From assembly GCA_027366585.1 (NCBI GenBank), contig DAHXNF010000014.1:1-64000 (forward strand): a DNA stretch of 64,000 bases, written 5' to 3'. Position numbers and translations under genes: made by a program. How positions within the stretch are numbered: position 1 is the stretch's first letter; every line of letters begins with the position of its first letter. Positions 1 through 64,000 of this stretch are shown piece by piece. A model generated the notes under the pieces. That model ran no database searches and was not told where the DNA came from. It saw only the letters and a program-made list of their open reading frames with translations. The stretch is from Thermoplasmatales archaeon (lineage in GTDB: Archaea > Thermoplasmatota > Thermoplasmata > Thermoplasmatales > Thermoplasmataceae).

Positions 1-210
1 GGACATCATTACCTTAATGTTGTCAGAAGGAATGAAATTCTGTTTCACTGCCTTGTAGGAATACAATAAATGTCTATATCCAGACTTTATATAAATATTC
101 TCTATAAAATTCCATAAAATCAACAAAAAATTGACATTCTCATGAATCCGAAAATACTATTATAATTGCAACGATACTCCATATATGGTGACGTGGTGCT
201 CCGACTTACA

Positions 211-234
211 GTCATCGTTCAGCCAAACGATGAC
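211..234. promoter_or_regulatory. Perfect 9-bp inverted repeat in the leader of the SQR-like gene
   Basis: The arms GTCATCGTT and AACGATGAC are exact reverse complements around the 6-nt loop CAGCCA. It lies 34 nt before the ATG at 268 and upstream of a good Shine-Dalgarno (GGAGG, about 250-256). No T-run follows, so it is not an obvious terminator. It could be an operator or a leader hairpin; which one cannot be told from sequence. Confidence 0.5.
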
Positions 235-267
235 ATCAGCATTATGTGATGAAGGAGGTTTGTTCTG

Positions 268-1404
268 ATGGTAGTTACAAAGAACGTAGTAGTTATTGGG
301 GATGGCGCTGCTGGCATCATGACCGCCAACAAGATCAGGTACCTCAATTCCGAGAAGGAAGCCCGGGTTACGCTGATTGGAAACAATGTCAAGAACTTCT
401 GCAGATCTGACGGTCCGCAGATAGCACTCAGGATGAAGAACTTCACTGAGTCGCTGAAGCCGGTCGGTTTCCTGCTCAATAATGGCGTGGATTTCGTCCG
501 GGATGAGGTCACTCAGGTACGCCCCAAGAACAGGCTCATCTACCTGAAGAGCGGAAAGAAATACGATTATGATTATCTTGTACTTTCGCTAGGTCTTGAA
601 GATGCTCCGGAAAAGCTTCCGGGATTTGAGGGTGAAGCGAAGCACGTACTTGATATGCAGCACTCACTCGAGCTTGGAAAGACGCTTGAGAACCTTGCTG
701 AGGGAACAGTAATCGTGGCAACAAACGGTGCATCTGCGCCGAACCTGATGGGTTTCTACGAGCTTGCCCTAGTTTATAAGGAGCAGTTATCGCATATCAA
801 GTCCAAGGTCCAGGTTAAGTTTACTTCCCCGGATAAGGGAGCATTTCCCGTCCCGGAGCTATCGGACTTCTTTGCTGAGAAGTTCAGGTCCGCAGGCATT
901 GAACTGGTAACAGATTTCAAGGTAACATCGATTAACCAGAAGAACAAGGAGATTGTTTCATCTGACAACAAGAAGATAAACTACGATGTCCTGGTGCTTC
1001 CTCCGCAGCTGAAGACTCGCGGGTTCCTGGCAAATGACGAACTGCTTGGCAACGATGGTGCGAAGAACATCAGTAAAACGAAGCTTACCGTCAGGGACTA
1101 CGATGACATATACATCGCAGGCGATGCTTATGACTTCCTGGCCGAGGAACTCTCAGGGTCCTTTGTAACACAGGCAAGATACATCTCACACCGGATCGCT
1201 GCCGACATTAACGGATCCTTCAACCCGGAACAGTACGCCGGCAGTGTCACACTATCTGCAATGACCGGATTGTCGAAGGGGATAACCGTTTCGTATTCGT
1301 ATGAGTCGAGACCAAAACGGCCCCTTGAAAGCAGGGCTGATTTCAGGTTCAAGAAGCACTACTCTGACTTTTATTTCTCTTCCCTTCTGAGGGGCATCAT
1401 TTAA
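268..1404 (+). CDS. Sulfide:quinone reductase-like FAD-dependent oxidoreductase
   Basis: Pyridine-nucleotide-disulfide/NDH-2-SQR type flavoprotein of 378 aa. The N-terminal dinucleotide-binding glycine motif is GDGAAG at residues 11-16, and a second FAD-contact motif (IYIAGDAYDF) sits near residue 285. The basic/aromatic C-terminus is of the kind SQR-type enzymes use for monotopic membrane attachment. The ATG at 268 follows a strong Shine-Dalgarno (GGAGG). The next gene is a DUF1641 protein, a pairing known for archaeal sulfide:quinone reductases. The protein has only one cysteine (C45); the two redox cysteines expected of a true SQR are absent, including at the site reading TNGASAP. It may be a quinone reductase with another donor or a non-canonical SQR; the substrate is unassigned. 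Confidence 0.8.
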   Translation: MVVTKNVVVIGDGAAGIMTANKIRYLNSEKEARVTLIGNNVKNFCRSDGPQIALRMKNFTESLKPVGFLLNNGVDFVRDEVTQVRPKNRLIYLKSGKKYDYDYLVLSLGLEDAPEKLPGFEGEAKHVLDMQHSLELGKTLENLAEGTVIVATNGASAPNLMGFYELALVYKEQLSHIKSKVQVKFTSPDKGAFPVPELSDFFAEKFRSAGIELVTDFKVTSINQKNKEIVSSDNKKINYDVLVLPPQLKTRGFLANDELLGNDGAKNISKTKLTVRDYDDIYIAGDAYDFLAEELSGSFVTQARYISHRIAADINGSFNPEQYAGSVTLSAMTGLSKGITVSYSYESRPKRPLESRADFRFKKHYSDFYFSSLLRGII

Positions 1405-1414
1405 GGTGGATAAT

Positions 1415-1912
1415 ATGGAAAAAATGGATATTGAACAGAAACAGGATGTGACTGAAGACAAGGACGTTGTTGAGGAACTCTTGAAGTTTTTCTTGGAAAA
1501 CAAGGATGTTTCTTTCCAGTTCCTTGATCTGCTCAACTCCCTGAAGGACAGCGGAGCTATAGAGGATTTTGCGGCTTTTGCCAGATCCGTCATGCCGTCG
1601 AGCTCCGCACTTGTCAAGGAGATAGGAAGCTCGGAAGAGATATTATCTTCGATCTCGAAGGTGGGTAACCTTGTCCCGTCCATACTTTATGCGGCATCGC
1701 TTGAGAGCTCGAGTGACGCACTCAAGGCCATACTGTACAATTCAGACGCAATTTTCAAGTCGATGATAAGCGGCGCGAAGAACCCGGAGCAGTTTTCGCT
1801 TTTCAAGCTCCTGGCTCTCCTCAAGGACAAGGAGTTCACGAAGGGATTGACCGCCCTCGTTAATTTCGTCACTGCACTCGGCAAAGCGCTTTCAAAGGTA
1901 TCGGGAGAATAA
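1415..1912 (+). CDS. DUF1641 family protein, partner of the SQR-like flavoprotein
   Basis: Small (165 aa), charged, mostly helical protein with a DUF1641-like central part (residues about 80-130, rich in Leu/Ala/Ser helices). DUF1641 proteins are often encoded beside sulfide:quinone reductase or formate dehydrogenase-type genes and are thought to be accessory subunits; the biochemical role is unknown. The frame opens with a GTG at 1406, but AAGGTGG at 1403-1409 is a Shine-Dalgarno well placed for the ATG at 1415, so I take that start. The gene follows its partner by only a few bases and is clearly co-transcribed. It ends at 1912, convergent with threonine synthase 4 bp away. Confidence 0.75.
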   Translation: MEKMDIEQKQDVTEDKDVVEELLKFFLENKDVSFQFLDLLNSLKDSGAIEDFAAFARSVMPSSSALVKEIGSSEEILSSISKVGNLVPSILYAASLESSSDALKAILYNSDAIFKSMISGAKNPEQFSLFKLLALLKDKEFTKGLTALVNFVTALGKALSKVSGE

Positions 1913-1916
1913 TCTC

Positions 1917-2942
1917 CTAGCGGTGGAATGAGTTTTTCAATCCATTTCCCGTCAGGATAACAAGTTTCTTCCCCGGGTTCTTGTCCTTTATAGAGGCAGC
2001 GTATGCGACGGCAGAGCTGTATTCCGTGAAGATGCCTGAATGTGCGAGCTTCTGCCTCGCCTGCATCAATTCCTCTTCGGATACCGTGATCGTGGCACCA
2101 TGCTTCCTCAGGATATCCAGGAGCGGCACAAGTAGCGGGGACCTTTCAGTTACGAGGGCATCTGCCAGTGACTTCTTTTCAGATGAGACGTAAGGCTTTC
2201 CCTCCAGCGCCGATCTTATCGGTGACATAAGATCGGGCTGACATGCGATCAGTCTCGGGATCCGGGGTATTTCGCCCGACTCCGTCAGATGGCGGAAACC
2301 CTCGTACATGCCAATGAGCAGTGTGCCTGCCGACGTCGGAATGTAGATGTTCTCCGGTAATTTTCCGTTATACTGCAAGAAGAGCTCATATGACAGCGTT
2401 CGGATCCCGTCCCTGAATTCGGGGAACACAGAATGTCCCACGTAGAATGCCCCGTCGTTCATAGCAGCGGTCCTGACATCCTCCCTGCTCCCGGATATAA
2501 CGGAGACCCTGGCGCCGTAAGCCCTGATAAGATCGAGTTTCGGACCTCCAGCACTGTCCGGTACGTAAACGTTGACGGTGAAGCCCGCCGCGGATCCGTA
2601 TGCCGTGATCGATGCGCCTGCATTGCCTGATGAATCTTCGCTCAGGGCGGTTCCTATCTTCTTCCTGTATGCTGCGAGGAAAGATATCAGCGCTTTTGAC
2701 CCCCGATCCTTGTATGAGTATGTGGGCTGGAAATAATCGAGCTTGAATGCCGCTTCATCCCTTATCAGAAGCGGTGTAACGCATTCACCGAGAGTCACCT
2801 CTTTTTTAATGTACGGAAAGTTTTCACTTACCCTGTCACGATACGTGAAGTCAGGATGTATCCTGAATGGGGAACCGCACCTGCTGCATGTTGTTTCCAG
2901 TTCCTTTCGCTCCATCCCGCAGGAATAGCATTCAATTTTCAT
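1917..2942 (-). CDS. thrC: Threonine synthase
   Basis: PLP-dependent fold-type II enzyme of 341 aa that converts O-phosphohomoserine to threonine. The N-terminus carries a Cys4 ribbon (CysSerCysGly ... CysSerArgCysGly, residues about 5-22), usual in archaeal threonine synthases. The PLP-binding lysine lies in SYKDRGSKA near residue 77. A Ser/Gly-rich phosphate-binding loop (SSGNAGAS) follows, and a second glycine-rich stretch (TSAGT) near residue 205 binds the cofactor phosphate. Its ATG overlaps the stop codon of the upstream acetyltransferase by 4 bp, so the two genes form an operon. A cysteate synthase or other PLP beta-replacing paralogue is possible, but threonine synthase fits best. Confidence 0.85.
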   Translation of the reverse strand: MKIECYSCGMERKELETTCSRCGSPFRIHPDFTYRDRVSENFPYIKKEVTLGECVTPLLIRDEAAFKLDYFQPTYSYKDRGSKALISFLAAYRKKIGTALSEDSSGNAGASITAYGSAAGFTVNVYVPDSAGGPKLDLIRAYGARVSVISGSREDVRTAAMNDGAFYVGHSVFPEFRDGIRTLSYELFLQYNGKLPENIYIPTSAGTLLIGMYEGFRHLTESGEIPRIPRLIACQPDLMSPIRSALEGKPYVSSEKKSLADALVTERSPLLVPLLDILRKHGATITVSEEELMQARQKLAHSGIFTEYSSAVAYAASIKDKNPGKKLVILTGNGLKNSFHR

Positions 2943-3475
2943 TCTTCTTCCTCCAGTATTTTTCCCACCTGGTAAAAAGAGTAATACTTTCCGTCAAGAT
3001 AGAAATGATCCTTCAGGAATCCCTCGATCGAAAAACCGTTAGCAACAAGGACGCTCAGGGATTTGGTATTATATGTCAGGACCTTCGTGTGCAGCTTGTG
3101 CAATTTCATCTGTTCCCTGGAATATGAGCAGACCATGCGGACAGATTCGGTCGCTATCCCCATGCCCCTGAATGCGGCGCCGATCCAGTAACCAATATGA
3201 GCATTCATGTCATCGCGGTTTATGTCACTGATCTCGATGACGCCGCATAAAGCGTTCCTGAAGTGTATGTAGAAATCGATCCTGAACATCTTGCCGTATA
3301 ATTCGCGATTCAAGCGCATGAAGTCAAGCGCGTCATCCCTCGAATATGGTAACGGGAAGGAATGACTCCCGATGTTCATGCGAATCGCAGGATCGTTGGC
3401 GAGTTTGGCCAGGTCACCTGCACAGTCCTCTGGAATATCCGTCAATAATTCTATATCGCCGCTTTTCAGGTGCAC
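2939..3475 (-). CDS. GNAT-family N-acetyltransferase (RimJ/RimL-like)
   Basis: A 178-aa acetyltransferase with the RimJ/RimL layout. The acetyl-CoA-binding motif A region is YWIGAAFRGMGIATESV near residues 93-109, with the R-G-M-G-I/A pyrophosphate loop. The late motif B region (VLVANGFSIEGFLKDHFYLDGKY) is typical of protein N-terminal or ribosomal-protein acetyltransferases. The substrate cannot be named. It is the promoter-proximal gene of a two-gene operon with thrC (ATGA overlap). The acidic tail EEEE is not diagnostic. Confidence 0.8.
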   Translation of the reverse strand: MHLKSGDIELLTDIPEDCAGDLAKLANDPAIRMNIGSHSFPLPYSRDDALDFMRLNRELYGKMFRIDFYIHFRNALCGVIEISDINRDDMNAHIGYWIGAAFRGMGIATESVRMVCSYSREQMKLHKLHTKVLTYNTKSLSVLVANGFSIEGFLKDHFYLDGKYYSFYQVGKILEEEE

Positions 3476-3564
3476 TTCACGCTATGCGAATGCCACGCTT
3501 AAAGATTGTTCGTTCCAGGAAGCGTGATATGATCCAGGCTATTTTTTGTAGTGAATGAATAGTT

Positions 3565-4001
3565 TTACCATGCTTTTCCATCCTGGATAAAAAGCAGTGA
3601 ATGCTTAGAATCCATGATCGCCCTCCTGCATCTTTCTTCATAGCTTTTCAGCTTTGTCAGTTCTTTAGGTATCACCGGGGCAAGTTCTTAATTGTTGGCT
3701 GCGCGGAAATTTGAAAGTGCCTGATATTTCAGCATGTTCCATACAAACTTCTTAGGATTCAGTTCCTGAGAGTAAGCACGAATCCTCCCTGCAATCGGCC
3801 ATCGACCTTTCTTCAGGAGAACTCTCTCATCTTCTTACTACGATGTGCCGATATCATGCGGAATAACATGTGCAGAAAGTCTTTGATTTCCAGAAGAAGC
3901 TCATCCAGGGGTGCTACCGTATCTGATGAGTTGAAACGAACTTTAAGGGATATCACTCTGTGCAGATCCGTTTTTTGCCTGAACGTTGAGCATACGAACA
4001 T
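3565..4001 (-). pseudogene. IS630-family transposase remnant (C-terminal half, frameshifted)
   Basis: Read on the minus strand, 4001-3813 gives a piece with RFNSSDT, LDELL and SAHRSKKMREF, as in the middle of IS630 transposases. After one frameshift near 3820 the reading continues LLKKGRWP ... IRAYSQELNPKKFVWNMLKY, the characteristic IS630 'PSYSPELNPxExVWxxLK' segment with the catalytic Glu replaced by Lys. A stop follows in frame near 3686-3688, and the decayed tail ends at 3565. The N-terminal half and both inverted repeats are gone, so this is dead. It fills most of the gene-free stretch 3476-4042. Confidence 0.65.
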
Positions 4002-4042
4002 GTCAGGCTTACTCCTATTAAAGCAACTTTAGATGCATAATC

Positions 4043-5431
4043 ATGCTCTCAGTAGAGAGGCTCATAGATCCCGATAAAGTAGCCCTCGTTGGTTCGATCA
4101 ATAACCAGACAGAGGGAAACATCATATCCCAGAATATTCGCTCCTCAGGGAAAAGGAGGTTCCTTTTCCGTATCCTGCCATCGTATGGCGATATGGATCC
4201 TTCTGCATGGATAGTGCAACGTAACTTTCCGCAGGACATTGACATTGCAATAATATCATCAGCAGATCCCTATGCTGAAAGATATGTTGAGAAGTGCAGG
4301 GAGAATGATGTGCGGTTCATCTTCCTGCTTGCGTCCTCGTCCGGGGGTTCCGATCAACCTGAGAATGCTTCCACCCCAGCGAATCGCGAGGGAAGAAAGC
4401 ATGGAATATCCAGGGTTTTTGGTCCCGGCTCGATAGGCATCTATGTTTCCAGCACGGATCTCAACCTTTCCTTAATCAGCCATGATAACGGGAATCATCC
4501 GGAAGACAAGGTATTCGGGCTGATTGCACTCGATTGCTGCAGGCATTCAGTTGTTATAGATGAGTTCAAGAAATTTCAGCCTGACCTGGGCTTCCTGCTG
4601 GATTTTGGCCGAAGTTTTGGCGATCGTGAACTATTTTCAGCCATCGGCAGCTATCTCCAGGAAAGCAGGACCATGCTTGCGGTAACGCTGCTCATTTCAC
4701 AGGAAGGCTATTCTGCGAGCAAGGCAATTTCCTCCATGCGCCTGAATTTCAATAAGCCCCTGATCGTTTACAGGGAGAGGGCACTGGCTGGCAAGAAAGA
4801 GGAAAAGTCATCTGTCGATAGAGCCGTGAATCGAACGAAAAACAGGGTGCCGGAGGATTGCGTGGAAGCCAGGGATCTCTATGATGTCCCTGATTTCGCG
4901 AGAGCAATTGCACTCAATCCTGCAATGCGGGGTAAGAATGTTTCGGTCATTTCAACCAAGGGTGCTACGGAGTCGGTAGCACAGGACTACCTGACGAGCG
5001 GTGCTTTCGGCATGCATCTCGATGTTCCCAGCTTCGGTACAAGCACCAGGGCCAAGCTTACTAACCTGCTCGGAAGGAGTGGTGCAAACCAGAACCCGAT
5101 AACGCTTGATCCAAGACACAGGGAAAGAATTGGATCAGCCATTGACGCAATAATGAAGGACAGGAATACTGATGCCATACTGACACTAATAACGCCTGAC
5201 TCCCCGGAAATTGTCGAATCGCTCATATCAGCCTTCGATGCGGGAAGGGTCAAGAAACCTGTGGTGGTGGCTCTTCTTGGTTCCAGATATTACGATGGTG
5301 CGTTCACTGAACTATCCAGCAGGAAGATTGCCGTATACCCTTCAATCAGGAGGGCAATAACGGCTTTGAAGGCACTTGCTGCCTACTCCATGAAGAGCGG
5401 CACGGAAAGCGAAGAAAAACATGTGGTGTAA
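4043..5431 (+). CDS. Acyl-CoA synthetase (ADP-forming) alpha-subunit-like protein, catalytic His region degenerate
   Basis: A 462-aa protein with the order of the alpha subunit of archaeal ADP-forming acetyl/aryl-acetyl-CoA synthetases: a CoA-binding Rossmann-like domain (about 1-130, starting VERLIDPDKVALVGS) and two succinyl-CoA-ligase-like flavodoxin domains (about 145-270 and 300-450). These enzymes make ATP from acyl-CoA via a phospho-histidine in a SHTG motif. Here the equivalent stretch (YRERALAGKKEEKSS, near residue 248) has no SHTG, so catalysis by the normal route is doubtful. No ATP-grasp beta subunit is encoded nearby. It sits 3 bp before iorA in an operon with iorAB, whose product is an arylacetyl-CoA, which fits a substrate-handling role. 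Start ATG at 4043 is the first reasonable one. Confidence 0.7.
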   Translation: MLSVERLIDPDKVALVGSINNQTEGNIISQNIRSSGKRRFLFRILPSYGDMDPSAWIVQRNFPQDIDIAIISSADPYAERYVEKCRENDVRFIFLLASSSGGSDQPENASTPANREGRKHGISRVFGPGSIGIYVSSTDLNLSLISHDNGNHPEDKVFGLIALDCCRHSVVIDEFKKFQPDLGFLLDFGRSFGDRELFSAIGSYLQESRTMLAVTLLISQEGYSASKAISSMRLNFNKPLIVYRERALAGKKEEKSSVDRAVNRTKNRVPEDCVEARDLYDVPDFARAIALNPAMRGKNVSVISTKGATESVAQDYLTSGAFGMHLDVPSFGTSTRAKLTNLLGRSGANQNPITLDPRHRERIGSAIDAIMKDRNTDAILTLITPDSPEIVESLISAFDAGRVKKPVVVALLGSRYYDGAFTELSSRKIAVYPSIRRAITALKALAAYSMKSGTESEEKHVV

Positions 5432-5434
5432 AAT

Positions 5435-7303
5435 ATGTCGTACTACGATGAAATTCTGGAAGCAAAGGACGGACAGGTTCTGTTCCTCCTGGGAAATGAA
5501 GCGATAGCGCGGGGTGCAATTGAATCAGGTATCTCAACGGCTGCAACGTATCCGGGTACTCCCTCAAGCGAGGTCGGCGACCTTCTATATGCAGTTTACA
5601 GGAAGGCCGGCATCCACTTCGAGTATTCGGTGAACGAGAAGGTGGCACTAGAGGTTGCTTTTGCGTCAGCGAGCCTTGGCCTCCGATCCATGGTATTCAT
5701 GAAGCATGTGGGAATGAACGTTGCCGCTGATGCAATGCTGAGCATTGCCTATACCGGAACGAGGGGCGGCCTTGTCATCATGACCGCCGATGATCCGTCG
5801 ATGCACTCATCTCAGAATGAACAGGATAACCGGCACTACGCGGATCTCGGACACCTTCCGATGATCGAGCCCACGACACCTCAGGAGGCAAAGGATTTCC
5901 TTCAGCGCGCATTCGACATCTCCGAACGCTATCGGGTACCGGTAATATTCCGCACAACCACCATGATCAGTCATGAGCGGGGGCTCGTCGAGGTCTCGCA
6001 TGTCGGAAAGCCACGTGAAATCGTCCCGTTCGAGTCGGGAAAGGCAGAATTCAATTCACTGCCGCAGTACGCGATGAGGAACAAGAAACTGCTTGAGGAA
6101 AAGATATCAAAGATAAAGGATGTTGAATCTGATAGATTCGTATCGATCGAGAGAGGGAAGGAGGATGAATGGGGAGCCATTGCCTCCGGTGTGGGATATG
6201 CGTATCTCCATGATGTGATAAGCAAACATGGCATGGATATATCCATGATGAAGATCGGTATGACCAATCCGCTGCCGGAAAGATCGATAATAAAGTTCAT
6301 CAGCGAACATCCGAGAATAATAATCGTTGAAGAACTCGACTCATACCTGGAGGAAAAGATCAGGGCGCTGTGCCAGCTGAAGGGCATCGACGTCGAGATA
6401 TATGGAAAGATGAACTCCTATTTCCCATATGATTACGAGTTCAACATGGATGTCGTCAGATCCGGAGTGATGAAGGCGATGCAGAAGGACGATACGCACA
6501 TGCTTTCGATCAGGGAAGAATCTCCGCTTTTGGCAGCAAGAACACCGGTTCTCTGCCCCGGGTGCCCGCACAGGGCATCCTTCTTCACCGTGAAAAAAGC
6601 GTTGAAGCTTGCAGGCATGAGCGATGCCAAGATATCGTCGGATATCGGATGTTACTCCTTAGGCGTGTATGAACCATTTGACATGGGAGACTACATGATC
6701 TCCATGGGATCATCCATCGGCGTCGCTTCGGGATTGCAGAATGCACTGTCCGAACGTAGTGTTTCTTTCATCGGTGATTCCACGTTCTTCCACGCAGGCA
6801 TCCCAGGCCTGATAAACGCGAAGCTGAACAATGCGCAGACAACGCTCATCATCCTTGATAACAGGATAACGGCTATGACAGGACAGCAGCCCAACCCCGG
6901 ATCAAGGGACCCGCAGGACCTCAATGCAGCTGGGAACATATCGATCGAGAATATTGCCAGGGGCATTGGGATCGATTTCGTAAAAACCGTCGATCCGTAT
7001 AATATCGGTGAGATGCTGCATGCGGTGACCGAATCTTTCAAGGTGGATGGTCCTGCAGTCATCATATCAAGCAGGGAATGCGCCATCCTCCGGGATGCAA
7101 AGGAGAAGAAAGCCGGAAGGCATGTAGTCTATGCCGTGAACGTGGAAAAATGTACAGGCTGCGAGAAGTGCGTGGAGGATTTCGCATGTCCCGCAATCTC
7201 GATGTCTGGAGGAAAAGCGACGATAGATCCAGACCAGTGTGACGAATGCGGCGTATGTGCCGAGAGATACGTTTGCCCATTCCAGGCAATAGAGGTGGTA
7301 TAA
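5435..7303 (+). CDS. iorA: Indolepyruvate:ferredoxin oxidoreductase, alpha subunit
   Basis: Large subunit (622 aa) of the TPP-dependent enzyme that oxidatively decarboxylates aryl pyruvates from Trp/Phe/Tyr transamination to arylacetyl-CoA and reduces ferredoxin. Residues 1-190 are the pyrimidine-binding domain (YPGTPSSEVGD near residue 39). Residues about 370-560 form the TPP/Mg-binding domain (CPGCPHRASFF; GDSTFFHAG followed by ILDNRITAMTGQQPNPG). The C-terminus (about 570-622) holds two [4Fe-4S] ferredoxin motifs, CTGCEKCxxxxxCP and CDECGVCxxxxxCP. Length and layout are normal. A GGTG motif precedes the ATG at 5435. It is middle gene of an operon with the acyl-CoA synthetase-like gene and iorB. 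Confidence 0.93.
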   Translation: MSYYDEILEAKDGQVLFLLGNEAIARGAIESGISTAATYPGTPSSEVGDLLYAVYRKAGIHFEYSVNEKVALEVAFASASLGLRSMVFMKHVGMNVAADAMLSIAYTGTRGGLVIMTADDPSMHSSQNEQDNRHYADLGHLPMIEPTTPQEAKDFLQRAFDISERYRVPVIFRTTTMISHERGLVEVSHVGKPREIVPFESGKAEFNSLPQYAMRNKKLLEEKISKIKDVESDRFVSIERGKEDEWGAIASGVGYAYLHDVISKHGMDISMMKIGMTNPLPERSIIKFISEHPRIIIVEELDSYLEEKIRALCQLKGIDVEIYGKMNSYFPYDYEFNMDVVRSGVMKAMQKDDTHMLSIREESPLLAARTPVLCPGCPHRASFFTVKKALKLAGMSDAKISSDIGCYSLGVYEPFDMGDYMISMGSSIGVASGLQNALSERSVSFIGDSTFFHAGIPGLINAKLNNAQTTLIILDNRITAMTGQQPNPGSRDPQDLNAAGNISIENIARGIGIDFVKTVDPYNIGEMLHAVTESFKVDGPAVIISSRECAILRDAKEKKAGRHVVYAVNVEKCTGCEKCVEDFACPAISMSGGKATIDPDQCDECGVCAERYVCPFQAIEVV

Positions 7304-7918
7304 ATGGAGACCAATATACTGATTGTGGGAGTGGGTGGCCAGGGCGTAATAACCGTGGGCAGGCTGATCTCAATGGCTGCCATAATGGCATCCCACAATG
7401 TCGTCATGTCCGAACTGCATGGTCTGGCACAGAGGGGTGGCTCCGTTTCCGTGAACGTTCGCGTTGGTAACGTGATGAGCCCGCTCCCTGAGGCAAGCGC
7501 CATTGACTGCGTCATTGCACTGGAACCAATGGAAGGTCTCCGCTATTCACACAAGACGGGAAAGGAAGCCGTCTTCCTGGTGAATCTGCATCCAATGACA
7601 CCGATATCGCTGAGCATGCAGGGAAAAGAATATCCACCGATGCCTGCGATCCTTGAAGAAATCGGGCGGGATCACGCTGTTATACCAATAGATGCATCCG
7701 CAATTGCACACAGCGTTGGTAACATCCGCGTCTCGAACTCGGTTCTTGCAGGCGCACTTGCAGCTGCTTCGATCCTCAATGTATCGAAGGATGATTTCCA
7801 TGTTGCAATAGGAAAGATGTTTGGATCGAAGCTGAAGGATCAGAACATAATTGCCTTTGACTCAGGATACGATTATGCTTCCAATTACATGGAAAAGAGG
7901 CACATCCTGCTCGATTGA
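7304..7918 (+). CDS. iorB: Indolepyruvate:ferredoxin oxidoreductase, beta subunit
   Basis: A 204-aa subunit with the pyruvate/ketoisovalerate oxidoreductase gamma-type domain: GVGGQGVITVGRL near residues 7-19 and the conserved SELHGLAQRGGSVSVNVR block near residues 38-55, typical of IorB. It pairs with IorA to form the arylpyruvate oxidoreductase. The ATG directly abuts the iorA stop codon and its Shine-Dalgarno (GAGGTGG) is inside the end of iorA, so translation is coupled. The gene ends 8 bp from the convergent fhs gene. Confidence 0.92.
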   Translation: METNILIVGVGGQGVITVGRLISMAAIMASHNVVMSELHGLAQRGGSVSVNVRVGNVMSPLPEASAIDCVIALEPMEGLRYSHKTGKEAVFLVNLHPMTPISLSMQGKEYPPMPAILEEIGRDHAVIPIDASAIAHSVGNIRVSNSVLAGALAAASILNVSKDDFHVAIGKMFGSKLKDQNIIAFDSGYDYASNYMEKRHILLD

Positions 7919-7926
7919 TTCAGGGA

Positions 7927-9561
7927 TCAGGAGAGACCAGATATTTCTCCGTCATCGGAAAGAGTGATATTCTCCGCCGCTGGGACTGCGGGCAACCCAG
8001 GCATGGTCATGATGTCTCCAAGCATCGGGATCAGGAAACCGGATCCTGCGGCGATGTTTACTCCCTTTATTGTCACGACGAAGCCTTCAGGTGAACCCAG
8101 CAGCTTCGGATTGTCGCTCAGTGAGTACTGCGTTTTAGCCATGCATACATACAGTCCAGAAAAGCCAAGCTTCTCTATCTGTCTTAGATCTTTTGCGGCC
8201 TGCTCTGAGTATACGACTCCGCTTGCTCCGTATATCGTAGTTGCTATCTTCTCTATCTTGGATCTTACCTTTTCCTTCGGATCATATACCCTCTGGATTT
8301 GCGTCTCCTTACCCGCGGCTTCCATTACCTTCTTTGCTAGCTCCAGGCCACCATGTCCACCCTGAGAGAAGAAATCGGCGAATGCATATTTCAGGCTGTT
8401 TGTTTCCAGCAGGAGCGCAAGCTTCTGCTTCTCCTCGTCCGTATCGGATGTGAATACATTGATCGAAACAACGGGCTCGAAATTGAATTTTCTTATGATA
8501 TTCACATGCCTGAGGAGGTTCGGGAACCCTGCCTCCAGATCCGATAGGTTGCCATCCTTATTCGCAGAATTGGCTCCGTGGTGCTTGAGGGCGCGTATCG
8601 TGGTTACGATGACGACAGCCGATACCTGCAGGTTACCGATCGAGGAGGCAATGTCAAAGAACTTTTCAGCTCCCAGCTCTGATCCGAAACCGGATTCAGT
8701 GATGACAAAATCTGCAAGCTTCAAGGCCATACGGTCAGCGAGAATACTCGACGTACCATGTGCAATGTTACCGAACGGACCGGTGTGTATGAAGGCAGGT
8801 ACTCCTTCCGTGGTCAGGACAAGATTCGGCTTCAGCGCGTCTCTCAGGATAGCGGCCATTGAACCATGGGCATTCAGGTCCTTTGCGAAAACTGGCTTCC
8901 CTTCGTCGCTGAATGCAACGAGAATCCTGGACAGCCGATCCTTCAGGTCCTGATAGGAAGTGGAGAGACCGAGGATTGCCATGATCTCCGATGCAGGCGT
9001 TATCACATATGCATCATTGGCCATTATCCCTGTATTCCGGTCCCCGACGCCGACGATAACATTACGAAGGGATCGATCATTCATGTCGATAGTACGAGGA
9101 AATACGATCCTCTTCGGATCTATTCGGAGCTTGTTCCCATGGTATATGTGATTATTTATGAGCGCTGACAGAAGGTTGTGTGCCCCGCTTATAGCAGGAA
9201 AATCACCTGTGAACATGAGGTTTATGGTATCGGAAGGCTCAACCTTTGACCTGCCTCCACCTGTTGCTCCTCCCTTTATTCCGAAGCATGGTCCCATTGA
9301 TGGCTCCCGGATGGCAATCATTACCTTCTGTTTCAGTGCCTTGAATGCCTGCCCCAGCCCGATCACGGTGGTGGTCTTGCCCTCACCTGCTGGGGTCGGG
9401 TTAGTAGATGTTACAAGGATAAGGCGACCGTCCTTCCTGTCCTTCAGCTTCTCCAGTACTGGAAGAGGAACTTTTGCAATGGACTTTCCGTATGTCTCGA
9501 TATCATCTGCAATGCCCAGATCTTCTGCTGCCCTCATAATGTTAGAAGCCGTTGCTGCCAT
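7927..9561 (-). CDS. fhs: Formate--tetrahydrofolate ligase
   Basis: A 544-aa homologue of formyl-THF synthetase (usual length about 555), which condenses formate, ATP and tetrahydrofolate to 10-formyl-THF for purine and one-carbon metabolism. The P-loop-like ATP site is PTPAGEGKTTT near residue 56. Other conserved blocks are REPSMGPCFGIKGGATGGG, FTGDFPAISGAHNLL and TTIRALKHHG. The C-terminus (ITLSDDGEISGLS) is typical. Start ATG at 9561 is used; MRAAEDLG a few residues later is possible. It is monocistronic; purD, a purine-pathway gene, is far away at 54.6 kb. 9562-9820 is an AT-rich gap holding its promoter (for example TTATAAT near 9576-9582) and nothing else seen. Confidence 0.95.
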   Translation of the reverse strand: MAATASNIMRAAEDLGIADDIETYGKSIAKVPLPVLEKLKDRKDGRLILVTSTNPTPAGEGKTTTVIGLGQAFKALKQKVMIAIREPSMGPCFGIKGGATGGGRSKVEPSDTINLMFTGDFPAISGAHNLLSALINNHIYHGNKLRIDPKRIVFPRTIDMNDRSLRNVIVGVGDRNTGIMANDAYVITPASEIMAILGLSTSYQDLKDRLSRILVAFSDEGKPVFAKDLNAHGSMAAILRDALKPNLVLTTEGVPAFIHTGPFGNIAHGTSSILADRMALKLADFVITESGFGSELGAEKFFDIASSIGNLQVSAVVIVTTIRALKHHGANSANKDGNLSDLEAGFPNLLRHVNIIRKFNFEPVVSINVFTSDTDEEKQKLALLLETNSLKYAFADFFSQGGHGGLELAKKVMEAAGKETQIQRVYDPKEKVRSKIEKIATTIYGASGVVYSEQAAKDLRQIEKLGFSGLYVCMAKTQYSLSDNPKLLGSPEGFVVTIKGVNIAAGSGFLIPMLGDIMTMPGLPAVPAAENITLSDDGEISGLS

Positions 9562-9820
9562 AGATACATAAATGATTTCAGGTATTATAAGCCCGACGAT
9601 AACATGTCAATTTCTGCTACAAAGTCTTGATTACACATGCGCAATATTTTTCGGATTGAACATTGTTATACACTGCAATTCTCGTTCTCTATCGTCTTTA
9701 ATTCGGTGCTTCTGCGAAGGAACTATATCCACATAAAAGAATAATCGCAAAAACAGGCAGATCTATTGGAATCCGTTCAAGAAACAACAATTAAGATTCT
9801 GGCAGGATTTTACCGCTATC

Positions 9821-10279
9821 TCAATTCCTTGCATGAACCGATGCATATGATTCAGAGGCGGGTTTGCTTATCTTATTCAGCAGGTACTTGAACTGTTCAA
9901 TGTCCTCGTCGGAAAGCGTGTCGAGAAGCCCGCTGACTGCTCTTCTGTAAACATCGATGCTCCGCTCAAGTTTCTTTTTGCCGCTCGGCGTCATAGTAAC
10001 GATCATGCGGCGCCTGTCTTTCTGGTTCCTGATCTTCTGCACGTAACCCTTGCCTTCCATGGAATTCACGATACCGGTTATCCACGGACCCGTAACGGAA
10101 AGCTCGTCGGCGATTGCATTGATCTGCATTCCGCCATTATCCTTCAGGATGCTTAATATCTTAACTTCAACAGGCTTAAGGGCAGCGGCATCCATCTGCA
10201 TGCTAATTGTGCGCTTGAATGATGCAGATACCGCAGTGAGAAGATCCCACAGCTCGATAGCCCTGCTCTGCTCCTTCAA
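9821..10279 (-). CDS. MarR-family transcriptional regulator
   Basis: A 152-aa winged-helix regulator with dimerisation helices at both ends. The wHTH runs about residues 45-110: [30 protein letters not shown] as recognition region, then the wing with the D-R-R-R motif typical of MarR. Its ATG overlaps the stop of the upstream MFS gene (ATGA), so it is the second gene of an efflux operon and probably regulates it. Ligand is unknown. Confidence 0.85.
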
Positions 10280-12123
10280 GGTCTGTTTCCTCCCTGCGTT
10301 GCGGTGGGCGGGCTCATGCTGGATCCGGTGGTTTGTGTTTCCTGGCTCTTGCCGCTCACCGCAGATGCCGGGGCGGGCTGTACAGGCGGGATGGTCTCAA
10401 TGTCCTCGCCATGTATGTACCTCTTTCCCCTGAATGCAGAAAGCAGGGCAGCAAGTACGAAGAGTGCTGCACCGATATAGAAGGAATCATCCAGTGAGCT
10501 CATGAAGGCCGGAGCAAGCGCCAGAGCAAACCAGTGCTTGCCGTAGAGGGTTGCAAGTGCACCGGGGCTGATCAGGGACGAGAAACTTCCTGGCAGAAGG
10601 GTGAGGATTGTCTGCATCGGGTTATAGCCAAGGAAGGCTGAGAACAGTGCGGAGGTAGCCGGTATCTTGACGAACACCGGGATGAGAATGGGAGCTCCTG
10701 CAGTCTGTAACGAAGATGCAAACGACGGACCAAGCCGGGTGGAGAGACCTATGAGGACGATTGTGAAGAAGATGCCCATGCTTGCCGTCTGCCCTGTGTT
10801 CTGGAGCGTCGTACGCATACCGGAAGCTGCACCCCTTTCCTGCGGCGCCACTGAATTCATGACAGCGGTGATGTTTGGTGCCGCAAATATGCCCATGCCT
10901 GATCCCATCATGAACAGGGTTGCACCAAATTCAGGATAGGAGAAGTTGTAGTTGAAGGTTGCAAGGATCAGGAAAGCGCCGGCGCCTATCAGCATTCCAA
11001 GTGTACCTAGGAACCTTGCGCCTATCTTGTCGGAAAGCGCACCGCTCAATGGACCAAATACAACGAAGCCGGCCATCATCGGTATCATGTATATGCCCGC
11101 ATAGAAGGGTATCTGTGAATATGGAATATTGGCTGCAAGGTGCAGCGGAAGCCACACTCCCTGGAGGAGGATTATCAGCATGAACATGACGCCTCCCATG
11201 CCCATGGACTGGAGCATACCGGCGATGCTGCCGTATGCGAACTGCTTCGTCCTGAAGAGGTGCATCTTGAACATCGGCTGTGGAACCAATGTTTCCACTA
11301 TTATGAAGAGGACTAGAAGAATTGCTCCCGCTATCAATGAGATGAGGACCCATGGGTTGCCCCATCCCATGGATGATGTTCCGTAAGGCATCAGGCCGTA
11401 TGTGATTCCAAGGAGGAGGAGCGTGAGACCGGCAGCGAATGTTACGTTACCCGGAATGTCGATCTTCTGATCCTTGTGGCGGACTGCATTGTCCTTCAGC
11501 TTCCAGTAGGACCATGCTGTACCGAATACTCCAACTGGAACACTTACAAGAAAGATAAGCCTCCAGTCAAAAACTAGCGTTATTCTTGCACCGAGAAGGG
11601 AGAATGTATAATCATAGTTTATTGCGGACAGGATGCCGCCCAGAATCAGGCCTATAAGTGATCCTGCGAGGGCTGCTATCTGGTTTATTCCCATAGCCTT
11701 CCCCCGCTCCTTCGAGGGGAAGCTGTCCGTTATGATTGCCGCGGAGTTAGCAAACAGGAAGGAGGCACCGACTGCCTGGATCATCCTGAAAATTATGAGC
11801 TCCAGCGCACCCATGTCTCCCTTTCCAGGCGTAAGGTAAAGAAGGATGGAGCCTACCGTGAATATGAGGAAGCCGAGATTGAACAACCTCACACGGCCGA
11901 ATATATCGGAAAGCCTGCCTGCCGTTACCAGGAGGACCGCGGTGATGACACCATACCCCATAAGGATCCAGAGGAGGTACACGAAGGATGAAGGCGAGAA
12001 AGGATTCACCCCAAGGCCATTGAAGATTGCAGGCAGCGAGATTAGGATGATTGTTCCGTTAATCGTTGCCATCAGCACGCCGAGGGTTGTGTTGGATAGT
12101 GCCATCCATTTATATTGAACCAT
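10276..12123 (-). CDS. MFS drug-efflux transporter, DHA2 (14-TM, EmrB/QacA-like)
   Basis: A 615-aa polytopic membrane protein with about 14 hydrophobic segments. The N-terminal part has [17 protein letters not shown], the first-helix signature of the DHA2 proton-antiporter family. The loop between TM2 and TM3 reads [14 protein letters not shown], the MFS motif [22 protein letters not shown] in the TM4-TM5 region is also typical. Residues about 560-615 are a hydrophilic Pro/Thr/Ser tail. It is likely to export a lipophilic compound. It is co-transcribed with the MarR gene. A TATA-like element on the minus strand (TTATTTATAAG, about 12148-12158) places the transcript start close to the ATG. Confidence 0.88.
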
Positions 12124-12146
12124 GTAATCATTCCTGAAGCACGGAC

Positions 12147-12201
12147 ACTTATAAATAAATAACTAATAAGTAATGAATAAGTTATAAGTAATCTATTTAT
12201 A
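12147..12201. promoter_or_regulatory. Divergent promoter with MarR-type pseudo-palindrome
   Basis: Two TATA boxes face away from each other: CTTATAAATA at about 12148-12157 for the minus-strand efflux operon and TATTTATA at 12194-12201 for the plus-strand gene at 12224. Between them is an imperfect 23-bp palindrome (AACTnAT ... ATnAGTT, 12161-12183) and a repeated ATAAGTAAT (twice between about 12166 and 12192). The position between two TATA boxes suits an operator for the MarR protein of the operon. This is inference. Confidence 0.5.
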
Positions 12202-12223
12202 GCGTCCTTCAATCTCCGCTGGA

Positions 12224-12718
12224 ATGATATCTCTCAAGGCAGGAATTGCTGTATCCATTGCTGCTCTCATCGTATTCGGAGGAGTGGCATACTTCACTCT
12301 GGCTGCACCGCCACCATCCCTCTCTCTTTCGTCGACGGGCTATTTCAGCGTCGATAACCATACTGCGGATGCGTATTTTATTACGAATACCACGACGTCA
12401 CTGGACATCAACTTCACTGCATATTCCAATGTGATTCCCATAAGCATGTATGTATACGACATATCACCGGTAAACAACACATCTGCCGTGTGGACTAATA
12501 TAACAACCCTCGATGGTACAGCTAACTACATGCAGATAACGATGACGACAAACGGTACGCTCGAACAGCTGAATCTATCAATAAACCAGGCCGCAGTGTC
12601 ACAGATGGCCTTATCGGATCCAGCGACGGGTATCCTGCATCCTTACGTTGTTGAGATCATAATAATATCGGCCAATGACAACTCAGCGGGCTTCGGGTTC
12701 GCATTATTCCGGGTCTAA
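12224..12718 (+). CDS. Small exported/membrane-anchored protein, unknown function
   Basis: A 164-aa protein with an N-terminal hydrophobic segment (about residues 5-27) that acts as signal or anchor. A Ser/Thr/Asn-rich extracellular part follows with several N-glycosylation sequons (for example NTT, NFT, NNT, NIT, NGT, NLS). I recognise no catalytic motif. The ATG lies about 25 nt after a TATTTATA box, so the mRNA is probably leaderless. It shares its upstream region with the divergent MarR/MFS operon, so its expression could respond to the same regulator. Confidence 0.7.
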   Translation: MISLKAGIAVSIAALIVFGGVAYFTLAAPPPSLSLSSTGYFSVDNHTADAYFITNTTTSLDINFTAYSNVIPISMYVYDISPVNNTSAVWTNITTLDGTANYMQITMTTNGTLEQLNLSINQAAVSQMALSDPATGILHPYVVEIIIISANDNSAGFGFALFRV

Positions 12719-12738
12719 AGGAATCCCGAAAGAAACGA

Positions 12739-12747
12739 TTTTATAAG
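12739..12747 (+). promoter_or_regulatory. TATA box of the APC-CBS transporter
   Basis: TTTTATAAG lies about 28 nt before the ATG at 12771, giving a leaderless transcript and arguing for the ATG rather than the TTG at 12765. Confidence 0.5.
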
Positions 12748-12770
12748 CTATAGAGGGTTTTGGATTGCCC

Positions 12771-14621
12771 ATGACGGATCAGATAAACGAATCGCATGAC
12801 TCAGGCGGCCTTAAGAGGAACCTTGGCCTGCGGCAGGTCTTCTTCCTCTCCTTTGGAGGGATGTCACCTCTTCTCAGCCTGCTGACTTATGGTGCCGTTG
12901 CTCTTGTATATGGAGGGCCACTGGCTCCGCTGATCATGGTAATCGGTACCCTCCTTGTCCTGATCAACGGGGTAGTTGTCATGCAACTCTCAAAGCGCTT
13001 TCGTACGACGGGCGGATACTACACATACGCGTTCCAGGCGCTGACTGAGCGAGTTGGCCTGAGCACAGGTTGGATGTACCTCTTCTATTCATCGCTCTAT
13101 GGAATGGCTTACCTTGTTGGCGCCGTTTTCATCGTGAACTCGATCTTCGGAATTTCAAGTTACCTGATCTATTTTGCAATAATCATTCCATCGATTGCAT
13201 TCCTTATCCTCGGCGTCCGGCCGTCGGCAAAGTATGCCGTATATACAGGCATACTGGAGATACTGCTTATCATCGTGATATTCGCAATATCGATTGCACT
13301 GACAGGCGGCAGGGCGTATCTTCCGGATCCTGTTACTACGCACATATCGTCCGGATATCTGGCGCTGGGCATCCTCTTCGCCATGAGCATACCGACAGGA
13401 TATGGATCGATTGCACCTCTTTCGGGAGAGATAAAAGATCCGGAGAGAACAGTAGGAAGGGCAGCAGTATCCGTGATTCTAGTAGGCGGTTCGCTTGCAA
13501 CCCTCTTCCTGTATGGGATTTACAACCTGCTCCTCCATCTCGGGATTTCGATATCCGGCACCGTCGGCCTCCCGATCCTCGGAATCCTGGAGAGTAATTT
13601 TTCCGTGTATAGTTACTATCTCATCATAGTCGTAGCGATTGCGGTCATAAACGACGGTATACTTGCGCTCCTTTCGTTCGGATCTGCTGCATCGAGGACC
13701 ATCTTTCGCATGGGAGTCGACAGGAGCTTCCCCGCCTTCTTTGCGAAGAAGTTCAGGGATCAGCCGATTGCCGGTAACGTGACGATATCCATTGTTCTCC
13801 TCATCGTTCCCCTGATCATGATAACAAGGCTTCCGAATGAGACCACGTTCATCATACTTGGCACAATCGCTTCGCTTGGGGGTCTCTTCATACACATCAC
13901 CGCCGGTTTCTCCCTGATCCGGATAGGATTGAGGCGCGGAAAGCGTCTTCTCTTAAGAGGTGCGAAGGGCATTGGTGCTTGGATCAGGGATTACAAGGAG
14001 GTCATCCTTGCCGTTTCGGCATCATTGATTACGTCGATAGAGCTCATATATGCTGCCTACTCGACAGTGCTGATATATTCCACCTTTTTCCTGATATGGA
14101 TTGTCCTTGGATACGTAATCGTGGACATCAAGGACGTTGTAACCAAGGCACCATACACGACGAAGCCGGGCAAGGAGGACAGGATAATTGCAGAGAGGAT
14201 CAAGGATCTTACGAGCCTGAAGGTCCAGAAGGCTCTTCCTGATGTCGTTGTAGGCCTTGATGATACGCTCCAGCAGGCAGTCGAGAAGTGCGTCAACCTG
14301 GATGCGCAGGGAGCAGTGGTTGTCGATAAATACAATAATCCTGTGAGGACGTTTATCCTTCGTGACGTATTCCTTCTGTCGGAAGAGGAAATTGCGAGAA
14401 CGCGAGTCAGAGACATATGGCTCGAACAGGTCGTGACGATAGGCAGGGATTCCGGAATATCGGACATGATCAAGCTGTTCAAGGAATACCGCGTGCCCAT
14501 CCTGTGCATAGTCGACGAGAAGGGGAAGTTCGCAGGCACAGTCAGGGAAAGAGAAGTGCTGATGGCTCTCGGCTCTGGCGACACTAAAAAGCTCACGGGC
14601 AAGCAGAAAGCGCTTCAGTAG
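12771..14621 (+). CDS. APC-superfamily amino acid permease with C-terminal tandem CBS domains
   Basis: A 616-aa protein. Residues about 15-430 contain around 12 hydrophobic segments; the first has FFLSFGGMSPLLSLLTYGAVALV, as in APC transporters, and SGEIKDPERTVGRA after the helix 6 region is the conserved APC loop. The hydrophilic C-terminus (about 470-610) holds two CBS domains (LPDVVVGLDDTLQQAVEKC ... and VVTIGRDSGISDMIKLFKEY ...), which usually bind adenine nucleotides and gate transport. Probable amino-acid importer; the substrate is unknown. The region from 14622 to 14884 has no gene. Confidence 0.87.
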   Translation: MTDQINESHDSGGLKRNLGLRQVFFLSFGGMSPLLSLLTYGAVALVYGGPLAPLIMVIGTLLVLINGVVVMQLSKRFRTTGGYYTYAFQALTERVGLSTGWMYLFYSSLYGMAYLVGAVFIVNSIFGISSYLIYFAIIIPSIAFLILGVRPSAKYAVYTGILEILLIIVIFAISIALTGGRAYLPDPVTTHISSGYLALGILFAMSIPTGYGSIAPLSGEIKDPERTVGRAAVSVILVGGSLATLFLYGIYNLLLHLGISISGTVGLPILGILESNFSVYSYYLIIVVAIAVINDGILALLSFGSAASRTIFRMGVDRSFPAFFAKKFRDQPIAGNVTISIVLLIVPLIMITRLPNETTFIILGTIASLGGLFIHITAGFSLIRIGLRRGKRLLLRGAKGIGAWIRDYKEVILAVSASLITSIELIYAAYSTVLIYSTFFLIWIVLGYVIVDIKDVVTKAPYTTKPGKEDRIIAERIKDLTSLKVQKALPDVVVGLDDTLQQAVEKCVNLDAQGAVVVDKYNNPVRTFILRDVFLLSEEEIARTRVRDIWLEQVVTIGRDSGISDMIKLFKEYRVPILCIVDEKGKFAGTVREREVLMALGSGDTKKLTGKQKALQ

Positions 14622-14884
14622 TCATCATGTTGCATTGAGAATAACAAAATAACTGATTTAAAGGAATTTCGCGAACCTTAATGGAATAAGCTAAGGAATC
14701 CATGTTTTAGGGTTTTAATAAATATAGTTAAAGCTGGAGCAGCCGTTTCAGACGCTCATTTATTTACAATCTTCAATCGATTACATAATCAGCGTTCCCA
14801 ATTTACCAAGTTCTCGCTTGCGTTTCACTTAAACCTTACACATCGTTTATTTGCCGATAGGATTATAATGTGAAAAATCATAAT

Positions 14885-15457
14885 ATGCATATGACTTTTG
14901 AGTTCATTGAGACAGACATTGATGATGTCAAGATAATAATGCCAAGAATATTCCCAGATGAAAGAGGCATGTTTTTCGAAGCATACAAACGAGATGAGTT
15001 CTTGAAAAATGAAATCAAGGAAAACTTTGTTCAGCACAACATCTCCATATCAAGGAAGAACGTAGTGCGCGGCCTTCACTACCAGCTTAACCCATACGCT
15101 CAGGGTAAACTGGTATCGGTTATGTCAGGTAAGATATTTGATGTGGCTGTTGACATAAGAAAAAACTCCCCAACATTTGGGAAGTATATATCCATAGAGA
15201 TTGATTCCAATAACATGAAGATGTTCTGGGTCCCCAGAGGATTTGCTCATGGTTTCCTTTCACTGGAAGAGGACACAAAAGTATCATATTTGACGACAAA
15301 TGAGTATTCCCATGATCATGAAAGAGGCATATTGTGGAATGATCCTATTTTAGGGATAAATTGGCCTGTGAAGAAAGCTATTGTTTCAGAAAGAGATTCA
15401 AGCTTCCCAGGACTTGAAGAGGCAACTATTAACTTTACCTACGGTGTTAATGAATGA
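14885..15457 (+). CDS. rmlC: dTDP-4-dehydrorhamnose 3,5-epimerase
   Basis: RmlC/RfbC cupin enzyme (191 aa from the chosen start), third step of dTDP-L-rhamnose synthesis. Conserved blocks are FPDERGMFFEAYKR, FVQHNISISRKNVVRGLHYQ (catalytic His in RGLHYQ), DVAVDIRKNSPTFGKY and FWVPRGFAHGFLSL. The frame is open from a GTG at 14870, but the ATG at 14885 or 14891 places the conserved N-terminus better. It overlaps rmlB by 4 bp, and rmlC-B-D form one operon. Confidence 0.92.
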   Translation: MHMTFEFIETDIDDVKIIMPRIFPDERGMFFEAYKRDEFLKNEIKENFVQHNISISRKNVVRGLHYQLNPYAQGKLVSVMSGKIFDVAVDIRKNSPTFGKYISIEIDSNNMKMFWVPRGFAHGFLSLEEDTKVSYLTTNEYSHDHERGILWNDPILGINWPVKKAIVSERDSSFPGLEEATINFTYGVNE

Positions 15458-16431
15458 GACTCGTAGTTACCGGTGGCCTCGGCTTCATTGGGTCAAATTT
15501 TATTAGGGAAAGGTTGCATGAACATGACGACGAGATCGTGAATGTAGATAGGGTAACCTACGCTTCGAACCCGCTGAACCGTGACCTCTCAACCCTTGAA
15601 GGCTACACCTTCATAAAGGCGGACATTGCTGATTATGATAGAATGAAATCAATATCAAAGGGCGCTGACTGCATCGTTAATTTTGCAGCTGAATCGCACG
15701 TGGACAATTCTATAGCATCATCCGATCTATTCATACATTCAAACATAGTAGGAGTGCATTCTATCCTGAAGGTTATTCACGAACTAGGAATAAGACTACA
15801 TCACGTTTCCACGGACGAGGTTTTCGGCTCCATGGATCAGAATGCAAATGAAAAATTCCATGACGGTTCTCCATACAATCCAAGGAATCCATACTCAGCT
15901 ACAAAGGCCTCGTCAGATTTCCTAATCAGGGCGTTCAGCAATACGTATCGCATCAATGCTACGATATCTAATTGCAGCAACAATTACGGGCCATACCAGC
16001 ATCCGGAGAAGCTCATTCCCAAGACAATACTAAATGCACTTAACGGACATAAGATACCCATCTATGGCAATGGTGGTCAGATCAGGGATTGGATACATGT
16101 CCACGACCACTGTTCAGCTATATCTCTCATAATAGACAGGGGTAGACCTGGAGAAACCTACCTTGTCGGCGGGAATAGCGAAGTCACAAATCTTGAGGTT
16201 GTCAACAAAATCCTAAAAATAATGAATAAGCCACAGAATCTGATCTCTCATGTTACCGACAGACCAGGGCATGATATGCGTTACGCAATTGAAACCTCTC
16301 AATCACTGAAAGCACTCGGATGGAAGAAAACAATCGGCTTTGATGCCGGTTTAAGGGAGACCATCAGGCATTATCTGGAGAACCATGAAACTTATGGCAA
16401 TGCAAGGCAGTGGGAAAGTGGCTGGATCTAG
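15454..16431 (+). CDS. rmlB: dTDP-glucose 4,6-dehydratase
   Basis: Extended short-chain dehydrogenase (325 aa) converting dTDP-glucose to dTDP-4-keto-6-deoxyglucose. NAD-binding GGLGFIGSNF is at residues 6-15. The dehydratase signature HVSTDEVFGSM holds the catalytic Thr-Asp-Glu, and the catalytic Tyr/Lys pair is in NPYSATKASSDFL (YxxxK). SNCSNNYGPYQHPEKLIP is also diagnostic for RmlB. It overlaps rmlC (ATGA) and its 3' end overlaps the start of rmlD by up to 46 bp in another frame. Confidence 0.94.
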   Translation: MRLVVTGGLGFIGSNFIRERLHEHDDEIVNVDRVTYASNPLNRDLSTLEGYTFIKADIADYDRMKSISKGADCIVNFAAESHVDNSIASSDLFIHSNIVGVHSILKVIHELGIRLHHVSTDEVFGSMDQNANEKFHDGSPYNPRNPYSATKASSDFLIRAFSNTYRINATISNCSNNYGPYQHPEKLIPKTILNALNGHKIPIYGNGGQIRDWIHVHDHCSAISLIIDRGRPGETYLVGGNSEVTNLEVVNKILKIMNKPQNLISHVTDRPGHDMRYAIETSQSLKALGWKKTIGFDAGLRETIRHYLENHETYGNARQWESGWI

Positions 16432-17272
16432 GGTTTTAGTCATCGGAGGGAGTGGTTTCGTCGGCAGGCAGATCATGAACTACTTCTCATGCTCTGGTAC
16501 TTCGCTTTCTGGTGAACCTAACTTCATCAAGCTTGACATACGTGATCCGGGCAGCATAAAGAAAGTTCTAATGGAAACATCGCCTAAGATTGTAGTGAAT
16601 TCTTCCGGCCTGACGAACGTTGATTACTGCGAGACACACGAGAGTGAAGCCATGGAGATAAACGGCAATTCCATCGGGTACATCGCGGACGCCGCTGAGG
16701 AGATAGGTGCATCACTTTTCCACATTTCTACAGATTATGTCTTTTCTGGCGATGAAGGAAATTATTCGGAAGAAGACATTCCATACCCTGTCAATGTTTA
16801 TGGAAGATCCAAGCTGCTTGGCGAGAATATGTTGAAGGGGAGAAAGTGTGTAATTATAAGGATATCAACTCCTTATGGTATAAACAACAACAGGAAGAAG
16901 AGTACATTCATGGAGTTTATCCTTTCTAATATAAGAAAAGGGCAGAGAATCAGGGTCATTACGGATCAGTTTACAACGCCAACGTATATTGATGAGATAG
17001 CGCCGGCAATTGCAGCCCTCAATAGAGCAGGGAGAACAGGTATATTCCACCTTGGTTCCAGGGAGTGTGTCAGCCGTTATCAGTTTTCCATGCTAATCTC
17101 AGACATATTTTCCCTAAATGGCGAAATGATAATACCGGCTAAGACATCAGAATTAGGACTGGCTGCGAGACGGCCATTGAATTGCTGCATGAAAACAACA
17201 AAAATAGGAGAATATGTCGAAACGAAGGGGGTTAGGGAAAATTTATTAGAAATAAAAGAGAAACTCAAATAA
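16385..17272 (+). CDS. rmlD: dTDP-4-dehydrorhamnose reductase
   Basis: RmlD/RfbD SDR enzyme (up to 295 aa) that reduces the 4-keto group to give dTDP-L-rhamnose. NAD(P)-binding VLVIGGSGFVGRQI is near residue 18, followed by LDIRD, VNSSGLTNVDYCE and STDYVFSG. The catalytic YxxxK is in NVYGRSKLLGE. Starts at 16385, 16394, 16400 (ATG) or 16418 (GTG) are all possible; the last leaves only a 14-bp overlap with rmlB. The gene ends by overlapping the convergent rmlA by 8 bp. Confidence 0.9.
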   Translation: MKLMAMQGSGKVAGSRVLVIGGSGFVGRQIMNYFSCSGTSLSGEPNFIKLDIRDPGSIKKVLMETSPKIVVNSSGLTNVDYCETHESEAMEINGNSIGYIADAAEEIGASLFHISTDYVFSGDEGNYSEEDIPYPVNVYGRSKLLGENMLKGRKCVIIRISTPYGINNNRKKSTFMEFILSNIRKGQRIRVITDQFTTPTYIDEIAPAIAALNRAGRTGIFHLGSRECVSRYQFSMLISDIFSLNGEMIIPAKTSELGLAARRPLNCCMKTTKIGEYVETKGVRENLLEIKEKLK

Positions 17273-17984
17273 GCGGTTTGAGGCCAAGTTTCTTTACAGT
17301 ATTAGAAGCTTCCAGAAGGCTGTCGAAGGTACCTGCATCCAACCATGGTTCTCGCAGGATGCTATACGTCATCTCCCCTTGCTTGATGTACATATTGTTG
17401 ACATCTGTTATCTCCAGCTCGCCTCTTGATGAAGGCTTTAATGCCCTTATCTTGTCGAACACAGTGCGATCATAAATGTAAAGTCCTGTGACAGCAAATG
17501 GGCTCTTGGGTATCTGTGGTTTCTCTTCCACTCCGATTATGCTCCCGTTTTCGAAGACAGGGACTCCGAACCTCTGTGGACTCGGTACTTCCTTCAGAAA
17601 GAGCCTAGAACCGTGCTTGAATGAATTCACCTCCTCTTCTATATTATCAAAGAAAACATTGTCGCCTAGAATCACGGTCATTGATTCACCGTGTGTGAAT
17701 TCTTCGACAAGGCTCAGGGCTTCAGCAATCCCACCGGCATTGTCCTGCAATGCGTAGTGAAAACGTGCCCCGAATTCTTTACCGGAGCCAAGGAGATTCA
17801 TGAAGCTTCCACCGTGATCCTTTCCAGTTACGATAATTATGTCCCTGATGCCTGATCTGGTCAGAGAACCAATAGGGTAGTATATCATTGGGTGATCATA
17901 AACTGGAAGAAGATGCTTGTTTGTCACAAGAGTCAGTGGGATGAGTCTTGTTCCAGTTCCACCCGCGAGGATTACACCTTTCAT
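17265..17984 (-). CDS. rmlA: Glucose-1-phosphate thymidylyltransferase
   Basis: Nucleotidyltransferase (240 aa) making dTDP-glucose, the first step of dTDP-L-rhamnose synthesis. The N-terminus is MKGVILAGGTGTRLIPLT (nucleotide-binding GGxGTRL), followed by YPIGSLTRSGIRDIIIVTG, ILGDNVFF (metal-binding Asp) and PLI at the end. The frame extends to 18029, but the ATG at 17984 is the family start and lies about 25-30 nt after a TATA-like element (AAATATAAG, minus strand, near 18012). It is transcribed against rmlCBD, the two operons overlapping by 8 bp at their 3' ends. The gap 18030-18371 shows nothing I can name. Confidence 0.93.
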   Translation of the reverse strand: MKGVILAGGTGTRLIPLTLVTNKHLLPVYDHPMIYYPIGSLTRSGIRDIIIVTGKDHGGSFMNLLGSGKEFGARFHYALQDNAGGIAEALSLVEEFTHGESMTVILGDNVFFDNIEEEVNSFKHGSRLFLKEVPSPQRFGVPVFENGSIIGVEEKPQIPKSPFAVTGLYIYDRTVFDKIRALKPSSRGELEITDVNNMYIKQGEMTYSILREPWLDAGTFDSLLEASNTVKKLGLKPLI

Positions 17985-18371
17985 TTGGTAGACAATATTT
18001 CCCTTATATTTGTCTCTTCTTCTTGACAATTTTCTAATTTACGCACAATTATTGATATACTGGACCCAAAATTAACTATGCAGTTAGATCGTGGAGAAAT
18101 GCCTAAGTAGGTTGAGGGTGGAAAGCTGTGATACATGCCAATGGAAAGTGCACAGACTGGAAGATGGTTTCTGTAACTTGCAGTTGACACCGTCATGATA
18201 AGAAACAAAAAAATTCGTGCATGCTTCAATACTATGAAAAACAGAATTGAGATAAAAAGGAGATTGAATGAAAATATCTCATTAGAAGTAGTATTATCTA
18301 TCCAGAATGAAGAGAAGCAGATCAGAATTCTAAGATAAACTAATAACTTACATTGAGATTCGGCAAATAAT

Positions 18372-18444
18372 GGGCTTGTGGTCTAGCGGTTATGACATCG
18401 CTCTCACACAGCGAAGGCCGCCGGTTCAAATCCGGCCAAGCCCA
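18372..18444 (+). tRNA. tRNA-Val (CAC)
   Basis: Cloverleaf of 73 nt. The acceptor stem is GGGCTTG/CAAGCCC with discriminator A, no encoded CCA. The anticodon stem-loop is TCGCT-CTCACAC-AGCGA, giving anticodon CAC (Val, codon GUG). The T-arm is GCCGG-TTCAAAT-CCGGC. No intron is seen. It forms the left boundary of the AT-rich glycan/mobile-element island; such genes are common integration sites. Confidence 0.95.
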
Positions 18445-18802
18445 TACGGTATTGTGTGTTATTACGTGCCCTAATTATTCATACAATTTCCATAATATTG
18501 CCTAATTATTAGTCAGGTTTTCTGGTAAGCCAGAGTTCCAGAAATCTAATTCCTGGCATGGATCATGCTGAATCCAAAACAGGATATCAACATTCATAAG
18601 GCAATCTCAGTCCTGATCTTACCAGCATAGTGAATATTATTCGGCAAACTCATTACAATTCGCACAAGAGCTTTCATGACCATACAAGGTAAAAAAGCCT
18701 CCAATGAAGCTTCAAGGAAGGCAGTGAATGGTATAAGAACCTTCCATGATATGACGATCTCGTATCTGGATTTGAGTATTTTTCAGCCATTCATGGCAAG
18801 GA

Positions 18803-19147
18803 TTATTTGCGATCTAATTTGTCCTTTACCTTCGAATATACCTTGACTTGCTTTCCCTTCTTTAGATTCTGCTGAATATACCATAGAGTATTCTTCCGGA
18901 TTCTCAATCTCTTACGCTCTTCCACTGACATATTTTTGAGCTTGTCTATTGCGTCTTGTTGCGAGTAGATTTCAAGGTTCTTAACGGTAATATCCGGCAA
19001 CTTCCCTTCAAGACAGCTTTGGGCAAACTGGTTTATATTGTCCTTAGGCCATGTTTCAATCTGCTTCCCGTCCACGTAATCGAATTCGCTATCGTTATGC
19101 TTAGAGTATGAGGTCAGGACATGCTTACGGTATGCCAATCCGTACAT
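18803..19147 (-). CDS. Uncharacterised fragment-like protein of mobile-element type
   Basis: A 114-aa protein, strongly charged, with residues about 70-110 reading SVEERKRLRIRKNTLWYIQQ and KKGKQVKVYSKVK. I recognise no family. A related but broken copy of its C-terminal block lies at 20034-20112, on the far side of the FkbM methyltransferase gene, and a family B DNA polymerase remnant follows. It may be the C-terminal part of an element-encoded protein (possibly of the polymerase itself), and probably does not work alone. The region 18445-18802 before it shows no recognisable gene. Confidence 0.4.
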   Translation of the reverse strand: MYGLAYRKHVLTSYSKHNDSEFDYVDGKQIETWPKDNINQFAQSCLEGKLPDITVKNLEIYSQQDAIDKLKNMSVEERKRLRIRKNTLWYIQQNLKKGKQVKVYSKVKDKLDRK

Positions 19148-19160
19148 TCTTTGATAATTA

Positions 19161-20036
19161 TCAGGATTCTACTTTAGCATAGATATAGCCCAAGACCATG
19201 TTGTGCCCTGTTGCATCTTTAATAAAATATTTCACAGGTTTGGAGTAAGTTACAGTGAACCCTGCATCTTCAAGTTTCTCCTTTAATTTTTCATAACCGT
19301 AGTGATACTCGATTTGTATTCTTTTAAATCTCTTTAATGTATCGTTATCCTCCTTGAGTAAATTGTACTCACAGCCTTCGCAATCCATCTTTAGAACAGC
19401 CCTATCTATATGGTAGTCACTCAATAACGTTTTCAATGACAATATTTTAATATCTATGCCATCATTAAAGGATTTTAAATTAGAACCCGGGTTGTTTTCA
19501 AAATCAGAATTTACCTTTATAGTGCCATCCTGACCATAACCAGCATTCAATAATGTTATTTTATCTTCGATATTATTTTTTTTGATATTTTTTAATGCTA
19601 TGTTATATGAGTATGGATATGGTTCTAAAGCTATAACGTTTTTTGCGTTCTTTAATGAAAAATATATTGGGGAATCACCAACATTCGCACCTATGTCTAC
19701 CACTATTTTATTTTCAACCTCAAGGAAACCATACTCCTCACGACCAAAAACAGCTCCAATGTCACCGGCACGATCTTCCAGTGTTATGCTTTTCCCATTA
19801 TAAGTAAATTTTATACTATTACTGTCTAAATGTGAATCATAAATATGGGCATTCTTATTAGCAATTAATTCAGAATAGTTCACTACTAAATCGTTGTTTA
19901 CATAATTTGAATTTCCATTCTGAAAGATAACCTTAATTCTGTTTTTTCCTCTCCAAATGTTCCACATAACGCTCATATAGTTCTTATACGCAATTTTATA
20001 TCTGTTTCTAACATCCATCATATTCTTTATTCCCAT
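19161..20036 (-). CDS. FkbM-family methyltransferase
   Basis: A 291-aa SAM-dependent methyltransferase of the FkbM type. The SAM-binding motif is VVDIGANVGDSPIYF near residue 111, the acidic motif II is VIALEPYPYSYNIALKN, and LKMDCEGCEYNLL (near residue 218) is the FkbM signature. FkbM enzymes O-methylate sugars or polyketides; in this glycan locus a sugar methyltransferase is likely. It is AT-rich and lies between two related remnants of a mobile-element protein. Its start ATG lies inside the right-hand remnant. It appears intact. Confidence 0.82.
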   Translation of the reverse strand: MGIKNMMDVRNRYKIAYKNYMSVMWNIWRGKNRIKVIFQNGNSNYVNNDLVVNYSELIANKNAHIYDSHLDSNSIKFTYNGKSITLEDRAGDIGAVFGREEYGFLEVENKIVVDIGANVGDSPIYFSLKNAKNVIALEPYPYSYNIALKNIKKNNIEDKITLLNAGYGQDGTIKVNSDFENNPGSNLKSFNDGIDIKILSLKTLLSDYHIDRAVLKMDCEGCEYNLLKEDNDTLKRFKRIQIEYHYGYEKLKEKLEDAGFTVTYSKPVKYFIKDATGHNMVLGYIYAKVES

Positions 20037-20112
20037 TTTTCACCTTCATCCTATCATAAACCTTAATTGGCTTTCCCTCTTTAATCTTCTTTTGTTATAC
20101 CATAATGTTGAC
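20034..20112 (-). pseudogene. Second copy of the C-terminal block of the 18803-19147 protein, frameshifted
   Basis: On the minus strand this reads STLWYNKRRLK and, after a one-base shift, KEGKPIKVYDRMKVKNG. This aligns with NTLWYIQQNLKKGKQVKVYSKVK in the 114-aa protein at 18803-19147. The DNA is also recognisably related. So the FkbM gene is flanked by two diverged copies in the same orientation. The rest of the gap to 20226 shows no gene. Confidence 0.5.
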
Positions 20113-20226
20113 TTGTTTATGCATAGAGTGGTTTCCTATGTAAAATGAAATTATTCCATAACTGAATAGCATAATTATTACACAATATGTGAAAAGCCTG
20201 AAGAATCTTCGGAGCTTCTTTAAAGA

Positions 20227-20285
20227 TTTACCATAGCTTACCTAAGCTTACGTTAATTTACGTCTACTTTACGCTAACTTACACC
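20227..20285. repeat. Helically phased TTAC repeat (six units, 10-11 bp spacing)
   Basis: TTAC occurs at about 20228, 20238, 20248, 20258, 20269 and 20279, in degenerate units such as AGCTTACCTA, AGCTTACGTT, ATTTACGTCT and ACTTTACGCT. The spacing is one DNA turn. It lies at the 3' end of the polymerase remnant. It could be an iteron-like or terminal repeat of the dead element; the function is inferred only. Confidence 0.5.
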
Positions 20286-21308
20286 TATCCTTTTTTCATA
20301 TAGCTTCCTGTTTTTCTCATGGTATTTTCCCTTTAGCTTGACCGGTTTAGTCTGCATGTTTTTGTTCTTGCTTCCAGTTCTTTTAAGCTTATAAGAAGGC
20401 AGGAATTCTGAATTAGGAATTGAGTCAGTGATCTCCAAATCGCTTACTGGGATGCTATAGTTCACATGCTGTCCTGAAAAGATATCCATGATTGTCTCTA
20501 AAAGCCTAACTATTGGGATTTTCACATGACGCTCGTAGTAACGCTCATAGTGTAAGATGTCCGGCTTGACATCATGCTCATAATCGTCCAGGAATAGATC
20601 ATTCAAAGGATCTGAATCAATATTTTCTTGAGTCGGATCATTGTAAGTTACCTGGTCTAACCATATCCTCTTATTATTATTCAGTGCAGTCCTCTTGCTG
20701 ATATCAAGGAAAGCATCTATGTCGTTAACCTTCCCCTGTATTAGTGCTTCCTTGCTGTGTACCGGTTTTTTCAAATCTACATTAAGATATTTTTCGTCCC
20801 TTGATACAGTTACCTTGCCTTTGACCTTATGTCCCATCTTATCTGTTACAGCCATGTTAAAGCCCCTGTTCTTGTACAGTTCTATTCCGGTGCTGTTAGG
20901 TTTGATTGTCAATCCCGATGCAATCATGATAACGTCTTTTAATTCATCTTTATCCTCTAGTGAAAATTGACCTAAGTTATCATTGGCAGTGTAAATTTCT
21001 TTCCCAATTCATTCAGGCAACCAGTGATAGAATCGGTATCTATGGCTATAACCTTTGAAAAGTATTTCTCGCAATGGGATGCGACCTGTATCCGTACTCG
21101 TGCAGTGATAACGGACGCATAAACAAAATTGGTTATTGCTCCTAAATCATACTTTGATTGTGCTGTCTTCCCATACAGCGAGTTCATAAGGTTTTTATAA
21201 GCATGTATTTTCCTTTATCCTCGTGCTTGTATCTCTTTTTCAGTTCGTAGAGTTTGTTTATATATTCCCTGAGTGGAAAGGCTTCAATGTAATAGTCTTC
21301 ATCGCTCT
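20274..21308 (-). pseudogene. Family B (protein-primed type?) DNA polymerase remnant
   Basis: Three frames join into one polymerase C-terminal half. 21308-21190 encodes EAFPLREYINKLYELKKRYK. After a one-base shift, 21187-20972 encodes MNSLYGKTAQ (motif B, K...NSxYG) and IAIDTDSITG (motif C, YxDTDS). After a second shift near 20990, GQFSLEDKDELKDVI runs into 20927-20274, which carries ELYKNRGFN and later the NNKRIWLDQV block. The order and the short motif B/C spacing resemble small family B polymerases of viruses, plasmids and casposons. The N-terminal exonuclease half is missing; the IS4-like element lies directly at the break. No cas1 or integrase gene is visible nearby. Confidence 0.7.
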
Positions 21309-21310
21309 AC

Positions 21311-22284
21311 TTAACTCGGAACACTTTTAGGGAACAGATCTGGTTTTAGATCCAGTATCTCAGCAAGTTCCCTGGCTTTCTTCGGTATCTCTGCCATTAT
21401 CGTTCGGTCACCAACGTCGGTAAGGTATATCTTTGACAGCTGCAGCAGTGCATCCTTAACGCTTATCCTGCTGCTGATCTTTTTGGCCTTCAGCAGCTTC
21501 AGTATCCTGTAATATGCGATCAGCGATATGAAGGAAACAAACACGTATCCTCTAAGAGTGTTGTCGTCCCTCAGGTATGGTGTATCGACCTGAAGAAGAT
21601 TCTTGAATACATCGAATGCCTCTTCTATGTCACTCCTGAACTTGTATAATTCGGATATTGACTGTGCCTTCTCCCCCATATTGGTAAGTATGGCAATCGT
21701 CCATGCCCTGTCGGGCGAATATGAAGGATTCTTTCCTGCACTGACAAGTGAATAATACTCATTCTCCTCTGTCGCTCTCAGTAATATGTCCTCGAATGCG
21801 TGAACATCATAATCGTGCACGGTCCTGGATGAATATCTTATCACCCTCTTCCTGAACATGAAGAAACCATCCTCCTTCCGGGAATAGTCTGGTAACCTAG
21901 AATTCCTCTTCAGCGGTGTTATGAAGTATACTCCATCTGTGTTCATCTTTCCGAAGTTATAGTCATCCATGAAGCCACGATCCATGACGAATAGTGTCCT
22001 GGGAGGCATCTCCGTCTCCATCTTTCTTAAGGTATCAATGTTGAAATCTTTTTCCCTACGATGAAAAAGTACCTGAGGATCGATCACCTGATATCCCGGA
22101 TGATAAATGGTATACTTGTGCAGATCTTCACCGCAATGATTACGTATATTGTCCTGCTAATGATACAGTATCTGCTTTCGTGCAGGATGGGCATTCCGGA
22201 CATTATACGTCTTGCAAGGCATGGATAAGACTGCCCCTGAGGATCAACGAAGCGGGCAAAGCTCCCCTCAAGGTATAACAGCAA
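21311..22284 (-). mobile_element. IS4/IS1634-like transposase, N-terminal part broken
   Basis: The main frame, 22087-21311 (258 aa), is a DDE transposase C-terminal region: VMDRGFMDD contains the second catalytic Asp, and YKFRSDIEEAFDVFK gives the Y-x2-R-x3-E-x6-K signature of the IS4 group. Upstream, 22084-22284 is still open in another frame, and the transposase frame itself meets a stop near 22140, so the N-terminus is frameshifted or lost. The insertion lies exactly where the polymerase remnant stops, which suggests it interrupted that gene. Inverted repeats could not be fixed. Confidence 0.7.
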
Positions 22285-22294
22285 TTGAATAGCC

Positions 22295-22320
22295 GGGTCT
22301 TCCCCGGAAAGGGAAGACCC
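22295..22320. repeat. Perfect 10-bp inverted repeat just outside the IS4-like transposase
   Basis: GGGTCTTCCC and GGGAAGACCC pair around the loop CGGAAA. It may be the end structure of the IS or a terminator-like hairpin, though no T-run follows. 22321-22494 shows no gene. Confidence 0.45.
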
Positions 22321-22494
22321 TTATTCTACTTTCCAAGAGCACCCTATAATCCATTCTCGTGAAAATAAAGTTTTCTACACCCGTTCAGGGGATATTTGAC
22401 CTCGACAAATGGAACTTCGCCCATCTGGGATAAAAACTGTCATGCATAGGGTAAAAATATTGGTGAAATTTCTGCAGTATTCTCCACACCATAA

Positions 22495-22504
22495 CTTAAA
22501 TATT
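22495..22504 (+). promoter_or_regulatory. TATA-like element of the zinc-ribbon methyltransferase gene
   Basis: CTTAAATATT ends about 24 nt before the ATG at 22528, consistent with a leaderless transcript. Confidence 0.35.
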
Positions 22505-22527
22505 GGAAACAGCTACGTATAAGTTTC

Positions 22528-23514
22528 ATGAACAAATATGACTGTAGAATTTGTGGAAACACAACTCTAAATAAGACTTTTTTAGTAGAGGAGAAAAAAT
22601 ATGGCTCACATAGAAATTTCGAATATCTACAGTGCAGTTGCTGTGGGACTATACAAAGAGCCGATTTATCAATAGACATAAGTGAATTTTATCCTTCACA
22701 ATATTATTCTATGAATTCAATAATGTTGAGAATCTTGAAGTCGAAAAGGCAATCTTCAGCTATATTAAGGTCGCTACTTAAAAAATTCCTATTTATTCCG
22801 AGTTTATATAGAACTGGAACATATAAATTTTTAAGGAGAATTGAATTAATAGACCTTCGATTAGAATCTATTGGAAAGATCTCTTTAGATTCGAATTCCA
22901 AAATACTGGATATTGGAAGTGGATCAGGAACATTACTTTTTAAGCTTAGACTCCTTGGGTTTAATAACTTAGAGGGGATGGATCCATACATACCCTCTGA
23001 CTTCTATTCCGAACATATTAGTTTGATAAAAAGTGATATTTTGAATATAGAGTCGGAGAAAAAATACGATTGTATTATTTTTTATCACAGTTTAGAACAT
23101 GTTGATGATCCATTAAATACGTTAAAAAAAGCTAAAGAATTGATTAACGATGGAGGTACTATTGTTGTCGCAATTCCAATTCTAAATTTTGCATTCGAGA
23201 AGTATGCGCTAAACTGGTTAGGTTTAGACGCTCCGGTTCACAACCACTTATTTACCTTTAAAGGATTCGAAAAACTCTTAGTTTTAGGCGGCCTTAAAAT
23301 GAAATACTACTATTTCAATTCTCAAAGCACTCAATTTTACGTTTCAGAAAAATATAGTTTGAACAGGTCATATTCATTGGTAGGTTTTCCGCAGATACTT
23401 CTATACACCTTTCTAAAACTATTCTCACCTAAAGTGAGACGATTTAGGATCTTATCTTCTAAGTTAAATAGGGAAGGAAATGGTGATCAAGCTGTATTTT
23501 ATATCTCAAAATGA
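22528..23514 (+). CDS. SAM-dependent methyltransferase with N-terminal zinc ribbon
   Basis: A 328-aa protein. Residues about 5-40 hold two Cys pairs (CRICGN ... CSCCGT), a zinc ribbon often found before methyltransferase domains of surface-sugar loci. The class I methyltransferase domain follows: ILDIGSGSGTLLFKL (motif I, near residue 128), FYHSLEHVDDPLNTLKKAKELINDGGTIVVAIP (post-motif region near 190-225). It could modify a sugar or a lipid-linked intermediate; no substrate evidence. It heads a plus-strand run of three genes in the AT-rich island. Confidence 0.8.
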   Translation: MNKYDCRICGNTTLNKTFLVEEKKYGSHRNFEYLQCSCCGTIQRADLSIDISEFYPSQYYSMNSIMLRILKSKRQSSAILRSLLKKFLFIPSLYRTGTYKFLRRIELIDLRLESIGKISLDSNSKILDIGSGSGTLLFKLRLLGFNNLEGMDPYIPSDFYSEHISLIKSDILNIESEKKYDCIIFYHSLEHVDDPLNTLKKAKELINDGGTIVVAIPILNFAFEKYALNWLGLDAPVHNHLFTFKGFEKLLVLGGLKMKYYYFNSQSTQFYVSEKYSLNRSYSLVGFPQILLYTFLKLFSPKVRRFRILSSKLNREGNGDQAVFYISK

Positions 23515-23567
23515 TATTATTCCACTCTGATCTATTCCAGAGTCAAATGGAGGAGTTGAAGTTATAA

Positions 23568-24407
23568 GTGGCAACCCCAAGATTATCAATCATAGTCTGC
23601 ACCAATAGTGAAAAAACTGCGAAGAGATATGTTCTCACTGGTGAAGATGATATGATGTCGAGAGGAATAGAATTAATATTGTTAAAAAATGAGGCTAACT
23701 CCAAATTTAAATCCATAGCTGAAGCTTACAATTATGGAGCTTCTGAAGCAAAATCTGAATTGTTGATGTTTGTGCACCATGATGTTGTCTTCAACAATAT
23801 TCTTGAATTAGAATCACTTATATCTTACTGCGACGGAAGAGAATTTGGAATTATTGGGAGTTGTGGTATCTCAGAAAATCGATTGTTTTATTCTGACAGG
23901 AATGTCACTTGGAATAATAAAGAGTTATCTTTTACATCGCCACTATTTGCAGATGCTGTTGACGAGCCTGTGTTTGTTGTCAAGAGATCAACTTGGCAGA
24001 AGGAACCGTTTGATGAAAAAGTTATAGATGGATTTCATTTATGCGCAACAGAATATAGTTTGCGGATGAAATTACTAGGTGAATCAGTCATTTTGTTTCC
24101 CATCGATATTTCGCATTTTAACATAGGGTCGAAAGATATGGATGTGTTATCGTCTACTATCAAAAAAAGAAATCATATGTGTGCTTGGATCCAGACCGCT
24201 GTGAAGCTACAGTTCAAATATAGTGATCAGAACATAAAATCTATGCAAGGGCCAATAACAGGGACCTTGATTCTAATATACTCAGTATATTACAGACTGA
24301 TTCTTCGTATGTTTCCTGTCTTGGGTTACAAGTTTACAAGCTTCTTGAGCAGCGATCCAACTTTTTCTCGCGTTATTAACAGTTTTTTGCGTAAATTTAA
24401 GTATTAA
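23568..24407 (+). CDS. Glycosyltransferase, family 2-like (GT-A)
   Basis: A 279-aa protein beginning PRLSIIVCTNS. EAYNYGASEAKSELLMFVHHDVVF (near residues 58-82) gives the nucleotide-sugar/metal-binding acidic region as HHDVVF in place of a plain DxD. Later DGFHLCATEYSLRMKLLG is the acceptor-side conserved region. GT2-like enzymes of this form add single sugars to surface glycans. The start is a GTG at 23568 preceded by GGAGGAG. No membrane segment is present apart from a hydrophobic patch near residues 240-250. Confidence 0.75.
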   Translation: MATPRLSIIVCTNSEKTAKRYVLTGEDDMMSRGIELILLKNEANSKFKSIAEAYNYGASEAKSELLMFVHHDVVFNNILELESLISYCDGREFGIIGSCGISENRLFYSDRNVTWNNKELSFTSPLFADAVDEPVFVVKRSTWQKEPFDEKVIDGFHLCATEYSLRMKLLGESVILFPIDISHFNIGSKDMDVLSSTIKKRNHMCAWIQTAVKLQFKYSDQNIKSMQGPITGTLILIYSVYYRLILRMFPVLGYKFTSFLSSDPTFSRVINSFLRKFKY

Positions 24408-24424
24408 AATTTATATTAGCCGAA

Positions 24425-27322
24425 GTGAGTTGGTTTAAGAAAGGTATGCCAGTTAGAATGAACAAATTTTTGCTATCGGCGATTCGTGTCCACTGGACAT
24501 TATTGGCTCTTTGGGGTTTAACGATATTGTCAATCATTTCTTGGTTTCATGGGAGACAAATAATAGTCTACATAGACGATTTTCCCATGATAGGAGGTCT
24601 CTCATTTTACAAAAGTTCCGTATATGCTTGGTCAAATCTTTATGGTTTGGGAACCATAAACGTGACTAATTTTCCATTAGATCCAATATTCGCATATGAA
24701 GCAATCACCAATTCACTATTCCATATCCCGATAGGAGATATCGAGCGCATAATGTTCCTTGCAATTGGTCTAACAGGTGAAACAGGAATTTATTTTGTTT
24801 TATACTCATTTGGATTCAAGAATCTCATTGCTTCCAGAGTTTCATCAATTTCTGCAGCTATAGTATACTTTTTTAATCCCGTATTTTTGGACCTTTATTG
24901 GTATCTCAATTTTCCCGGGGTGGGATTTGTGTTCGCGTTTATGCCATGGGCTATTTATTCCATTCTACGAACCTTTGCGAACATACGTCAAGGAAAAAGT
25001 GCCCAGAAGTGGATTTTTGTTACCATAATGTTTATAACTGCAACTTCGACTTCTGAAATTCCATATATAATAAGCGTCTATTTTCTTGTGTTGATGTTCT
25101 TTATAATATACGTGATCCTCTTCCGAGGATTAATTAGAAGAGCACTAACAACTTTTCTCGAAATATTGGGTGGATCGATAAGTTTAAATGCATGGTGGTT
25201 AGTGCCTGAGGTTTTTGTAACAAAATATGCTGTAGGGGTTACAGGCTATAGCACAAATAGTGACTTAATAGATCTCAGCGCGAATTCAGCTAAGGCAACT
25301 TTCTATAACATTTTTAGTCTTCGATATTTCATTATATCAAATTCTTTTGGGAAGTTTGTAGTTTTATATTCTAAAAGTGTTCTTTTCTCAATTGTATTGC
25401 CGTTGACATTCATTATATCCATAACTGTTGCTTTCATAATGATATTTTTAAAGAAAAAATGGTTGAAGCCCGTGCTTCCTATCACTATGATAGTGTCTTT
25501 TCTTTTTCTAACTTTTTTACTAATGGGAAATAATTCAGAAAATCCCCTATCTTCGATAATTTCTGTTATTTTTGTCAAGTTCTTCTGGACTCAACCCATC
25601 CTGAGGGGGCCATACCTGTCCTTTGGAGCAGCCTTTGCATTTGTTTATTCTGTTTTGTTTGGATTGACTGCAGGCTTTTTGGCCAATTTATTGAGGTTTT
25701 TGAACATCCCAAAATCAGAGAACTTTCCAAAGACAACCATACAAAAAAGTACCGCTACTCGAAAGATTATAAGTGCAATTATAGTAATTGTCATCGTGAT
25801 GGTACCAGTTTCTTACAGCTTCGAAATTGCAGATGGGTCTAATGTAAATGATTTACTATACCCTGCATCAACGAATATACCTCCGTCCTTTTATAATCTG
25901 ACTTCATTTCTTCAAGCGCATCCCAACAATCTAACAGTGGTTCTTCCTGGAGGTGACAATTTGGTTTACGAGAATTGGTCGAATGGTTATCTTGGACCAC
26001 AATTGCTTCAGTACACAGGTAGTACACCAGTTTTCCAAGACAGCCTTCCTACTCTTGGAAGTTCAGATTCTCTGGTTAATTCGATACTTGGGTTTTTACC
26101 CTCTTATCAAACCAATTTGGATTACAGCAATATACTCAGGGCAACTGGGGCAAAATATGTAATTGTAGATCAGTCGGAGAAAATTTCCCAATACACCTTA
26201 CCTTTCAATTTAACACATATAGATCAAACCCTTAGTTCAGCGGAAAACCTGAGTTTCGTCAAATCTTTTGGACAGTATAATTTGTATGAAGTAAAAAATA
26301 CTGAACCGATAGTAGATTCATTCACAAAGTGGTTAAATTGCAATAATTCCACTACCTATACATTGAACCTAAGTGAAAAAATGGGGCTTCTATCTTCTTT
26401 CCGCACAGATAATTCAAGCATTTGGCAGAGTGATATCTCTATAAGCAATATTTCAAACAATTCGTTCAATGTGACCGGATATTATTACAAAAATGGTGCA
26501 ACCGGCGACGGATATCCTGGCTGGCCAGAGGTAACTAATCTGTATCCACTGAATCTCAGTATTGGTAATTATCCAATTATTAGTATTTCCGTGAGAACAA
26601 GTAACAACCTCACACCTATAGTTTCATTTTCTGGAAAAAAAATGATTTCTGTTAACGCCACGAATTACGTAGCAACAATAGCACAATTTAACGGAGCACA
26701 ACTTCTATCTAGTATGTATAATCCCATTAACGGCGTAACAAATTTTGTATATTTCTTAGGTTCGTACCAGGAGTTGGAATCTCGAAATCAGGAATTCCTG
26801 AACCATATAATGATAGAATTGCAGCCCAATTCAGGTTATGTCGGGTATACCAATGCCACAATTTCTATCTCCGCAGGATATCCAGATTTATTGTCCAGGT
26901 CGTTCGATCCATCTACCATGTCTTTATTACCGAACAACATAGTATCACAATACCACGATATTTTAAGTAATCTTTCATCAAACAAGGTTACTTACAACAT
27001 GGTTAGCCCGGACAACTTTAGAGTTTATTCCAGTTCTTTACAAATGAAGAATTATTACTTGATAGCTCTGCTTCAAACCTATTCACCTGGATGGGAAATT
27101 TCAAATTCTTCCAGCATGCATGTATTGGCTCATTTTCCCATTGACGGCGTTCTAAATGGCTGGCTCATATCAGGACTCGGCAGCAATCTTTCGTTTAAGA
27201 TCACTTTCGCGTTACAACAAATTAGCGATTTTTCAACGGACATTTCTATTTTAACAGTTATTGCTATGTTTTCATCCCTCATAACTTGTTTAGTATATAA
27301 CCGTCGAAAGCAGCGAGCTTAA
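24425..27322 (+). CDS. Large polytopic membrane protein, GT-C-like, with extracellular domain
   Basis: A 965-aa protein. About 12 hydrophobic segments fill residues 15-480. A long, Asn/Ser/Thr-rich extracellular part (about 490-930, many sequons) follows, with a last membrane segment near 940 (LTVIAMFSSLITCLVYN) and a basic tail. The first luminal loop carries YIDDFPMIGG, with two adjacent Asp residues as in GT-C glycosyltransferases that use polyprenyl-phosphate sugars. No family can be assigned firmly. Alternative starts are ATG 24446 (after AAAGG) and 24458. It is downstream of two glycan genes in the same direction and convergent with the next glycosyltransferase. Confidence 0.65.
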   Translation: MSWFKKGMPVRMNKFLLSAIRVHWTLLALWGLTILSIISWFHGRQIIVYIDDFPMIGGLSFYKSSVYAWSNLYGLGTINVTNFPLDPIFAYEAITNSLFHIPIGDIERIMFLAIGLTGETGIYFVLYSFGFKNLIASRVSSISAAIVYFFNPVFLDLYWYLNFPGVGFVFAFMPWAIYSILRTFANIRQGKSAQKWIFVTIMFITATSTSEIPYIISVYFLVLMFFIIYVILFRGLIRRALTTFLEILGGSISLNAWWLVPEVFVTKYAVGVTGYSTNSDLIDLSANSAKATFYNIFSLRYFIISNSFGKFVVLYSKSVLFSIVLPLTFIISITVAFIMIFLKKKWLKPVLPITMIVSFLFLTFLLMGNNSENPLSSIISVIFVKFFWTQPILRGPYLSFGAAFAFVYSVLFGLTAGFLANLLRFLNIPKSENFPKTTIQKSTATRKIISAIIVIVIVMVPVSYSFEIADGSNVNDLLYPASTNIPPSFYNLTSFLQAHPNNLTVVLPGGDNLVYENWSNGYLGPQLLQYTGSTPVFQDSLPTLGSSDSLVNSILGFLPSYQTNLDYSNILRATGAKYVIVDQSEKISQYTLPFNLTHIDQTLSSAENLSFVKSFGQYNLYEVKNTEPIVDSFTKWLNCNNSTTYTLNLSEKMGLLSSFRTDNSSIWQSDISISNISNNSFNVTGYYYKNGATGDGYPGWPEVTNLYPLNLSIGNYPIISISVRTSNNLTPIVSFSGKKMISVNATNYVATIAQFNGAQLLSSMYNPINGVTNFVYFLGSYQELESRNQEFLNHIMIELQPNSGYVGYTNATISISAGYPDLLSRSFDPSTMSLLPNNIVSQYHDILSNLSSNKVTYNMVSPDNFRVYSSSLQMKNYYLIALLQTYSPGWEISNSSSMHVLAHFPIDGVLNGWLISGLGSNLSFKITFALQQISDFSTDISILTVIAMFSSLITCLVYNRRKQRA

Positions 27323-27349
27323 GATTGTAAATATAATTCTTATCTGTGA

Positions 27350-28474
27350 CTAATTACGGTCTATTATACCTTGATAAAACCTATCTGAATTTATTTGAAG
27401 TCGACTTGCATCATAATTATCTAAAATGAATTTTCTATTTTCAGCTCCAATTTCCCTTCTAATATTCATATCCATTAAATATTCTAACGAATCAATTAAC
27501 GCCTTTAGACTGTGCTGTGGAATAATAGGATTCTTATAATTAACAATTTCACTATTTGATCCGGATTGAGTAGTCAATAGCGGTAGACCGGACGCTTGAG
27601 ATTCTAACAAAGGAAACGTATATTGTCCATCTTCTTGATATGTCATATTCATAAACTCTTTATCAAAAGCAGGGTTGCAATAAATGTCAGCTCTTCGATA
27701 TATCGTAGCCAAGTCATGGTATGAGACTTGTCCAAATAGTCTAACTGGATAGAATCTAGACATTGAAGAAACAACCTGCGACAGAGGGCCATCTCCTACG
27801 ATCATTAAGGATAGTTTATACCCTTTTTGATTCAGAATCTTTGTCGCTCGTAACAAATCAAGAATTCCATTCTTTTGTTCCAGTCTTCTCGAAAATAGAA
27901 TCTTGACGTCAGGTTCACCTTTATTGGGAGGAGGGAAAAACAAATCTGTATCAATACCAATGGGAAATTTGGAAATCTTATGGGGGGGAATTCCCAATTT
28001 CTCTAGATAATCTTTACTTTTATCTGTGAATACCCTAAAATGGGTAGCCTTGTGTTTAATGTAATTGGCATATATTCTAAGTGGAGGAACAATCCTTGCA
28101 AATGGATGGCTTATTGTTTCTATAGATGTAATTACTACTGGAATATTGAGTTTAGTCGCTGTTTTTGTAACTTGAAATGAGTATCCATTCGTCGGCTCAG
28201 CTAAGTCCATTAATTCAGTTCCATCTTCTATAATGAAATTTCGGATGAAGGAAACAAGGTTGATTCCAATCCTAAGATTAACCGTGGTAGCCGTTTTGAC
28301 TTTGAACTTTTCAAAGTCAGTATGACAATTTGAGCATATTTGACTCAGTTGAGTCTTAGTGTATACAGTCCCATTGTGGTCACTGTATCGGTTAAGAGAT
28401 TGAATTAGAGCTAGATTTGAGCCACCACCATACGGGTACAATCTTATATAATTGATCTTAGCCACTTCTAACAC
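27350..28474 (-). CDS. Glycosyltransferase family 4-like (GT-B)
   Basis: A 374-aa GT-B enzyme. The N-domain reads VAKINYIRLYPYGGGSNLAL. The linker region GIDTDLFFPPPNKGEPDVKILFSRRLEQKNG (near 180-210) is typical of GT4, and the nucleotide-sugar-binding end is TFPLLESQASGLPLLTTQSGSNSEI with the family's E-x7-E-like pattern. It is the last of three co-directional glycosyltransferase genes (30512 to 27350) and overlaps the preceding GT2 gene by 17 bp. Confidence 0.85.
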   Translation of the reverse strand: MLEVAKINYIRLYPYGGGSNLALIQSLNRYSDHNGTVYTKTQLSQICSNCHTDFEKFKVKTATTVNLRIGINLVSFIRNFIIEDGTELMDLAEPTNGYSFQVTKTATKLNIPVVITSIETISHPFARIVPPLRIYANYIKHKATHFRVFTDKSKDYLEKLGIPPHKISKFPIGIDTDLFFPPPNKGEPDVKILFSRRLEQKNGILDLLRATKILNQKGYKLSLMIVGDGPLSQVVSSMSRFYPVRLFGQVSYHDLATIYRRADIYCNPAFDKEFMNMTYQEDGQYTFPLLESQASGLPLLTTQSGSNSEIVNYKNPIIPQHSLKALIDSLEYLMDMNIRREIGAENRKFILDNYDASRLQINSDRFYQGIIDRN

Positions 28475-29348
28475 CGGTTAAAGAACCTATTAGAAAACCA
28501 AGTTCATATGGGAATCCTTTGACGAAAGCAATTAAATTTGCTTCCAATAATAATTTCAACTTATCGACGATAGTTCCGTCGTTATGACCAGGAATCCTTA
28601 ATGATCCTTTTTTCTTAAGCAATATATCATAGGTATGTGTCGATTTCAATATTCCTGCGGTGTATCCCCACCTATATGCCTTCTTTAACACTTTCCCAAT
28701 TGAATCTGGTTCACCATGATTCAGAATATCATACACAAAACCCACGTTCTTACTAATCTTCCAAGCTTCATAATAGATTATTTGATGATCTCTGTCGTAT
28801 GCAATGTCAATTGCCTCAGGCCGAATATTCTCCATTGCCGTAATCAATACACTTCTCTTGAAAAATCTAGGTATCAATAATCCAGAAAATGGGTTTAGAT
28901 AAGCTTCTAAGTTAGATTGCGAAACTTTTTTAGAGGAATTTAATAATCTCTGTGAAAGTGAAACGATACTAACAGCAGTCTCACCCAAACACAACATGTC
29001 GTGATCATTGATATGTTTTAAGCATACGTCAAGAGCATTTGTGGTCAGTATCTGGTCAGAATCCAAAAGCAAAACATAATCTCCGGTTGATTGCCTAATA
29101 CCTATCTTCCGTGCGCGAAGTAGAGTTCCAGTATCTACAATTACCTTAGCCCCCTTTTGCGCAGCAATCTCCGCTGTCTCATCTGAGCTACCTCCATCAA
29201 CTACTATGATTTCATAATCCCTAAAGGCTTGTTTTTTGATTGAGTCTAGACAAGCTGCGATGGTATTTTCAGAATTCATGGTGGGTATGGTAATAGAAAT
29301 AATTGGCCTATTTTTTGGCATGTTTGTCTCTGATATTTTGGAGCCCAA
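28458..29348 (-). CDS. Glycosyltransferase family 2
   Basis: A 296-aa GT-A enzyme. ISITIPTMNSENTIAACLDSI is near residue 17 and VVDGGSSDETAEIA follows. The metal-binding DxD is LLDSDQ near residue 98. The C-terminal part is amphipathic, without clear membrane helices. Overlap with the downstream GT4 gene indicates an operon. Sugar specificity is unknown. Confidence 0.87.
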   Translation of the reverse strand: MGSKISETNMPKNRPIISITIPTMNSENTIAACLDSIKKQAFRDYEIIVVDGGSSDETAEIAAQKGAKVIVDTGTLLRARKIGIRQSTGDYVLLLDSDQILTTNALDVCLKHINDHDMLCLGETAVSIVSLSQRLLNSSKKVSQSNLEAYLNPFSGLLIPRFFKRSVLITAMENIRPEAIDIAYDRDHQIIYYEAWKISKNVGFVYDILNHGEPDSIGKVLKKAYRWGYTAGILKSTHTYDILLKKKGSLRIPGHNDGTIVDKLKLLLEANLIAFVKGFPYELGFLIGSLTGVRSG

Positions 29349-29369
29349 TAAAAGTTTGCTTGACTATTG

Positions 29370-30512
29370 CTAGATTAACATCTTTCGCAACTTCTCTAAC
29401 ACGACATCCCAATGATAAGTTCTAGCAGTTTCTACAGCTTTCTTGCTCAACAGTTCTAATTTGTTTTGATCTGACAAGATCATTTTAATCTGGGACGCCA
29501 GCATCTTAATATTACCTATTTCATAATATTTCCCATTAATCTCATCCTTTACATAATGAGAGACACCAAAGATCTCAGGGAAGTCAGGAACTGCAACAAT
29601 TGGAACACAGCCACAAGCCATCGCTTCCAAGGTGGCGATAGAAAACCCTTCTCTCTCAGAGGGAAGTACGAATATTTTAGATGACTTCAGTAAGGCGTAT
29701 TTCTCCTCGTCTGACACTTTTCCAGAAAAATATACTACATCAGATACCCCTGTACTTCTGCACAAATGCTTCAAATATCTTAACGCAGGACCATCACCAA
29801 TCACTACGGCCCTTATTAACACACCAGTATTTTTCAGCTGCTCGATTGCTCTAATCAAATCCTGGACTCTTTTAATCGTTGCGATTCTGCCGAGAAAAGA
29901 AACATCAAAAATCATAGTTGGTTTAGGCACTTGATCGATTGCCTCGAGTTCTATTCCCATAGGCATGGTAACTATCTGTTTCGCCTTATAATTATGTCTT
30001 AGCGAGAATGTTGTTGGTTTCGAAATTGACAGAATAGAGTCACTTTCTATTACAATCTTACGTATTTCATTACGAAAAAGATGTCGAGTTAATGCTCGGA
30101 AATTCTTGGACGGACTATAGTAGTACCATGCTTCATAAAAGATTGATATGATTTTTTTATTCTCTTTCGAGAGTCTTCGAAGTATAGCAGCTATGCCTAA
30201 ATACGGTATTGTACTAACGAACACTAAATCGAAACCTTTTATCTTACTTACTGTTGCTTGAAGTGATAGGGAATAAAATACTGCCCCAAGGAGACCATGT
30301 TGTCCGTCTTTGTTTGTGTATTTATACTCTCCAACAATAGGAACAAATTCAATGTTTTCGGCATAATAGTTGGGATTATAAGTTGAGCTCAACGTCGTGA
30401 ATACAGTAATTTCGTTACCAAATGAAAGAAAGGCTATCATTTTGGACAAGAGAGTCTCGTAACCCCCTGTATAAAAAGGATAAATTCGATCACAAATTAA
30501 GGCAATTCTCAT
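29370..30512 (-). CDS. Glycosyltransferase family 4 (GT-B)
   Basis: A 380-aa GT4 enzyme starting MRIALICDRIYPFYTGGYETL, the classic N-terminal donor/acceptor loop with paired glycines. The C-terminal domain has FLGRIATIKRVQDLI, VVIGDGPALRYL, VYFSGKVSDEEKY and EREGFSIATLEAMACGCVPIV (the E-x7-E retaining-GT motif). The frame is open up to 30563, but the ATG at 30512 matches the family start. It is the first of three glycosyltransferase genes in the same direction. Confidence 0.9.
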   Translation of the reverse strand: MRIALICDRIYPFYTGGYETLLSKMIAFLSFGNEITVFTTLSSTYNPNYYAENIEFVPIVGEYKYTNKDGQHGLLGAVFYSLSLQATVSKIKGFDLVFVSTIPYLGIAAILRRLSKENKKIISIFYEAWYYYSPSKNFRALTRHLFRNEIRKIVIESDSILSISKPTTFSLRHNYKAKQIVTMPMGIELEAIDQVPKPTMIFDVSFLGRIATIKRVQDLIRAIEQLKNTGVLIRAVVIGDGPALRYLKHLCRSTGVSDVVYFSGKVSDEEKYALLKSSKIFVLPSEREGFSIATLEAMACGCVPIVAVPDFPEIFGVSHYVKDEINGKYYEIGNIKMLASQIKMILSDQNKLELLSKKAVETARTYHWDVVLEKLRKMLI

Positions 30513-30630
30513 AATTCTTCTAGAGTTTGTTTGTAGAATCTCAACTATCCTGTAGCTCCTCAAAATTTCCTGTTACGTGATAATTCAGTATCTTTGTCAA
30601 CCATTAACTTAACCAATTGAGTGAAGGTTG

Positions 30631-31608
30631 TCATAGGCTGCCTCCTATTTTTACCCTTGCTTTTGTAAGGTCCGCCATGTAATTATCTGCTTCCAAAGGC
30701 CTAAAAAATTGTTCATTGACTCTAACCATCGCTTCATCTTTTTCTGATAGCCCTACTTCATTGAGTCCTTTCTCCTTCCAAAAAATTTCCTGCCCAATTG
30801 AGTGAAATGTTTCTTCTACGAATCCTCTAACGGTATGGCTCTCACCAGTCCCAAGTGCAAAGTCTTCTGCGAACTTATAATTCATCATTAACCATATACC
30901 ATAAACAAAGTCTTTAGCGTATCCCAAATCTTTCCGCGCATACAGATTCCATAGTTCGAGAATCCCTTTACTCCCATTAACTATCCTAGCCATATGCATT
31001 GATATCTTTCTAGTCACAAATTCAGGGCCGCGCACTTCATACTCGTGATTGAATAGTACACCGTTGCTCATGTAGAGTAAATAAGCATTTCTGTAGTCTT
31101 TTATGGACCAGTATCCCGCTAGTATATAAATGGCATGTGGGCTCCTTGGCTGGAATGGAGTTAACTCATTTTGGGGGAACGCTTTAGGCTGACCGAATAA
31201 TTCTGAAGTTGCAGCGAAATATAGCATAGTATCAGGCGAATGATCTTTTATGGCATTTACTACGTTCAGTGTTCCATTGATGTTTACTTCATAAGTCGAA
31301 GATGGATTCTTAAAACTGTATCCAACAAAACTCTGTGCAGCCGAATGATAAAACTCATCTGGTATTATGTCAGATAAAAGTTGAGAAAAGAAATGAGCGT
31401 CAGTGAGACCTCCATAATGAATCTGAACTTTTTCCTTCGCTTTAGATTCCTGAAAATCAAGCGTTCCTTTACTCATAGAACTATTCATTCTGATTACTCC
31501 ATGAATTTCATATTTCTTTTCTTCCAAAAGTTGAGTTAAAAAGAACCCATCTTGTCCAGTTATCCCAGTAATTATAGCCACTTTAGAAATTGACATTCTA
31601 CAAAGCAT
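30631..31608 (-). CDS. GDP-mannose 4,6-dehydratase paralogue lacking catalytic Tyr/Lys
   Basis: A 325-aa extended SDR with the GMD layout: TGITGQDGFFLTQLLEE at the NAD site, RMNSSMSKGTLDF, and FAATSELFGQP with the dehydratase Thr/Ser-Glu. In the catalytic YxxxK position it reads SPHAIYILAG, i.e. His and Ile where the neighbour at 35662 has SPYAVAKLAG. YHSAAQSF replaces YHLAAQSF. The last 25-30 residues, present in the neighbour, are missing and the end reads KIGGSL. The frame is still open, so it is either a very young pseudogene or a non-catalytic partner. An NAD-binding subunit role is only a guess. Confidence 0.8.
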   Translation of the reverse strand: MLCRMSISKVAIITGITGQDGFFLTQLLEEKKYEIHGVIRMNSSMSKGTLDFQESKAKEKVQIHYGGLTDAHFFSQLLSDIIPDEFYHSAAQSFVGYSFKNPSSTYEVNINGTLNVVNAIKDHSPDTMLYFAATSELFGQPKAFPQNELTPFQPRSPHAIYILAGYWSIKDYRNAYLLYMSNGVLFNHEYEVRGPEFVTRKISMHMARIVNGSKGILELWNLYARKDLGYAKDFVYGIWLMMNYKFAEDFALGTGESHTVRGFVEETFHSIGQEIFWKEKGLNEVGLSEKDEAMVRVNEQFFRPLEADNYMADLTKARVKIGGSL

Positions 31609-31832
31609 CTAAATTAAGCAAAAAAACTTTTTGGATTGGAGTAACAGGTTATGTAGTGTTATGAATCTAAACCCGACATTTTCCCTGATGTGTTCAGCTT
31701 CTCCTCCATCTTCTTCCTTCTTCTTTTATCCATCCATTTTATTATTTCACTATGGCCATCCATCATTAAGCTACTTTTCCTGAGTTTTAATATATACGAA
31801 ATTGAGGCAAGTTTCCATTCGTCCTGCCTTAT

Positions 31833-32640
31833 ATGCAGGTTCTTGAAAGATGCATGGAGATCAGGAAGATGCTTGAATCCATCGTACGGTGGAATGCAAC
31901 GCGCATGAAGATGGTGAAACCCGTCATGGAAATATACGCAGCGGTGCAGAAAGTAACCATGGATCCAAAGGTGCCGGAAAGATACCGTATACTTGCAAGG
32001 GCAAGGGCATGGTCATGGTTCGAGCCCATAAAGAAAGCGCTTAGGGTCTCGAGGGAGATGAATTCAACCGAATCTGCGAAGGAAGTTCCAGACATCGCCA
32101 TGATCAGTATGAATCTCAATGCGTCCCTTAGTCCTATTATGAAGGAGGGTGAGTCCACAGGCAGCGATCTTGGGAGGATGTCAAAGATATTCAGGAATCG
32201 CATAGAAGAGCACAGGGAAGAACTCCTCTCTCCCGTGATGCTTGATGGAAGAATAATCAATGTCAAAAGGCACAACGGGCATAGAGGAGATCGGTCACAG
32301 GTGGAGCGGGATGCATATCCGAAGACGCACGGGAAAATCACAGACTGCAAGGGATATGGCAATGTTTGGTGCCCTAACAGCGATACTATCCAACGTTGAG
32401 AATAAGCATTACATCGATAATGCTCTCCCAGGGATCAATTTCCTGAATGAGTTTGTATCCATCAGCCCAGAGGAGATGGATAGTGCAAGAAAACTCGTCA
32501 GGCCGAACCCGTGTGAACCAATAATTCGCAATGATAGAGATAGAAAGCCTGTTCTTGATGCACTTGTGAAGATGCTTGAAACGCACGAGGATATACCGAT
32601 CAAAGAAGTGAAAGCATGGGTCAAATCGATCAAAACCTAA
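31833..32640 (+). pseudogene. Uncharacterised element-like gene broken by a frameshift
   Basis: Two overlapping frames read as one protein. 31833-32399 carries VMEIYAAVQKV ... KVPERYRILARARAW. 32260-32640 carries HRWSGMHIRRRTGKSQTARDMAMFG and LDALVKMLETHEDIP. The switch point is near 32262. I do not recognise the family; the Arg-rich HIRRRTGKS block and the presence of a decayed second copy at 41486-41650 suggest a repeated mobile gene. Both copies end in a similar TTTGACGCxATATA stretch. The flanks 31609-31832 and 32641-32739 contain no convincing gene. Confidence 0.5.
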
Positions 32641-32739
32641 GAGCATTTTGACGCCATATAATTGCTATAGCTTTAATTATATTATTAATACACTTCAGAA
32701 CAGTGACCTATTACGTTTTCGTTTAGAAAAACTAGGCAA

Positions 32740-33521
32740 ATGATGCTAAACGCTAAAGTCATACAGGGGAGACTTAACTATTATTTTGCTCTTCTCATGA
32801 GCTTTGTTTATTATAATGTCTTCAGGAAAATCATAAACCCATCTCAGTTTTTACTCGGTGAAAGTGTCGTAATCAGCAATAAAAAATTGCTGATATTGAA
32901 CAAATATACTTCATTCGGGTATTACCTTAATTTGCGTTATTTTGAGCCAGAAACATATGGGAAGATGGAATCAACGATCGGCAAAGTATTCATTGATGTT
33001 GGCGCGAACGCTGGGTTTATTCAATTTTATTCAACGATAACTTAGAGAAAGTAATTTCAATAGAGCCCGATCCAAGGGCCCTCGAAATTCTTGTAAGAAA
33101 TATGAAACTAAATTCAATTAAGAATATGTGTACCCGGGGCGTAGCATTAGCAGACTTTGTAGGAATAGGCAAACTTTATTCAGAAAACTTTTCTACTCAG
33201 GTCTCGTCTCTACGCTCCAATTGGAAATATTTGAAAGATCACGCTATTACTATTTTTGATGTGAAGATAGTGACTTTAGACTTAGTTTGTCACGGAATAC
33301 AAGAAATTTCCCTTTTTAAGGTAGACTGCGAAGGTAATGGATATGCGGTACTCAAGGGGGCAACAAATATCTTAAAAAAGACTAAAGCGGTGTTAATTGA
33401 GGTTAAAGAAGAGAATTATGATGACGTTCAGATGTTACTAATAAAGGAGGAATTTAAAATCTCTTTAATAGACTCCACTGCCCAGAAAGAAGGAAATATA
33501 TATGGTTACCGTGCTGATTGA
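32740..33521 (+). pseudogene. FkbM-family methyltransferase broken by a frameshift
   Basis: The first frame (32740-33045) ends with FIDVGANAGFIQFYST, the SAM motif I. After a one-base shift near 33035 the next frame continues DNLEKVISIEPDPRALEILVRN (motif II) and then SLFKVDCEGNGYAVLKGA, the FkbM signature, until 33521. All parts are present, so the break looks recent. It may also be a sequencing error in a homopolymer-poor region, which would restore a second FkbM methyltransferase in the island. Confidence 0.75.
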
Positions 33522-33538
33522 AAGATATAAATATCAAT

Positions 33539-34738
33539 CTAATTGTCTTCCGCGTAGTTGATACCTTTTTGAGTTTTGACAATGTTCAAAAGCCTCTTGG
33601 CATATTTTTCCCATGTATTGTTCTTTCTGAACTTCAATAGACGACCAAAAATTTCATCAAAAAATTCTCTTTCGTTAAACAATTTTAATATAATTTGTGC
33701 AAAATTAAACGCCACGAGAGGCACAACGATTTCCTGTGAGATTTGCATTTTAATCACTTCTGCAGAGCCCAAATTATTACTTATAATGGGTATACAACCA
33801 TTAGAAATTGCTTGATATACTCCAAAAGATGGTCCCCGCTCAGCAAGTTTTTCTCCATGTGGTACCAATCCCCCCCACCTAACGTAACAAAAAGCATGTT
33901 TGTAAAGTGAATTTAATTCATCTTCTTCTAAATTGTTTTGTATTACTATTTGGTTATCCAGTCTATTGTCTATGATGGATTTCGTGAAATTTGATTTCAG
34001 TTCTTCACTACCAAATTTACCGCACATGATAATTTTGAAATTTGGGAGAAATTTTGCTATCTCTATTAAAAAGAATGGATTTCGCTCTTTTGTCCACCTA
34101 GTATCTGCTAGTATATAGTCATCCTTGTTGTGGACAACTTCTTTAAGGTCTACAGCCTGTTCAAGCGTAAATGTCACAATATTATTTTCATACAACAGGG
34201 CTTTACGAGTTTCTTCAGTCACAGAAATAAGTGTAGAGGAATTCCTCACAGTCTTCTTAAGAAGTGCGTCAAGCACAGTTTTATATGGCCAAGGAAATGG
34301 TGAGTAAGATTCGTGAAAATACGTAACAGTATATCTTATTCTGCAACCAGACAAAAGTAAAAGACTGAATGATGCCCATATGTTCATGAAAATAACTATA
34401 TCAGCACCATATAATTTATTTTTAAGCGTTCTGTTAAATAATAGACCGAAAATGTTAACTCTGTCATCCAGATCAAAGGAACCTTTCATTCTCAGTTTGA
34501 TCAAAGGTGCTTCAATAAGGAAGGATATGAAATCAGAGATTCTACTACCAACAAATTCTGGCTTAGCATCTTTCAGTTCAGAGAGGAGATTTTTCCAATC
34601 GATTGTTTTCCTAAGCGCAAGTACACTAACATCATGTTTCAGCGCGCGAAGAGCTTCAAAAAGTTTTATGGCAAGCTTTGATGTGCCATTATGACCTGAT
34701 AAACTGTCTAATATCACAACTATTCTAAATAAACTCAC
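33539..34738 (-). CDS. Glycosyltransferase family 4-like
   Basis: A 399-aa GT-B-like protein. The N-terminus, MSLFRIVVILDSLSGHNGTSKLAIKLFEAL, is the usual GT4 first strand and loop. The C-terminal half has FKIIMCGKFGSEELK, IVIQNNLEEDELNSLYKHAFCYVRWGG and AISNGCIPIISNNLGSAEVI, equivalent to the donor-binding E-x7-E region although the first Glu is not obvious (GPSFGVYQA). AT-rich like the rest of the island. Acceptor and sugar unknown. Confidence 0.78.
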   Translation of the reverse strand: MSLFRIVVILDSLSGHNGTSKLAIKLFEALRALKHDVSVLALRKTIDWKNLLSELKDAKPEFVGSRISDFISFLIEAPLIKLRMKGSFDLDDRVNIFGLLFNRTLKNKLYGADIVIFMNIWASFSLLLLSGCRIRYTVTYFHESYSPFPWPYKTVLDALLKKTVRNSSTLISVTEETRKALLYENNIVTFTLEQAVDLKEVVHNKDDYILADTRWTKERNPFFLIEIAKFLPNFKIIMCGKFGSEELKSNFTKSIIDNRLDNQIVIQNNLEEDELNSLYKHAFCYVRWGGLVPHGEKLAERGPSFGVYQAISNGCIPIISNNLGSAEVIKMQISQEIVVPLVAFNFAQIILKLFNEREFFDEIFGRLLKFRKNNTWEKYAKRLLNIVKTQKGINYAEDN

Positions 34739-34789
34739 CTGCCATTAAAGTTCTCAGTTATAATATGATGATGATTAAATTTTTTGGCT

Positions 34790-35203
34790 CTCTTAAGACT
34801 CTCCGCATGTCTGACAGGATACGTAAAATAGAGAAGCTTACAGTGGATTGCGTCGATGTTACGGCATCTCTTATCTCACTGAATACTGCGGTCATCTTCT
34901 CACTCCGTAGTTTTCAATCCTTTTTTTGAGTTCAAGGTTTTCCTGTGTGATCTCTGGGATCACATCCTTGAGTCTTTGGTTCTCTGCCGTCAGATCCGAG
35001 AGCCTTCCATCCACGTTGGTTTTTCTTTTTTTACGAAAGATATCCTTTGACTTCTCAATCAAATCCTTCATCTACCTGTAGAACCTTGCAACACTTATGC
35101 TATATTTCCTGCAAACATCAGAGATTGTCGTTGTTCCACTCAAACCTTCAAGTACAATCTGCAGCTTCTCTTCCGGTGTATACATCCTCTTCTGTTCTAC
35201 CAT
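34790..35203 (-). pseudogene. IS3-family insertion sequence remnant (OrfA plus OrfB stub)
   Basis: 35203-34892 reads as an IS3/IS911-type OrfA. It has an HTH (YTPEEKLQIVLEGLSGTTTISDVCRKYSISVARFYR), a TAG stop exactly where Trp is expected (FYR*MKDL), and then a leucine-zipper-like part (LTAENQRLKDVIPEITQ). An ATG overlapping its stop opens a short OrfB-like start (TAVFSEIRDAV) that is cut off near 34790. The catalytic OrfB is gone. Confidence 0.6.
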
Positions 35204-35661
35204 TTTCAGGGCTTTAAATATGTATGATCATAATTAATTTCCTGATTTGTCTCAAATTGAGAGAAGCATTTCGTATACCTCTACTTCGTTTCAATTCATA
35301 CATTCGTGCCAATCAAAATACAATGAATTTTGACTCATATATGCCAATTTACAACAAATTCAGGAAGGCTGAAAATGAAAAGAGAGTTGACATGGAAACG
35401 TTAGCTATGCCACTATTCAGCTCAAATCCAGCTGAGCGGTAGGCTGTCTCGCCAAATAAGGGGCAATAACTAAATACCTGCTTGAAAATCAGTCAAGACA
35501 TTTTATTGACTTTCGACCCATACTCTCTAGCACGTTTAACGATGTTATAGCAGTAGATGTTGTAATAGACCCAAAAAAACTTCTTTCATAGTAGAATTGA
35601 ACAGAGGAAGATTTTGTATGTTTACCGTTAGTAAAATATATCTCTAATTCGATGCCTGTAA
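35204..35661. other. Gene-poor stretch between the IS3 remnant and gmd
   Basis: AT-rich DNA with only weak frames, for example a 72-codon frame at 35224-35442 with no recognisable motif. A short frame before gmd reads STFNDVIAVDVVIDPKK but is not assignable. It is probably gene debris. Confidence 0.35.
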
Positions 35662-36699
35662 GTGAAAGCAATCATCTCAGGAATATCAGGACAAGATGGA
35701 TATTTTCTTACCCAGATGCTATTGTCAAAGGGCTATGAAGTGCACGGAATACTCAGGCGAAACAGTTCAATGAGTAAAGGTACAATGGATTTACTCCCTG
35801 AAAATATAATGAAACAAATATCCATCCATTATGGAGATGTTACCGATGGAAACTTCATATCCAACATACTTTCAAAGGAGAGACCGGAGGAAATTTATCA
35901 TCTTGCTGCACAGAGTTTTGTTGGGTATAGCTTCCAGAACGCACTTTCGACTTACGATACGAATATAGGAGGAACATTGAATGTCTGTAACGCTGTGAAA
36001 GATTCATCCCCGGACTCACGGTTATATTTTGCTGCAACATCTGAGTTGTTCGGGCAACCAAAGGAGTCACCGCAGAACGAATTAACTCCCTTTGTCCCCA
36101 GAAGCCCGTATGCTGTGGCAAAACTTGCAGGGTTCTGGACAGTGAGGACGTACAGGGATGCTTATAGACTATTCATGACAAATGGCATACTTTTTAATCA
36201 TGAATCCGAAGTAAGAGGGCCAGAGTTTGTCACCAGAAAGATTTCTCAGGGTGTAGCTAGAATAGGGAATGGATCAGATGAACCAATTGTACTAGGAAAC
36301 CTGGGGGCAGTTAAGGATTGGGGTTATGCGAAGGATTACGTTAATGGTATGTGGAAGATGCTGCAGCAAGATTACCCAGATGACTTTGTCTTAGGAACTG
36401 GAGAAGCGCATACTGTCAGAGAGTTTGTTGAGGCTGCATTTACTTTAATTAAGATAAAAATAACCTGGAAAGGAAGCGGCGTAAACGAAGTTGGATTGTC
36501 CGAAGATGGCCGAACGCTCGTCAAAGTTAGTAGGGAATTTTTCAGGCCTCTGGAGTCAGATAACTTTAGAGCGGATTATACCAAAGCATTAAAAAAACTC
36601 AAATGGAAACCAAAGACAAAATTCAATGATCTTGTGCGCATAATGGTAAATAGCGATATGAATAAGATCAAAGCCATTAAATTATCAAATTTGGCTTAG
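35662..36699 (+). CDS. gmd: GDP-mannose 4,6-dehydratase
   Basis: A 345-aa extended SDR that converts GDP-mannose to GDP-4-keto-6-deoxymannose, precursor of GDP-fucose or GDP-rhamnose. The NAD-binding motif is ISGISGQDGYFLTQML at residues 4-19, followed by YHLAAQSFVGYS and FAATSELFGQP (Ser/Glu of the active site). The catalytic SPYAVAKLAG has Tyr and Lys intact. NHESEVRGPEFVTRKIS and LGNLGAVKDWGYAKDYV are the GMD substrate-binding blocks. The start is a GTG at 35662. It is the functional counterpart of the defective paralogue at 30631-31608. No downstream reductase/epimerase gene adjoins it. Confidence 0.9.
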   Translation: MKAIISGISGQDGYFLTQMLLSKGYEVHGILRRNSSMSKGTMDLLPENIMKQISIHYGDVTDGNFISNILSKERPEEIYHLAAQSFVGYSFQNALSTYDTNIGGTLNVCNAVKDSSPDSRLYFAATSELFGQPKESPQNELTPFVPRSPYAVAKLAGFWTVRTYRDAYRLFMTNGILFNHESEVRGPEFVTRKISQGVARIGNGSDEPIVLGNLGAVKDWGYAKDYVNGMWKMLQQDYPDDFVLGTGEAHTVREFVEAAFTLIKIKITWKGSGVNEVGLSEDGRTLVKVSREFFRPLESDNFRADYTKALKKLKWKPKTKFNDLVRIMVNSDMNKIKAIKLSNLA

Positions 36700-36760
36700 G
36701 GTAAGTATAATTTGTTAATTGAATGGATTTTTCGTGCGAGTAATAACACACAATAACTCA

Positions 36761-36832
36761 TGCGGAAGCCGGGATTTGAACCCGGGTTAAGGGCTTGGGA
36801 AGCCCCTGTGATAACCTCTACACTACTTCCGC
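36761..36832 (-). tRNA. tRNA-Gly (CCC)
   Basis: On the minus strand the acceptor stem is GCGGAAG/CTTCCGC with discriminator A. The anticodon arm is GGGGC-TTCCCAA-GCCCT, anticodon CCC (Gly, codon GGG), with one G-U closing pair. The T-loop is TTCAAAT in CCGGG-TTCAAAT-CCCGG. No intron and no encoded CCA. It marks the right edge of the accessory island. Confidence 0.93.
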
Positions 36833-36999
36833 TGATTGGATATAGTCTCATCGAGGGATTAATTGCTAATACATAAAATCCACGATAACCCGAACATAGT
36901 ATAGATGCTTAAATTAGATGCAAATCAGTAAGAAGACGAAACCATATTTTATACAAGGAGACTAAAAGGTGTAAAAAATTATGAAAAATTAGGGCTTGG

Positions 37000-38250
37000 T
37001 TAATACCATCCCCTAAGCTTCATTGCGTCCGCGACCCTCTTTATTGAGATCGTGTATGCAGCAGTTCTGGGGTCGATTTTGTACTTATCTGCGGCATCGA
37101 GGACTTCCTTCGCGGCTTTTGTCATCTTCTTATCAAGTCTTGCATAGACTTCGTCTAGATCCCAGTAGTAGCCTCCTACGTTCTGGACCCACTCGAAGTA
37201 TGACACCGTGACACCACCTGAGTTCGAAAGAAAATCAGGAAGCAGCAGTATTTTCTTCTTGAAGAAGATCTCATCCGCATCCGGTGTAGTAGGACCATTC
37301 GCAAGCTCAAGTATTATCTTTGCCTTCACCTTGTCTGCGTTCTTTGCTGTCAGCTGGTTCTCAATCGCAGCGGGAATCAGGACGTCGACGCCAAGTTCCA
37401 GTAGCTCCTGATTTGTGATATTCTTAGAACCAGGGAAGTTCTGCACTGATCCTGTCTTCTTCTTATGTTCCATAAGAGCATCATAGTTGATCCCCTTCTC
37501 GCTGTAGATTCCTCCCTTTGTATCGGAAACAGCAACTACCTTGGAATGGAAGTGCTCCTGCACCAGCTTGACGGCAAACTGCCCGGCGTTGCCGAAACCT
37601 TGGATTGCAACTGTGGCCTTGGAAAGATCCAGTCCGAGCTTCTTTGCTCCTTCCCTCAGGACATACATTCCGCCCTTTGCTGTCGCATCACCACGGCCAA
37701 GTGATCCACCGATCTCCAGCGGTTTCCCGGTTATCACGCCCGGAGAGGATCTGCGCACGATATTCTCGTACTCGTCCATCATCCATGCCATTATCTGAGG
37801 CGTTGTATACACATCCGGCGCTGGGACATCTACCTCCGGTCCAATATATTCCCCAAGTGATCTCACATATGCACGGCTCAGTCTTTCAAGCTCGCCAGTG
37901 CTGAGTTTCTTTGTATCGCAGATTATTCCTCCCTTTGCTCCACCAAGCGGTATGTCAATGATTGCTGTTTTCCATGTCATCCATGCAGCAAGTGCCTTGA
38001 CCGTTGACAGGCTCTCTTCTGGATGGAATCTTATTCCGCCCTTTACCGGTCCCCGTGCGTTGTTGTAATGCACCCTGAAGCCCGTAAAGACCTCGGTTCT
38101 GCCATCATCCATTTTCACCGGTATCCGTATCTGGAGGATCTGCTGCGGTTCCTTCAGAATGCTGAGTGCCTGTTTGTCCAAGTTTATTACTTTCGCTGCC
38201 TTTTCAAGCTGTTTGACGGCTATGTCAAACGGGTCTAAGTCTTCAACCAT
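37000..38250 (-). CDS. gdhA: Glutamate dehydrogenase
   Basis: A 416-aa Glu/Leu/Phe/Val dehydrogenase, normal length for archaeal GDH, interconverting glutamate and 2-oxoglutarate plus ammonia. [18 protein letters not shown] and [20 protein letters not shown] (substrate-binding and catalytic Lys in the family GGxKGG block) are near residues 60-110. The Rossmann dinucleotide motif is [13 protein letters not shown] near residue 213. The C-terminus has [12 protein letters not shown]. Monocistronic. A TATA-like GATAATTTAAAG (minus strand, about 38294-38305) lies some 50 nt before the ATG. Confidence 0.96.
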
Positions 38251-38382
38251 ATAAGATTTCCTGCCTTTTCAGGCATCTTGAGATTGCTCCAGACTACTTT
38301 AAATTATCAGCTAATGTCTCAGTGCATATTGCGCATTATTCTTCATAATTCACAAAGCCATGCATGCGGATCCTGGATCCAG

Positions 38383-38856
38383 TTAAGATAGCTTGATACC
38401 CTTGCTGTCCTGATAATTCCCGGATCGATCTGAGTAGTCATGATCTGCAGGCGACAACATTTGGAAGAAAACAACCTGCGCAATCCTGTCCCCCCTGACA
38501 ATGCGTACCTTTTCCGGTGACGCGTTGAAAAAAGACAGTGTAAGCTGCCCCCTGAATCCAGCATCTATGAAGCCGAATGATCCAATAACTCCCTTCCTCG
38601 CATACGAGGACCGTATCCAGATCCCGGCTGTCATATTATCCGGAAGGTTTATTGTCTCCATGGACGAGATGAAGAAGTTGGTCATGGGCATGATGTCTCC
38701 TCCTTGATCCGCATCGGATCCAGGGATGCGGATCTTATCCGCGCGGATATCATACCCGTTCGGAGTTATCAGCTTGGTATCAAGATTTCCGCAGATAAGG
38801 GATCCTTTTGCAATCATTTCTCCTATAACCCTGTCATTAAGAACTGTCATATTCAT
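38383..38856 (-). CDS. dcd: dCTP deaminase (or dUTP-forming dCTP deaminase)
   Basis: A 157-aa dUTPase/dCTP-deaminase fold enzyme. PNGYDIRADKI is at residues 32-42, WIRSSYARKGVIGSFGFIDAGFRGQLTLSFFN (near 80-111) carries the active-site Arg/Ser and the Ala-Gly motif, and GDRIAQVVFFQM is the nucleotide-binding end. The tail SGNYQDSKG matches the trimer-closing C-terminal motif. Deaminates dCTP to dUTP for thymidylate synthesis; a bifunctional form is possible. Its ATG overlaps the stop of the permease gene by 4 bp. Confidence 0.88.
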   Translation of the reverse strand: MNMTVLNDRVIGEMIAKGSLICGNLDTKLITPNGYDIRADKIRIPGSDADQGGDIMPMTNFFISSMETINLPDNMTAGIWIRSSYARKGVIGSFGFIDAGFRGQLTLSFFNASPEKVRIVRGDRIAQVVFFQMLSPADHDYSDRSGNYQDSKGIKLS

Positions 38857-40202
38857 GAAGGCAATGCATTTCCTGATTTATTATCATGCTCTCTTTGTAA
38901 CAGGTAATAGGAGAATGCCGCTACCAGGAAGGAAATGAAATAGCTTATGTCAAATCCAAGAACACCGGCAACAGGTCCTATAAAGTATCCGGGCTGGTAC
39001 ATGAAAGGCACGGATACCGCAATCCCGAATACGTATGCGAATATTGCGCGATAGTTCACGATCTCCCTGAAGCCGCCTTTGCCATAAGATCCGGAACGCA
39101 TGAAGAAATCCACGAGCATGACGGCAAGCCATGGCGTGATCCAGTAATCAAGGATGAAGAGGAAAGCCTCGTATGATACGTAAAAGCTATTATAACCAAT
39201 GTAAGCAAGTGCAAAAGCTATAGCAGAAACGACAAGCGCAAGGATCTTCCTGTCAACTTTCACGCCTGCTGCCCTGATGCTCATCGTGTTAGAGTAAAGA
39301 TTTATGGCATTTGCAGCCAATCCGCCAAGAAAGAGGAAGTATAGCCCTATGAGTGCGTACTTTCCCAGGAAAGCCGCAAGAGGTTCCGCCGGATTCGGGC
39401 TCGTGGAATTGGTTGCAATCCCTACATAGAAACCGACAAGTTCTGAAAAGAATGAGGCGAGGCCACCTCCAAGGAGAACGTAAATGAATATGCTTCTCCT
39501 CGATGTACGGGAAACAAGGTGCTTCGAGTAGTCGGAAGCATATGGACCCCAGCTCATGATGTATGAAAAACTAAACGCAACAATGGTTCCAAACGATACC
39601 GCGGAGAAGGCAATCGGCCCGCTTATATTGCCGAATGGACCCACTTTGTCTATCGAATAGATGAGGATTATTACGAAAAGCACGCCCAGAACGAGCGACA
39701 TGATCCTCTCAAATACAGTTATTGTCCTGTGACCAAGAAGTATCAGGCCCAGTACGAGTATCACGGTGATCGCGACAGGAAGTGCATATGCCCTGGTGCC
39801 AATAGCAAGTGCGAGAGCCGAGGCAGCAATGATCGAATTAAATGTGAACCATCCAAGGGTGTTTCCCCACTGCAGGATGGACATCGCTACCCCTCCTTTC
39901 CTGCCGAAGGTATATCTGCCAATCCTCATCTGTGACATCCCGAAAAGAGGACCCATGATGCTCATCAAAGCGAGCAGAACACCACCAAGCACCGTACCGG
40001 TAACAAGAGCTATGACCGTATATACGTATCCTAAGGAATACGACTGTGCAATCAGACCTATGAGGAAATCTCCAATCGTGAGGTTGGATGCAAACCACAG
40101 CCAGAAGAGTGACGATGGTTTCTTTCCTCTCGAGGATTCCGGTATTACGTCGAGGTCCTCAACTGCCTTCTCGTTATCAGGAGCGAACATATGTTCGGAC
40201 AC
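38853..40202 (-). CDS. NCS1-family nucleobase (cytosine/purine) permease
   Basis: A 449-aa membrane protein with about 12 hydrophobic segments. The N-terminal signature is LFWLWFASNLTIGDFLIG, with GRYTFGRKGGVAMSILQWGNTLGWFTFNS further on, as in CodB-type NCS1 transporters. It is in one operon with dCTP deaminase, so import of cytosine or another nucleobase into the pyrimidine pool is likely. A TATA-like GGAAATAAAG on the minus strand near 40232 is about 25-30 nt before the ATG, consistent with a leaderless message. Confidence 0.85.
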   Translation of the reverse strand: MSEHMFAPDNEKAVEDLDVIPESSRGKKPSSLFWLWFASNLTIGDFLIGLIAQSYSLGYVYTVIALVTGTVLGGVLLALMSIMGPLFGMSQMRIGRYTFGRKGGVAMSILQWGNTLGWFTFNSIIAASALALAIGTRAYALPVAITVILVLGLILLGHRTITVFERIMSLVLGVLFVIILIYSIDKVGPFGNISGPIAFSAVSFGTIVAFSFSYIMSWGPYASDYSKHLVSRTSRRSIFIYVLLGGGLASFFSELVGFYVGIATNSTSPNPAEPLAAFLGKYALIGLYFLFLGGLAANAINLYSNTMSIRAAGVKVDRKILALVVSAIAFALAYIGYNSFYVSYEAFLFILDYWITPWLAVMLVDFFMRSGSYGKGGFREIVNYRAIFAYVFGIAVSVPFMYQPGYFIGPVAGVLGFDISYFISFLVAAFSYYLLQREHDNKSGNALPS

Positions 40203-40507
40203 AACCCATGATGTTGGAGCAATAGATAAGCTTTATTTCCTCGCAGAATGCGAATCGAAGCAATCGAATGACACCGCATCCCATGCAGATGCAATGATGG
40301 CCAACCATCCTTACACTGGCTATCCGCGGGAATAAAAGCCTGTCTCCACTGCTGATTGATTGAAAAATTAAGGGTCATCATGACCATGGCGATAAAGATA
40401 GATAGGAGTGCCGCTGTAGCTGGATCGAATCGCAGGCCTGGCGTATACTTCCCGGATACGCCTGATTATTTGGTAATAACAATTTACTTCGTTTCACGCG
40501 GCAAAAA

Positions 40508-40516
40508 TATATAAAT
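40508..40516 (+). promoter_or_regulatory. TATA box of the polyprenyl-phosphate glycosyltransferase
   Basis: TATATAAAT ends about 22 nt before the GTG at 40538. This spacing favours the GTG start over the TTG at 40526 and a leaderless transcript. Confidence 0.5.
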
Positions 40517-40537
40517 CTTGAGATATTGCCCTTTAAA

Positions 40538-41362
40538 GTGATAGAACAGGAAAATTCTGCAAGTTTATCTCCCAGTTATGGAAAGTTTACAATACCAGAG
40601 GAGCAGATCACTCATGATATCACTGTTATAATGCCCGCCTTTAATGAGGAGAAGAGAATAACACCCGTACTGGATGATATTATCCGTGCGATTAATGAGA
40701 AAAACCTTGCCTGGAACATCATCGTTGCCGTAGATGGTGGAGACTCAACGAGTGACATAGTTGGAGCCTATGCGGAGAAATATGATTTCGTGGAGATCTC
40801 AAGAGAGTCTGGACGAAGCGGGAAAGGACATGCGGTCAAGCGTGCACTCACGAAGGCCGACGGCGATTTCACGCTCCTCATGGATGCAGACAACAGCGTG
40901 AGCATTACTGAAATCATGGATAAGGTACCTCTTTGCAAGGAAGCGGATGTTGTTATTCTATCCAGGTATGGTGGATCCAATGACTTTCCTTTCATAAGAA
41001 GGATCATAAGCAGGGGCTTCAACTTTCTCCTTCACATATTCCTGAAACTAGACATCAATGATACGCAATCTGGTTACAAGATCATAAACACGAAGCAGTT
41101 CAAGGAAGCAATGAATAAGGTTAGTGTGACTAATACATTCTTTGACGTGGCGCTTCTCTACTACCTGCAAAAGAGCGGTTCTCATATTATCGAGACGGAT
41201 GTTTCTTATCGGCACAACGATGGAAGCACGTTTCATCCAATTGGTGAAGTAATTGGGCAGGGTGTCTCGCTCCTTGCCTTCATAATCAGGAGATCCAAGT
41301 TCTATGAAAAGATACCTAAGTCACTTGTTGACCTCTACTATCGGAAGTTCAGGTGGATTTGA
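40538..41362 (+). CDS. Family 2 glycosyltransferase, dolichyl-phosphate sugar synthase type
   Basis: A 274-aa GT-A enzyme without C-terminal membrane helices. DITVIMPAFNEEKRI is near residue 27, followed by VDGGDSTSDI and the metal-binding DADNS. SGRSGKGHAVKRAL and DTQSGYKIINTKQFKEAM are characteristic of ALG5/DPM-like enzymes, which charge polyprenyl (dolichyl) phosphate with glucose or mannose. Such lipid-linked sugars feed GT-C membrane enzymes, for which the proteins at 24425 and 45596 are candidates. Monocistronic. Confidence 0.85.
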   Translation: MIEQENSASLSPSYGKFTIPEEQITHDITVIMPAFNEEKRITPVLDDIIRAINEKNLAWNIIVAVDGGDSTSDIVGAYAEKYDFVEISRESGRSGKGHAVKRALTKADGDFTLLMDADNSVSITEIMDKVPLCKEADVVILSRYGGSNDFPFIRRIISRGFNFLLHIFLKLDINDTQSGYKIINTKQFKEAMNKVSVTNTFFDVALLYYLQKSGSHIIETDVSYRHNDGSTFHPIGEVIGQGVSLLAFIIRRSKFYEKIPKSLVDLYYRKFRWI

Positions 41363-41373
41363 TTTTTCCTGAT

Positions 41374-41475
41374 CTAATATCTTGACACAGGTAATTCTGC
41401 TTCTATCATTTCTTGAATAGAAGATTCTGGGACATGTGATGGCTTAAAACCAGGTTCCCTTGACGTTTTTGACAT
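41374..41475 (-). pseudogene. Fragment of a sugar-nucleotide epimerase gene (last ~33 codons)
   Basis: Minus strand: MSKTSREPGFKPS ... SSIQEMIEAELPVSRY*. It matches the end of the intact epimerase at 52858-53760 (MSKSERELGFKPS ... AIREMKEAELTAHR*). Nothing of the upstream 270 codons remains. Confidence 0.65.
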
Positions 41476-41485
41476 TATTAACATT

Positions 41486-41650
41486 GATATGGAGAAATTT
41501 GAAAGAGCATTGAGAAAAAGAAAAGGTATGCATTTCTTAATGCACTTGTGAAGTTTCTAGAAACGTAATAGGATACTCCGAATAATGAGGTAAAAGTATG
41601 CGTTTAATCGATCTTAACCTTAGGGTATTTGACGCTATATAAATGATTTA
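41486..41650 (+). pseudogene. Decayed copy of the 31833-32640 element gene (3' end)
   Basis: FLNALVKFLET, two stops, then DTPNNEVKVCV corresponds to VLDALVKMLETHEDIPIKEVKAWV at 32551-32630. The following DNA ends in TTTGACGCTATATA, as the other copy does (TTTGACGCCATATA). The rest of the gap to 42041 holds only a short frame at about 41805-41932 (ENGMNGLTAGKEELRSFF) that I cannot assign. Confidence 0.6.
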
Positions 41651-42041
41651 GCTGGTGCCGACTCTACCAATTGTTGCCATATTGTACAGTGTATTATACA
41701 TAATCTAATACTTTTTGATTACCATACTATACATTGATTAATTTCCAAATGTCAAGGGATAGGATCTAATTCTGATATCCTATAGATCCCAATGGTATGC
41801 AGAGAATGGAATGAATGGCCTTACCGCCGGAAAGGAGGAGTTAAGATCATTCTTTGAACATGGCATGATCACTAAATGCTTCTACATTAACAGAATGGAA
41901 AATCTCACAGACATAGAAAAGGAGAAGCTTTGATTTCCAGTAGTGTAGTTCATTTGACTTCCTAACCTAAGACTAATTAATCGCTCACCCGGGATTTTAG
42001 TTCAACTGAATAAGTCTTTTATCGTAGGTAGGAATCTTAGA

Positions 42042-43082
42042 ATGTTGACAGACGACCTACCGGAAAAGAGGAAAAACCATCCATTCGTGATGTACGATAT
42101 GCTGAAAGACATTCCCAACGGCATTAAAGCCACAATTAATAAGACTTCAGATATAAAAATAGATCCTGCTAAAAAGCCATTTTATTTCACAGGAAACGGA
42201 ACTGCATATCATGCAGCTATCGCCGGTGCTCAGTTACATGATAGAAAAGATGGCATCATGCGATTTGTTCAGGCCTATGAACTTGAGAATTTTTACAAAC
42301 CTGAAGGTACCATTATTGCCTTTTCACATACGGGAAAAACAAAATCCACAGTGGATGCAGTGAAAAAACATCGTTCCAGGACATATACAATTGGGATCTC
42401 TCATTATGATCATTCGCCGCTCTTCCAGGTATCAGATCTGCCTGTTTTGATTGGAAATTCTCCTGATCTCTCACTATGCAACACGAAGGCTTTTTTTGAC
42501 AACGCCTTCAGTGCGATGATTTTCGCGGCAAAGATATATGGAGAAGAAAGCGGGGCAGAATCCCTGGCTCAAAGGCTCGTATCCCAAGTCCCGGGTATAG
42601 AGAGGCAGGTTAAATCAATTGCATCCGTACTTGATGGAATAAAAAGTATTTTTGTACTTGGTGCCGGTCCTGACATGGTGTTTGCAAGAGAATCAGCCCA
42701 GAAGATCCGGGAGGCGACACATGTCAAGGCAGAAGGAATAGAGCTGGAGGAATTCAATCATGGATGTACAGCTGTAATGGACCAGGATACCCTGCTCATA
42801 ATTGCAAACAATGCGATAGTCAACGAAAGAGTGCAGGACATAGTGAAGGCATCGAGAGAGGTCAACTCACGCACTCTGGTTATCAATGGTAACGGTGACT
42901 ATACCATTGAGTATGAACGGACCGGATCTATTGCATCAGACACCCTGATCAATGTTCTTTCAGCATACTATATGGCTTATTACCTCGCTCTAAGATATCA
43001 TGTGAATCCGGATCTTTTGAGATTTGAGGATCCAAGATATCTAAGGTATGACAGTGTTGTATTTCCACCCGGTGCACATTAG
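42042..43082 (+). CDS. Double SIS-domain sugar isomerase/deaminase-like protein
   Basis: A 346-aa protein with two SIS (phosphosugar isomerase) domains and no glutaminase domain. SIS1 (about 30-170) has FTGNGTAYHAAIAG and IAFSHTGKTKSTVDAV; SIS2 (about 190-330) has IFVLGAGPDMVFARESAQKIREATHVKAEGIELEEFNHGCTAVMD, as in the GlmS isomerase half. ATG at 42042 follows GGTAGG. It could be an amino-sugar isomerase or deglycase acting on fructosamine-6-P or glucosamine-6-P. A role in amino-sugar supply for glycans is plausible. Confidence 0.78.
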   Translation: MLTDDLPEKRKNHPFVMYDMLKDIPNGIKATINKTSDIKIDPAKKPFYFTGNGTAYHAAIAGAQLHDRKDGIMRFVQAYELENFYKPEGTIIAFSHTGKTKSTVDAVKKHRSRTYTIGISHYDHSPLFQVSDLPVLIGNSPDLSLCNTKAFFDNAFSAMIFAAKIYGEESGAESLAQRLVSQVPGIERQVKSIASVLDGIKSIFVLGAGPDMVFARESAQKIREATHVKAEGIELEEFNHGCTAVMDQDTLLIIANNAIVNERVQDIVKASREVNSRTLVINGNGDYTIEYERTGSIASDTLINVLSAYYMAYYLALRYHVNPDLLRFEDPRYLRYDSVVFPPGAH

Positions 43083-43392
43083 TATTGCCGTGAATCAGAA
43101 TGGTTCTTAGTCGATAACGGTTGAATATAGCGGCACTCCATCGATAAGCATTCCCAATTTCTGAGAGTTTATCCTGACCTGCTTTACGTTCTCCGGCGCT
43201 CGCGCTAACTTCAGCTATGGGTATCAGGATGCTGCATTCGAACAGTGAAGGAAATGACCATTCCTTCGATTTTACACATTGGAAAGCATGCACTCTTTAG
43301 ATTCGGAATGGAGCGAAGACCCAATGCTGCTGAGATTTTAATTATAACAGAAGCCTTATGGGTAGAAAGAACACACTTATCCTCATTGAATC
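43083..43392. other. Gene-free debris region
   Basis: No intact gene. A minus-strand stretch about 43107-43220 reads ENVKQVRINSQKLGMLIDGVPLYSTVID*, protein-like but lacking a start, so probably another gene end. I cannot name it. Confidence 0.3.
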
Positions 43393-43655
43393 TCACCCTC
43401 GGAATATTCTTGCTTGACCGGTGTAATTTTTCTCGTACAAGTAAATGTTTCCAGGATACGATAAGTTGGAATACACTGCGGCGTATAGACCGTATTCAGC
43501 AGGATTTGTTATTTCGCTAATCACCGAAGATGGGATGATATAATACTCGCCCTGGTCTACAAGAATAAAGGTGGCTTTACTTCCATTTGAGAAATTAACA
43601 TAGAGAGGATATCCTATGGTACTCATGTTCATCCAGTAGAATGACAATGCGTTGT
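43393..43655 (-). pseudogene. Duplicate C-terminal fragment of the DUF2079 membrane protein
   Basis: About 86 codons: NALSFYWMNMSTIGYPLYVNFSNGS ... SSVISEITNPAEYGLYAAVYSNLSYPGNIYLYEKNYTGQA. It is almost identical to the C-terminus of the protein at 45596-47368. Similarity stops abruptly near 43655 and no membrane part is present. The gap 43656-43908 contains no convincing gene. Confidence 0.8.
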
Positions 43656-43908
43656 GATGATCAATTTTCCCTCCAATGAGACATGAGATGAGGTGATATT
43701 CAATCGATCAGCATGTATACTATGTCCGTTCTATACACAGGCGGAGAGTCTGACTATTTGGACCTCTTTAACTTTGTGGAGGTAATTTCAGACCTCCTGC
43801 CACCATTTCCATTTGATCCTGCGTTTTTTCATTTCTCTAGTCGAATTGTGCAGGACCTTTTCAATTTTACAGCACTTTCATTACGCAATCATAGTTCCGA
43901 AATAGAGA

Positions 43909-45165
43909 TCAAATCTCCAGTAGCCATTTCCACACTGGCTTAACTTCAATTTTTAAACCGTTTCTGGATATCTCTCTTTCTTGGTCCAATGTGAGTATCA
44001 GGAACCTGTTTGCATCGATTTCCTTCGAAGCTTTCTGTAGCGCCCTTATTTCCCGTTCCATGTTTATTTCGTTGAGTTCGTAGCATACCTGTATCATTTC
44101 TCGTTTCTCTGGAATCAAAAAATCAACTTCTGCGTTGCTTTCATGCCTGTAGTAATAATATTCTGTACCAGTCCTCTTAAGCTGTACTGCAACCATATTT
44201 TCGAGTAATGCTCCATTATTCTTGCTGAAATCTGGAATGTTTCTTAATATGATTCCATTATCAATGCAGTATAATTTTCGTGGGCTTTTTCCTGCTCTTT
44301 TTAACTTGCGGTCAAATCTTCTAACTTCAAATATTAGATATGTTTCCTGAAGGTATTCTATGTATTTTTTTATGGTGTTTTCACTTTTCACATCTAAGTT
44401 TCGGGAGAGAGAACGATATGTAATTTCATTTGATACGTTAGACATAAGAAATCTCAGGATATTTCTGAGCTCAGAAAACTTCCTGACGTTGTACCTGTTC
44501 ATTACGTCCTTCTGTATTATGTCATTTATTAGCTGGAGCAAGATTGCACTGTTTCCGAAAATAATCGATTCAGGCATTCCTCCAGAGGAGAAATATTCGT
44601 TGAAGAGTTTAGACACTGTCGCTCTATCCTGGGTAGAATAGTTACCACTCGAGAACTCAATGTTTCTTGCCCTCAGGAATTCTGCAAAAGAGAAGGGGTA
44701 GAGCTCCAGATCAACATGTCTTCCTGTCAGGTGAGTTCCAAGCTCCCTGCTCAGGAGATTTGAATTTGACCCAGTGATAAATACCCTGTAGCCCTCACGA
44801 AGAAGTCGGTTGATGAACAGTTCCCAGCCTTTGACATTCTGTATTTCGTCAAAGAAGACGTTCTTCATGTCGCCGAATAACTCTATGAACATTTCCATTA
44901 ATAGCTGGAAATCTTCCACATCAAATCCTAATATGCGTTCATCATCGAAATTAAAATAGAAAAATGAATCCTTGAACCTTCTGTTGATGATCTGCTTCAG
45001 CATTGTACTTTTTCCGCACCTCCTGACTCCTTTGATGACAAATGCAGACGTTCCGTTGTACGATAACCCAATGTTAAAAACATCTCTTTCTACGATACCA
45101 TCCAATCGCTCGATTTCATTCCGTTGATCCTGCATCACCGTTCGTAAGAGTGATTTTTGCATCAT
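43909..45165 (-). CDS. AAA_14/DUF4143 ATPase
   Basis: A 418-aa P-loop ATPase from the chosen start. Walker A is VRRCGKSTML (near residue 44) and Walker B is VFFDEIQN (near 95). Sensor-like ITGSNSNLLSRELGTHLTGRHVDLELYPFSF follows and the C-terminal DUF4143 nuclease-like domain has VDFLIPEKREMIQVCYEL. Such proteins are widespread in archaea and bacteria; a role in defence or mobile DNA is suspected, not known. The frame opens at 45246, but TATA-like CATTATAATA and repeated TGCGCATT motifs lie inside those codons, so the ATG at 45165 is the likely start. Confidence 0.8.
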   Translation of the reverse strand: MMQKSLLRTVMQDQRNEIERLDGIVERDVFNIGLSYNGTSAFVIKGVRRCGKSTMLKQIINRRFKDSFFYFNFDDERILGFDVEDFQLLMEMFIELFGDMKNVFFDEIQNVKGWELFINRLLREGYRVFITGSNSNLLSRELGTHLTGRHVDLELYPFSFAEFLRARNIEFSSGNYSTQDRATVSKLFNEYFSSGGMPESIIFGNSAILLQLINDIIQKDVMNRYNVRKFSELRNILRFLMSNVSNEITYRSLSRNLDVKSENTIKKYIEYLQETYLIFEVRRFDRKLKRAGKSPRKLYCIDNGIILRNIPDFSKNNGALLENMVAVQLKRTGTEYYYYRHESNAEVDFLIPEKREMIQVCYELNEINMEREIRALQKASKEIDANRFLILTLDQEREISRNGLKIEVKPVWKWLLEI

Positions 45166-45186
45166 TGTACGGAATCGGATAGAGGT

Positions 45187-45237
45187 ATTATATTGTTGCG
45201 TATTATAATGCGCAATATTATAATAAATGCGCATTAC
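45187..45237 (-). promoter_or_regulatory. Promoter with repeated TGCGCATT/TATTATAAT motifs
   Basis: On the minus strand TGCGCATT occurs twice, each followed by ATTATAATA-type TATA sequences, with a third half-site ACGCAA. This gives nested direct and inverted symmetry upstream of the DUF4143 ATPase ATG. It could be a tandem promoter or an operator. Confidence 0.45.
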
Positions 45238-45359
45238 ATTTAGCATAGGTAGAATAATGCCCTTTCCAGACTCTGCCTTGGATCACCTTGCATGATTTCT
45301 AGTATACTGTCCTCTGAATCAGCCTACTAATTGTAAATATCCTCTATGGTCATCTATCC

Positions 45360-45512
45360 ATGGGAAGAATGGGCAGACCTTCCACAAATATAGTTCCCAA
45401 TCCGGATGAGAAGCGAGAGCTTGAGAGGATAACAAGATCACACAGCGCAGAGAACAGGATGATCCTCAGGTCGAAGATAGTCCTCCGGTGCGATAAGGGA
45501 ATGACAAAAATA
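45360..45512 (+). pseudogene. IS630-family transposase remnant (N-terminal HTH part)
   Basis: MGRPSTNIVPNPDEKRELERITRSHSAENRMILRSKIVLRCDKGMT is the usual N-terminus of IS630 transposases. After about 50 residues the similarity stops; the rest of the open frame to 45629 runs into the convergent DUF2079 gene. This N-terminal piece and the C-terminal piece at 3565-4001 could come from the same IS family. Confidence 0.65.
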
Positions 45513-45595
45513 AGCATCAACCCTGACTACTTACAATCCATGGATGTGAGTCCAGGCCAAACGCATCTGCTATCTTCCAAGACTTCTCCGGAATC

Positions 45596-47368
45596 TCAGC
45601 CACTGAATATTTTTGCGTTACCACTATAACTTTTCTCGTACAGGTAAATGTTTCCTGGATACGATAAGTTGGAATACACCGCGGCGTAGAGACCGTATTC
45701 AGCAGGATTTGTTATTTCGCTAATCACGGAAGATGGAATCAAATAATACTCGCTCTGGTCAACCAGAATAAACGCTGCATTACTTCCATTGGAGAAATCA
45801 ACGTAGACAGGGTATCCGATATTACTCAGGTTTCTCCAGTAGAATGATAATGCGTTGCTATCCGAAGCGACATACGGAAACAGGTTATCTGAGGCAACAA
45901 CAGTGGAATTTCCGGGAATCATGGATACGAGCATTTGCATCTTCGGGTACTCTGGATTCAGGCTATATGAAAAGGCGTATCCTGAATCAGGTGTATTACT
46001 ATCATTATGGGTATTCAGAGGACTCATTGCAACATTGAAAGCAAGTAGTAAGACCAGGAGAACAACCAGGGAAAATTTTCTTGCCGTTATAAGGGATCTC
46101 CGCAGATTGCCGCCTGTTCCCTTCAAGTGCACCCTCTTGAGCAGGATATAGAAGGTGGCATTGACCGCAATCCCGCCAATTGCCATCAGGATAATCCGGG
46201 CCGGGCTTGTTCCGGTGATTGTAAAACCGTTTGCAGCTATCATAACAAGCACCGTGATGACGGCGATAAGGGGAATGAGATAGACGAGCCGCTTATCCCC
46301 CGATGCCTCTATCTTCTTTAGTCCGAACGCCAATCCGATGACCAATGCCGGTATCGCGATGAAATTGTACTGATCAGCAATTCCAGCATATCTTGGCATG
46401 AGGAATATCGATTCATATAACCATGGTATGTTCAGGATCAGGTGCTTTGGATACAGGAAAGGGATGAACCCAAACGCTGAATATAGGATGAGCCAGTAAA
46501 AAAGTGAGTCTCCTGCCTCCATCAGGTGGAAACTGACTGGATAAAGAGACTGGGTAGAATACGTCTCAACATTTGCGATCCCTGCTGCATTATCAAGGAG
46601 ACCCGGTATGATCCGTGTTTGTAATATAGTCACAATCACGTAGCTAGAGATGCTCAGGATGGCGATTCCATAAAGGAGAATGGATTCCTTCTTTTTTATG
46701 TTCCTGATGATCCCGCTCACACGGAGACCAGAATTCTCCAGGTAAAAGTACAGCAGGATCCCAAGTGCAAGGAATGGAAATACCTCGAGCGTCAGTGTGC
46801 CAATCACTACCAGCGAGATGGATGAATAGAACCTCCTCTCCTTTACAGTCACGAAGAGGGAGAACAGCAGGAACGGCATCAGTGACATCCAGTGGAAGTC
46901 GTAGAAGCTGCTTGCAATCAGAGGGAAATTAAGCAGGTAAACTGCTATAAGGAAGAATGCCGCCTTCCTGGAAATGCCAGATATTGCCGCTATCTTCCTC
47001 AGGGGTATTATCGCAATTGAAATGAAAAATGCCTGCATAACATAGAGGAACAACGCTGACCGGAATATCTGGAAAAGATAGGCCACAGGTATCGCAATAT
47101 ATGTAGAGTGAATTTCGAGATGAGACAGGACCCCATAGGTCTGAAAATCACCCGCTTCATAGAGGATAAGTCCATGTCCTGTTGAGTAGAGCATCTGCAT
47201 TTCAATGCCAAGATCCCAGTTTGATGTGAAGAAATCCAGGTACCTGATGTAATAAATGAGGGAGAAAACGATCATATAAGTTACAATGACGAGACAAATA
47301 AAGGGCAGATCATGTGAGGAGGCATTAGTTTTCATTGGTATCCTGTCCTGTGGATCACTGAGTCCCAT
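45596..47368 (-). CDS. DUF2079 polytopic membrane protein
   Basis: A 590-aa membrane protein with about 12 hydrophobic segments in residues 20-460 and a C-terminal extracellular domain of about 130 residues. The start region YIRYLDFFTSNWDLGIEMQMLYSTGHG and SHLEIHSTYIAIPVAYLFQ match DUF2079 (COG3463), a GT-C-like family found in archaea with surface glycans. AGATATATATC at about 47390-47400 (minus strand) is some 25 nt before the ATG at 47368, supporting this start and leaderless transcription. A partial copy of its 3' end is at 43393-43655. Confidence 0.82.
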   Translation of the reverse strand: MGLSDPQDRIPMKTNASSHDLPFICLVIVTYMIVFSLIYYIRYLDFFTSNWDLGIEMQMLYSTGHGLILYEAGDFQTYGVLSHLEIHSTYIAIPVAYLFQIFRSALFLYVMQAFFISIAIIPLRKIAAISGISRKAAFFLIAVYLLNFPLIASSFYDFHWMSLMPFLLFSLFVTVKERRFYSSISLVVIGTLTLEVFPFLALGILLYFYLENSGLRVSGIIRNIKKKESILLYGIAILSISSYVIVTILQTRIIPGLLDNAAGIANVETYSTQSLYPVSFHLMEAGDSLFYWLILYSAFGFIPFLYPKHLILNIPWLYESIFLMPRYAGIADQYNFIAIPALVIGLAFGLKKIEASGDKRLVYLIPLIAVITVLVMIAANGFTITGTSPARIILMAIGGIAVNATFYILLKRVHLKGTGGNLRRSLITARKFSLVVLLVLLLAFNVAMSPLNTHNDSNTPDSGYAFSYSLNPEYPKMQMLVSMIPGNSTVVASDNLFPYVASDSNALSFYWRNLSNIGYPVYVDFSNGSNAAFILVDQSEYYLIPSSVISEITNPAEYGLYAAVYSNLSYPGNIYLYEKSYSGNAKIFSG

Positions 47369-47404
47369 CTAATCTTGGATTCAAAAGAATGATATATATC
47401 TTAT

Positions 47405-47540
47405 ATCGTTGGGATCCGCACCGCCATACTCAAGAAAGATTGTGATTTTGCCAACTTTCCTTCTGCCATATACCAGGATTGATTGTGCCTTGGGTGTATA
47501 ATAGTACTGCGAGGAGGTACCCTCCATGTCACGACTATAC
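47405..47540 (-). pseudogene. Fragment of an AAA ATPase gene (Walker A region)
   Basis: Minus strand: TPKAQSILVYGRRKVGKITIFLEYGG. GRRKVGKIT is a P-loop of the archaeal ATPase type (usually GRRRVGKT). No other part of the gene is present. It lies in the gap 47369-47669, which also holds the promoters of both flanking genes. Confidence 0.45.
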
Positions 47541-47643
47541 ATTATCATGCTGATTATTATTGTGTCGACGTATCTGAAAATGTCTGTCTTTTGCCCTGTG
47601 CTTCAAACAGTAATCTCCATCAAAAACAACCAACCTGATATGC

Positions 47644-47651
47644 TTATATAC
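47644..47651 (+). promoter_or_regulatory. TATA box of the thermopsin-PNGase A gene
   Basis: TTATATAC lies about 22 nt before the ATG at 47670, with no Shine-Dalgarno; a leaderless transcript is likely. Confidence 0.5.
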
Positions 47652-47669
47652 CTTTAATTAGTACCCATT

Positions 47670-50600
47670 ATGATTGACATGCTTTCCGGTAAACTTAAGG
47701 CTGTTATCGTTGTTTTTGTGTCTTTAATCACCGTCTTGTCTATGCTGGGTTTCTTTTATGGCAGTGACTTTTCCGCTGCCCCCGCATCATCGGCGCGAAG
47801 TGCAGTATCCGCTCAGCCCGCTGTGCTCCAAACCCAGCCGGCTGCTTCAACCGGGCATACTACTTTGAAGGGACTGGTCAACAATGCACTAAAAGACAGG
47901 AATATCACAAAAGACATTTTCATCCCCAACGTGAATTTTCTTCCTGGGATGCAGGGTAATCATGTGGAGCCTCTGTACGGTCAGTCTCCGGCCCCAATGG
48001 GTATAGGCGACTTTGGACTTGTGAACCAGGATGGTCAGATTGTTGGAACGGAGATGCAAACATCAAGTTTCGAAGGTACATGGAATGTAAACAATCTCAC
48101 TGCCTTTAACCTGGGCAATGATGGTCCTTACTCAGTGACGGTGCAGTTGAACACAATCCTTGCACACACAACAGTCCTGGGTAAATCAAATTATGTCTAC
48201 TGGACACAGAATGTTATTGTCTATTCCACAAGAACGAATGAATTGACTTTCGAGGATAATATATGGAACTTTTCCAGCCCGACGGCAGTGATGACATCAG
48301 GCACAATATACAACTCCACAGGAAATGTAATACCATACCCGGGTGTACACATAGCTCTCGGCCCCACTGTAACGCTTCAATACCCGTTCACCGTGAATCT
48401 GTTCCTTAACACCACCGTTCTGGACGGCAGGGACACTGTTTACTTCAACTATTCAATTCCAACACTTAAGCTCAGCGGAACTTACGATCGTGTCATGTTC
48501 AACTCAATTCACGGGATGCATTCCCGATATTCAGCACAGCCTGCATATTTTGAGGTCAATGGAAATAAGCTTAACCCGGAAGGCCTCCTCTATGATGCAG
48601 AGCTAATGATAGGAGGGCCGGGAGGAGGCAGCACCAATTCCATATATGCAATGAATTCCACGATGTCCCTGAAATATCTGTCAACACCGCAACAAGCTAT
48701 CTCACCTCAGCCACATTATACTGAAATATTCTCAAATACAGGATCCAACAGTCCGGGGACAGGTGGCCGATACCTGAATGTTCCATCGGCATTTGACTTT
48801 GGAACAGATACCGGCGAGACATCAGAAGGGGTCGCGGTTGCATGGAATTCACAGGATCAGGCAATTCTCACCGCGGGACCCTCTCTCCTCTACGGCATGT
48901 GGAACGTTTCTTCGGCGACAGGCATGGAACATTTCACCGGCCAGGTATCGCCCTCCAATGCCTTCATGTTCGTAGACAGCGGTACAAGCGTCAATCCGGA
49001 TAACGCAGGGTGGTCTCCGCTTTCTGCTTCCGGAACATACAACTTCTGGCTGCCTGCAGGAACGTATACTGCTGAATACCTGCTGAGCTATTACAGCACC
49101 GTTACTTCCAGATTGACTGGTAGTTCAATGATGACAACGCTTTCTAAAAATACGGCTGCCGGCATATATACTCCTCTTTTCGCCAGCAGCGATGCACAAC
49201 TGGCCAACATCTCCATGTCGGGCAATGGATCAAGGGATAATCCATACATTGCAGAAAACGTTCAGGTTACGAACATAAATCCGCTCTTCAGCCAGGTTAA
49301 CGATTTCCTCTTCCCTGTGTTTGAGGGCGTGATGATCATGAATACCAATGCATATTTCCAGATGAACGAGATGCCAAACTTCACTTTCCAGATGCCTCAA
49401 TACTTGGATGCATTTCTGACGTTTTACAATATTTCAGAAACAAACTATATGGGCTACTGGCTGTATAACACATCTGATATCTCAATATGGAATACATCGC
49501 TCATAACAGGATGGTTCAGCCCGTTCGGGTCTGGATTCCCCTATGCTAATATAATCATGTGGAACTCATCCAGCGATCTCGTTGGCTCCAGCGTGTTCCA
49601 GACCATGGATAGTTCAATGCTGATATTCGGCGGAACCAATAACACGGTATGGGGAAACACGTTCATGAATGTGTCCCCGCTACTGCTGAACCAGTCTGGC
49701 GTTGCCAATGTCACACTGTATGGAATACAGCTTGCTCTCTCGATCTACAGCTCTGGCAACCTGATATACAACAACAACTTCACGACCTCATTACCGGCGT
49801 ACAGCCCGGATTACAGCATATACACCGGAAATCCGGCTTATTACGAGAATTCCTGGAATGTATCCTTAAGACCGGCAGCATCGGTTTCCATGGTCAATGG
49901 ATACAATCTAAGCGGATCAATAGTGAATTCCACTTACCAGGGAGGAAACTACTGGTATAATTTCAATGGCATAATACCTTACAATGATACGGGGTGCATA
50001 GCAATTGGAGGAGACTATGAACCACTGAATATACTCATGGTACCATACGGACCACTTATACAGACACCGATGGATGCCATTGTGGTTGTTCCCGTTTATG
50101 CGGCGTATGTATCTCACAGCACCACCTCGACTATCACTAATAATAGTGTGTACTTCCCATACGGTTCATATAGCAGCATCGGTGTTACATTCTTTGATCA
50201 GTTCATATCGAATCCGTTTGATGACAGTTTCATTGTCCAGGCTGGAAATACACAGATTCTTGCGGGTAACACCCTCGAGGATGAGAATACCTCTGTCACC
50301 CAGCCTGTCACGCAGTATTACAGCATACTCCAGGGTGAAACATCTGTTACTGCGCTAAGCCCGCAGTTCAGTCCAGGATACGCATCCAGGCTCAGTACAT
50401 GGTTTACGTTTTACCTCGGTCCGGAAGCAGCGCATCCTCAGACTGTGATACCTGCGTTTACGGACATCTCGTTCCCGACTCCAGCGAATGCATTTCCAAA
50501 CAACGTTCCAATCCCTTTCAACGTGACAAGGACTGCAAACGTAACTTTCCCGGCTCACATTACAAGTGCATATGTTAACTTCTACGAACAACAAAATGGC

Positions 50601-51698
50601 AATGACGAGTTCTGGTACGCCTCAGAGCCGCCATTCAGGGAATTCAAGATCTTTATAGGCAATCAGCTCGTTGCAACAGTTGAACCTTATCCAAACATAC
50701 AGACTGGAGGCGGAAACCTGTTCCAGTGGCAGCCGATCCTCGCTATAGGAGCCGAGGTATATCCACCGCATGAGATCAACCTGTCGCCATACCTGTCACT
50801 CCTCAGGGGAACACAGGAAGTAAAGGTGGAGGTCATCAACGATGAGAATCTCTGGATTAGATCTGCCCTGAACTTCATGATTAACACCAGTTCTCAGCAG
50901 GTCTCATCTCATCTGATCTCCAACAATTTCCAGTTCTCCTATACCAACATCCAGTCGCCGGAAACGAATCTGACAACAGAGTCTATTCCCAGCAATGCGA
51001 CGTACCTTAATGACACCAACTACGCATCCAGCGTGCTCACTGCAACAGGAATTTCTGCTGAGGCGAATTACCTTGCGAATTATTATAGCAGGTCAACGGA
51101 TATATTCTTCGGCAATTCCACCGAGTTTGATCCAAACGAGAATGTAGTAAATGTTACGTCTACAGGCTTCGTTATACCTATAGTGGAAAGCTTCTTTGTC
51201 AATGAAACTATAACTTCCTTCAGCTCATCTACTAACTACTATTACAACGGAAGAGGTACTATTTCAGGCGAAATGAATGTAACAAACTTTGAAACAGAAT
51301 ACATCCAGATAAATGGTACCAGCTCTGAATATCTCTACCTGAACGATACTGGTGTCTTAAAAGCCATTGGTGTAGGATTCAACGTTACCCAGATAAGGGA
51401 CACAACTGATTACACAACAGTAAGCTATGAATTCAACGGTATTCCAGGCGGATACAACACAGTCAGTTACAATAACACAACAGTAACAGGAAATGGATTT
51501 TTCGTCGGGACACTCGTACATGACGTACTTACATCTTTGACCTACAATCATGCGATGACTTCGAAGAGCGTACAAAGCCTCACCGAACTTAATGGAAAAG
51601 TGATTGGTTTCTACGATCTTTATGAAGTGGCAGTAAACAATTCATTGGTAACGAGAAATGGAAACCTTGTAACATATGATGTGAGTTCCGGAACCTGA
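47670..51698 (+). CDS. Secreted thermopsin (A5) protease fused to a PNGase A-like glycoamidase
   Basis: A 1342-aa exported protein. A signal/anchor helix is at about residues 9-30. Residues about 100-480 are thermopsin-like: SPAPMGIGDFGLVN near 106, MQTSSFEGTWNVN and TQNVIVYSTRTNELTFEDNIWNFS, the acid aspartic peptidase family A5. Residues about 515-800 form a sequon-rich beta-helix of NosD kind (GNGSRDNPYIAENV ... GNLIYNNNFT ... GGNYWYNF), common in thermopsin proteins. Residues about 815-1340 match peptide N-glycanase A (PF12222-type): FPTPANAFPNNVP, DEFWYASEPPFREFKIF, LVATVEPYPNIQTGGG, LFQWQPILAIGAEVYP, INLSPYLSLLRG and VEVINDENLWIRSALNFMI. This would combine peptide-bond and N-glycan cleavage outside the cell. 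There is no C-terminal anchor, so it is released or held by the N-terminal helix. Confidence 0.78.
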   Translation: MIDMLSGKLKAVIVVFVSLITVLSMLGFFYGSDFSAAPASSARSAVSAQPAVLQTQPAASTGHTTLKGLVNNALKDRNITKDIFIPNVNFLPGMQGNHVEPLYGQSPAPMGIGDFGLVNQDGQIVGTEMQTSSFEGTWNVNNLTAFNLGNDGPYSVTVQLNTILAHTTVLGKSNYVYWTQNVIVYSTRTNELTFEDNIWNFSSPTAVMTSGTIYNSTGNVIPYPGVHIALGPTVTLQYPFTVNLFLNTTVLDGRDTVYFNYSIPTLKLSGTYDRVMFNSIHGMHSRYSAQPAYFEVNGNKLNPEGLLYDAELMIGGPGGGSTNSIYAMNSTMSLKYLSTPQQAISPQPHYTEIFSNTGSNSPGTGGRYLNVPSAFDFGTDTGETSEGVAVAWNSQDQAILTAGPSLLYGMWNVSSATGMEHFTGQVSPSNAFMFVDSGTSVNPDNAGWSPLSASGTYNFWLPAGTYTAEYLLSYYSTVTSRLTGSSMMTTLSKNTAAGIYTPLFASSDAQLANISMSGNGSRDNPYIAENVQVTNINPLFSQVNDFLFPVFEGVMIMNTNAYFQMNEMPNFTFQMPQYLDAFLTFYNISETNYMGYWLYNTSDISIWNTSLITGWFSPFGSGFPYANIIMWNSSSDLVGSSVFQTMDSSMLIFGGTNNTVWGNTFMNVSPLLLNQSGVANVTLYGIQLALSIYSSGNLIYNNNFTTSLPAYSPDYSIYTGNPAYYENSWNVSLRPAASVSMVNGYNLSGSIVNSTYQGGNYWYNFNGIIPYNDTGCIAIGGDYEPLNILMVPYGPLIQTPMDAIVVVPVYAAYVSHSTTSTITNNSVYFPYGSYSSIGVTFFDQFISNPFDDSFIVQAGNTQILAGNTLEDENTSVTQPVTQYYSILQGETSVTALSPQFSPGYASRLSTWFTFYLGPEAAHPQTVIPAFTDISFPTPANAFPNNVPIPFNVTRTANVTFPAHITSAYVNFYEQQNGNDEFWYASEPPFREFKIFIGNQLVATVEPYPNIQTGGGNLFQWQPILAIGAEVYPPHEINLSPYLSLLRGTQEVKVEVINDENLWIRSALNFMINTSSQQVSSHLISNNFQFSYTNIQSPETNLTTESIPSNATYLNDTNYASSVLTATGISAEANYLANYYSRSTDIFFGNSTEFDPNENVVNVTSTGFVIPIVESFFVNETITSFSSSTNYYYNGRGTISGEMNVTNFETEYIQINGTSSEYLYLNDTGVLKAIGVGFNVTQIRDTTDYTTVSYEFNGIPGGYNTVSYNNTTVTGNGFFVGTLVHDVLTSLTYNHAMTSKSVQSLTELNGKVIGFYDLYEVAVNNSLVTRNGNLVTYDVSSGT

Positions 51699-51727
51699 AA
51701 CCTACTCCTAGTACAATATTTTATTTC

Positions 51728-51746
51728 AATTTTTAATCTTTTTTCC
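51728..51746 (+). terminator. T-rich terminator after the thermopsin fusion gene
   Basis: Two T-runs (ATTTTTAAT, CTTTTTTCC) lie 30-50 nt after the stop at 51698, as archaeal intrinsic terminators do. The remaining gap to 52016 is AT-rich and holds only the promoter of the HNH gene. Confidence 0.45.
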
Positions 51747-51989
51747 ATACATTTTCTAAGGCATAATAGTTATAAGAAGTAGAACTTTTTTTATCCGTGC
51801 AGTGACCGCATTCGATAACTGTGCCGGGATTGACCTTTATGAATTACTAAAATAGATCCAAATTAAACATAGATTAAGTGGTATTAGGCTCATTTGGTAA
51901 TTTTACGTCTTAAATTTTCGCGAATAAAAAGTGTAAATACTTTCTCTTTAAAACAGCCTTTTTGAACAGGGCACGAAGATTTGAAAAAT

Positions 51990-52000
51990 TAATATAAATA
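51990..52000 (+). promoter_or_regulatory. TATA box of the HNH nuclease gene
   Basis: AATATAAATAC ends about 17 nt before the ATG at 52017; its centre is about 22 nt away, suggesting a leaderless transcript. Confidence 0.45.
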
Positions 52001-52016
52001 CCCAAAACATGATCTC

Positions 52017-52520
52017 ATGAAGACTATGCCTCCGAAATATGTTAGAACGGTATCAGATGTGATAAACTTCTACTATGCATGGCTGGTTATTGCCAGAGCC
52101 GCTGGCAAAATGGACCAGTGGGGATTCATTACCTACCAATACAAGCGACTTAAGAACGAGGAAATTCGATGGGCAGATTTTGATGGTGAAATCCGTCTTC
52201 AGATGAGGGCAAGTAATGAATGTGTTTATTGCGGAGATCAAGCGACCGCTTTCGATCATGTGGTTCCTAGGAAATTGGGTGCCCCGGAAGGCATACACAA
52301 TGAGGTTAAAGTGTGCAAGCACTGCAATTCTTCAAAGGGTGACAAGGACCTGGTAGACTGGTGGATTAACGATCTTAAAAGAGAAGTGAAGGATCTGCCG
52401 CGCATCCCAATCGGGATTTATTTGAAGCTGAGCCATGGGTGGCACAAAATAAACCACTCTCTGGACAGGATTGCAAATGAGCTTACCGACTTAAAGCCTT
52501 TCCAACCCGTTAGGTTATAA
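52017..52520 (+). CDS. HNH endonuclease family protein
   Basis: A 167-aa protein. Residues about 62-117 form an HNH nuclease: CVYCGDQATAFDHVVPRKLGAPEGIHNEVKVCKHCNSSKGDKDLVDW. It has both zinc-binding Cys pairs (CVYC, CKHC), the catalytic His in DHVVP, and Asn in CNSSKG. The N-terminal 60 residues are helical with no identified domain. It stands alone, next to an AAA ATPase remnant and an accessory region, so a restriction/defence or IS-related origin is possible but not shown. Confidence 0.82.
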   Translation: MKTMPPKYVRTVSDVINFYYAWLVIARAAGKMDQWGFITYQYKRLKNEEIRWADFDGEIRLQMRASNECVYCGDQATAFDHVVPRKLGAPEGIHNEVKVCKHCNSSKGDKDLVDWWINDLKREVKDLPRIPIGIYLKLSHGWHKINHSLDRIANELTDLKPFQPVRL

Positions 52521-52574
52521 TACAAAGGTTGTCTGTTTCGATGATAGATACCAATTATAAGTATGGATCTCCGC

Positions 52575-52795
52575 TCATTCAAAAACTATTGTTTAACATG
52601 ATAATGCAGTTCCTCGTTAGGTAGGAATTCATCACAATTATAGAACCTCGGCAGTCTGGAAAGACCACCCTACAGTGATCGGTAAAGGATCGGCTGTTGA
52701 TCAATGGCAAAAACAGCAGAAGAAAGAATTGTCTATGTAACATTTGAGGACATATGAGAGCTGTACGCTGTTTCAGTCAGTCCAATAGAATAAAT
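52575..52795 (+). pseudogene. AAA_14-type ATPase remnant
   Basis: FITIIEPRQSGKTTLQ is a Walker A segment of AAA_14/DUF4143 ATPases (usually GPRQSGKTTLL). After frameshifts ERIVYVTFEDI*ELYAVSVSP follows, the usual strand after the P-loop. Several stops and shifts interrupt it and no downstream part remains. It fills the gap between the HNH gene and the epimerase. Confidence 0.55.
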
Positions 52796-52857
52796 ATCGT
52801 CGCTTAAGTGGTAGTTAGATTATTACAAGTTCAAGAGGATTTTTTCTTCCAGATCTT

Positions 52858-53760
52858 TTATCTATGAGCAGTCAGTTCAGCTTCCTTCATTTCCCTGATA
52901 GCTGATTCCAGGTCGTATGATGGCTTGAATCCAAGTTCCCTTTCCGATTTTGACATATCTGCCTTCGTGAACATCTGATAACTCTTGAATGGATTTTTCA
53001 CATGCCTGATGATGGAAGAGGATCCAGTTACTTCCTTTATGATTGCTGCTATCCGGTTGAAATCTGTCGATATACCGGTGCCGACGTTATAGGACTCACC
53101 GGGTCTGCCTTTTTCAAAAGCGAGAATTGTTGCTTTCACTGTATCCTTTACATAAATAAAATCCCTGGATTGCTTTCCGTCACCAAAGATGTCGATGTCC
53201 TCGGAATGCATGGCAGAAAGCAGGAACTTGTGTATCGGGCTTGAGTACATTCCCTTCGTATTTTCCCCGGAACCGAAGGTGTTGAAATATCGCAAAGCAA
53301 CACATTCAAGATCACCGCGAACCGAGAAATACCTTGCCAGATATTCGTCCGTGACCTTGGTGACGGGATACAGGTTCATGAATGTATCCTGAGGTTTTTC
53401 CTCAACGGAAATGTCCTTTGAGTCACCATATATGGCGGAAGAAGATGCGATAACTACCTTCCTTGTGCCCGTACGGGATGCATAGTCTAGGACATTGAAC
53501 GTCCCGTTTATATTGACAGTAAGACCATTCCCCGGGTCTTCTTCGAACTGAGGAGGCGAAGTTACTGCAGCAAGATGGAAGATGCAGTCAAACTTTTCCT
53601 TTATTGTGTGGAAAGCATCCTTATCCGTGATTGAAAATTTATAATCAGGTTTTCCAGCTATGTCTATTGTTTTAACATCGTTTCCAGAATTGCGAAGGGC
53701 AGAAGCGAGATTTCTGCCAATAAAGCCTTCCCCTCCAGTGATAAGGAACCGTAAACTCAT
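52858..53760 (-). CDS. NAD-dependent sugar-nucleotide epimerase/dehydratase (UDP-glucose 4-epimerase-like)
   Basis: A 300-aa extended SDR. LITGGEGFIGRNLASAL at residues 6-22 binds NAD, followed by FHLAAVTSPP, ASSSAIYGD and the catalytic LYPVTKVTDE (YxxxK). LRYFNTFGSGEN and SRDFIYVKDTV are the blocks usual in GalE-like archaeal enzymes. Possible products are UDP-galactose or an epimerised uronate or deoxy sugar. A fragment of a paralogue lies at 41374-41475. It belongs to the glycan supply genes though placed outside the island. Confidence 0.87.
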   Translation of the reverse strand: MSLRFLITGGEGFIGRNLASALRNSGNDVKTIDIAGKPDYKFSITDKDAFHTIKEKFDCIFHLAAVTSPPQFEEDPGNGLTVNINGTFNVLDYASRTGTRKVVIASSSAIYGDSKDISVEEKPQDTFMNLYPVTKVTDEYLARYFSVRGDLECVALRYFNTFGSGENTKGMYSSPIHKFLLSAMHSEDIDIFGDGKQSRDFIYVKDTVKATILAFEKGRPGESYNVGTGISTDFNRIAAIIKEVTGSSSIIRHVKNPFKSYQMFTKADMSKSERELGFKPSYDLESAIREMKEAELTAHR

Positions 53761-53909
53761 ATGGACGTGATGTGAGAATCAGATTTCATATTTTCCTTCG
53801 GCAAAATAGGAAGGTGGCGCTGCGCCTCAATCTTGCTAATAAGTCCTTCTAATTTTTAATTGATTTTATTCAGCCACAAAGGAAAGTAAATCTCTTAAAA
53901 AAGCAGGTT

Positions 53910-54050
53910 ATGAACGCCAAATGGAGAGTCAAGCCTCATGAAACATCTATTGGCACGGTCATAAATGCTGCACTCGTAATAGCAATCAACCTCAAAAGAA
54001 AGGAAGAGAGAGCTTTTATCCGCCTATGTGCAATTGTGCTTAGCAAATAA
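53910..54050 (+). CDS. Small open frame, doubtful
   Basis: 46 codons starting MNAKWRVKPHETSIGTVINAA and ending AIVLSK. It has no recognisable domain and its end overlaps the TATA region of scpB. It may be debris of an older gene. Confidence 0.2.
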   Translation: MNAKWRVKPHETSIGTVINAALVIAINLKRKEERAFIRLCAIVLSK

Positions 54051-54078
54051 TATTATTATTGTTAACATATCTTACACC

Positions 54079-54579
54079 ATGGATGTGAAGCTTGCTGTCG
54101 AGGCTCTCCTTTTTGCATCGAAGGAACCCATGTCAGTTGGCGACATGTCCATTCCGTTGAATGAGGATAAGGAAACGGTGTCAAAGGCACTCCGATCGCT
54201 CATAAAGGATTATGCTTCACGAGACACGGCATTGCGTATTGCAAAAATCGGCATCAGGTACAAGATGGAGGTCAAGGATGAATACGTCGAGGTGGCGGAA
54301 CCTGTTTCACAGCCTGAATTTCCGAAAGAGTCACAGGAACTCCTCTCCATGATACTGACATCGGACGGGTTGTTGCGCGGTGAGGTAACCAGGAGGTTCG
54401 GGGACTCAGCAGAAAAACTCATTTCCGACCTGAAGGCAAGCAGGATAATCACATCAGAAAAATACAGGAACACCGAGATCTTCCGCATAGGAAAGAATTT
54501 TTACAAATACTTCAACGTCTCAAGGGAGAAGGTCAACGATCTAGTGCATTCAAGCCAGGTGGACAAGCCTGACGAATAA
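54079..54579 (+). CDS. scpB: Segregation and condensation protein ScpB
   Basis: A 166-aa protein of two winged helices. It begins MDVKLAVEALLFASKEPMSVGDM (the standard ScpB first helix EALLFAS) and continues with IGIRYKMEVKDEYVEVAEP and the second wHTH ELLSMILTSDGLLRGEVTRRFGDSAEKLISDLKASRII. ScpB bridges ScpA (kleisin) and SMC in chromosome condensation. Neither scpA nor smc is in the window. The frame opens at 54028, but the ATG at 54079 is the family start and lies about 25 nt after AATATTATT. Its end contains the Shine-Dalgarno and possible start of purD. Confidence 0.82.
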   Translation: MDVKLAVEALLFASKEPMSVGDMSIPLNEDKETVSKALRSLIKDYASRDTALRIAKIGIRYKMEVKDEYVEVAEPVSQPEFPKESQELLSMILTSDGLLRGEVTRRFGDSAEKLISDLKASRIITSEKYRNTEIFRIGKNFYKYFNVSREKVNDLVHSSQVDKPDE

Positions 54580-55864
54580 GATACTACTTGTAGGCAGCGG
54601 AGGAAGGGAGGATGCAGTGGCAAGGCAGCTTCATCTCTCAGGATCCGACATATATGCGGCAATGGGGAACAGGAATCCTTCCATCTCGAGGTATGCAACC
54701 TCTTCTCTTATCTGCAGTGAGGTGGACTGGGAAAAGATACTTGAGTATGCCATCCAGAATCGGGTGGATCTTGCGTTCATAGGTCCTGATCCTGTGCTTG
54801 CAACTCCACTGGTGGATTCCCTGATCGAAAAGGGTATACCTACCGCATCTCCGTCAAGAAGTGCAGCGAGAATAGAAACGGACAAGATATTCATGCGTGA
54901 CATGCTTTCCAGGCACAGGATCCCAGGAAACATAGAAAACCAGAGTTTCGAGTCCGAGGCGGACTGCAGGAAATGGATCTCCTCCTACGATGGAGAATTT
55001 GTAGTCAAGCCGAGAGGGCTCACGGGCGGGAAGGGGGTGAAGGTCATGGGTGACCATTTTTCTTCCCGGCAGGAGGGCATGGATTATGCCCTGCAGCTTA
55101 TAAGAAAGGATGGCAGCGTCCTGATAGAGGAGAAACTGTCCGGTGAAGAGTTTTCACTTCAGGCATTCTCAGACGGGTCCCGTATGGTTGCGATGCCGCT
55201 TGCCCAGGATTACAAGCGTTCCCTGCCTGGTGATCGGGGACCGAATACTGGCGGCATGGGATCGATCACGGATCATGATCACCTGCTTCCCTTCATCGAT
55301 AGATCGTCAAGAGATGCCGCACTTGATATCATGAGGAGGGTGAGCAATGCCATGCAAAAAGAGGGTATGCCATTCAGGGGCATAATGTACGGGCAGTTCA
55401 TGCTGACTCGTTCCGGTACGAAGCTGATCGAGATAAATGCGAGATTCGCCGATCCTGAAGGAATAAATGTTCTCTCAATCCTCGAAGATGATCTCGTGGA
55501 AATACTCTTCGGGATCGCCGGAGGCAGCATGAAAGCAGAAGCGAGGTTCGCGAACAAGGCAACAGTTCTGAGGTATGCAGTGCCCCGCGGCTACGGGTCA
55601 GATCCACTTCCAGGGTCAATCAACATCGATGATCCCGGGAGGAGGGATGCACTCATCTATTATGCATCCGTCAATGGCACCCTGAATCATGTGGAGATGA
55701 CAAAATCGAGAACCCTTGCCCTTGTGGGCATTGCAGATTCAATCAGGGAAGCAGGGTTGAAGGTCGATGCCCTCGTTAGTCATGTGCATGGCGACTTTTA
55801 CATGAGGAAAGATATCGGAACAGAAGAAATGCTGTCGGAAAAGATGAAGCATCTCAAAGATTGA
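54569..55864 (+). CDS. purD: Phosphoribosylamine--glycine ligase; non-canonical start
   Basis: ATP-grasp enzyme (about 431 aa) of the second step of purine synthesis. The N-domain reads NKILLVGSGGREDAVARQL, the expected GARS start. Later PSRSAARIETDKIFMRDML, FVVKPRGLTGGKGVKV, EEFSLQAFSDG, DRGPNTGGMGSI and LIEINARFADPEG are classic. The first ATG/GTG in frame is GTG 54617, which would delete the GSGGRE loop. Upstream of the motif only CTG 54569, ACG and ATA codons exist before a stop at 54542. GGTGG at 54558-54562 is well spaced for the CTG, so I choose it. It overlaps scpB by 11 bp and ends by overlapping the convergent EF-Tu-like gene. Confidence 0.85.
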   Translation: MTNKILLVGSGGREDAVARQLHLSGSDIYAAMGNRNPSISRYATSSLICSEVDWEKILEYAIQNRVDLAFIGPDPVLATPLVDSLIEKGIPTASPSRSAARIETDKIFMRDMLSRHRIPGNIENQSFESEADCRKWISSYDGEFVVKPRGLTGGKGVKVMGDHFSSRQEGMDYALQLIRKDGSVLIEEKLSGEEFSLQAFSDGSRMVAMPLAQDYKRSLPGDRGPNTGGMGSITDHDHLLPFIDRSSRDAALDIMRRVSNAMQKEGMPFRGIMYGQFMLTRSGTKLIEINARFADPEGINVLSILEDDLVEILFGIAGGSMKAEARFANKATVLRYAVPRGYGSDPLPGSINIDDPGRRDALIYYASVNGTLNHVEMTKSRTLALVGIADSIREAGLKVDALVSHVHGDFYMRKDIGTEEMLSEKMKHLKD

Positions 55865-56756
55865 TTTTCCCGAAGACCCTCGGCACTACGGCCGGACTGG
55901 ACATTACCATGCTCTTTCCAGGTATGCATATCCTCTTGTCCATGATAAGCGACTTGCCGTCATAGAAGCCCCTCTGGTACCGCATGTAATCGGATACGAA
56001 TACCTCTACCTGCCCGTCTGGAAACTTCTTCACCGAGCGATGCAGGTCTATTCTCTTCTCCATTGATGATGAGCAATTCACTTCCTTCTCAGATAATATC
56101 ATCCCGCGTTCGAGTTCCTCTGGATCCACTCCCTTAAGCGCCAGGCCAACCCGCGCTCCTGGACCTGCGGAATCGACATCGACATCATGCATCTGTATCG
56201 ATCGGACCTGGACCTTCCGATCCATGTAGGATAGCAGGAGGTCCTGGTGCTTCTCAACATTGCCTGAAAGAACGAAGCCAAGGGCAACAGTGCCGACGCT
56301 CTTTACGCCGAAGAAGTGATCGATTATGACCATGGTAGGACCGGCGGGCTTCGCAGTCTTCATGGCTGATATCTCGTCTGCGATCTCGACCGGCTGCTTC
56401 TCCGTGATCTTATAGGCCTCGAGCCTCGTACCCTTGAGGAGCGGCTTCACCTGGTCAATCATGGATGCATCCTGGAAGGTAATATATCCGGCGGATGGTC
56501 CCATGAGATCAAGGGCAACAATCACCTCGCCAAGTTCCCTGTTAAGCGCGGATACATTGACCACAGAAGCATCTGCCGGGTAGATCGAGTCGGTGAGCGA
56601 TGAAATCTTCTCCGGATACCTCATCGGCGAGACGAACGTCAAAATCGAGTCGTCGCTCTTCCTTTCATGAAACTCGATATCAGAGGAGGTACCTTTTTTT
56701 GAAACCTCCCTCAGGAACTCTTCTGCGTTGTATGTGAACACGGTGAGCGAATTCAT
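55854..56756 (-). CDS. EF-Tu/SelB-like protein lacking the GTPase domain
   Basis: A 300-aa protein. Residues about 145-225 match domain II of translational GTPases (MVIIDHFFGVKSVGTVALGFVLSG ... VRSIQMHDVDVDSAGPGARVGLALKGVDPEELERGMIL), and a domain III-like barrel follows (about 230-300). The N-terminal 140 residues are in the place of the G domain, but none of the motifs GxxxxGKS/T, DxxG or NKxD is present. So it cannot bind GTP in the normal way. It may bind RNA or ribosomes, or be a regulatory paralogue. It overlaps the convergent purD by 11 bp. Confidence 0.75.
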   Translation of the reverse strand: MNSLTVFTYNAEEFLREVSKKGTSSDIEFHERKSDDSILTFVSPMRYPEKISSLTDSIYPADASVVNVSALNRELGEVIVALDLMGPSAGYITFQDASMIDQVKPLLKGTRLEAYKITEKQPVEIADEISAMKTAKPAGPTMVIIDHFFGVKSVGTVALGFVLSGNVEKHQDLLLSYMDRKVQVRSIQMHDVDVDSAGPGARVGLALKGVDPEELERGMILSEKEVNCSSSMEKRIDLHRSVKKFPDGQVEVFVSDYMRYQRGFYDGKSLIMDKRICIPGKSMVMSSPAVVPRVFGKINL

Positions 56757-56909
56757 GCAACAAGGATATGATCCAGGCTAAATATCTATTCTCATGCGCT
56801 CTGGAAGGATCAATCTTTTCGACGCAGAATACTTGCTGCCGACTTCCTTACTCACGAACTTGGGAATGCAAGGCCAGGCTGCCTGTACCGGATGTAACAG
56901 GTTCCTGAA

Positions 56910-57806
56910 TCACGATAACCTTTTCTCTATTATCCGGGCAAGGAAAGAGACAAAATCATCTGAATCGTTCATCAGCTTGACCCTCTGGTATCCTATCCCC
57001 CTGCCGTTGAGGAACGATGAAAAATCCACATCAAGATCGTAGAGAACCTCAAGGTGCTCATAGCAGAATCCGAGGGATGCTACGAGTACCGAACGCATTC
57101 CATCGTCCTCAAGGATCACCTTCTGTATAGCAGGTTCGAGCCATGAATTGCCATATTTGCTCCTGCTCTGGAAACCATGCAGCGTCCTGATCGATGGGAA
57201 GCGATCTGCTATCCTTTTGCTGAACGATTCGAATGCCTCCTTGTACACAGGTTCATTGCTCCTCCCAGTAGGCAGGCTGTGGGCTGTCAGCAATAACCTG
57301 TCGTATTCTCCTTTCTCAAGAATTGCGCGGATTCTTGACACCCACAGATCGAGGAAGCCGTCATACTGGTACATGCCGTTTATGCTTTCTGTCCTTGAGG
57401 AATAGCCCTTCTTCCTCAACTCCTCCTTGAAGGGCATGTCGTACGACATGAAGACACCATCAGATGGAAAAGGAAACAGCGGGATCTCCACAATATCGTC
57501 GTATCCTTTGTTTACGATCTGATCTGCTATCTCCTCAAGCTTTGGGTGCCAGTGCTTGAAGGCGAGAAATACGTCAATCCCGGTTTCCTGAAGCCTAGAG
57601 TGCAGTTTTTTCTGCAAAGAGTCCAGGATCTTGTTGGATGGTGATCTTCCCCCGAAGAGGGTGTATTTCTTGATGTTGTCAGCCCTCGCCTCTGGAGGGA
57701 CCGGGTTCTTTCCAAAGATATCCTGCAGGTATTCGTCGATATCAAGGGTGCTTTCCGGGCTCCCATAAGCCATTATAACTGCTGCTTTCTTACCGCCCAT
57801 ATTCAT
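56910..57806 (-). CDS. hemH: Ferrochelatase-like protein
   Basis: A 298-aa chelatase from ATG 57806. KAAVIMAYGSPES is the N-terminus, FGGRSPSN follows, and LLTAHSLPTGRSNEP contains the family HSLP with its metal-binding His. SLGFCYEHLEVLYDLDVDF carries the C-terminal His/Glu pair. Inserts Fe(II) into a porphyrin (proto- or coproporphyrin); the substrate is uncertain. The frame is open 25 codons further up, but that part is the tail of hemE read in another frame. No SD is seen. Confidence 0.88.
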   Translation of the reverse strand: MNMGGKKAAVIMAYGSPESTLDIDEYLQDIFGKNPVPPEARADNIKKYTLFGGRSPSNKILDSLQKKLHSRLQETGIDVFLAFKHWHPKLEEIADQIVNKGYDDIVEIPLFPFPSDGVFMSYDMPFKEELRKKGYSSRTESINGMYQYDGFLDLWVSRIRAILEKGEYDRLLLTAHSLPTGRSNEPVYKEAFESFSKRIADRFPSIRTLHGFQSRSKYGNSWLEPAIQKVILEDDGMRSVLVASLGFCYEHLEVLYDLDVDFSSFLNGRGIGYQRVKLMNDSDDFVSFLARIIEKRLS

Positions 57807-57942
57807 GAACTGTCCTGACGATTTGCTTGAGGCATTCCACGCTGGTCTCAGGCAGAACGCCATGACCCAGATTGAAAACATATCTATCTATGTTTCTGGA
57901 ATCATCAACCATCAGGCGTCTCATGCGTATTGCGACGTTGAA
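57790..57942 (-). pseudogene. C-terminal remnant of uroporphyrinogen decarboxylase (hemE)
   Basis: Minus strand: VDDSRNIDRYVFNLGHGVLPET, SVECLKQIVRTVHEYGR*. FNLGHGVLPET is the diagnostic end of HemE. Only about 50 codons remain, closed upstream by a TGA at 57943-57945, and the fragment overlaps the start of hemH by 17 bp, as expected of an ancestral hemE-hemH operon. 57943-58084 shows nothing else. Confidence 0.75.
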
Positions 57943-58085
57943 TCAGGCAATAGTGCATTCTGGATCTTAAGTTTCAAGTGTTCCTTTCTTTGTTGGACGA
58001 TAAAGAGTCAGAATCATTCGATCCGCTTTAGGCTTCCATAAATATGATGAATTCAGGCGATGAAAAGGAACAGATGAATGAGCTA

Positions 58086-58097
58086 TGTTATAAATAT
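58086..58097 (+). promoter_or_regulatory. TATA box of the giant surface protein gene
   Basis: GTTATAAATATT ends about 21 nt before the GTG at 58118, suggesting leaderless transcription from a GTG. Confidence 0.5.
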
Positions 58098-58117
58098 TAT
58101 TTTGTATATACCTTCAG

Positions 58118-61100
58118 GTGGCAATTTCAAAGGCGAATTGGAAAGGGATTTTTGCTTTTGCGGTTGTATTGTTATTTGTTTTGATGGTGTTTTCTCCTAT
58201 TACAGCGCAAAAAAATATTAAAGTGCCAATTGGGACTTCCAGTTCAAGTGGTAAGTCGCCTGTTGCATCCCAGTATCCAAGCCAGGATCCGATAAATTCA
58301 ATTCAATCACAGTTAAATGTTGCCGACAATGGAAGTGCATTTTCCAGTTTAGGAGAAAATTTAAGCTCATTCGAAACTCCGTCAATATACCAGAATAAAG
58401 AAGTAACTATAGCTACGCAGAACCTGCAGATAACTACGATAGGTTACACAAATGGTAAGTATGTTCTTGCAGGAGAAAATACGTCCCAGACCCCTCTTTT
58501 TATTCTCTACAATTCCTCAACATCAACTTTCGATTACCCCTCGCAGGAAGTCCCTTCAAGTTTAAGGACGATTAACACAATGATTGCCATGGGTCAGAAT
58601 TTGTATCTTTTAGGTACCCCCACTGGAAATACGCTTCCATTTGCAGAGTATAATATTTCCAATGGTACATTTAGAGATCTTTCAAATTCGTTTTCATCCT
58701 CTCCTTCAGGCGCGAATATTTATCAGGCAACGTTGATTGGAACGACAATTTACATGGGAGGTTATTATCAGCAGGCTGGCCAGAATGCCCTGTTATTATC
58801 CTATAATACATCGACAGGTACCATGCTCAACCTCACACACGATTTACCGGCAGGAACAACGATGATCAATGCCGTTGTCTCTTACAAAAATTCGCTGCTT
58901 TTAGCGGGTTCCGGCCAATCATCAGTTTTTGCCCTGATTTATAACGTATCAACCGGTTCTGAAACAAATATCCCTCTGCCTGCTGATGTTTACGGGATAA
59001 CCACTGGGACTGTTCTCGGTGGTGATTTTTATCTGGGCGGTGGCTCAGTACCTGGAGGAGCTCTTTTCGAGATATCACCCTCTGGAGCAGTAACTAACCT
59101 GACCAGATTCTACAGCAATTCGGCTCAAATTACAAGTTTGGGTCCTTTATGGGGGAATTTATTTGTAGGCGGATGGAGTATTGATTCGCCACTTGTCTCC
59201 GAACTAAATATTTCCACCAGCTCAGTGCTTAACTTTTCCCTGTCTGGAGCGTGGAATGCAAGAGGCGGGGAGACATTCGGTTTATCGTCCAGCGGGAATG
59301 AAGCCATCGTGGCCGGAGGGATGTCAACTCAATATGGAAATTATTCAGGAGCTCTGCTGGGAAAATTGTACACAAACGGAACGTTTGTAGATATGAGTGC
59401 TTCATTATTTAAAAACCCGTCCTCTGTTTCATATAGTTTCCCCAACCAGCAGGAATTTTACGTTTATACAAATGAGACTGTTACTAGTCCAGGTTCCGCT
59501 ATAACATTTTATGGTCAATTCCTGCTGCCAGATTCGCAATACACAATATCCTATGCAAACATAACGGATCCAGTTACTACGAATTCCGCGGGAAGATTTT
59601 CGTTTGAAACAAACCTTTCTGCTGCAATAAGTTCAGGGGATTATCTCATAACACTAAGCAATAGCTCTACTAATTTCTATAATTATTTCGCCGTTCCGTA
59701 TACCTATTCTGAAATGATGTATGGTGCTCACTACCCAAATGCATCTAAATATGTACCATATTCCAATTTAAAATGTGGAGCAGTGGTACGCGACGGGAAT
59801 TATATTGAATTCTACCGCGTTGCAAACGGCACTTTCCCAATAACGTCAATTAATTACCTTGTACAGTGGAATCAGATTCTATTCCAGAATCTTACGGCAA
59901 AAGGTTGGACCGTTGCACCTGTTAACCAATTAAACTACGCTTCAGAATTCAGCATTAATCCTCTCACGTTCCAATACAGCAGCTGGAACGATTTTGGAAT
60001 TTCCAAAGTGTCGCAAGAGGGTGTTTTTGAAAATTATCCGACAGATAATTCTTCCATATTTGTCAATGGCAGTACAATGATAGTCTGGATTCCATATTCT
60101 TTCATAAATGAAAAGTCATTCCCATGGATGTTTGCAACGGATTATGTTCAAAATAGTCCGGTATACAATCCTGCTTTCAGGATAGAGGCTGGACAGAATT
60201 TCGTATCATATTTCTACGCAAATGAAACGCCCTCCATTTTTAGCGGAAGCGGATATACCATTACCTTCAATGAAACTGGCCTTCCCCAGGGTATGCCATG
60301 GATTGTTCGAATTATAAACAACTCAGCTAATGCATCTTCTTATTATGGAAATTACTCCTCAAGCGGATCTTCTCTGTCATTGAAGCTTCCTAAGGGAGAT
60401 TACAAATACGTTGCCCTTACCGACTCATCATATTCGGAATATGCGGATAGATATACAACACCACAGGCAACAGGAAAGCTGTCAGTCTCCGGCAATCTAA
60501 ATGTGAATCTGTCCTTTGAAATCAGCCCAACTTCAATCTGCAGCAGAGGTCTATCACCAATTCTCGCGGGTAATACAAGCGAATTTAGTGTGCCCGCAAC
60601 AAACGGACCAACTGCAATCAGTTTCGATGTGATGAACAGTACCATAAATGTAAGAATTGTTGAAGGTACGGATACGATATTGAATAAAACAATAATAGGG
60701 CAGCCTACCCAACTGGATGTCATGGAAAGAACAGGCAGCTACGGTTATGTTAATTATGATGCAAATGGAAGCGCGGTGGAGGTGTATGCAACCAACAGTG
60801 GACCAAATTCAGGGCTGTTTGCCTATAATCTGTGGAACTACTATATCTCGAATTATACCGCCTCACTTGAGACCGTTCCGCCGCAGTTCTCAGAAAATCT
60901 GAACCCGACTGGCACTTTTTCTCCCCTGTATAATAATACTGGAATTTCTTTCACCTTCATAGCACCCTATTATTCTGATCCGGTAGCGCTTGCCTTCTGG
61001 ATTGGGGAAGGATACTTCAATCCAGTCACGGGAAAAGAGTGGTGGGCACAGGTAGGTTTTAACAACTGGCTTGGCGGCATGAACGATGTTTCGTACGCAG

Positions 61101-62974
61101 GCTGGGGAGTTTTCTCGAACATCTTCGGAAGTCCTGGTGGAACCGATGGGGCATTTCCACTGATAGCAAATGAAACATATACTGTCAGCATGCAACTCAT
61201 ATCAAATGACACATGGGGATTCTTCGCAAATGGGAGGCCTATACTGGAGCCTGGATTACCAGGTTACATAAACACCACCTCATCGTACGCAAATGAGGGA
61301 GTGACAATGGGCTTTGAAGTGCTTTCTGAAGCAAGAGCAGGTTCAGAAAATGCCACCTCCCTGCTGCCGATAAAAGTAACAGCTCTTACTGCAATGAGAG
61401 TAAGAGTTAATGGGCAGTGGGAAACCGTACCAAATTTTGCATTCAACAATGTAGGGGAAAATTGGGGAGGAAATTTTCCGGGAGAACCCGGGGCGATGGG
61501 ACTAAACCTGTGGAGCATTCAGGGAAATTTCCAGAATAAGAGTATCCCGCCCGGAGAAATTGTATTTGGAGGCAGCGATTCCCCTCTCTTCAATATTCCT
61601 GCATCTCAGTACAATTATCCTATCTATGGAAATTTCACTTACCCGTATGAAAATTTGGCGCCTAATGGCACATACGTAGAATATGACAGAATGCCGAATA
61701 ATTCTTTACTTATAACTCCACTCCGTGGACCTGTACTCCTCTCCCTGCTGCAGTTCAAGGACAACACGGATTCACTCCTTAATTTCACAAATTATATTAT
61801 TACTAAATCTGTTGCAATAGAAAATCCATATAACGGCACAAGCGAGGCAATATCAGCAGCGCCCCTGAATGGGAGTGCCCCCGGCTATAATGATAATTTC
61901 CAGGAAGTGGTTATTTCAGACTACAACCCATCGGCATGCTATATTGTTACATTTTCAGAGCATAATTTACCGGAAGGGACATCTTGGTCGGTCACGCTTA
62001 ATGGCACAAAGGAATCAACAGTAACAGGCACAATCTCATTCACTGAAGGGAATGGTTCATACAATTACATCGTAACCGCGGTAAGTGGTTTCACAATCCT
62101 GAGTAATGAGACTGGCATTGTTTCTGTGGACGGCAGCAATATAACAGTAAATGTACCATTTGCCGGAGGATATTCTGTGACATTTACGGAATCTGGCCTT
62201 CCGGCAGGATTGACATGGTATATAAACCTGAGCAACGGAATGAAATCAGGAGCTATAACTGGATCTTCCTACGTTTTCACACTTGTCAATGGAACATACA
62301 CATATACAGTTACAACATCCGACAAGACCTACGTACCATTTTATTCAGGATCAATAGCTGTAGATGGAAGTATGATATCAGAATCAGTCTTATTCCTGGA
62401 ATTGAGATACTAAGTTACGTTCTCCGAAACCGGTTTACCAGGCGGAAGTTCGTGGTCTGTCACTATAAACGGTATCACCAATACCAGTACCTCTTCTGTA
62501 ATAACGTTCATGGAACCAAACGGTTCCTATGCATATACAATCGCAACTTCGAATCATGAGTATGGGGCATACTTCTCTTCTGTGACGGTGAATGGTTCCG
62601 CAATTTCCACCACTGTAATATTCCGGCAGCTGATCTCTACCGTTACATTCACTGAATCTGGTCTCCCATCAGGATCTACATGGTACCTCAACCTTTCAGA
62701 CGGAAAGACACTGTCTTCAAACAGCACAACAATAACCGTTTCTCTTGTGAATGGCACATACAGCTACACTGCAACTTCGAATGGATTCCAAAACAAGACG
62801 GGTTCTGTAACACTGAATGACAGCAACCAGTCTATCACGATAACATTTACCAGGGCCTCGCCCAAAACTTTTCCTGCGAATTTAAGCAGTAATCTCATCT
62901 ACATTGCAGTCGGAGTTGTAGCTGCAGTTGTAATCATTGGTGCTGCAGGGTATGCCATAACCAGGAAGAAATGA
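58118..62974 (+). pseudogene. Giant surface glycoprotein interrupted by one in-frame stop (58118-62413 / 62414-62974)
   Basis: The frame is 1431 codons, TAA at 62411-62413, then 187 codons in the same frame. A signal helix is at residues 10-30. Residues about 60-430 look like a beta-propeller with repeated 'xxNLYLLG / LLLSYNTSTG' strands. A large sequon-rich middle follows, with a jelly-roll-like part near 900-1100. Modules starting 'TFxExxLPxGxxWxVxLNG' occur near 60253, 61945, 62179, 62414 and 62644. The stop sits exactly where the module expects Ser (Y-S-VTFSETGLP), so TCA to TAA would explain it. The second part carries the C-terminal anchor (LIYIAVGVVAAVVIIGAAGYA, then RKK). With the stop the protein would be secreted, not anchored. 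Unknown function. Confidence 0.75.
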
Positions 62975-63121
62975 GGAACTGGGATTTTCACTTCAGCCTT
63001 TTAGAGAGGACAATATTGGATTAATGATAATCTGCTCTACTAATAGCAGTTCTCGTTTATCCTTCTCTTATAGAAGTGAAAGTTTTGGCATATCTTCTAA
63101 ATTGTCTTTCGGATGAGATAG

Positions 63122-63307
63122 TTTCCCAAGTCTGTGTACAATATGGAGAAGGACCTTGAAGTGCTGCTGAAGTACTATGATTATCCAGAATTCATAAGGA
63201 GATCAATTCACTCTTCGAACCTCATGGAACGGATGAACAAGCAAATCAGGCTTAGAATCAAGATCATTGGTTCCCTTCCATCGGAGGAGAGTGCCATGAA
63301 GAATTAG
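63122..63307 (+). pseudogene. IS256-family (mutator) transposase C-terminal remnant
   Basis: FPKSVYNMEKDLEVLLKYYDYPEF, HSSNLMERMNKQIRLRIKIIGSLPSEESAMKN*. The block 'T/SNxxERxNxxIRxRxxxxGxFPxxESA' is the C-terminal signature of IS256 transposases. The frame is closed by a stop just upstream, so only about 60 codons survive. The rest of 62975-63360 shows no gene. Confidence 0.75.
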
Positions 63308-63360
63308 CATCCGCTTGTTGTTTTTTTTCGCCAGCGATAGAAGCAACTAAAAGTTCTATA

Positions 63361-63999
63361 CTACTTCGAATAGAAATCAGACCCTAGTACTTTAACGGAT
63401 TGTACCCCTGAAGTGCGTAAAAGGTCATAAAGAGAGGCAATTTTTTCGTGCGCTCCCCTATTTTCGCAATATGTAAAGAAGACTCTCTGCTTAGCCCTGG
63501 AAAAAGCAACAAAAAATTCACGAGTAGATTCATCAGGCTGGTTGGAAAAGTTCCACCATGAATTATCATCTAATCCGAGAAATATGACTGTGTCGTATTC
63601 TAAGCCCTTACTTTTGTGGATTGTCAAAAGAGGTATGGAATTAAATCCTTCAAATTCGTCTAGTGAACTGCCCCAATCACTAGAACTGTCACAAAACTTC
63701 TCTAAATGGCATACCAATGAATTAATGATCTTTTGAAGGTAATCTCCATGTTCATATTCAGGATAATATAATTTTACATTCCCTACTCCAAATAATCCTA
63801 AGGTTAGTTCAATGATTTTTTGAATATTTTCCCTTGCTGGTGGCCAAACATAGGACTCCTTTTTAATTAGACCTAAAAACCTATCGAGTTCGTCTATGAT
63901 TTGATTCGAAGAGTCTTCCCAATCGATTCCACGCAGATGCATTAATATGTCACGGCATTCGCTCCATAAATGCCCGGAATTTCCTGATAAGGCAAGACG
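63361..63999 (-). CDS. UvrD/Rep-like helicase, C-terminal part, running off the window
   Basis: The frame stays open to the window edge (5' end missing); at least 213 aa. SIPLLTIHKSKGLEYDTVIFLGLDD is the superfamily 1 motif V region (TIHxxKGLE), and STREFFVAFSRAKQRVFFTYC is motif VI (VAxTRAK). These contact ATP and DNA in UvrD/Rep/PcrA helicases. Motifs I-IV would lie beyond 64000. AT-rich relative to housekeeping genes here, so it may belong to another accessory patch. Confidence 0.8.
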   Translation of the reverse strand, partial: RLALSGNSGHLWSECRDILMHLRGIDWEDSSNQIIDELDRFLGLIKKESYVWPPARENIQKIIELTLGLFGVGNVKLYYPEYEHGDYLQKIINSLVCHLEKFCDSSSDWGSSLDEFEGFNSIPLLTIHKSKGLEYDTVIFLGLDDNSWWNFSNQPDESTREFFVAFSRAKQRVFFTYCENRGAHEKIASLYDLLRTSGVQSVKVLGSDFYSK

Positions 64000-64000
64000 C

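Follow-up and report, generated by a model that had tools for sequence, protein, structure and literature searches.

Does a single gene of a Thermoplasmatales archaeon encode both a protease and an enzyme that strips N-glycans from proteins, and if so, which glycoproteins would it act on? Archaeal glycoproteins resist digestion because dense N-glycans shield them, and a gene in the window (the whole stretch of 64,000 nucleotides analysed here) appeared in a first-pass annotation to join a thermopsin-type acid protease, a beta-helix and a PNGase A domain. The gene is one open frame of 1342 aa without internal stops (Table 1), and the proposed domain order is backed by Pfam, structure prediction and relatives, with the beta-helix having no Pfam match of its own. 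Both domain families were already known; what is new is their joint architecture, which is present in several genomes. No paper containing both 'thermopsin' and 'PNGase' was found among open-licence papers.

Table 1. Positions in the window of the thermopsin-PNGase A gene and its parts
Feature	Position	Strand	Residues	Basis or remark
Whole gene	47670..51698	+	1-1342	Hydrophobic N-terminus, thermopsin, beta-helix-like region and PNGase A; ORF, Pfam, relatives
TATA-box-like TTATATA	47644..47650	+		About 20-26 nt 5' of the ATG; putative, read from the sequence
N-terminal hydrophobic segment	47670..47765	+	about 11-32	Signal peptide or N-terminal anchor
Thermopsin (peptidase A5) domain	47964..48719	+	99-350	Pfam; homology and model reach about residue 480
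Beta-helix-like region	49107..50039	+	about 480-790	Short-strand pattern in the model; NosD/Beta_helix Pfam matches in homologues
Complete PNGase A-type module	50067..51695	+	800-1342	PF12222 (Pfam core 859-1055), AlphaFold, Foldseek
Codon of putative catalytic Asp	50220..50222	+	851	PNGase F Asp60 equivalent; invariant in 36/36
Codon of putative catalytic Glu	50607..50609	+	980	PNGase F Glu206 equivalent; DEFWY motif; invariant in 36/36

The protein begins with a strongly hydrophobic segment (Kyte-Doolittle maximum 2.67). Since the only other 19-residue stretch above 1.6 (residues 1159-1177, 1.61) sits inside the PNGase fold, the protein has no C-terminal anchor. The N-terminal segment could itself be an uncleaved anchor instead of a cleaved signal; that is, the protein may be either secreted or retained via its N-terminus. 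The TTATATA box upstream of the gene is possibly the archaeal promoter of a leaderless transcript. Scans with sigma-70 and terminator models, which are unsuited to archaea, gave counts no higher than in shuffled sequences.

The thermopsin assignment was confirmed by a strong match to PF05317 (E 3.6e-59, 200.8 bits, cut-off 25), and the predicted model of this domain has pLDDT values mostly above 85. Among 39 relatives, Q159, N161, Q180, N197, W199, D309, T381 and E383 are invariant, and D273 and E311 are kept in 38. The mechanism of thermopsin is still unsolved, the proposed catalytic residues being Asp144, Asp228, Asp257, Asp302 and Glu305 (Rawlings 2013, PMC3842238). Their counterparts by motif (D196, D273, D309, D380 and E383) are all present in the window protein, but activity cannot be read from them because the catalytic residues of the family are candidates only. 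Compared with the thermopsin of Sulfolobus acidocaldarius (MEROPS A5), a secreted-type protein of acidophilic archaea from the same Pfam family, four of the five Asp candidates of that study are matched by Asp (D196, D273, D309 and D380, again by motif), whereas the Asp of the QDV motif is replaced by Asn181, as it is in 43 of Rawlings' sequences. Unlike the window protein, S. acidocaldarius thermopsin carries neither a beta-helix nor a PNGase module. Closer in layout are the extracellular SsMTP and SsMTP-1 of S. solfataricus, in which a thermopsin catalytic domain is followed by a long C-terminal extension; both are induced by peptide-rich medium and have been tied to protein degradation (PMC3958906). 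Their extensions, however, consist of repeats or PKD-like domains plus anchors, with no second enzyme. As for the region that follows the thermopsin domain in the window protein, it gave no NosD or Beta_helix match in Pfam, whereas a close homologue (L164) matched NosD above the cut-off (E 2.1e-6).

The first-pass annotation had placed a PNGase A domain at residues 815-1340, and this was borne out by a match to PF12222 (E 2.5e-12, 46.6 bits, cut-off 25.3) and by the modelled fold. A stand-alone archaeal PNGase A of about 600 aa (L045) aligns to residues 789-1334 (53%); the module therefore spans from about residue 800 to the C-terminus, and the boundaries drawn at first were good. The AlphaFold model of residues 800-1342, built with 36 homologues, has a mean pLDDT of 90.3 and a pTM of 0.88, and its top 18 Foldseek matches in the PDB are all PNGases or PNGase-like hydrolases. 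The best of them is PNGase Bb with a bound glycopeptide (PDB 9vla; E 1.1e-31, TM 0.68/0.69), followed by PNGase F, PNGF-II, a plant/insect-glycan PNGase and zebrafish Ngly2. Furthermore, a search of the whole PDB by sequence, with a profile built from the 36 archaeal domains, matched PNGase Bb and nothing else (E 5.3e-60). The module thus shares both Pfam family and fold with almond PNGase A, Terriglobus PNGase H+ and PNGase Bb, and differs from these known enzymes in being archaeal, fused to a protease and altered at its binding-site arginines.

Asp851, Glu870 and Glu980 are invariant across the 36 archaeal homologues. Asp851, which is always preceded by F, Y or W (compare Trp59-Asp60 of PNGase F), aligns with the Asp of the YDR motif in PNGase Bb. 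In the window module the DEFWY Glu follows this Asp by 129 residues, and PNGase Bb has exactly this spacing; for PNGase F (60/206) the figure is 146, and for Ngly2 (421/555) it is 134. Identity to the known enzymes is low (14% in the Foldseek alignment). Asp60 and Glu206 of PNGase F, as well as Asp421 and Glu555 of zebrafish Ngly2, are catalytic, their alanine mutants being inactive (PMC12753239). Asp851 and Glu980 are thus putative equivalents of the PNGase F pair, equated by motif and spacing rather than by coordinate superposition. Two arginines of known PNGases are replaced: the chitobiose-site Arg that PNGase F and PNGase Bb have directly after their catalytic Asp is Asp852 here, and that of the family's W-R-P motif is Gln1021. 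Most archaeal members likewise lack the former and 19 of the 36 lack the latter, so neither arginine is required for membership of the PF12222 family, and Ngly2 is active without an Arg after its catalytic Asp (PMC12753239). These replacements suggest that the module probably recognizes glycans in a way unlike that of known PNGases. Differences among archaeal N-glycans are on record: one bearing 6-C-sulfofucose is reported for Thermoplasma acidophilum (title cited in PMC7226565). No demonstrated activity of any archaeal PNGase A-type protein was found in the literature.

Genes of the PNGase A type are common among Thermoplasmata, PF12222 having been detected in 51 of 400 genomes of the class; most members are stand-alone (a control search also detected it in Sulfolobus acidocaldarius). 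No viral relatives were found in IMG/VR. The long N-terminal extensions of two PNGase A frames (L059 and L066) were considered as possible further domains and proved to be low-complexity read-through ahead of the Met. The fusion itself recurs. A complete protein of 1302 aa in a genome of another family (L063 in G079) matches both Pfam domains, and a protein of another genus (L061 in G311), whose frame opens at a contig end, inside the C-terminal part of thermopsin, aligns to residues 447-1342 with 63% identity over 897 columns, unbroken through the junction. In a third genome, of the same genus as the window (G003), a protein with the beta-helix and PNGase A parts (L042) is cut by a contig end that leaves any thermopsin part out of sight. 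Its missing N-terminus was sought on contig C19, which does end within a thermopsin gene. This gene, however, is orthologous to the other paralogue (L041 type), so the two pieces are not halves of one gene.

This recurrence bears directly on the concern, raised at the outset, that the fusion is an artefact in which two adjacent genes were merged in a draft assembly. The source genome, from an uncultured genus of the family of Thermoplasma (its GTDB family also includes a genome that GenBank names Thermoplasma sp. FL), is indeed a draft (G000; 1.7 Mb in 62 contigs, 85% complete), and in genome G017 the two parts do occur as separate neighbours, a stand-alone PNGase A gene being followed 350 bp further on, on the same strand, by a thermopsin plus beta-helix gene. 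As support for the two parts acting together this adjacency is weak, since it was seen at a single one of about 35 stand-alone loci and may be due to chance. As for an artefact, the gene order in G017 is the reverse of that in the fusion, so loss of a stop codon would not produce the window protein. With the same domain order found again in G079, G311 and G003, an artefact has next to no probability, and the proteins from the other genus and the other family exclude the gene-joining error that had been feared.

Other proteins with a thermopsin domain and a beta-helix end in differing C-termini. Many of these, judged by eye, consist of repeats, a C-terminal transmembrane helix and a basic tail. 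Four Thermoplasmataceae proteins (L156, L164, L155 and L154) have the same thermopsin and beta-helix parts as the window protein, but carry a pro-kumamolisin/S53-like peptidase where the latter has PNGase A. That is, they match the pro-kumamolisin activation domain PF09286 (E 5.5e-22 to 2e-29) and also hold a subtilase-like GGTSFATP segment, making two peptidases per chain. The C-termini of about 500 aa in other thermopsins had been considered as hidden PNGase A domains and turned out to be such sedolisin-type or repeat domains instead. In the tree of the shared thermopsin and beta-helix part, the window protein and that of G003 are sisters (100/97) and G311 joins them (99/93), with the four sedolisin carriers as the sister clade of this group (98/96 for the joint clade). 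In the PNGase A tree, by contrast, the window protein is sister to G311 (100/100), and G003 and G079 fall in a distant subfamily. A single fusion event for all was therefore rejected, as the fused domains split into separate clades: constraining window, G311 and G003 to one PNGase A clade was rejected (lnL -236, p-AU 2.6e-128), and so was a clade of G003 with G079 (p 2.4e-4). The conflict between the two trees, together with the rejected constraints, indicates that modules were joined or swapped on this chassis more than once. The fused PNGase A domains stem from at least two distant subfamilies, and the thermopsin plus beta-helix part serves as a chassis on which the C-terminal module is exchangeable, which is new here. 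The swap between the window protein and G003 needs confirmation, given the 6% contamination of the G003 genome and a junction lying about 800 bp from the contig end; the G079 fusion stands independently of it. Exchangeable C-terminal modules of this kind amount to a natural experiment in the assembly of secreted acid enzymes from parts.

What would such a protein do? We think it probable, with some reserve, that it is a secreted, acid-adapted two-enzyme protein that deglycosylates and cleaves N-glycoproteins for nutrition. The thermopsin domain would cut peptide bonds at low pH, the PNGase A-type domain would hydrolyse the glycan-asparagine bond via Asp851 and Glu980, and the beta-helix region may serve as a spacer or presenter of the flanking domains. 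Removal of N-glycans would bare the polypeptide for the protease, and proteolysis would yield unfolded glycopeptides accessible to the PNGase, in which case the two domains would assist each other. The substrates would be N-glycoproteins of acidophilic-archaeal surface layers and of dead biomass. PNGase A-type enzymes function under acid conditions (PMC12753239), and the optimum of thermopsin, pH 2 (PMC3842238), matches that of PNGase H+, pH 2.6 (PMC4231336). A degradative role also fits because a sedolisin-type peptidase occupies the same place in the sister proteins.

Two other explanations have to be weighed. The replaced arginines at positions 852 and 1021 would be compatible with a PNGase A-like domain that binds glycans without hydrolysing them and so tethers the protease to N-glycoproteins, all the more as glycoprotein peptidases are commonly targeted by carbohydrate-binding modules (PMC13003899). 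We regard this as quite improbable, as the Asp/Glu pair and Glu870, needless for pure binding, are invariant in 36 diverse homologues and the PNGase fold is full-length. The alternative that the protein acts on its producer, by turnover of the N-glycosylated envelope during growth, damage or starvation or by removing glycans from secreted proteins, its own chain among them, scavenging being a side role, is unlikely in our view. The host encodes a homologue of the AglB/STT3 oligosaccharyltransferase (PF02516, E 4.7e-17), and N-glycans are reported from the cell surface of Thermoplasma acidophilum (Vinogradov et al. 2012, as cited in PMC7226565), making plausible the earlier suggestion that the host surface is N-glycosylated. 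Substrates would be plentiful on the producer: the enzyme itself holds 43 N-X-S/T sequons where shuffles give 25, and a predicted surface protein encoded in the neighbourhood (58118-62413) holds 52. Together, the AglB/STT3 homologue and the sequon-rich enzyme make the producer's own surface a possible substrate. Housekeeping of one's own envelope would, however, hardly be expected to be so rare, with a PNGase A member in 16 of the 117 genomes of the order, and the genes flanking this one encode a DUF2079 membrane protein, an HNH nuclease and an epimerase, with no N-glycosylation operon among the neighbours. That the gene is so patchily distributed, and that its sisters are of the sedolisin type, speaks for degradation in the service of nutrition and less for an essential part in self-remodelling.

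Predation is conceivable. A broader idea, which we consider doubtful, is that Thermoplasmata secrete weapon-like modular carriers made of thermopsin and beta-helix, on which unrelated enzymes (two distant PNGase A subfamilies and a sedolisin-type peptidase) have replaced one another as the C-terminal catalytic module, and direct the resulting specialised glycoprotein-stripping proteases against acidophilic archaea living nearby, whose envelopes are N-glycosylated. A single protein, adapted to acid and heat, that takes off whole N-glycans and also cleaves the chain beneath them would represent a new architecture among enzymes. It would be of use where samples are difficult for glycoproteomics, and the recycling of, or attack on, glycosylated envelopes among archaea would become testable.

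A further observation concerns the part ahead of the PNGase module. A thermopsin profile found no significant match in the PDB by sequence. A fold search with the model of residues 55-821 (thermopsin and beta-helix-like region, pLDDT 85) gave as its sole strong matches eight chains of HC7, a 'di-glutamate' mucinase of Bacillus cereus (PMC13003899; E 7e-7 to 8e-6, probability 1.00). With a TM of no more than 0.38 and an rmsd of 24 Å over a two-domain query, this predicted likeness is a lead rather than a result.

Within the window's genus, the fusion gene (window 47670-51698) and its counterpart in genome G003 (L042:7076-9511) encode beta-helix regions that are 70% identical. Despite this similar chassis, their PNGase A domains belong to two distant subfamilies, an apparent swap of the PNGase A module. 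The signal region of the stand-alone PNGase A of genome G068 (L064:87-1880) closely resembles that of the fused protein of G079 (L063:4516-8421), which is also its nearest relative in PNGase A. This looks as though, behind a common signal peptide, one of the two had gained the thermopsin and beta-helix part or the other had lost it.

For the modelled thermopsin domain (window 47964-49110), the top PDB fold matches were all to HC7, a di-glutamate mucinase (E 7e-7, probability 1.00, but TM 0.38). Since, in addition, E383 of this domain is invariant and E311 nearly invariant, the model hints that A5 peptidases may be kin to glutamic-type glycopeptidases.

Sister proteins of Thermoplasmataceae, one Thermoplasma genome being among the hosts, are double peptidases (see the table). 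Elsewhere in Thermoplasmata, three loci of family f27 (L012, L013 and L014) carry a near-canonical PNGase A with the F-D-R motif (E down to 4e-71). A third, divergent PNGase A-like group, with proteins of ~600-630 aa, was detected only with the 36-row profile of archaeal PNGase A domains (E 1e-69 to 1e-77).

Coordinates of related proteins and of genes neighbouring the fusion gene
Feature	Location	Remark
Third PNGase A-like group	G311:C7:125014-126501	
Third PNGase A-like group	G289:C75	
Third PNGase A-like group	G005:C80	
Third PNGase A-like group	G004:C23	
Thermopsin + beta-helix + sedolisin-type protein	L156:935-4957	pro-kumamolisin PF09286
Thermopsin + beta-helix + sedolisin-type protein	L164:910-4518	pro-kumamolisin PF09286
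Thermopsin + beta-helix + sedolisin-type protein	L155:2009-6127	pro-kumamolisin PF09286
Thermopsin + beta-helix + sedolisin-type protein	L154:1567-5688	pro-kumamolisin PF09286
Small HNH endonuclease gene	window 52017-52520	PF01844/PF14279; immediately downstream of fusion gene
Predicted secreted protein, 1431 aa	window 58118-62413	52 N-glycosylation sequons

The predicted secreted protein encoded in the window gave no match in a Pfam search; its C-terminal repeats (F.ESGLP.G..W) resemble those ending other thermopsins.
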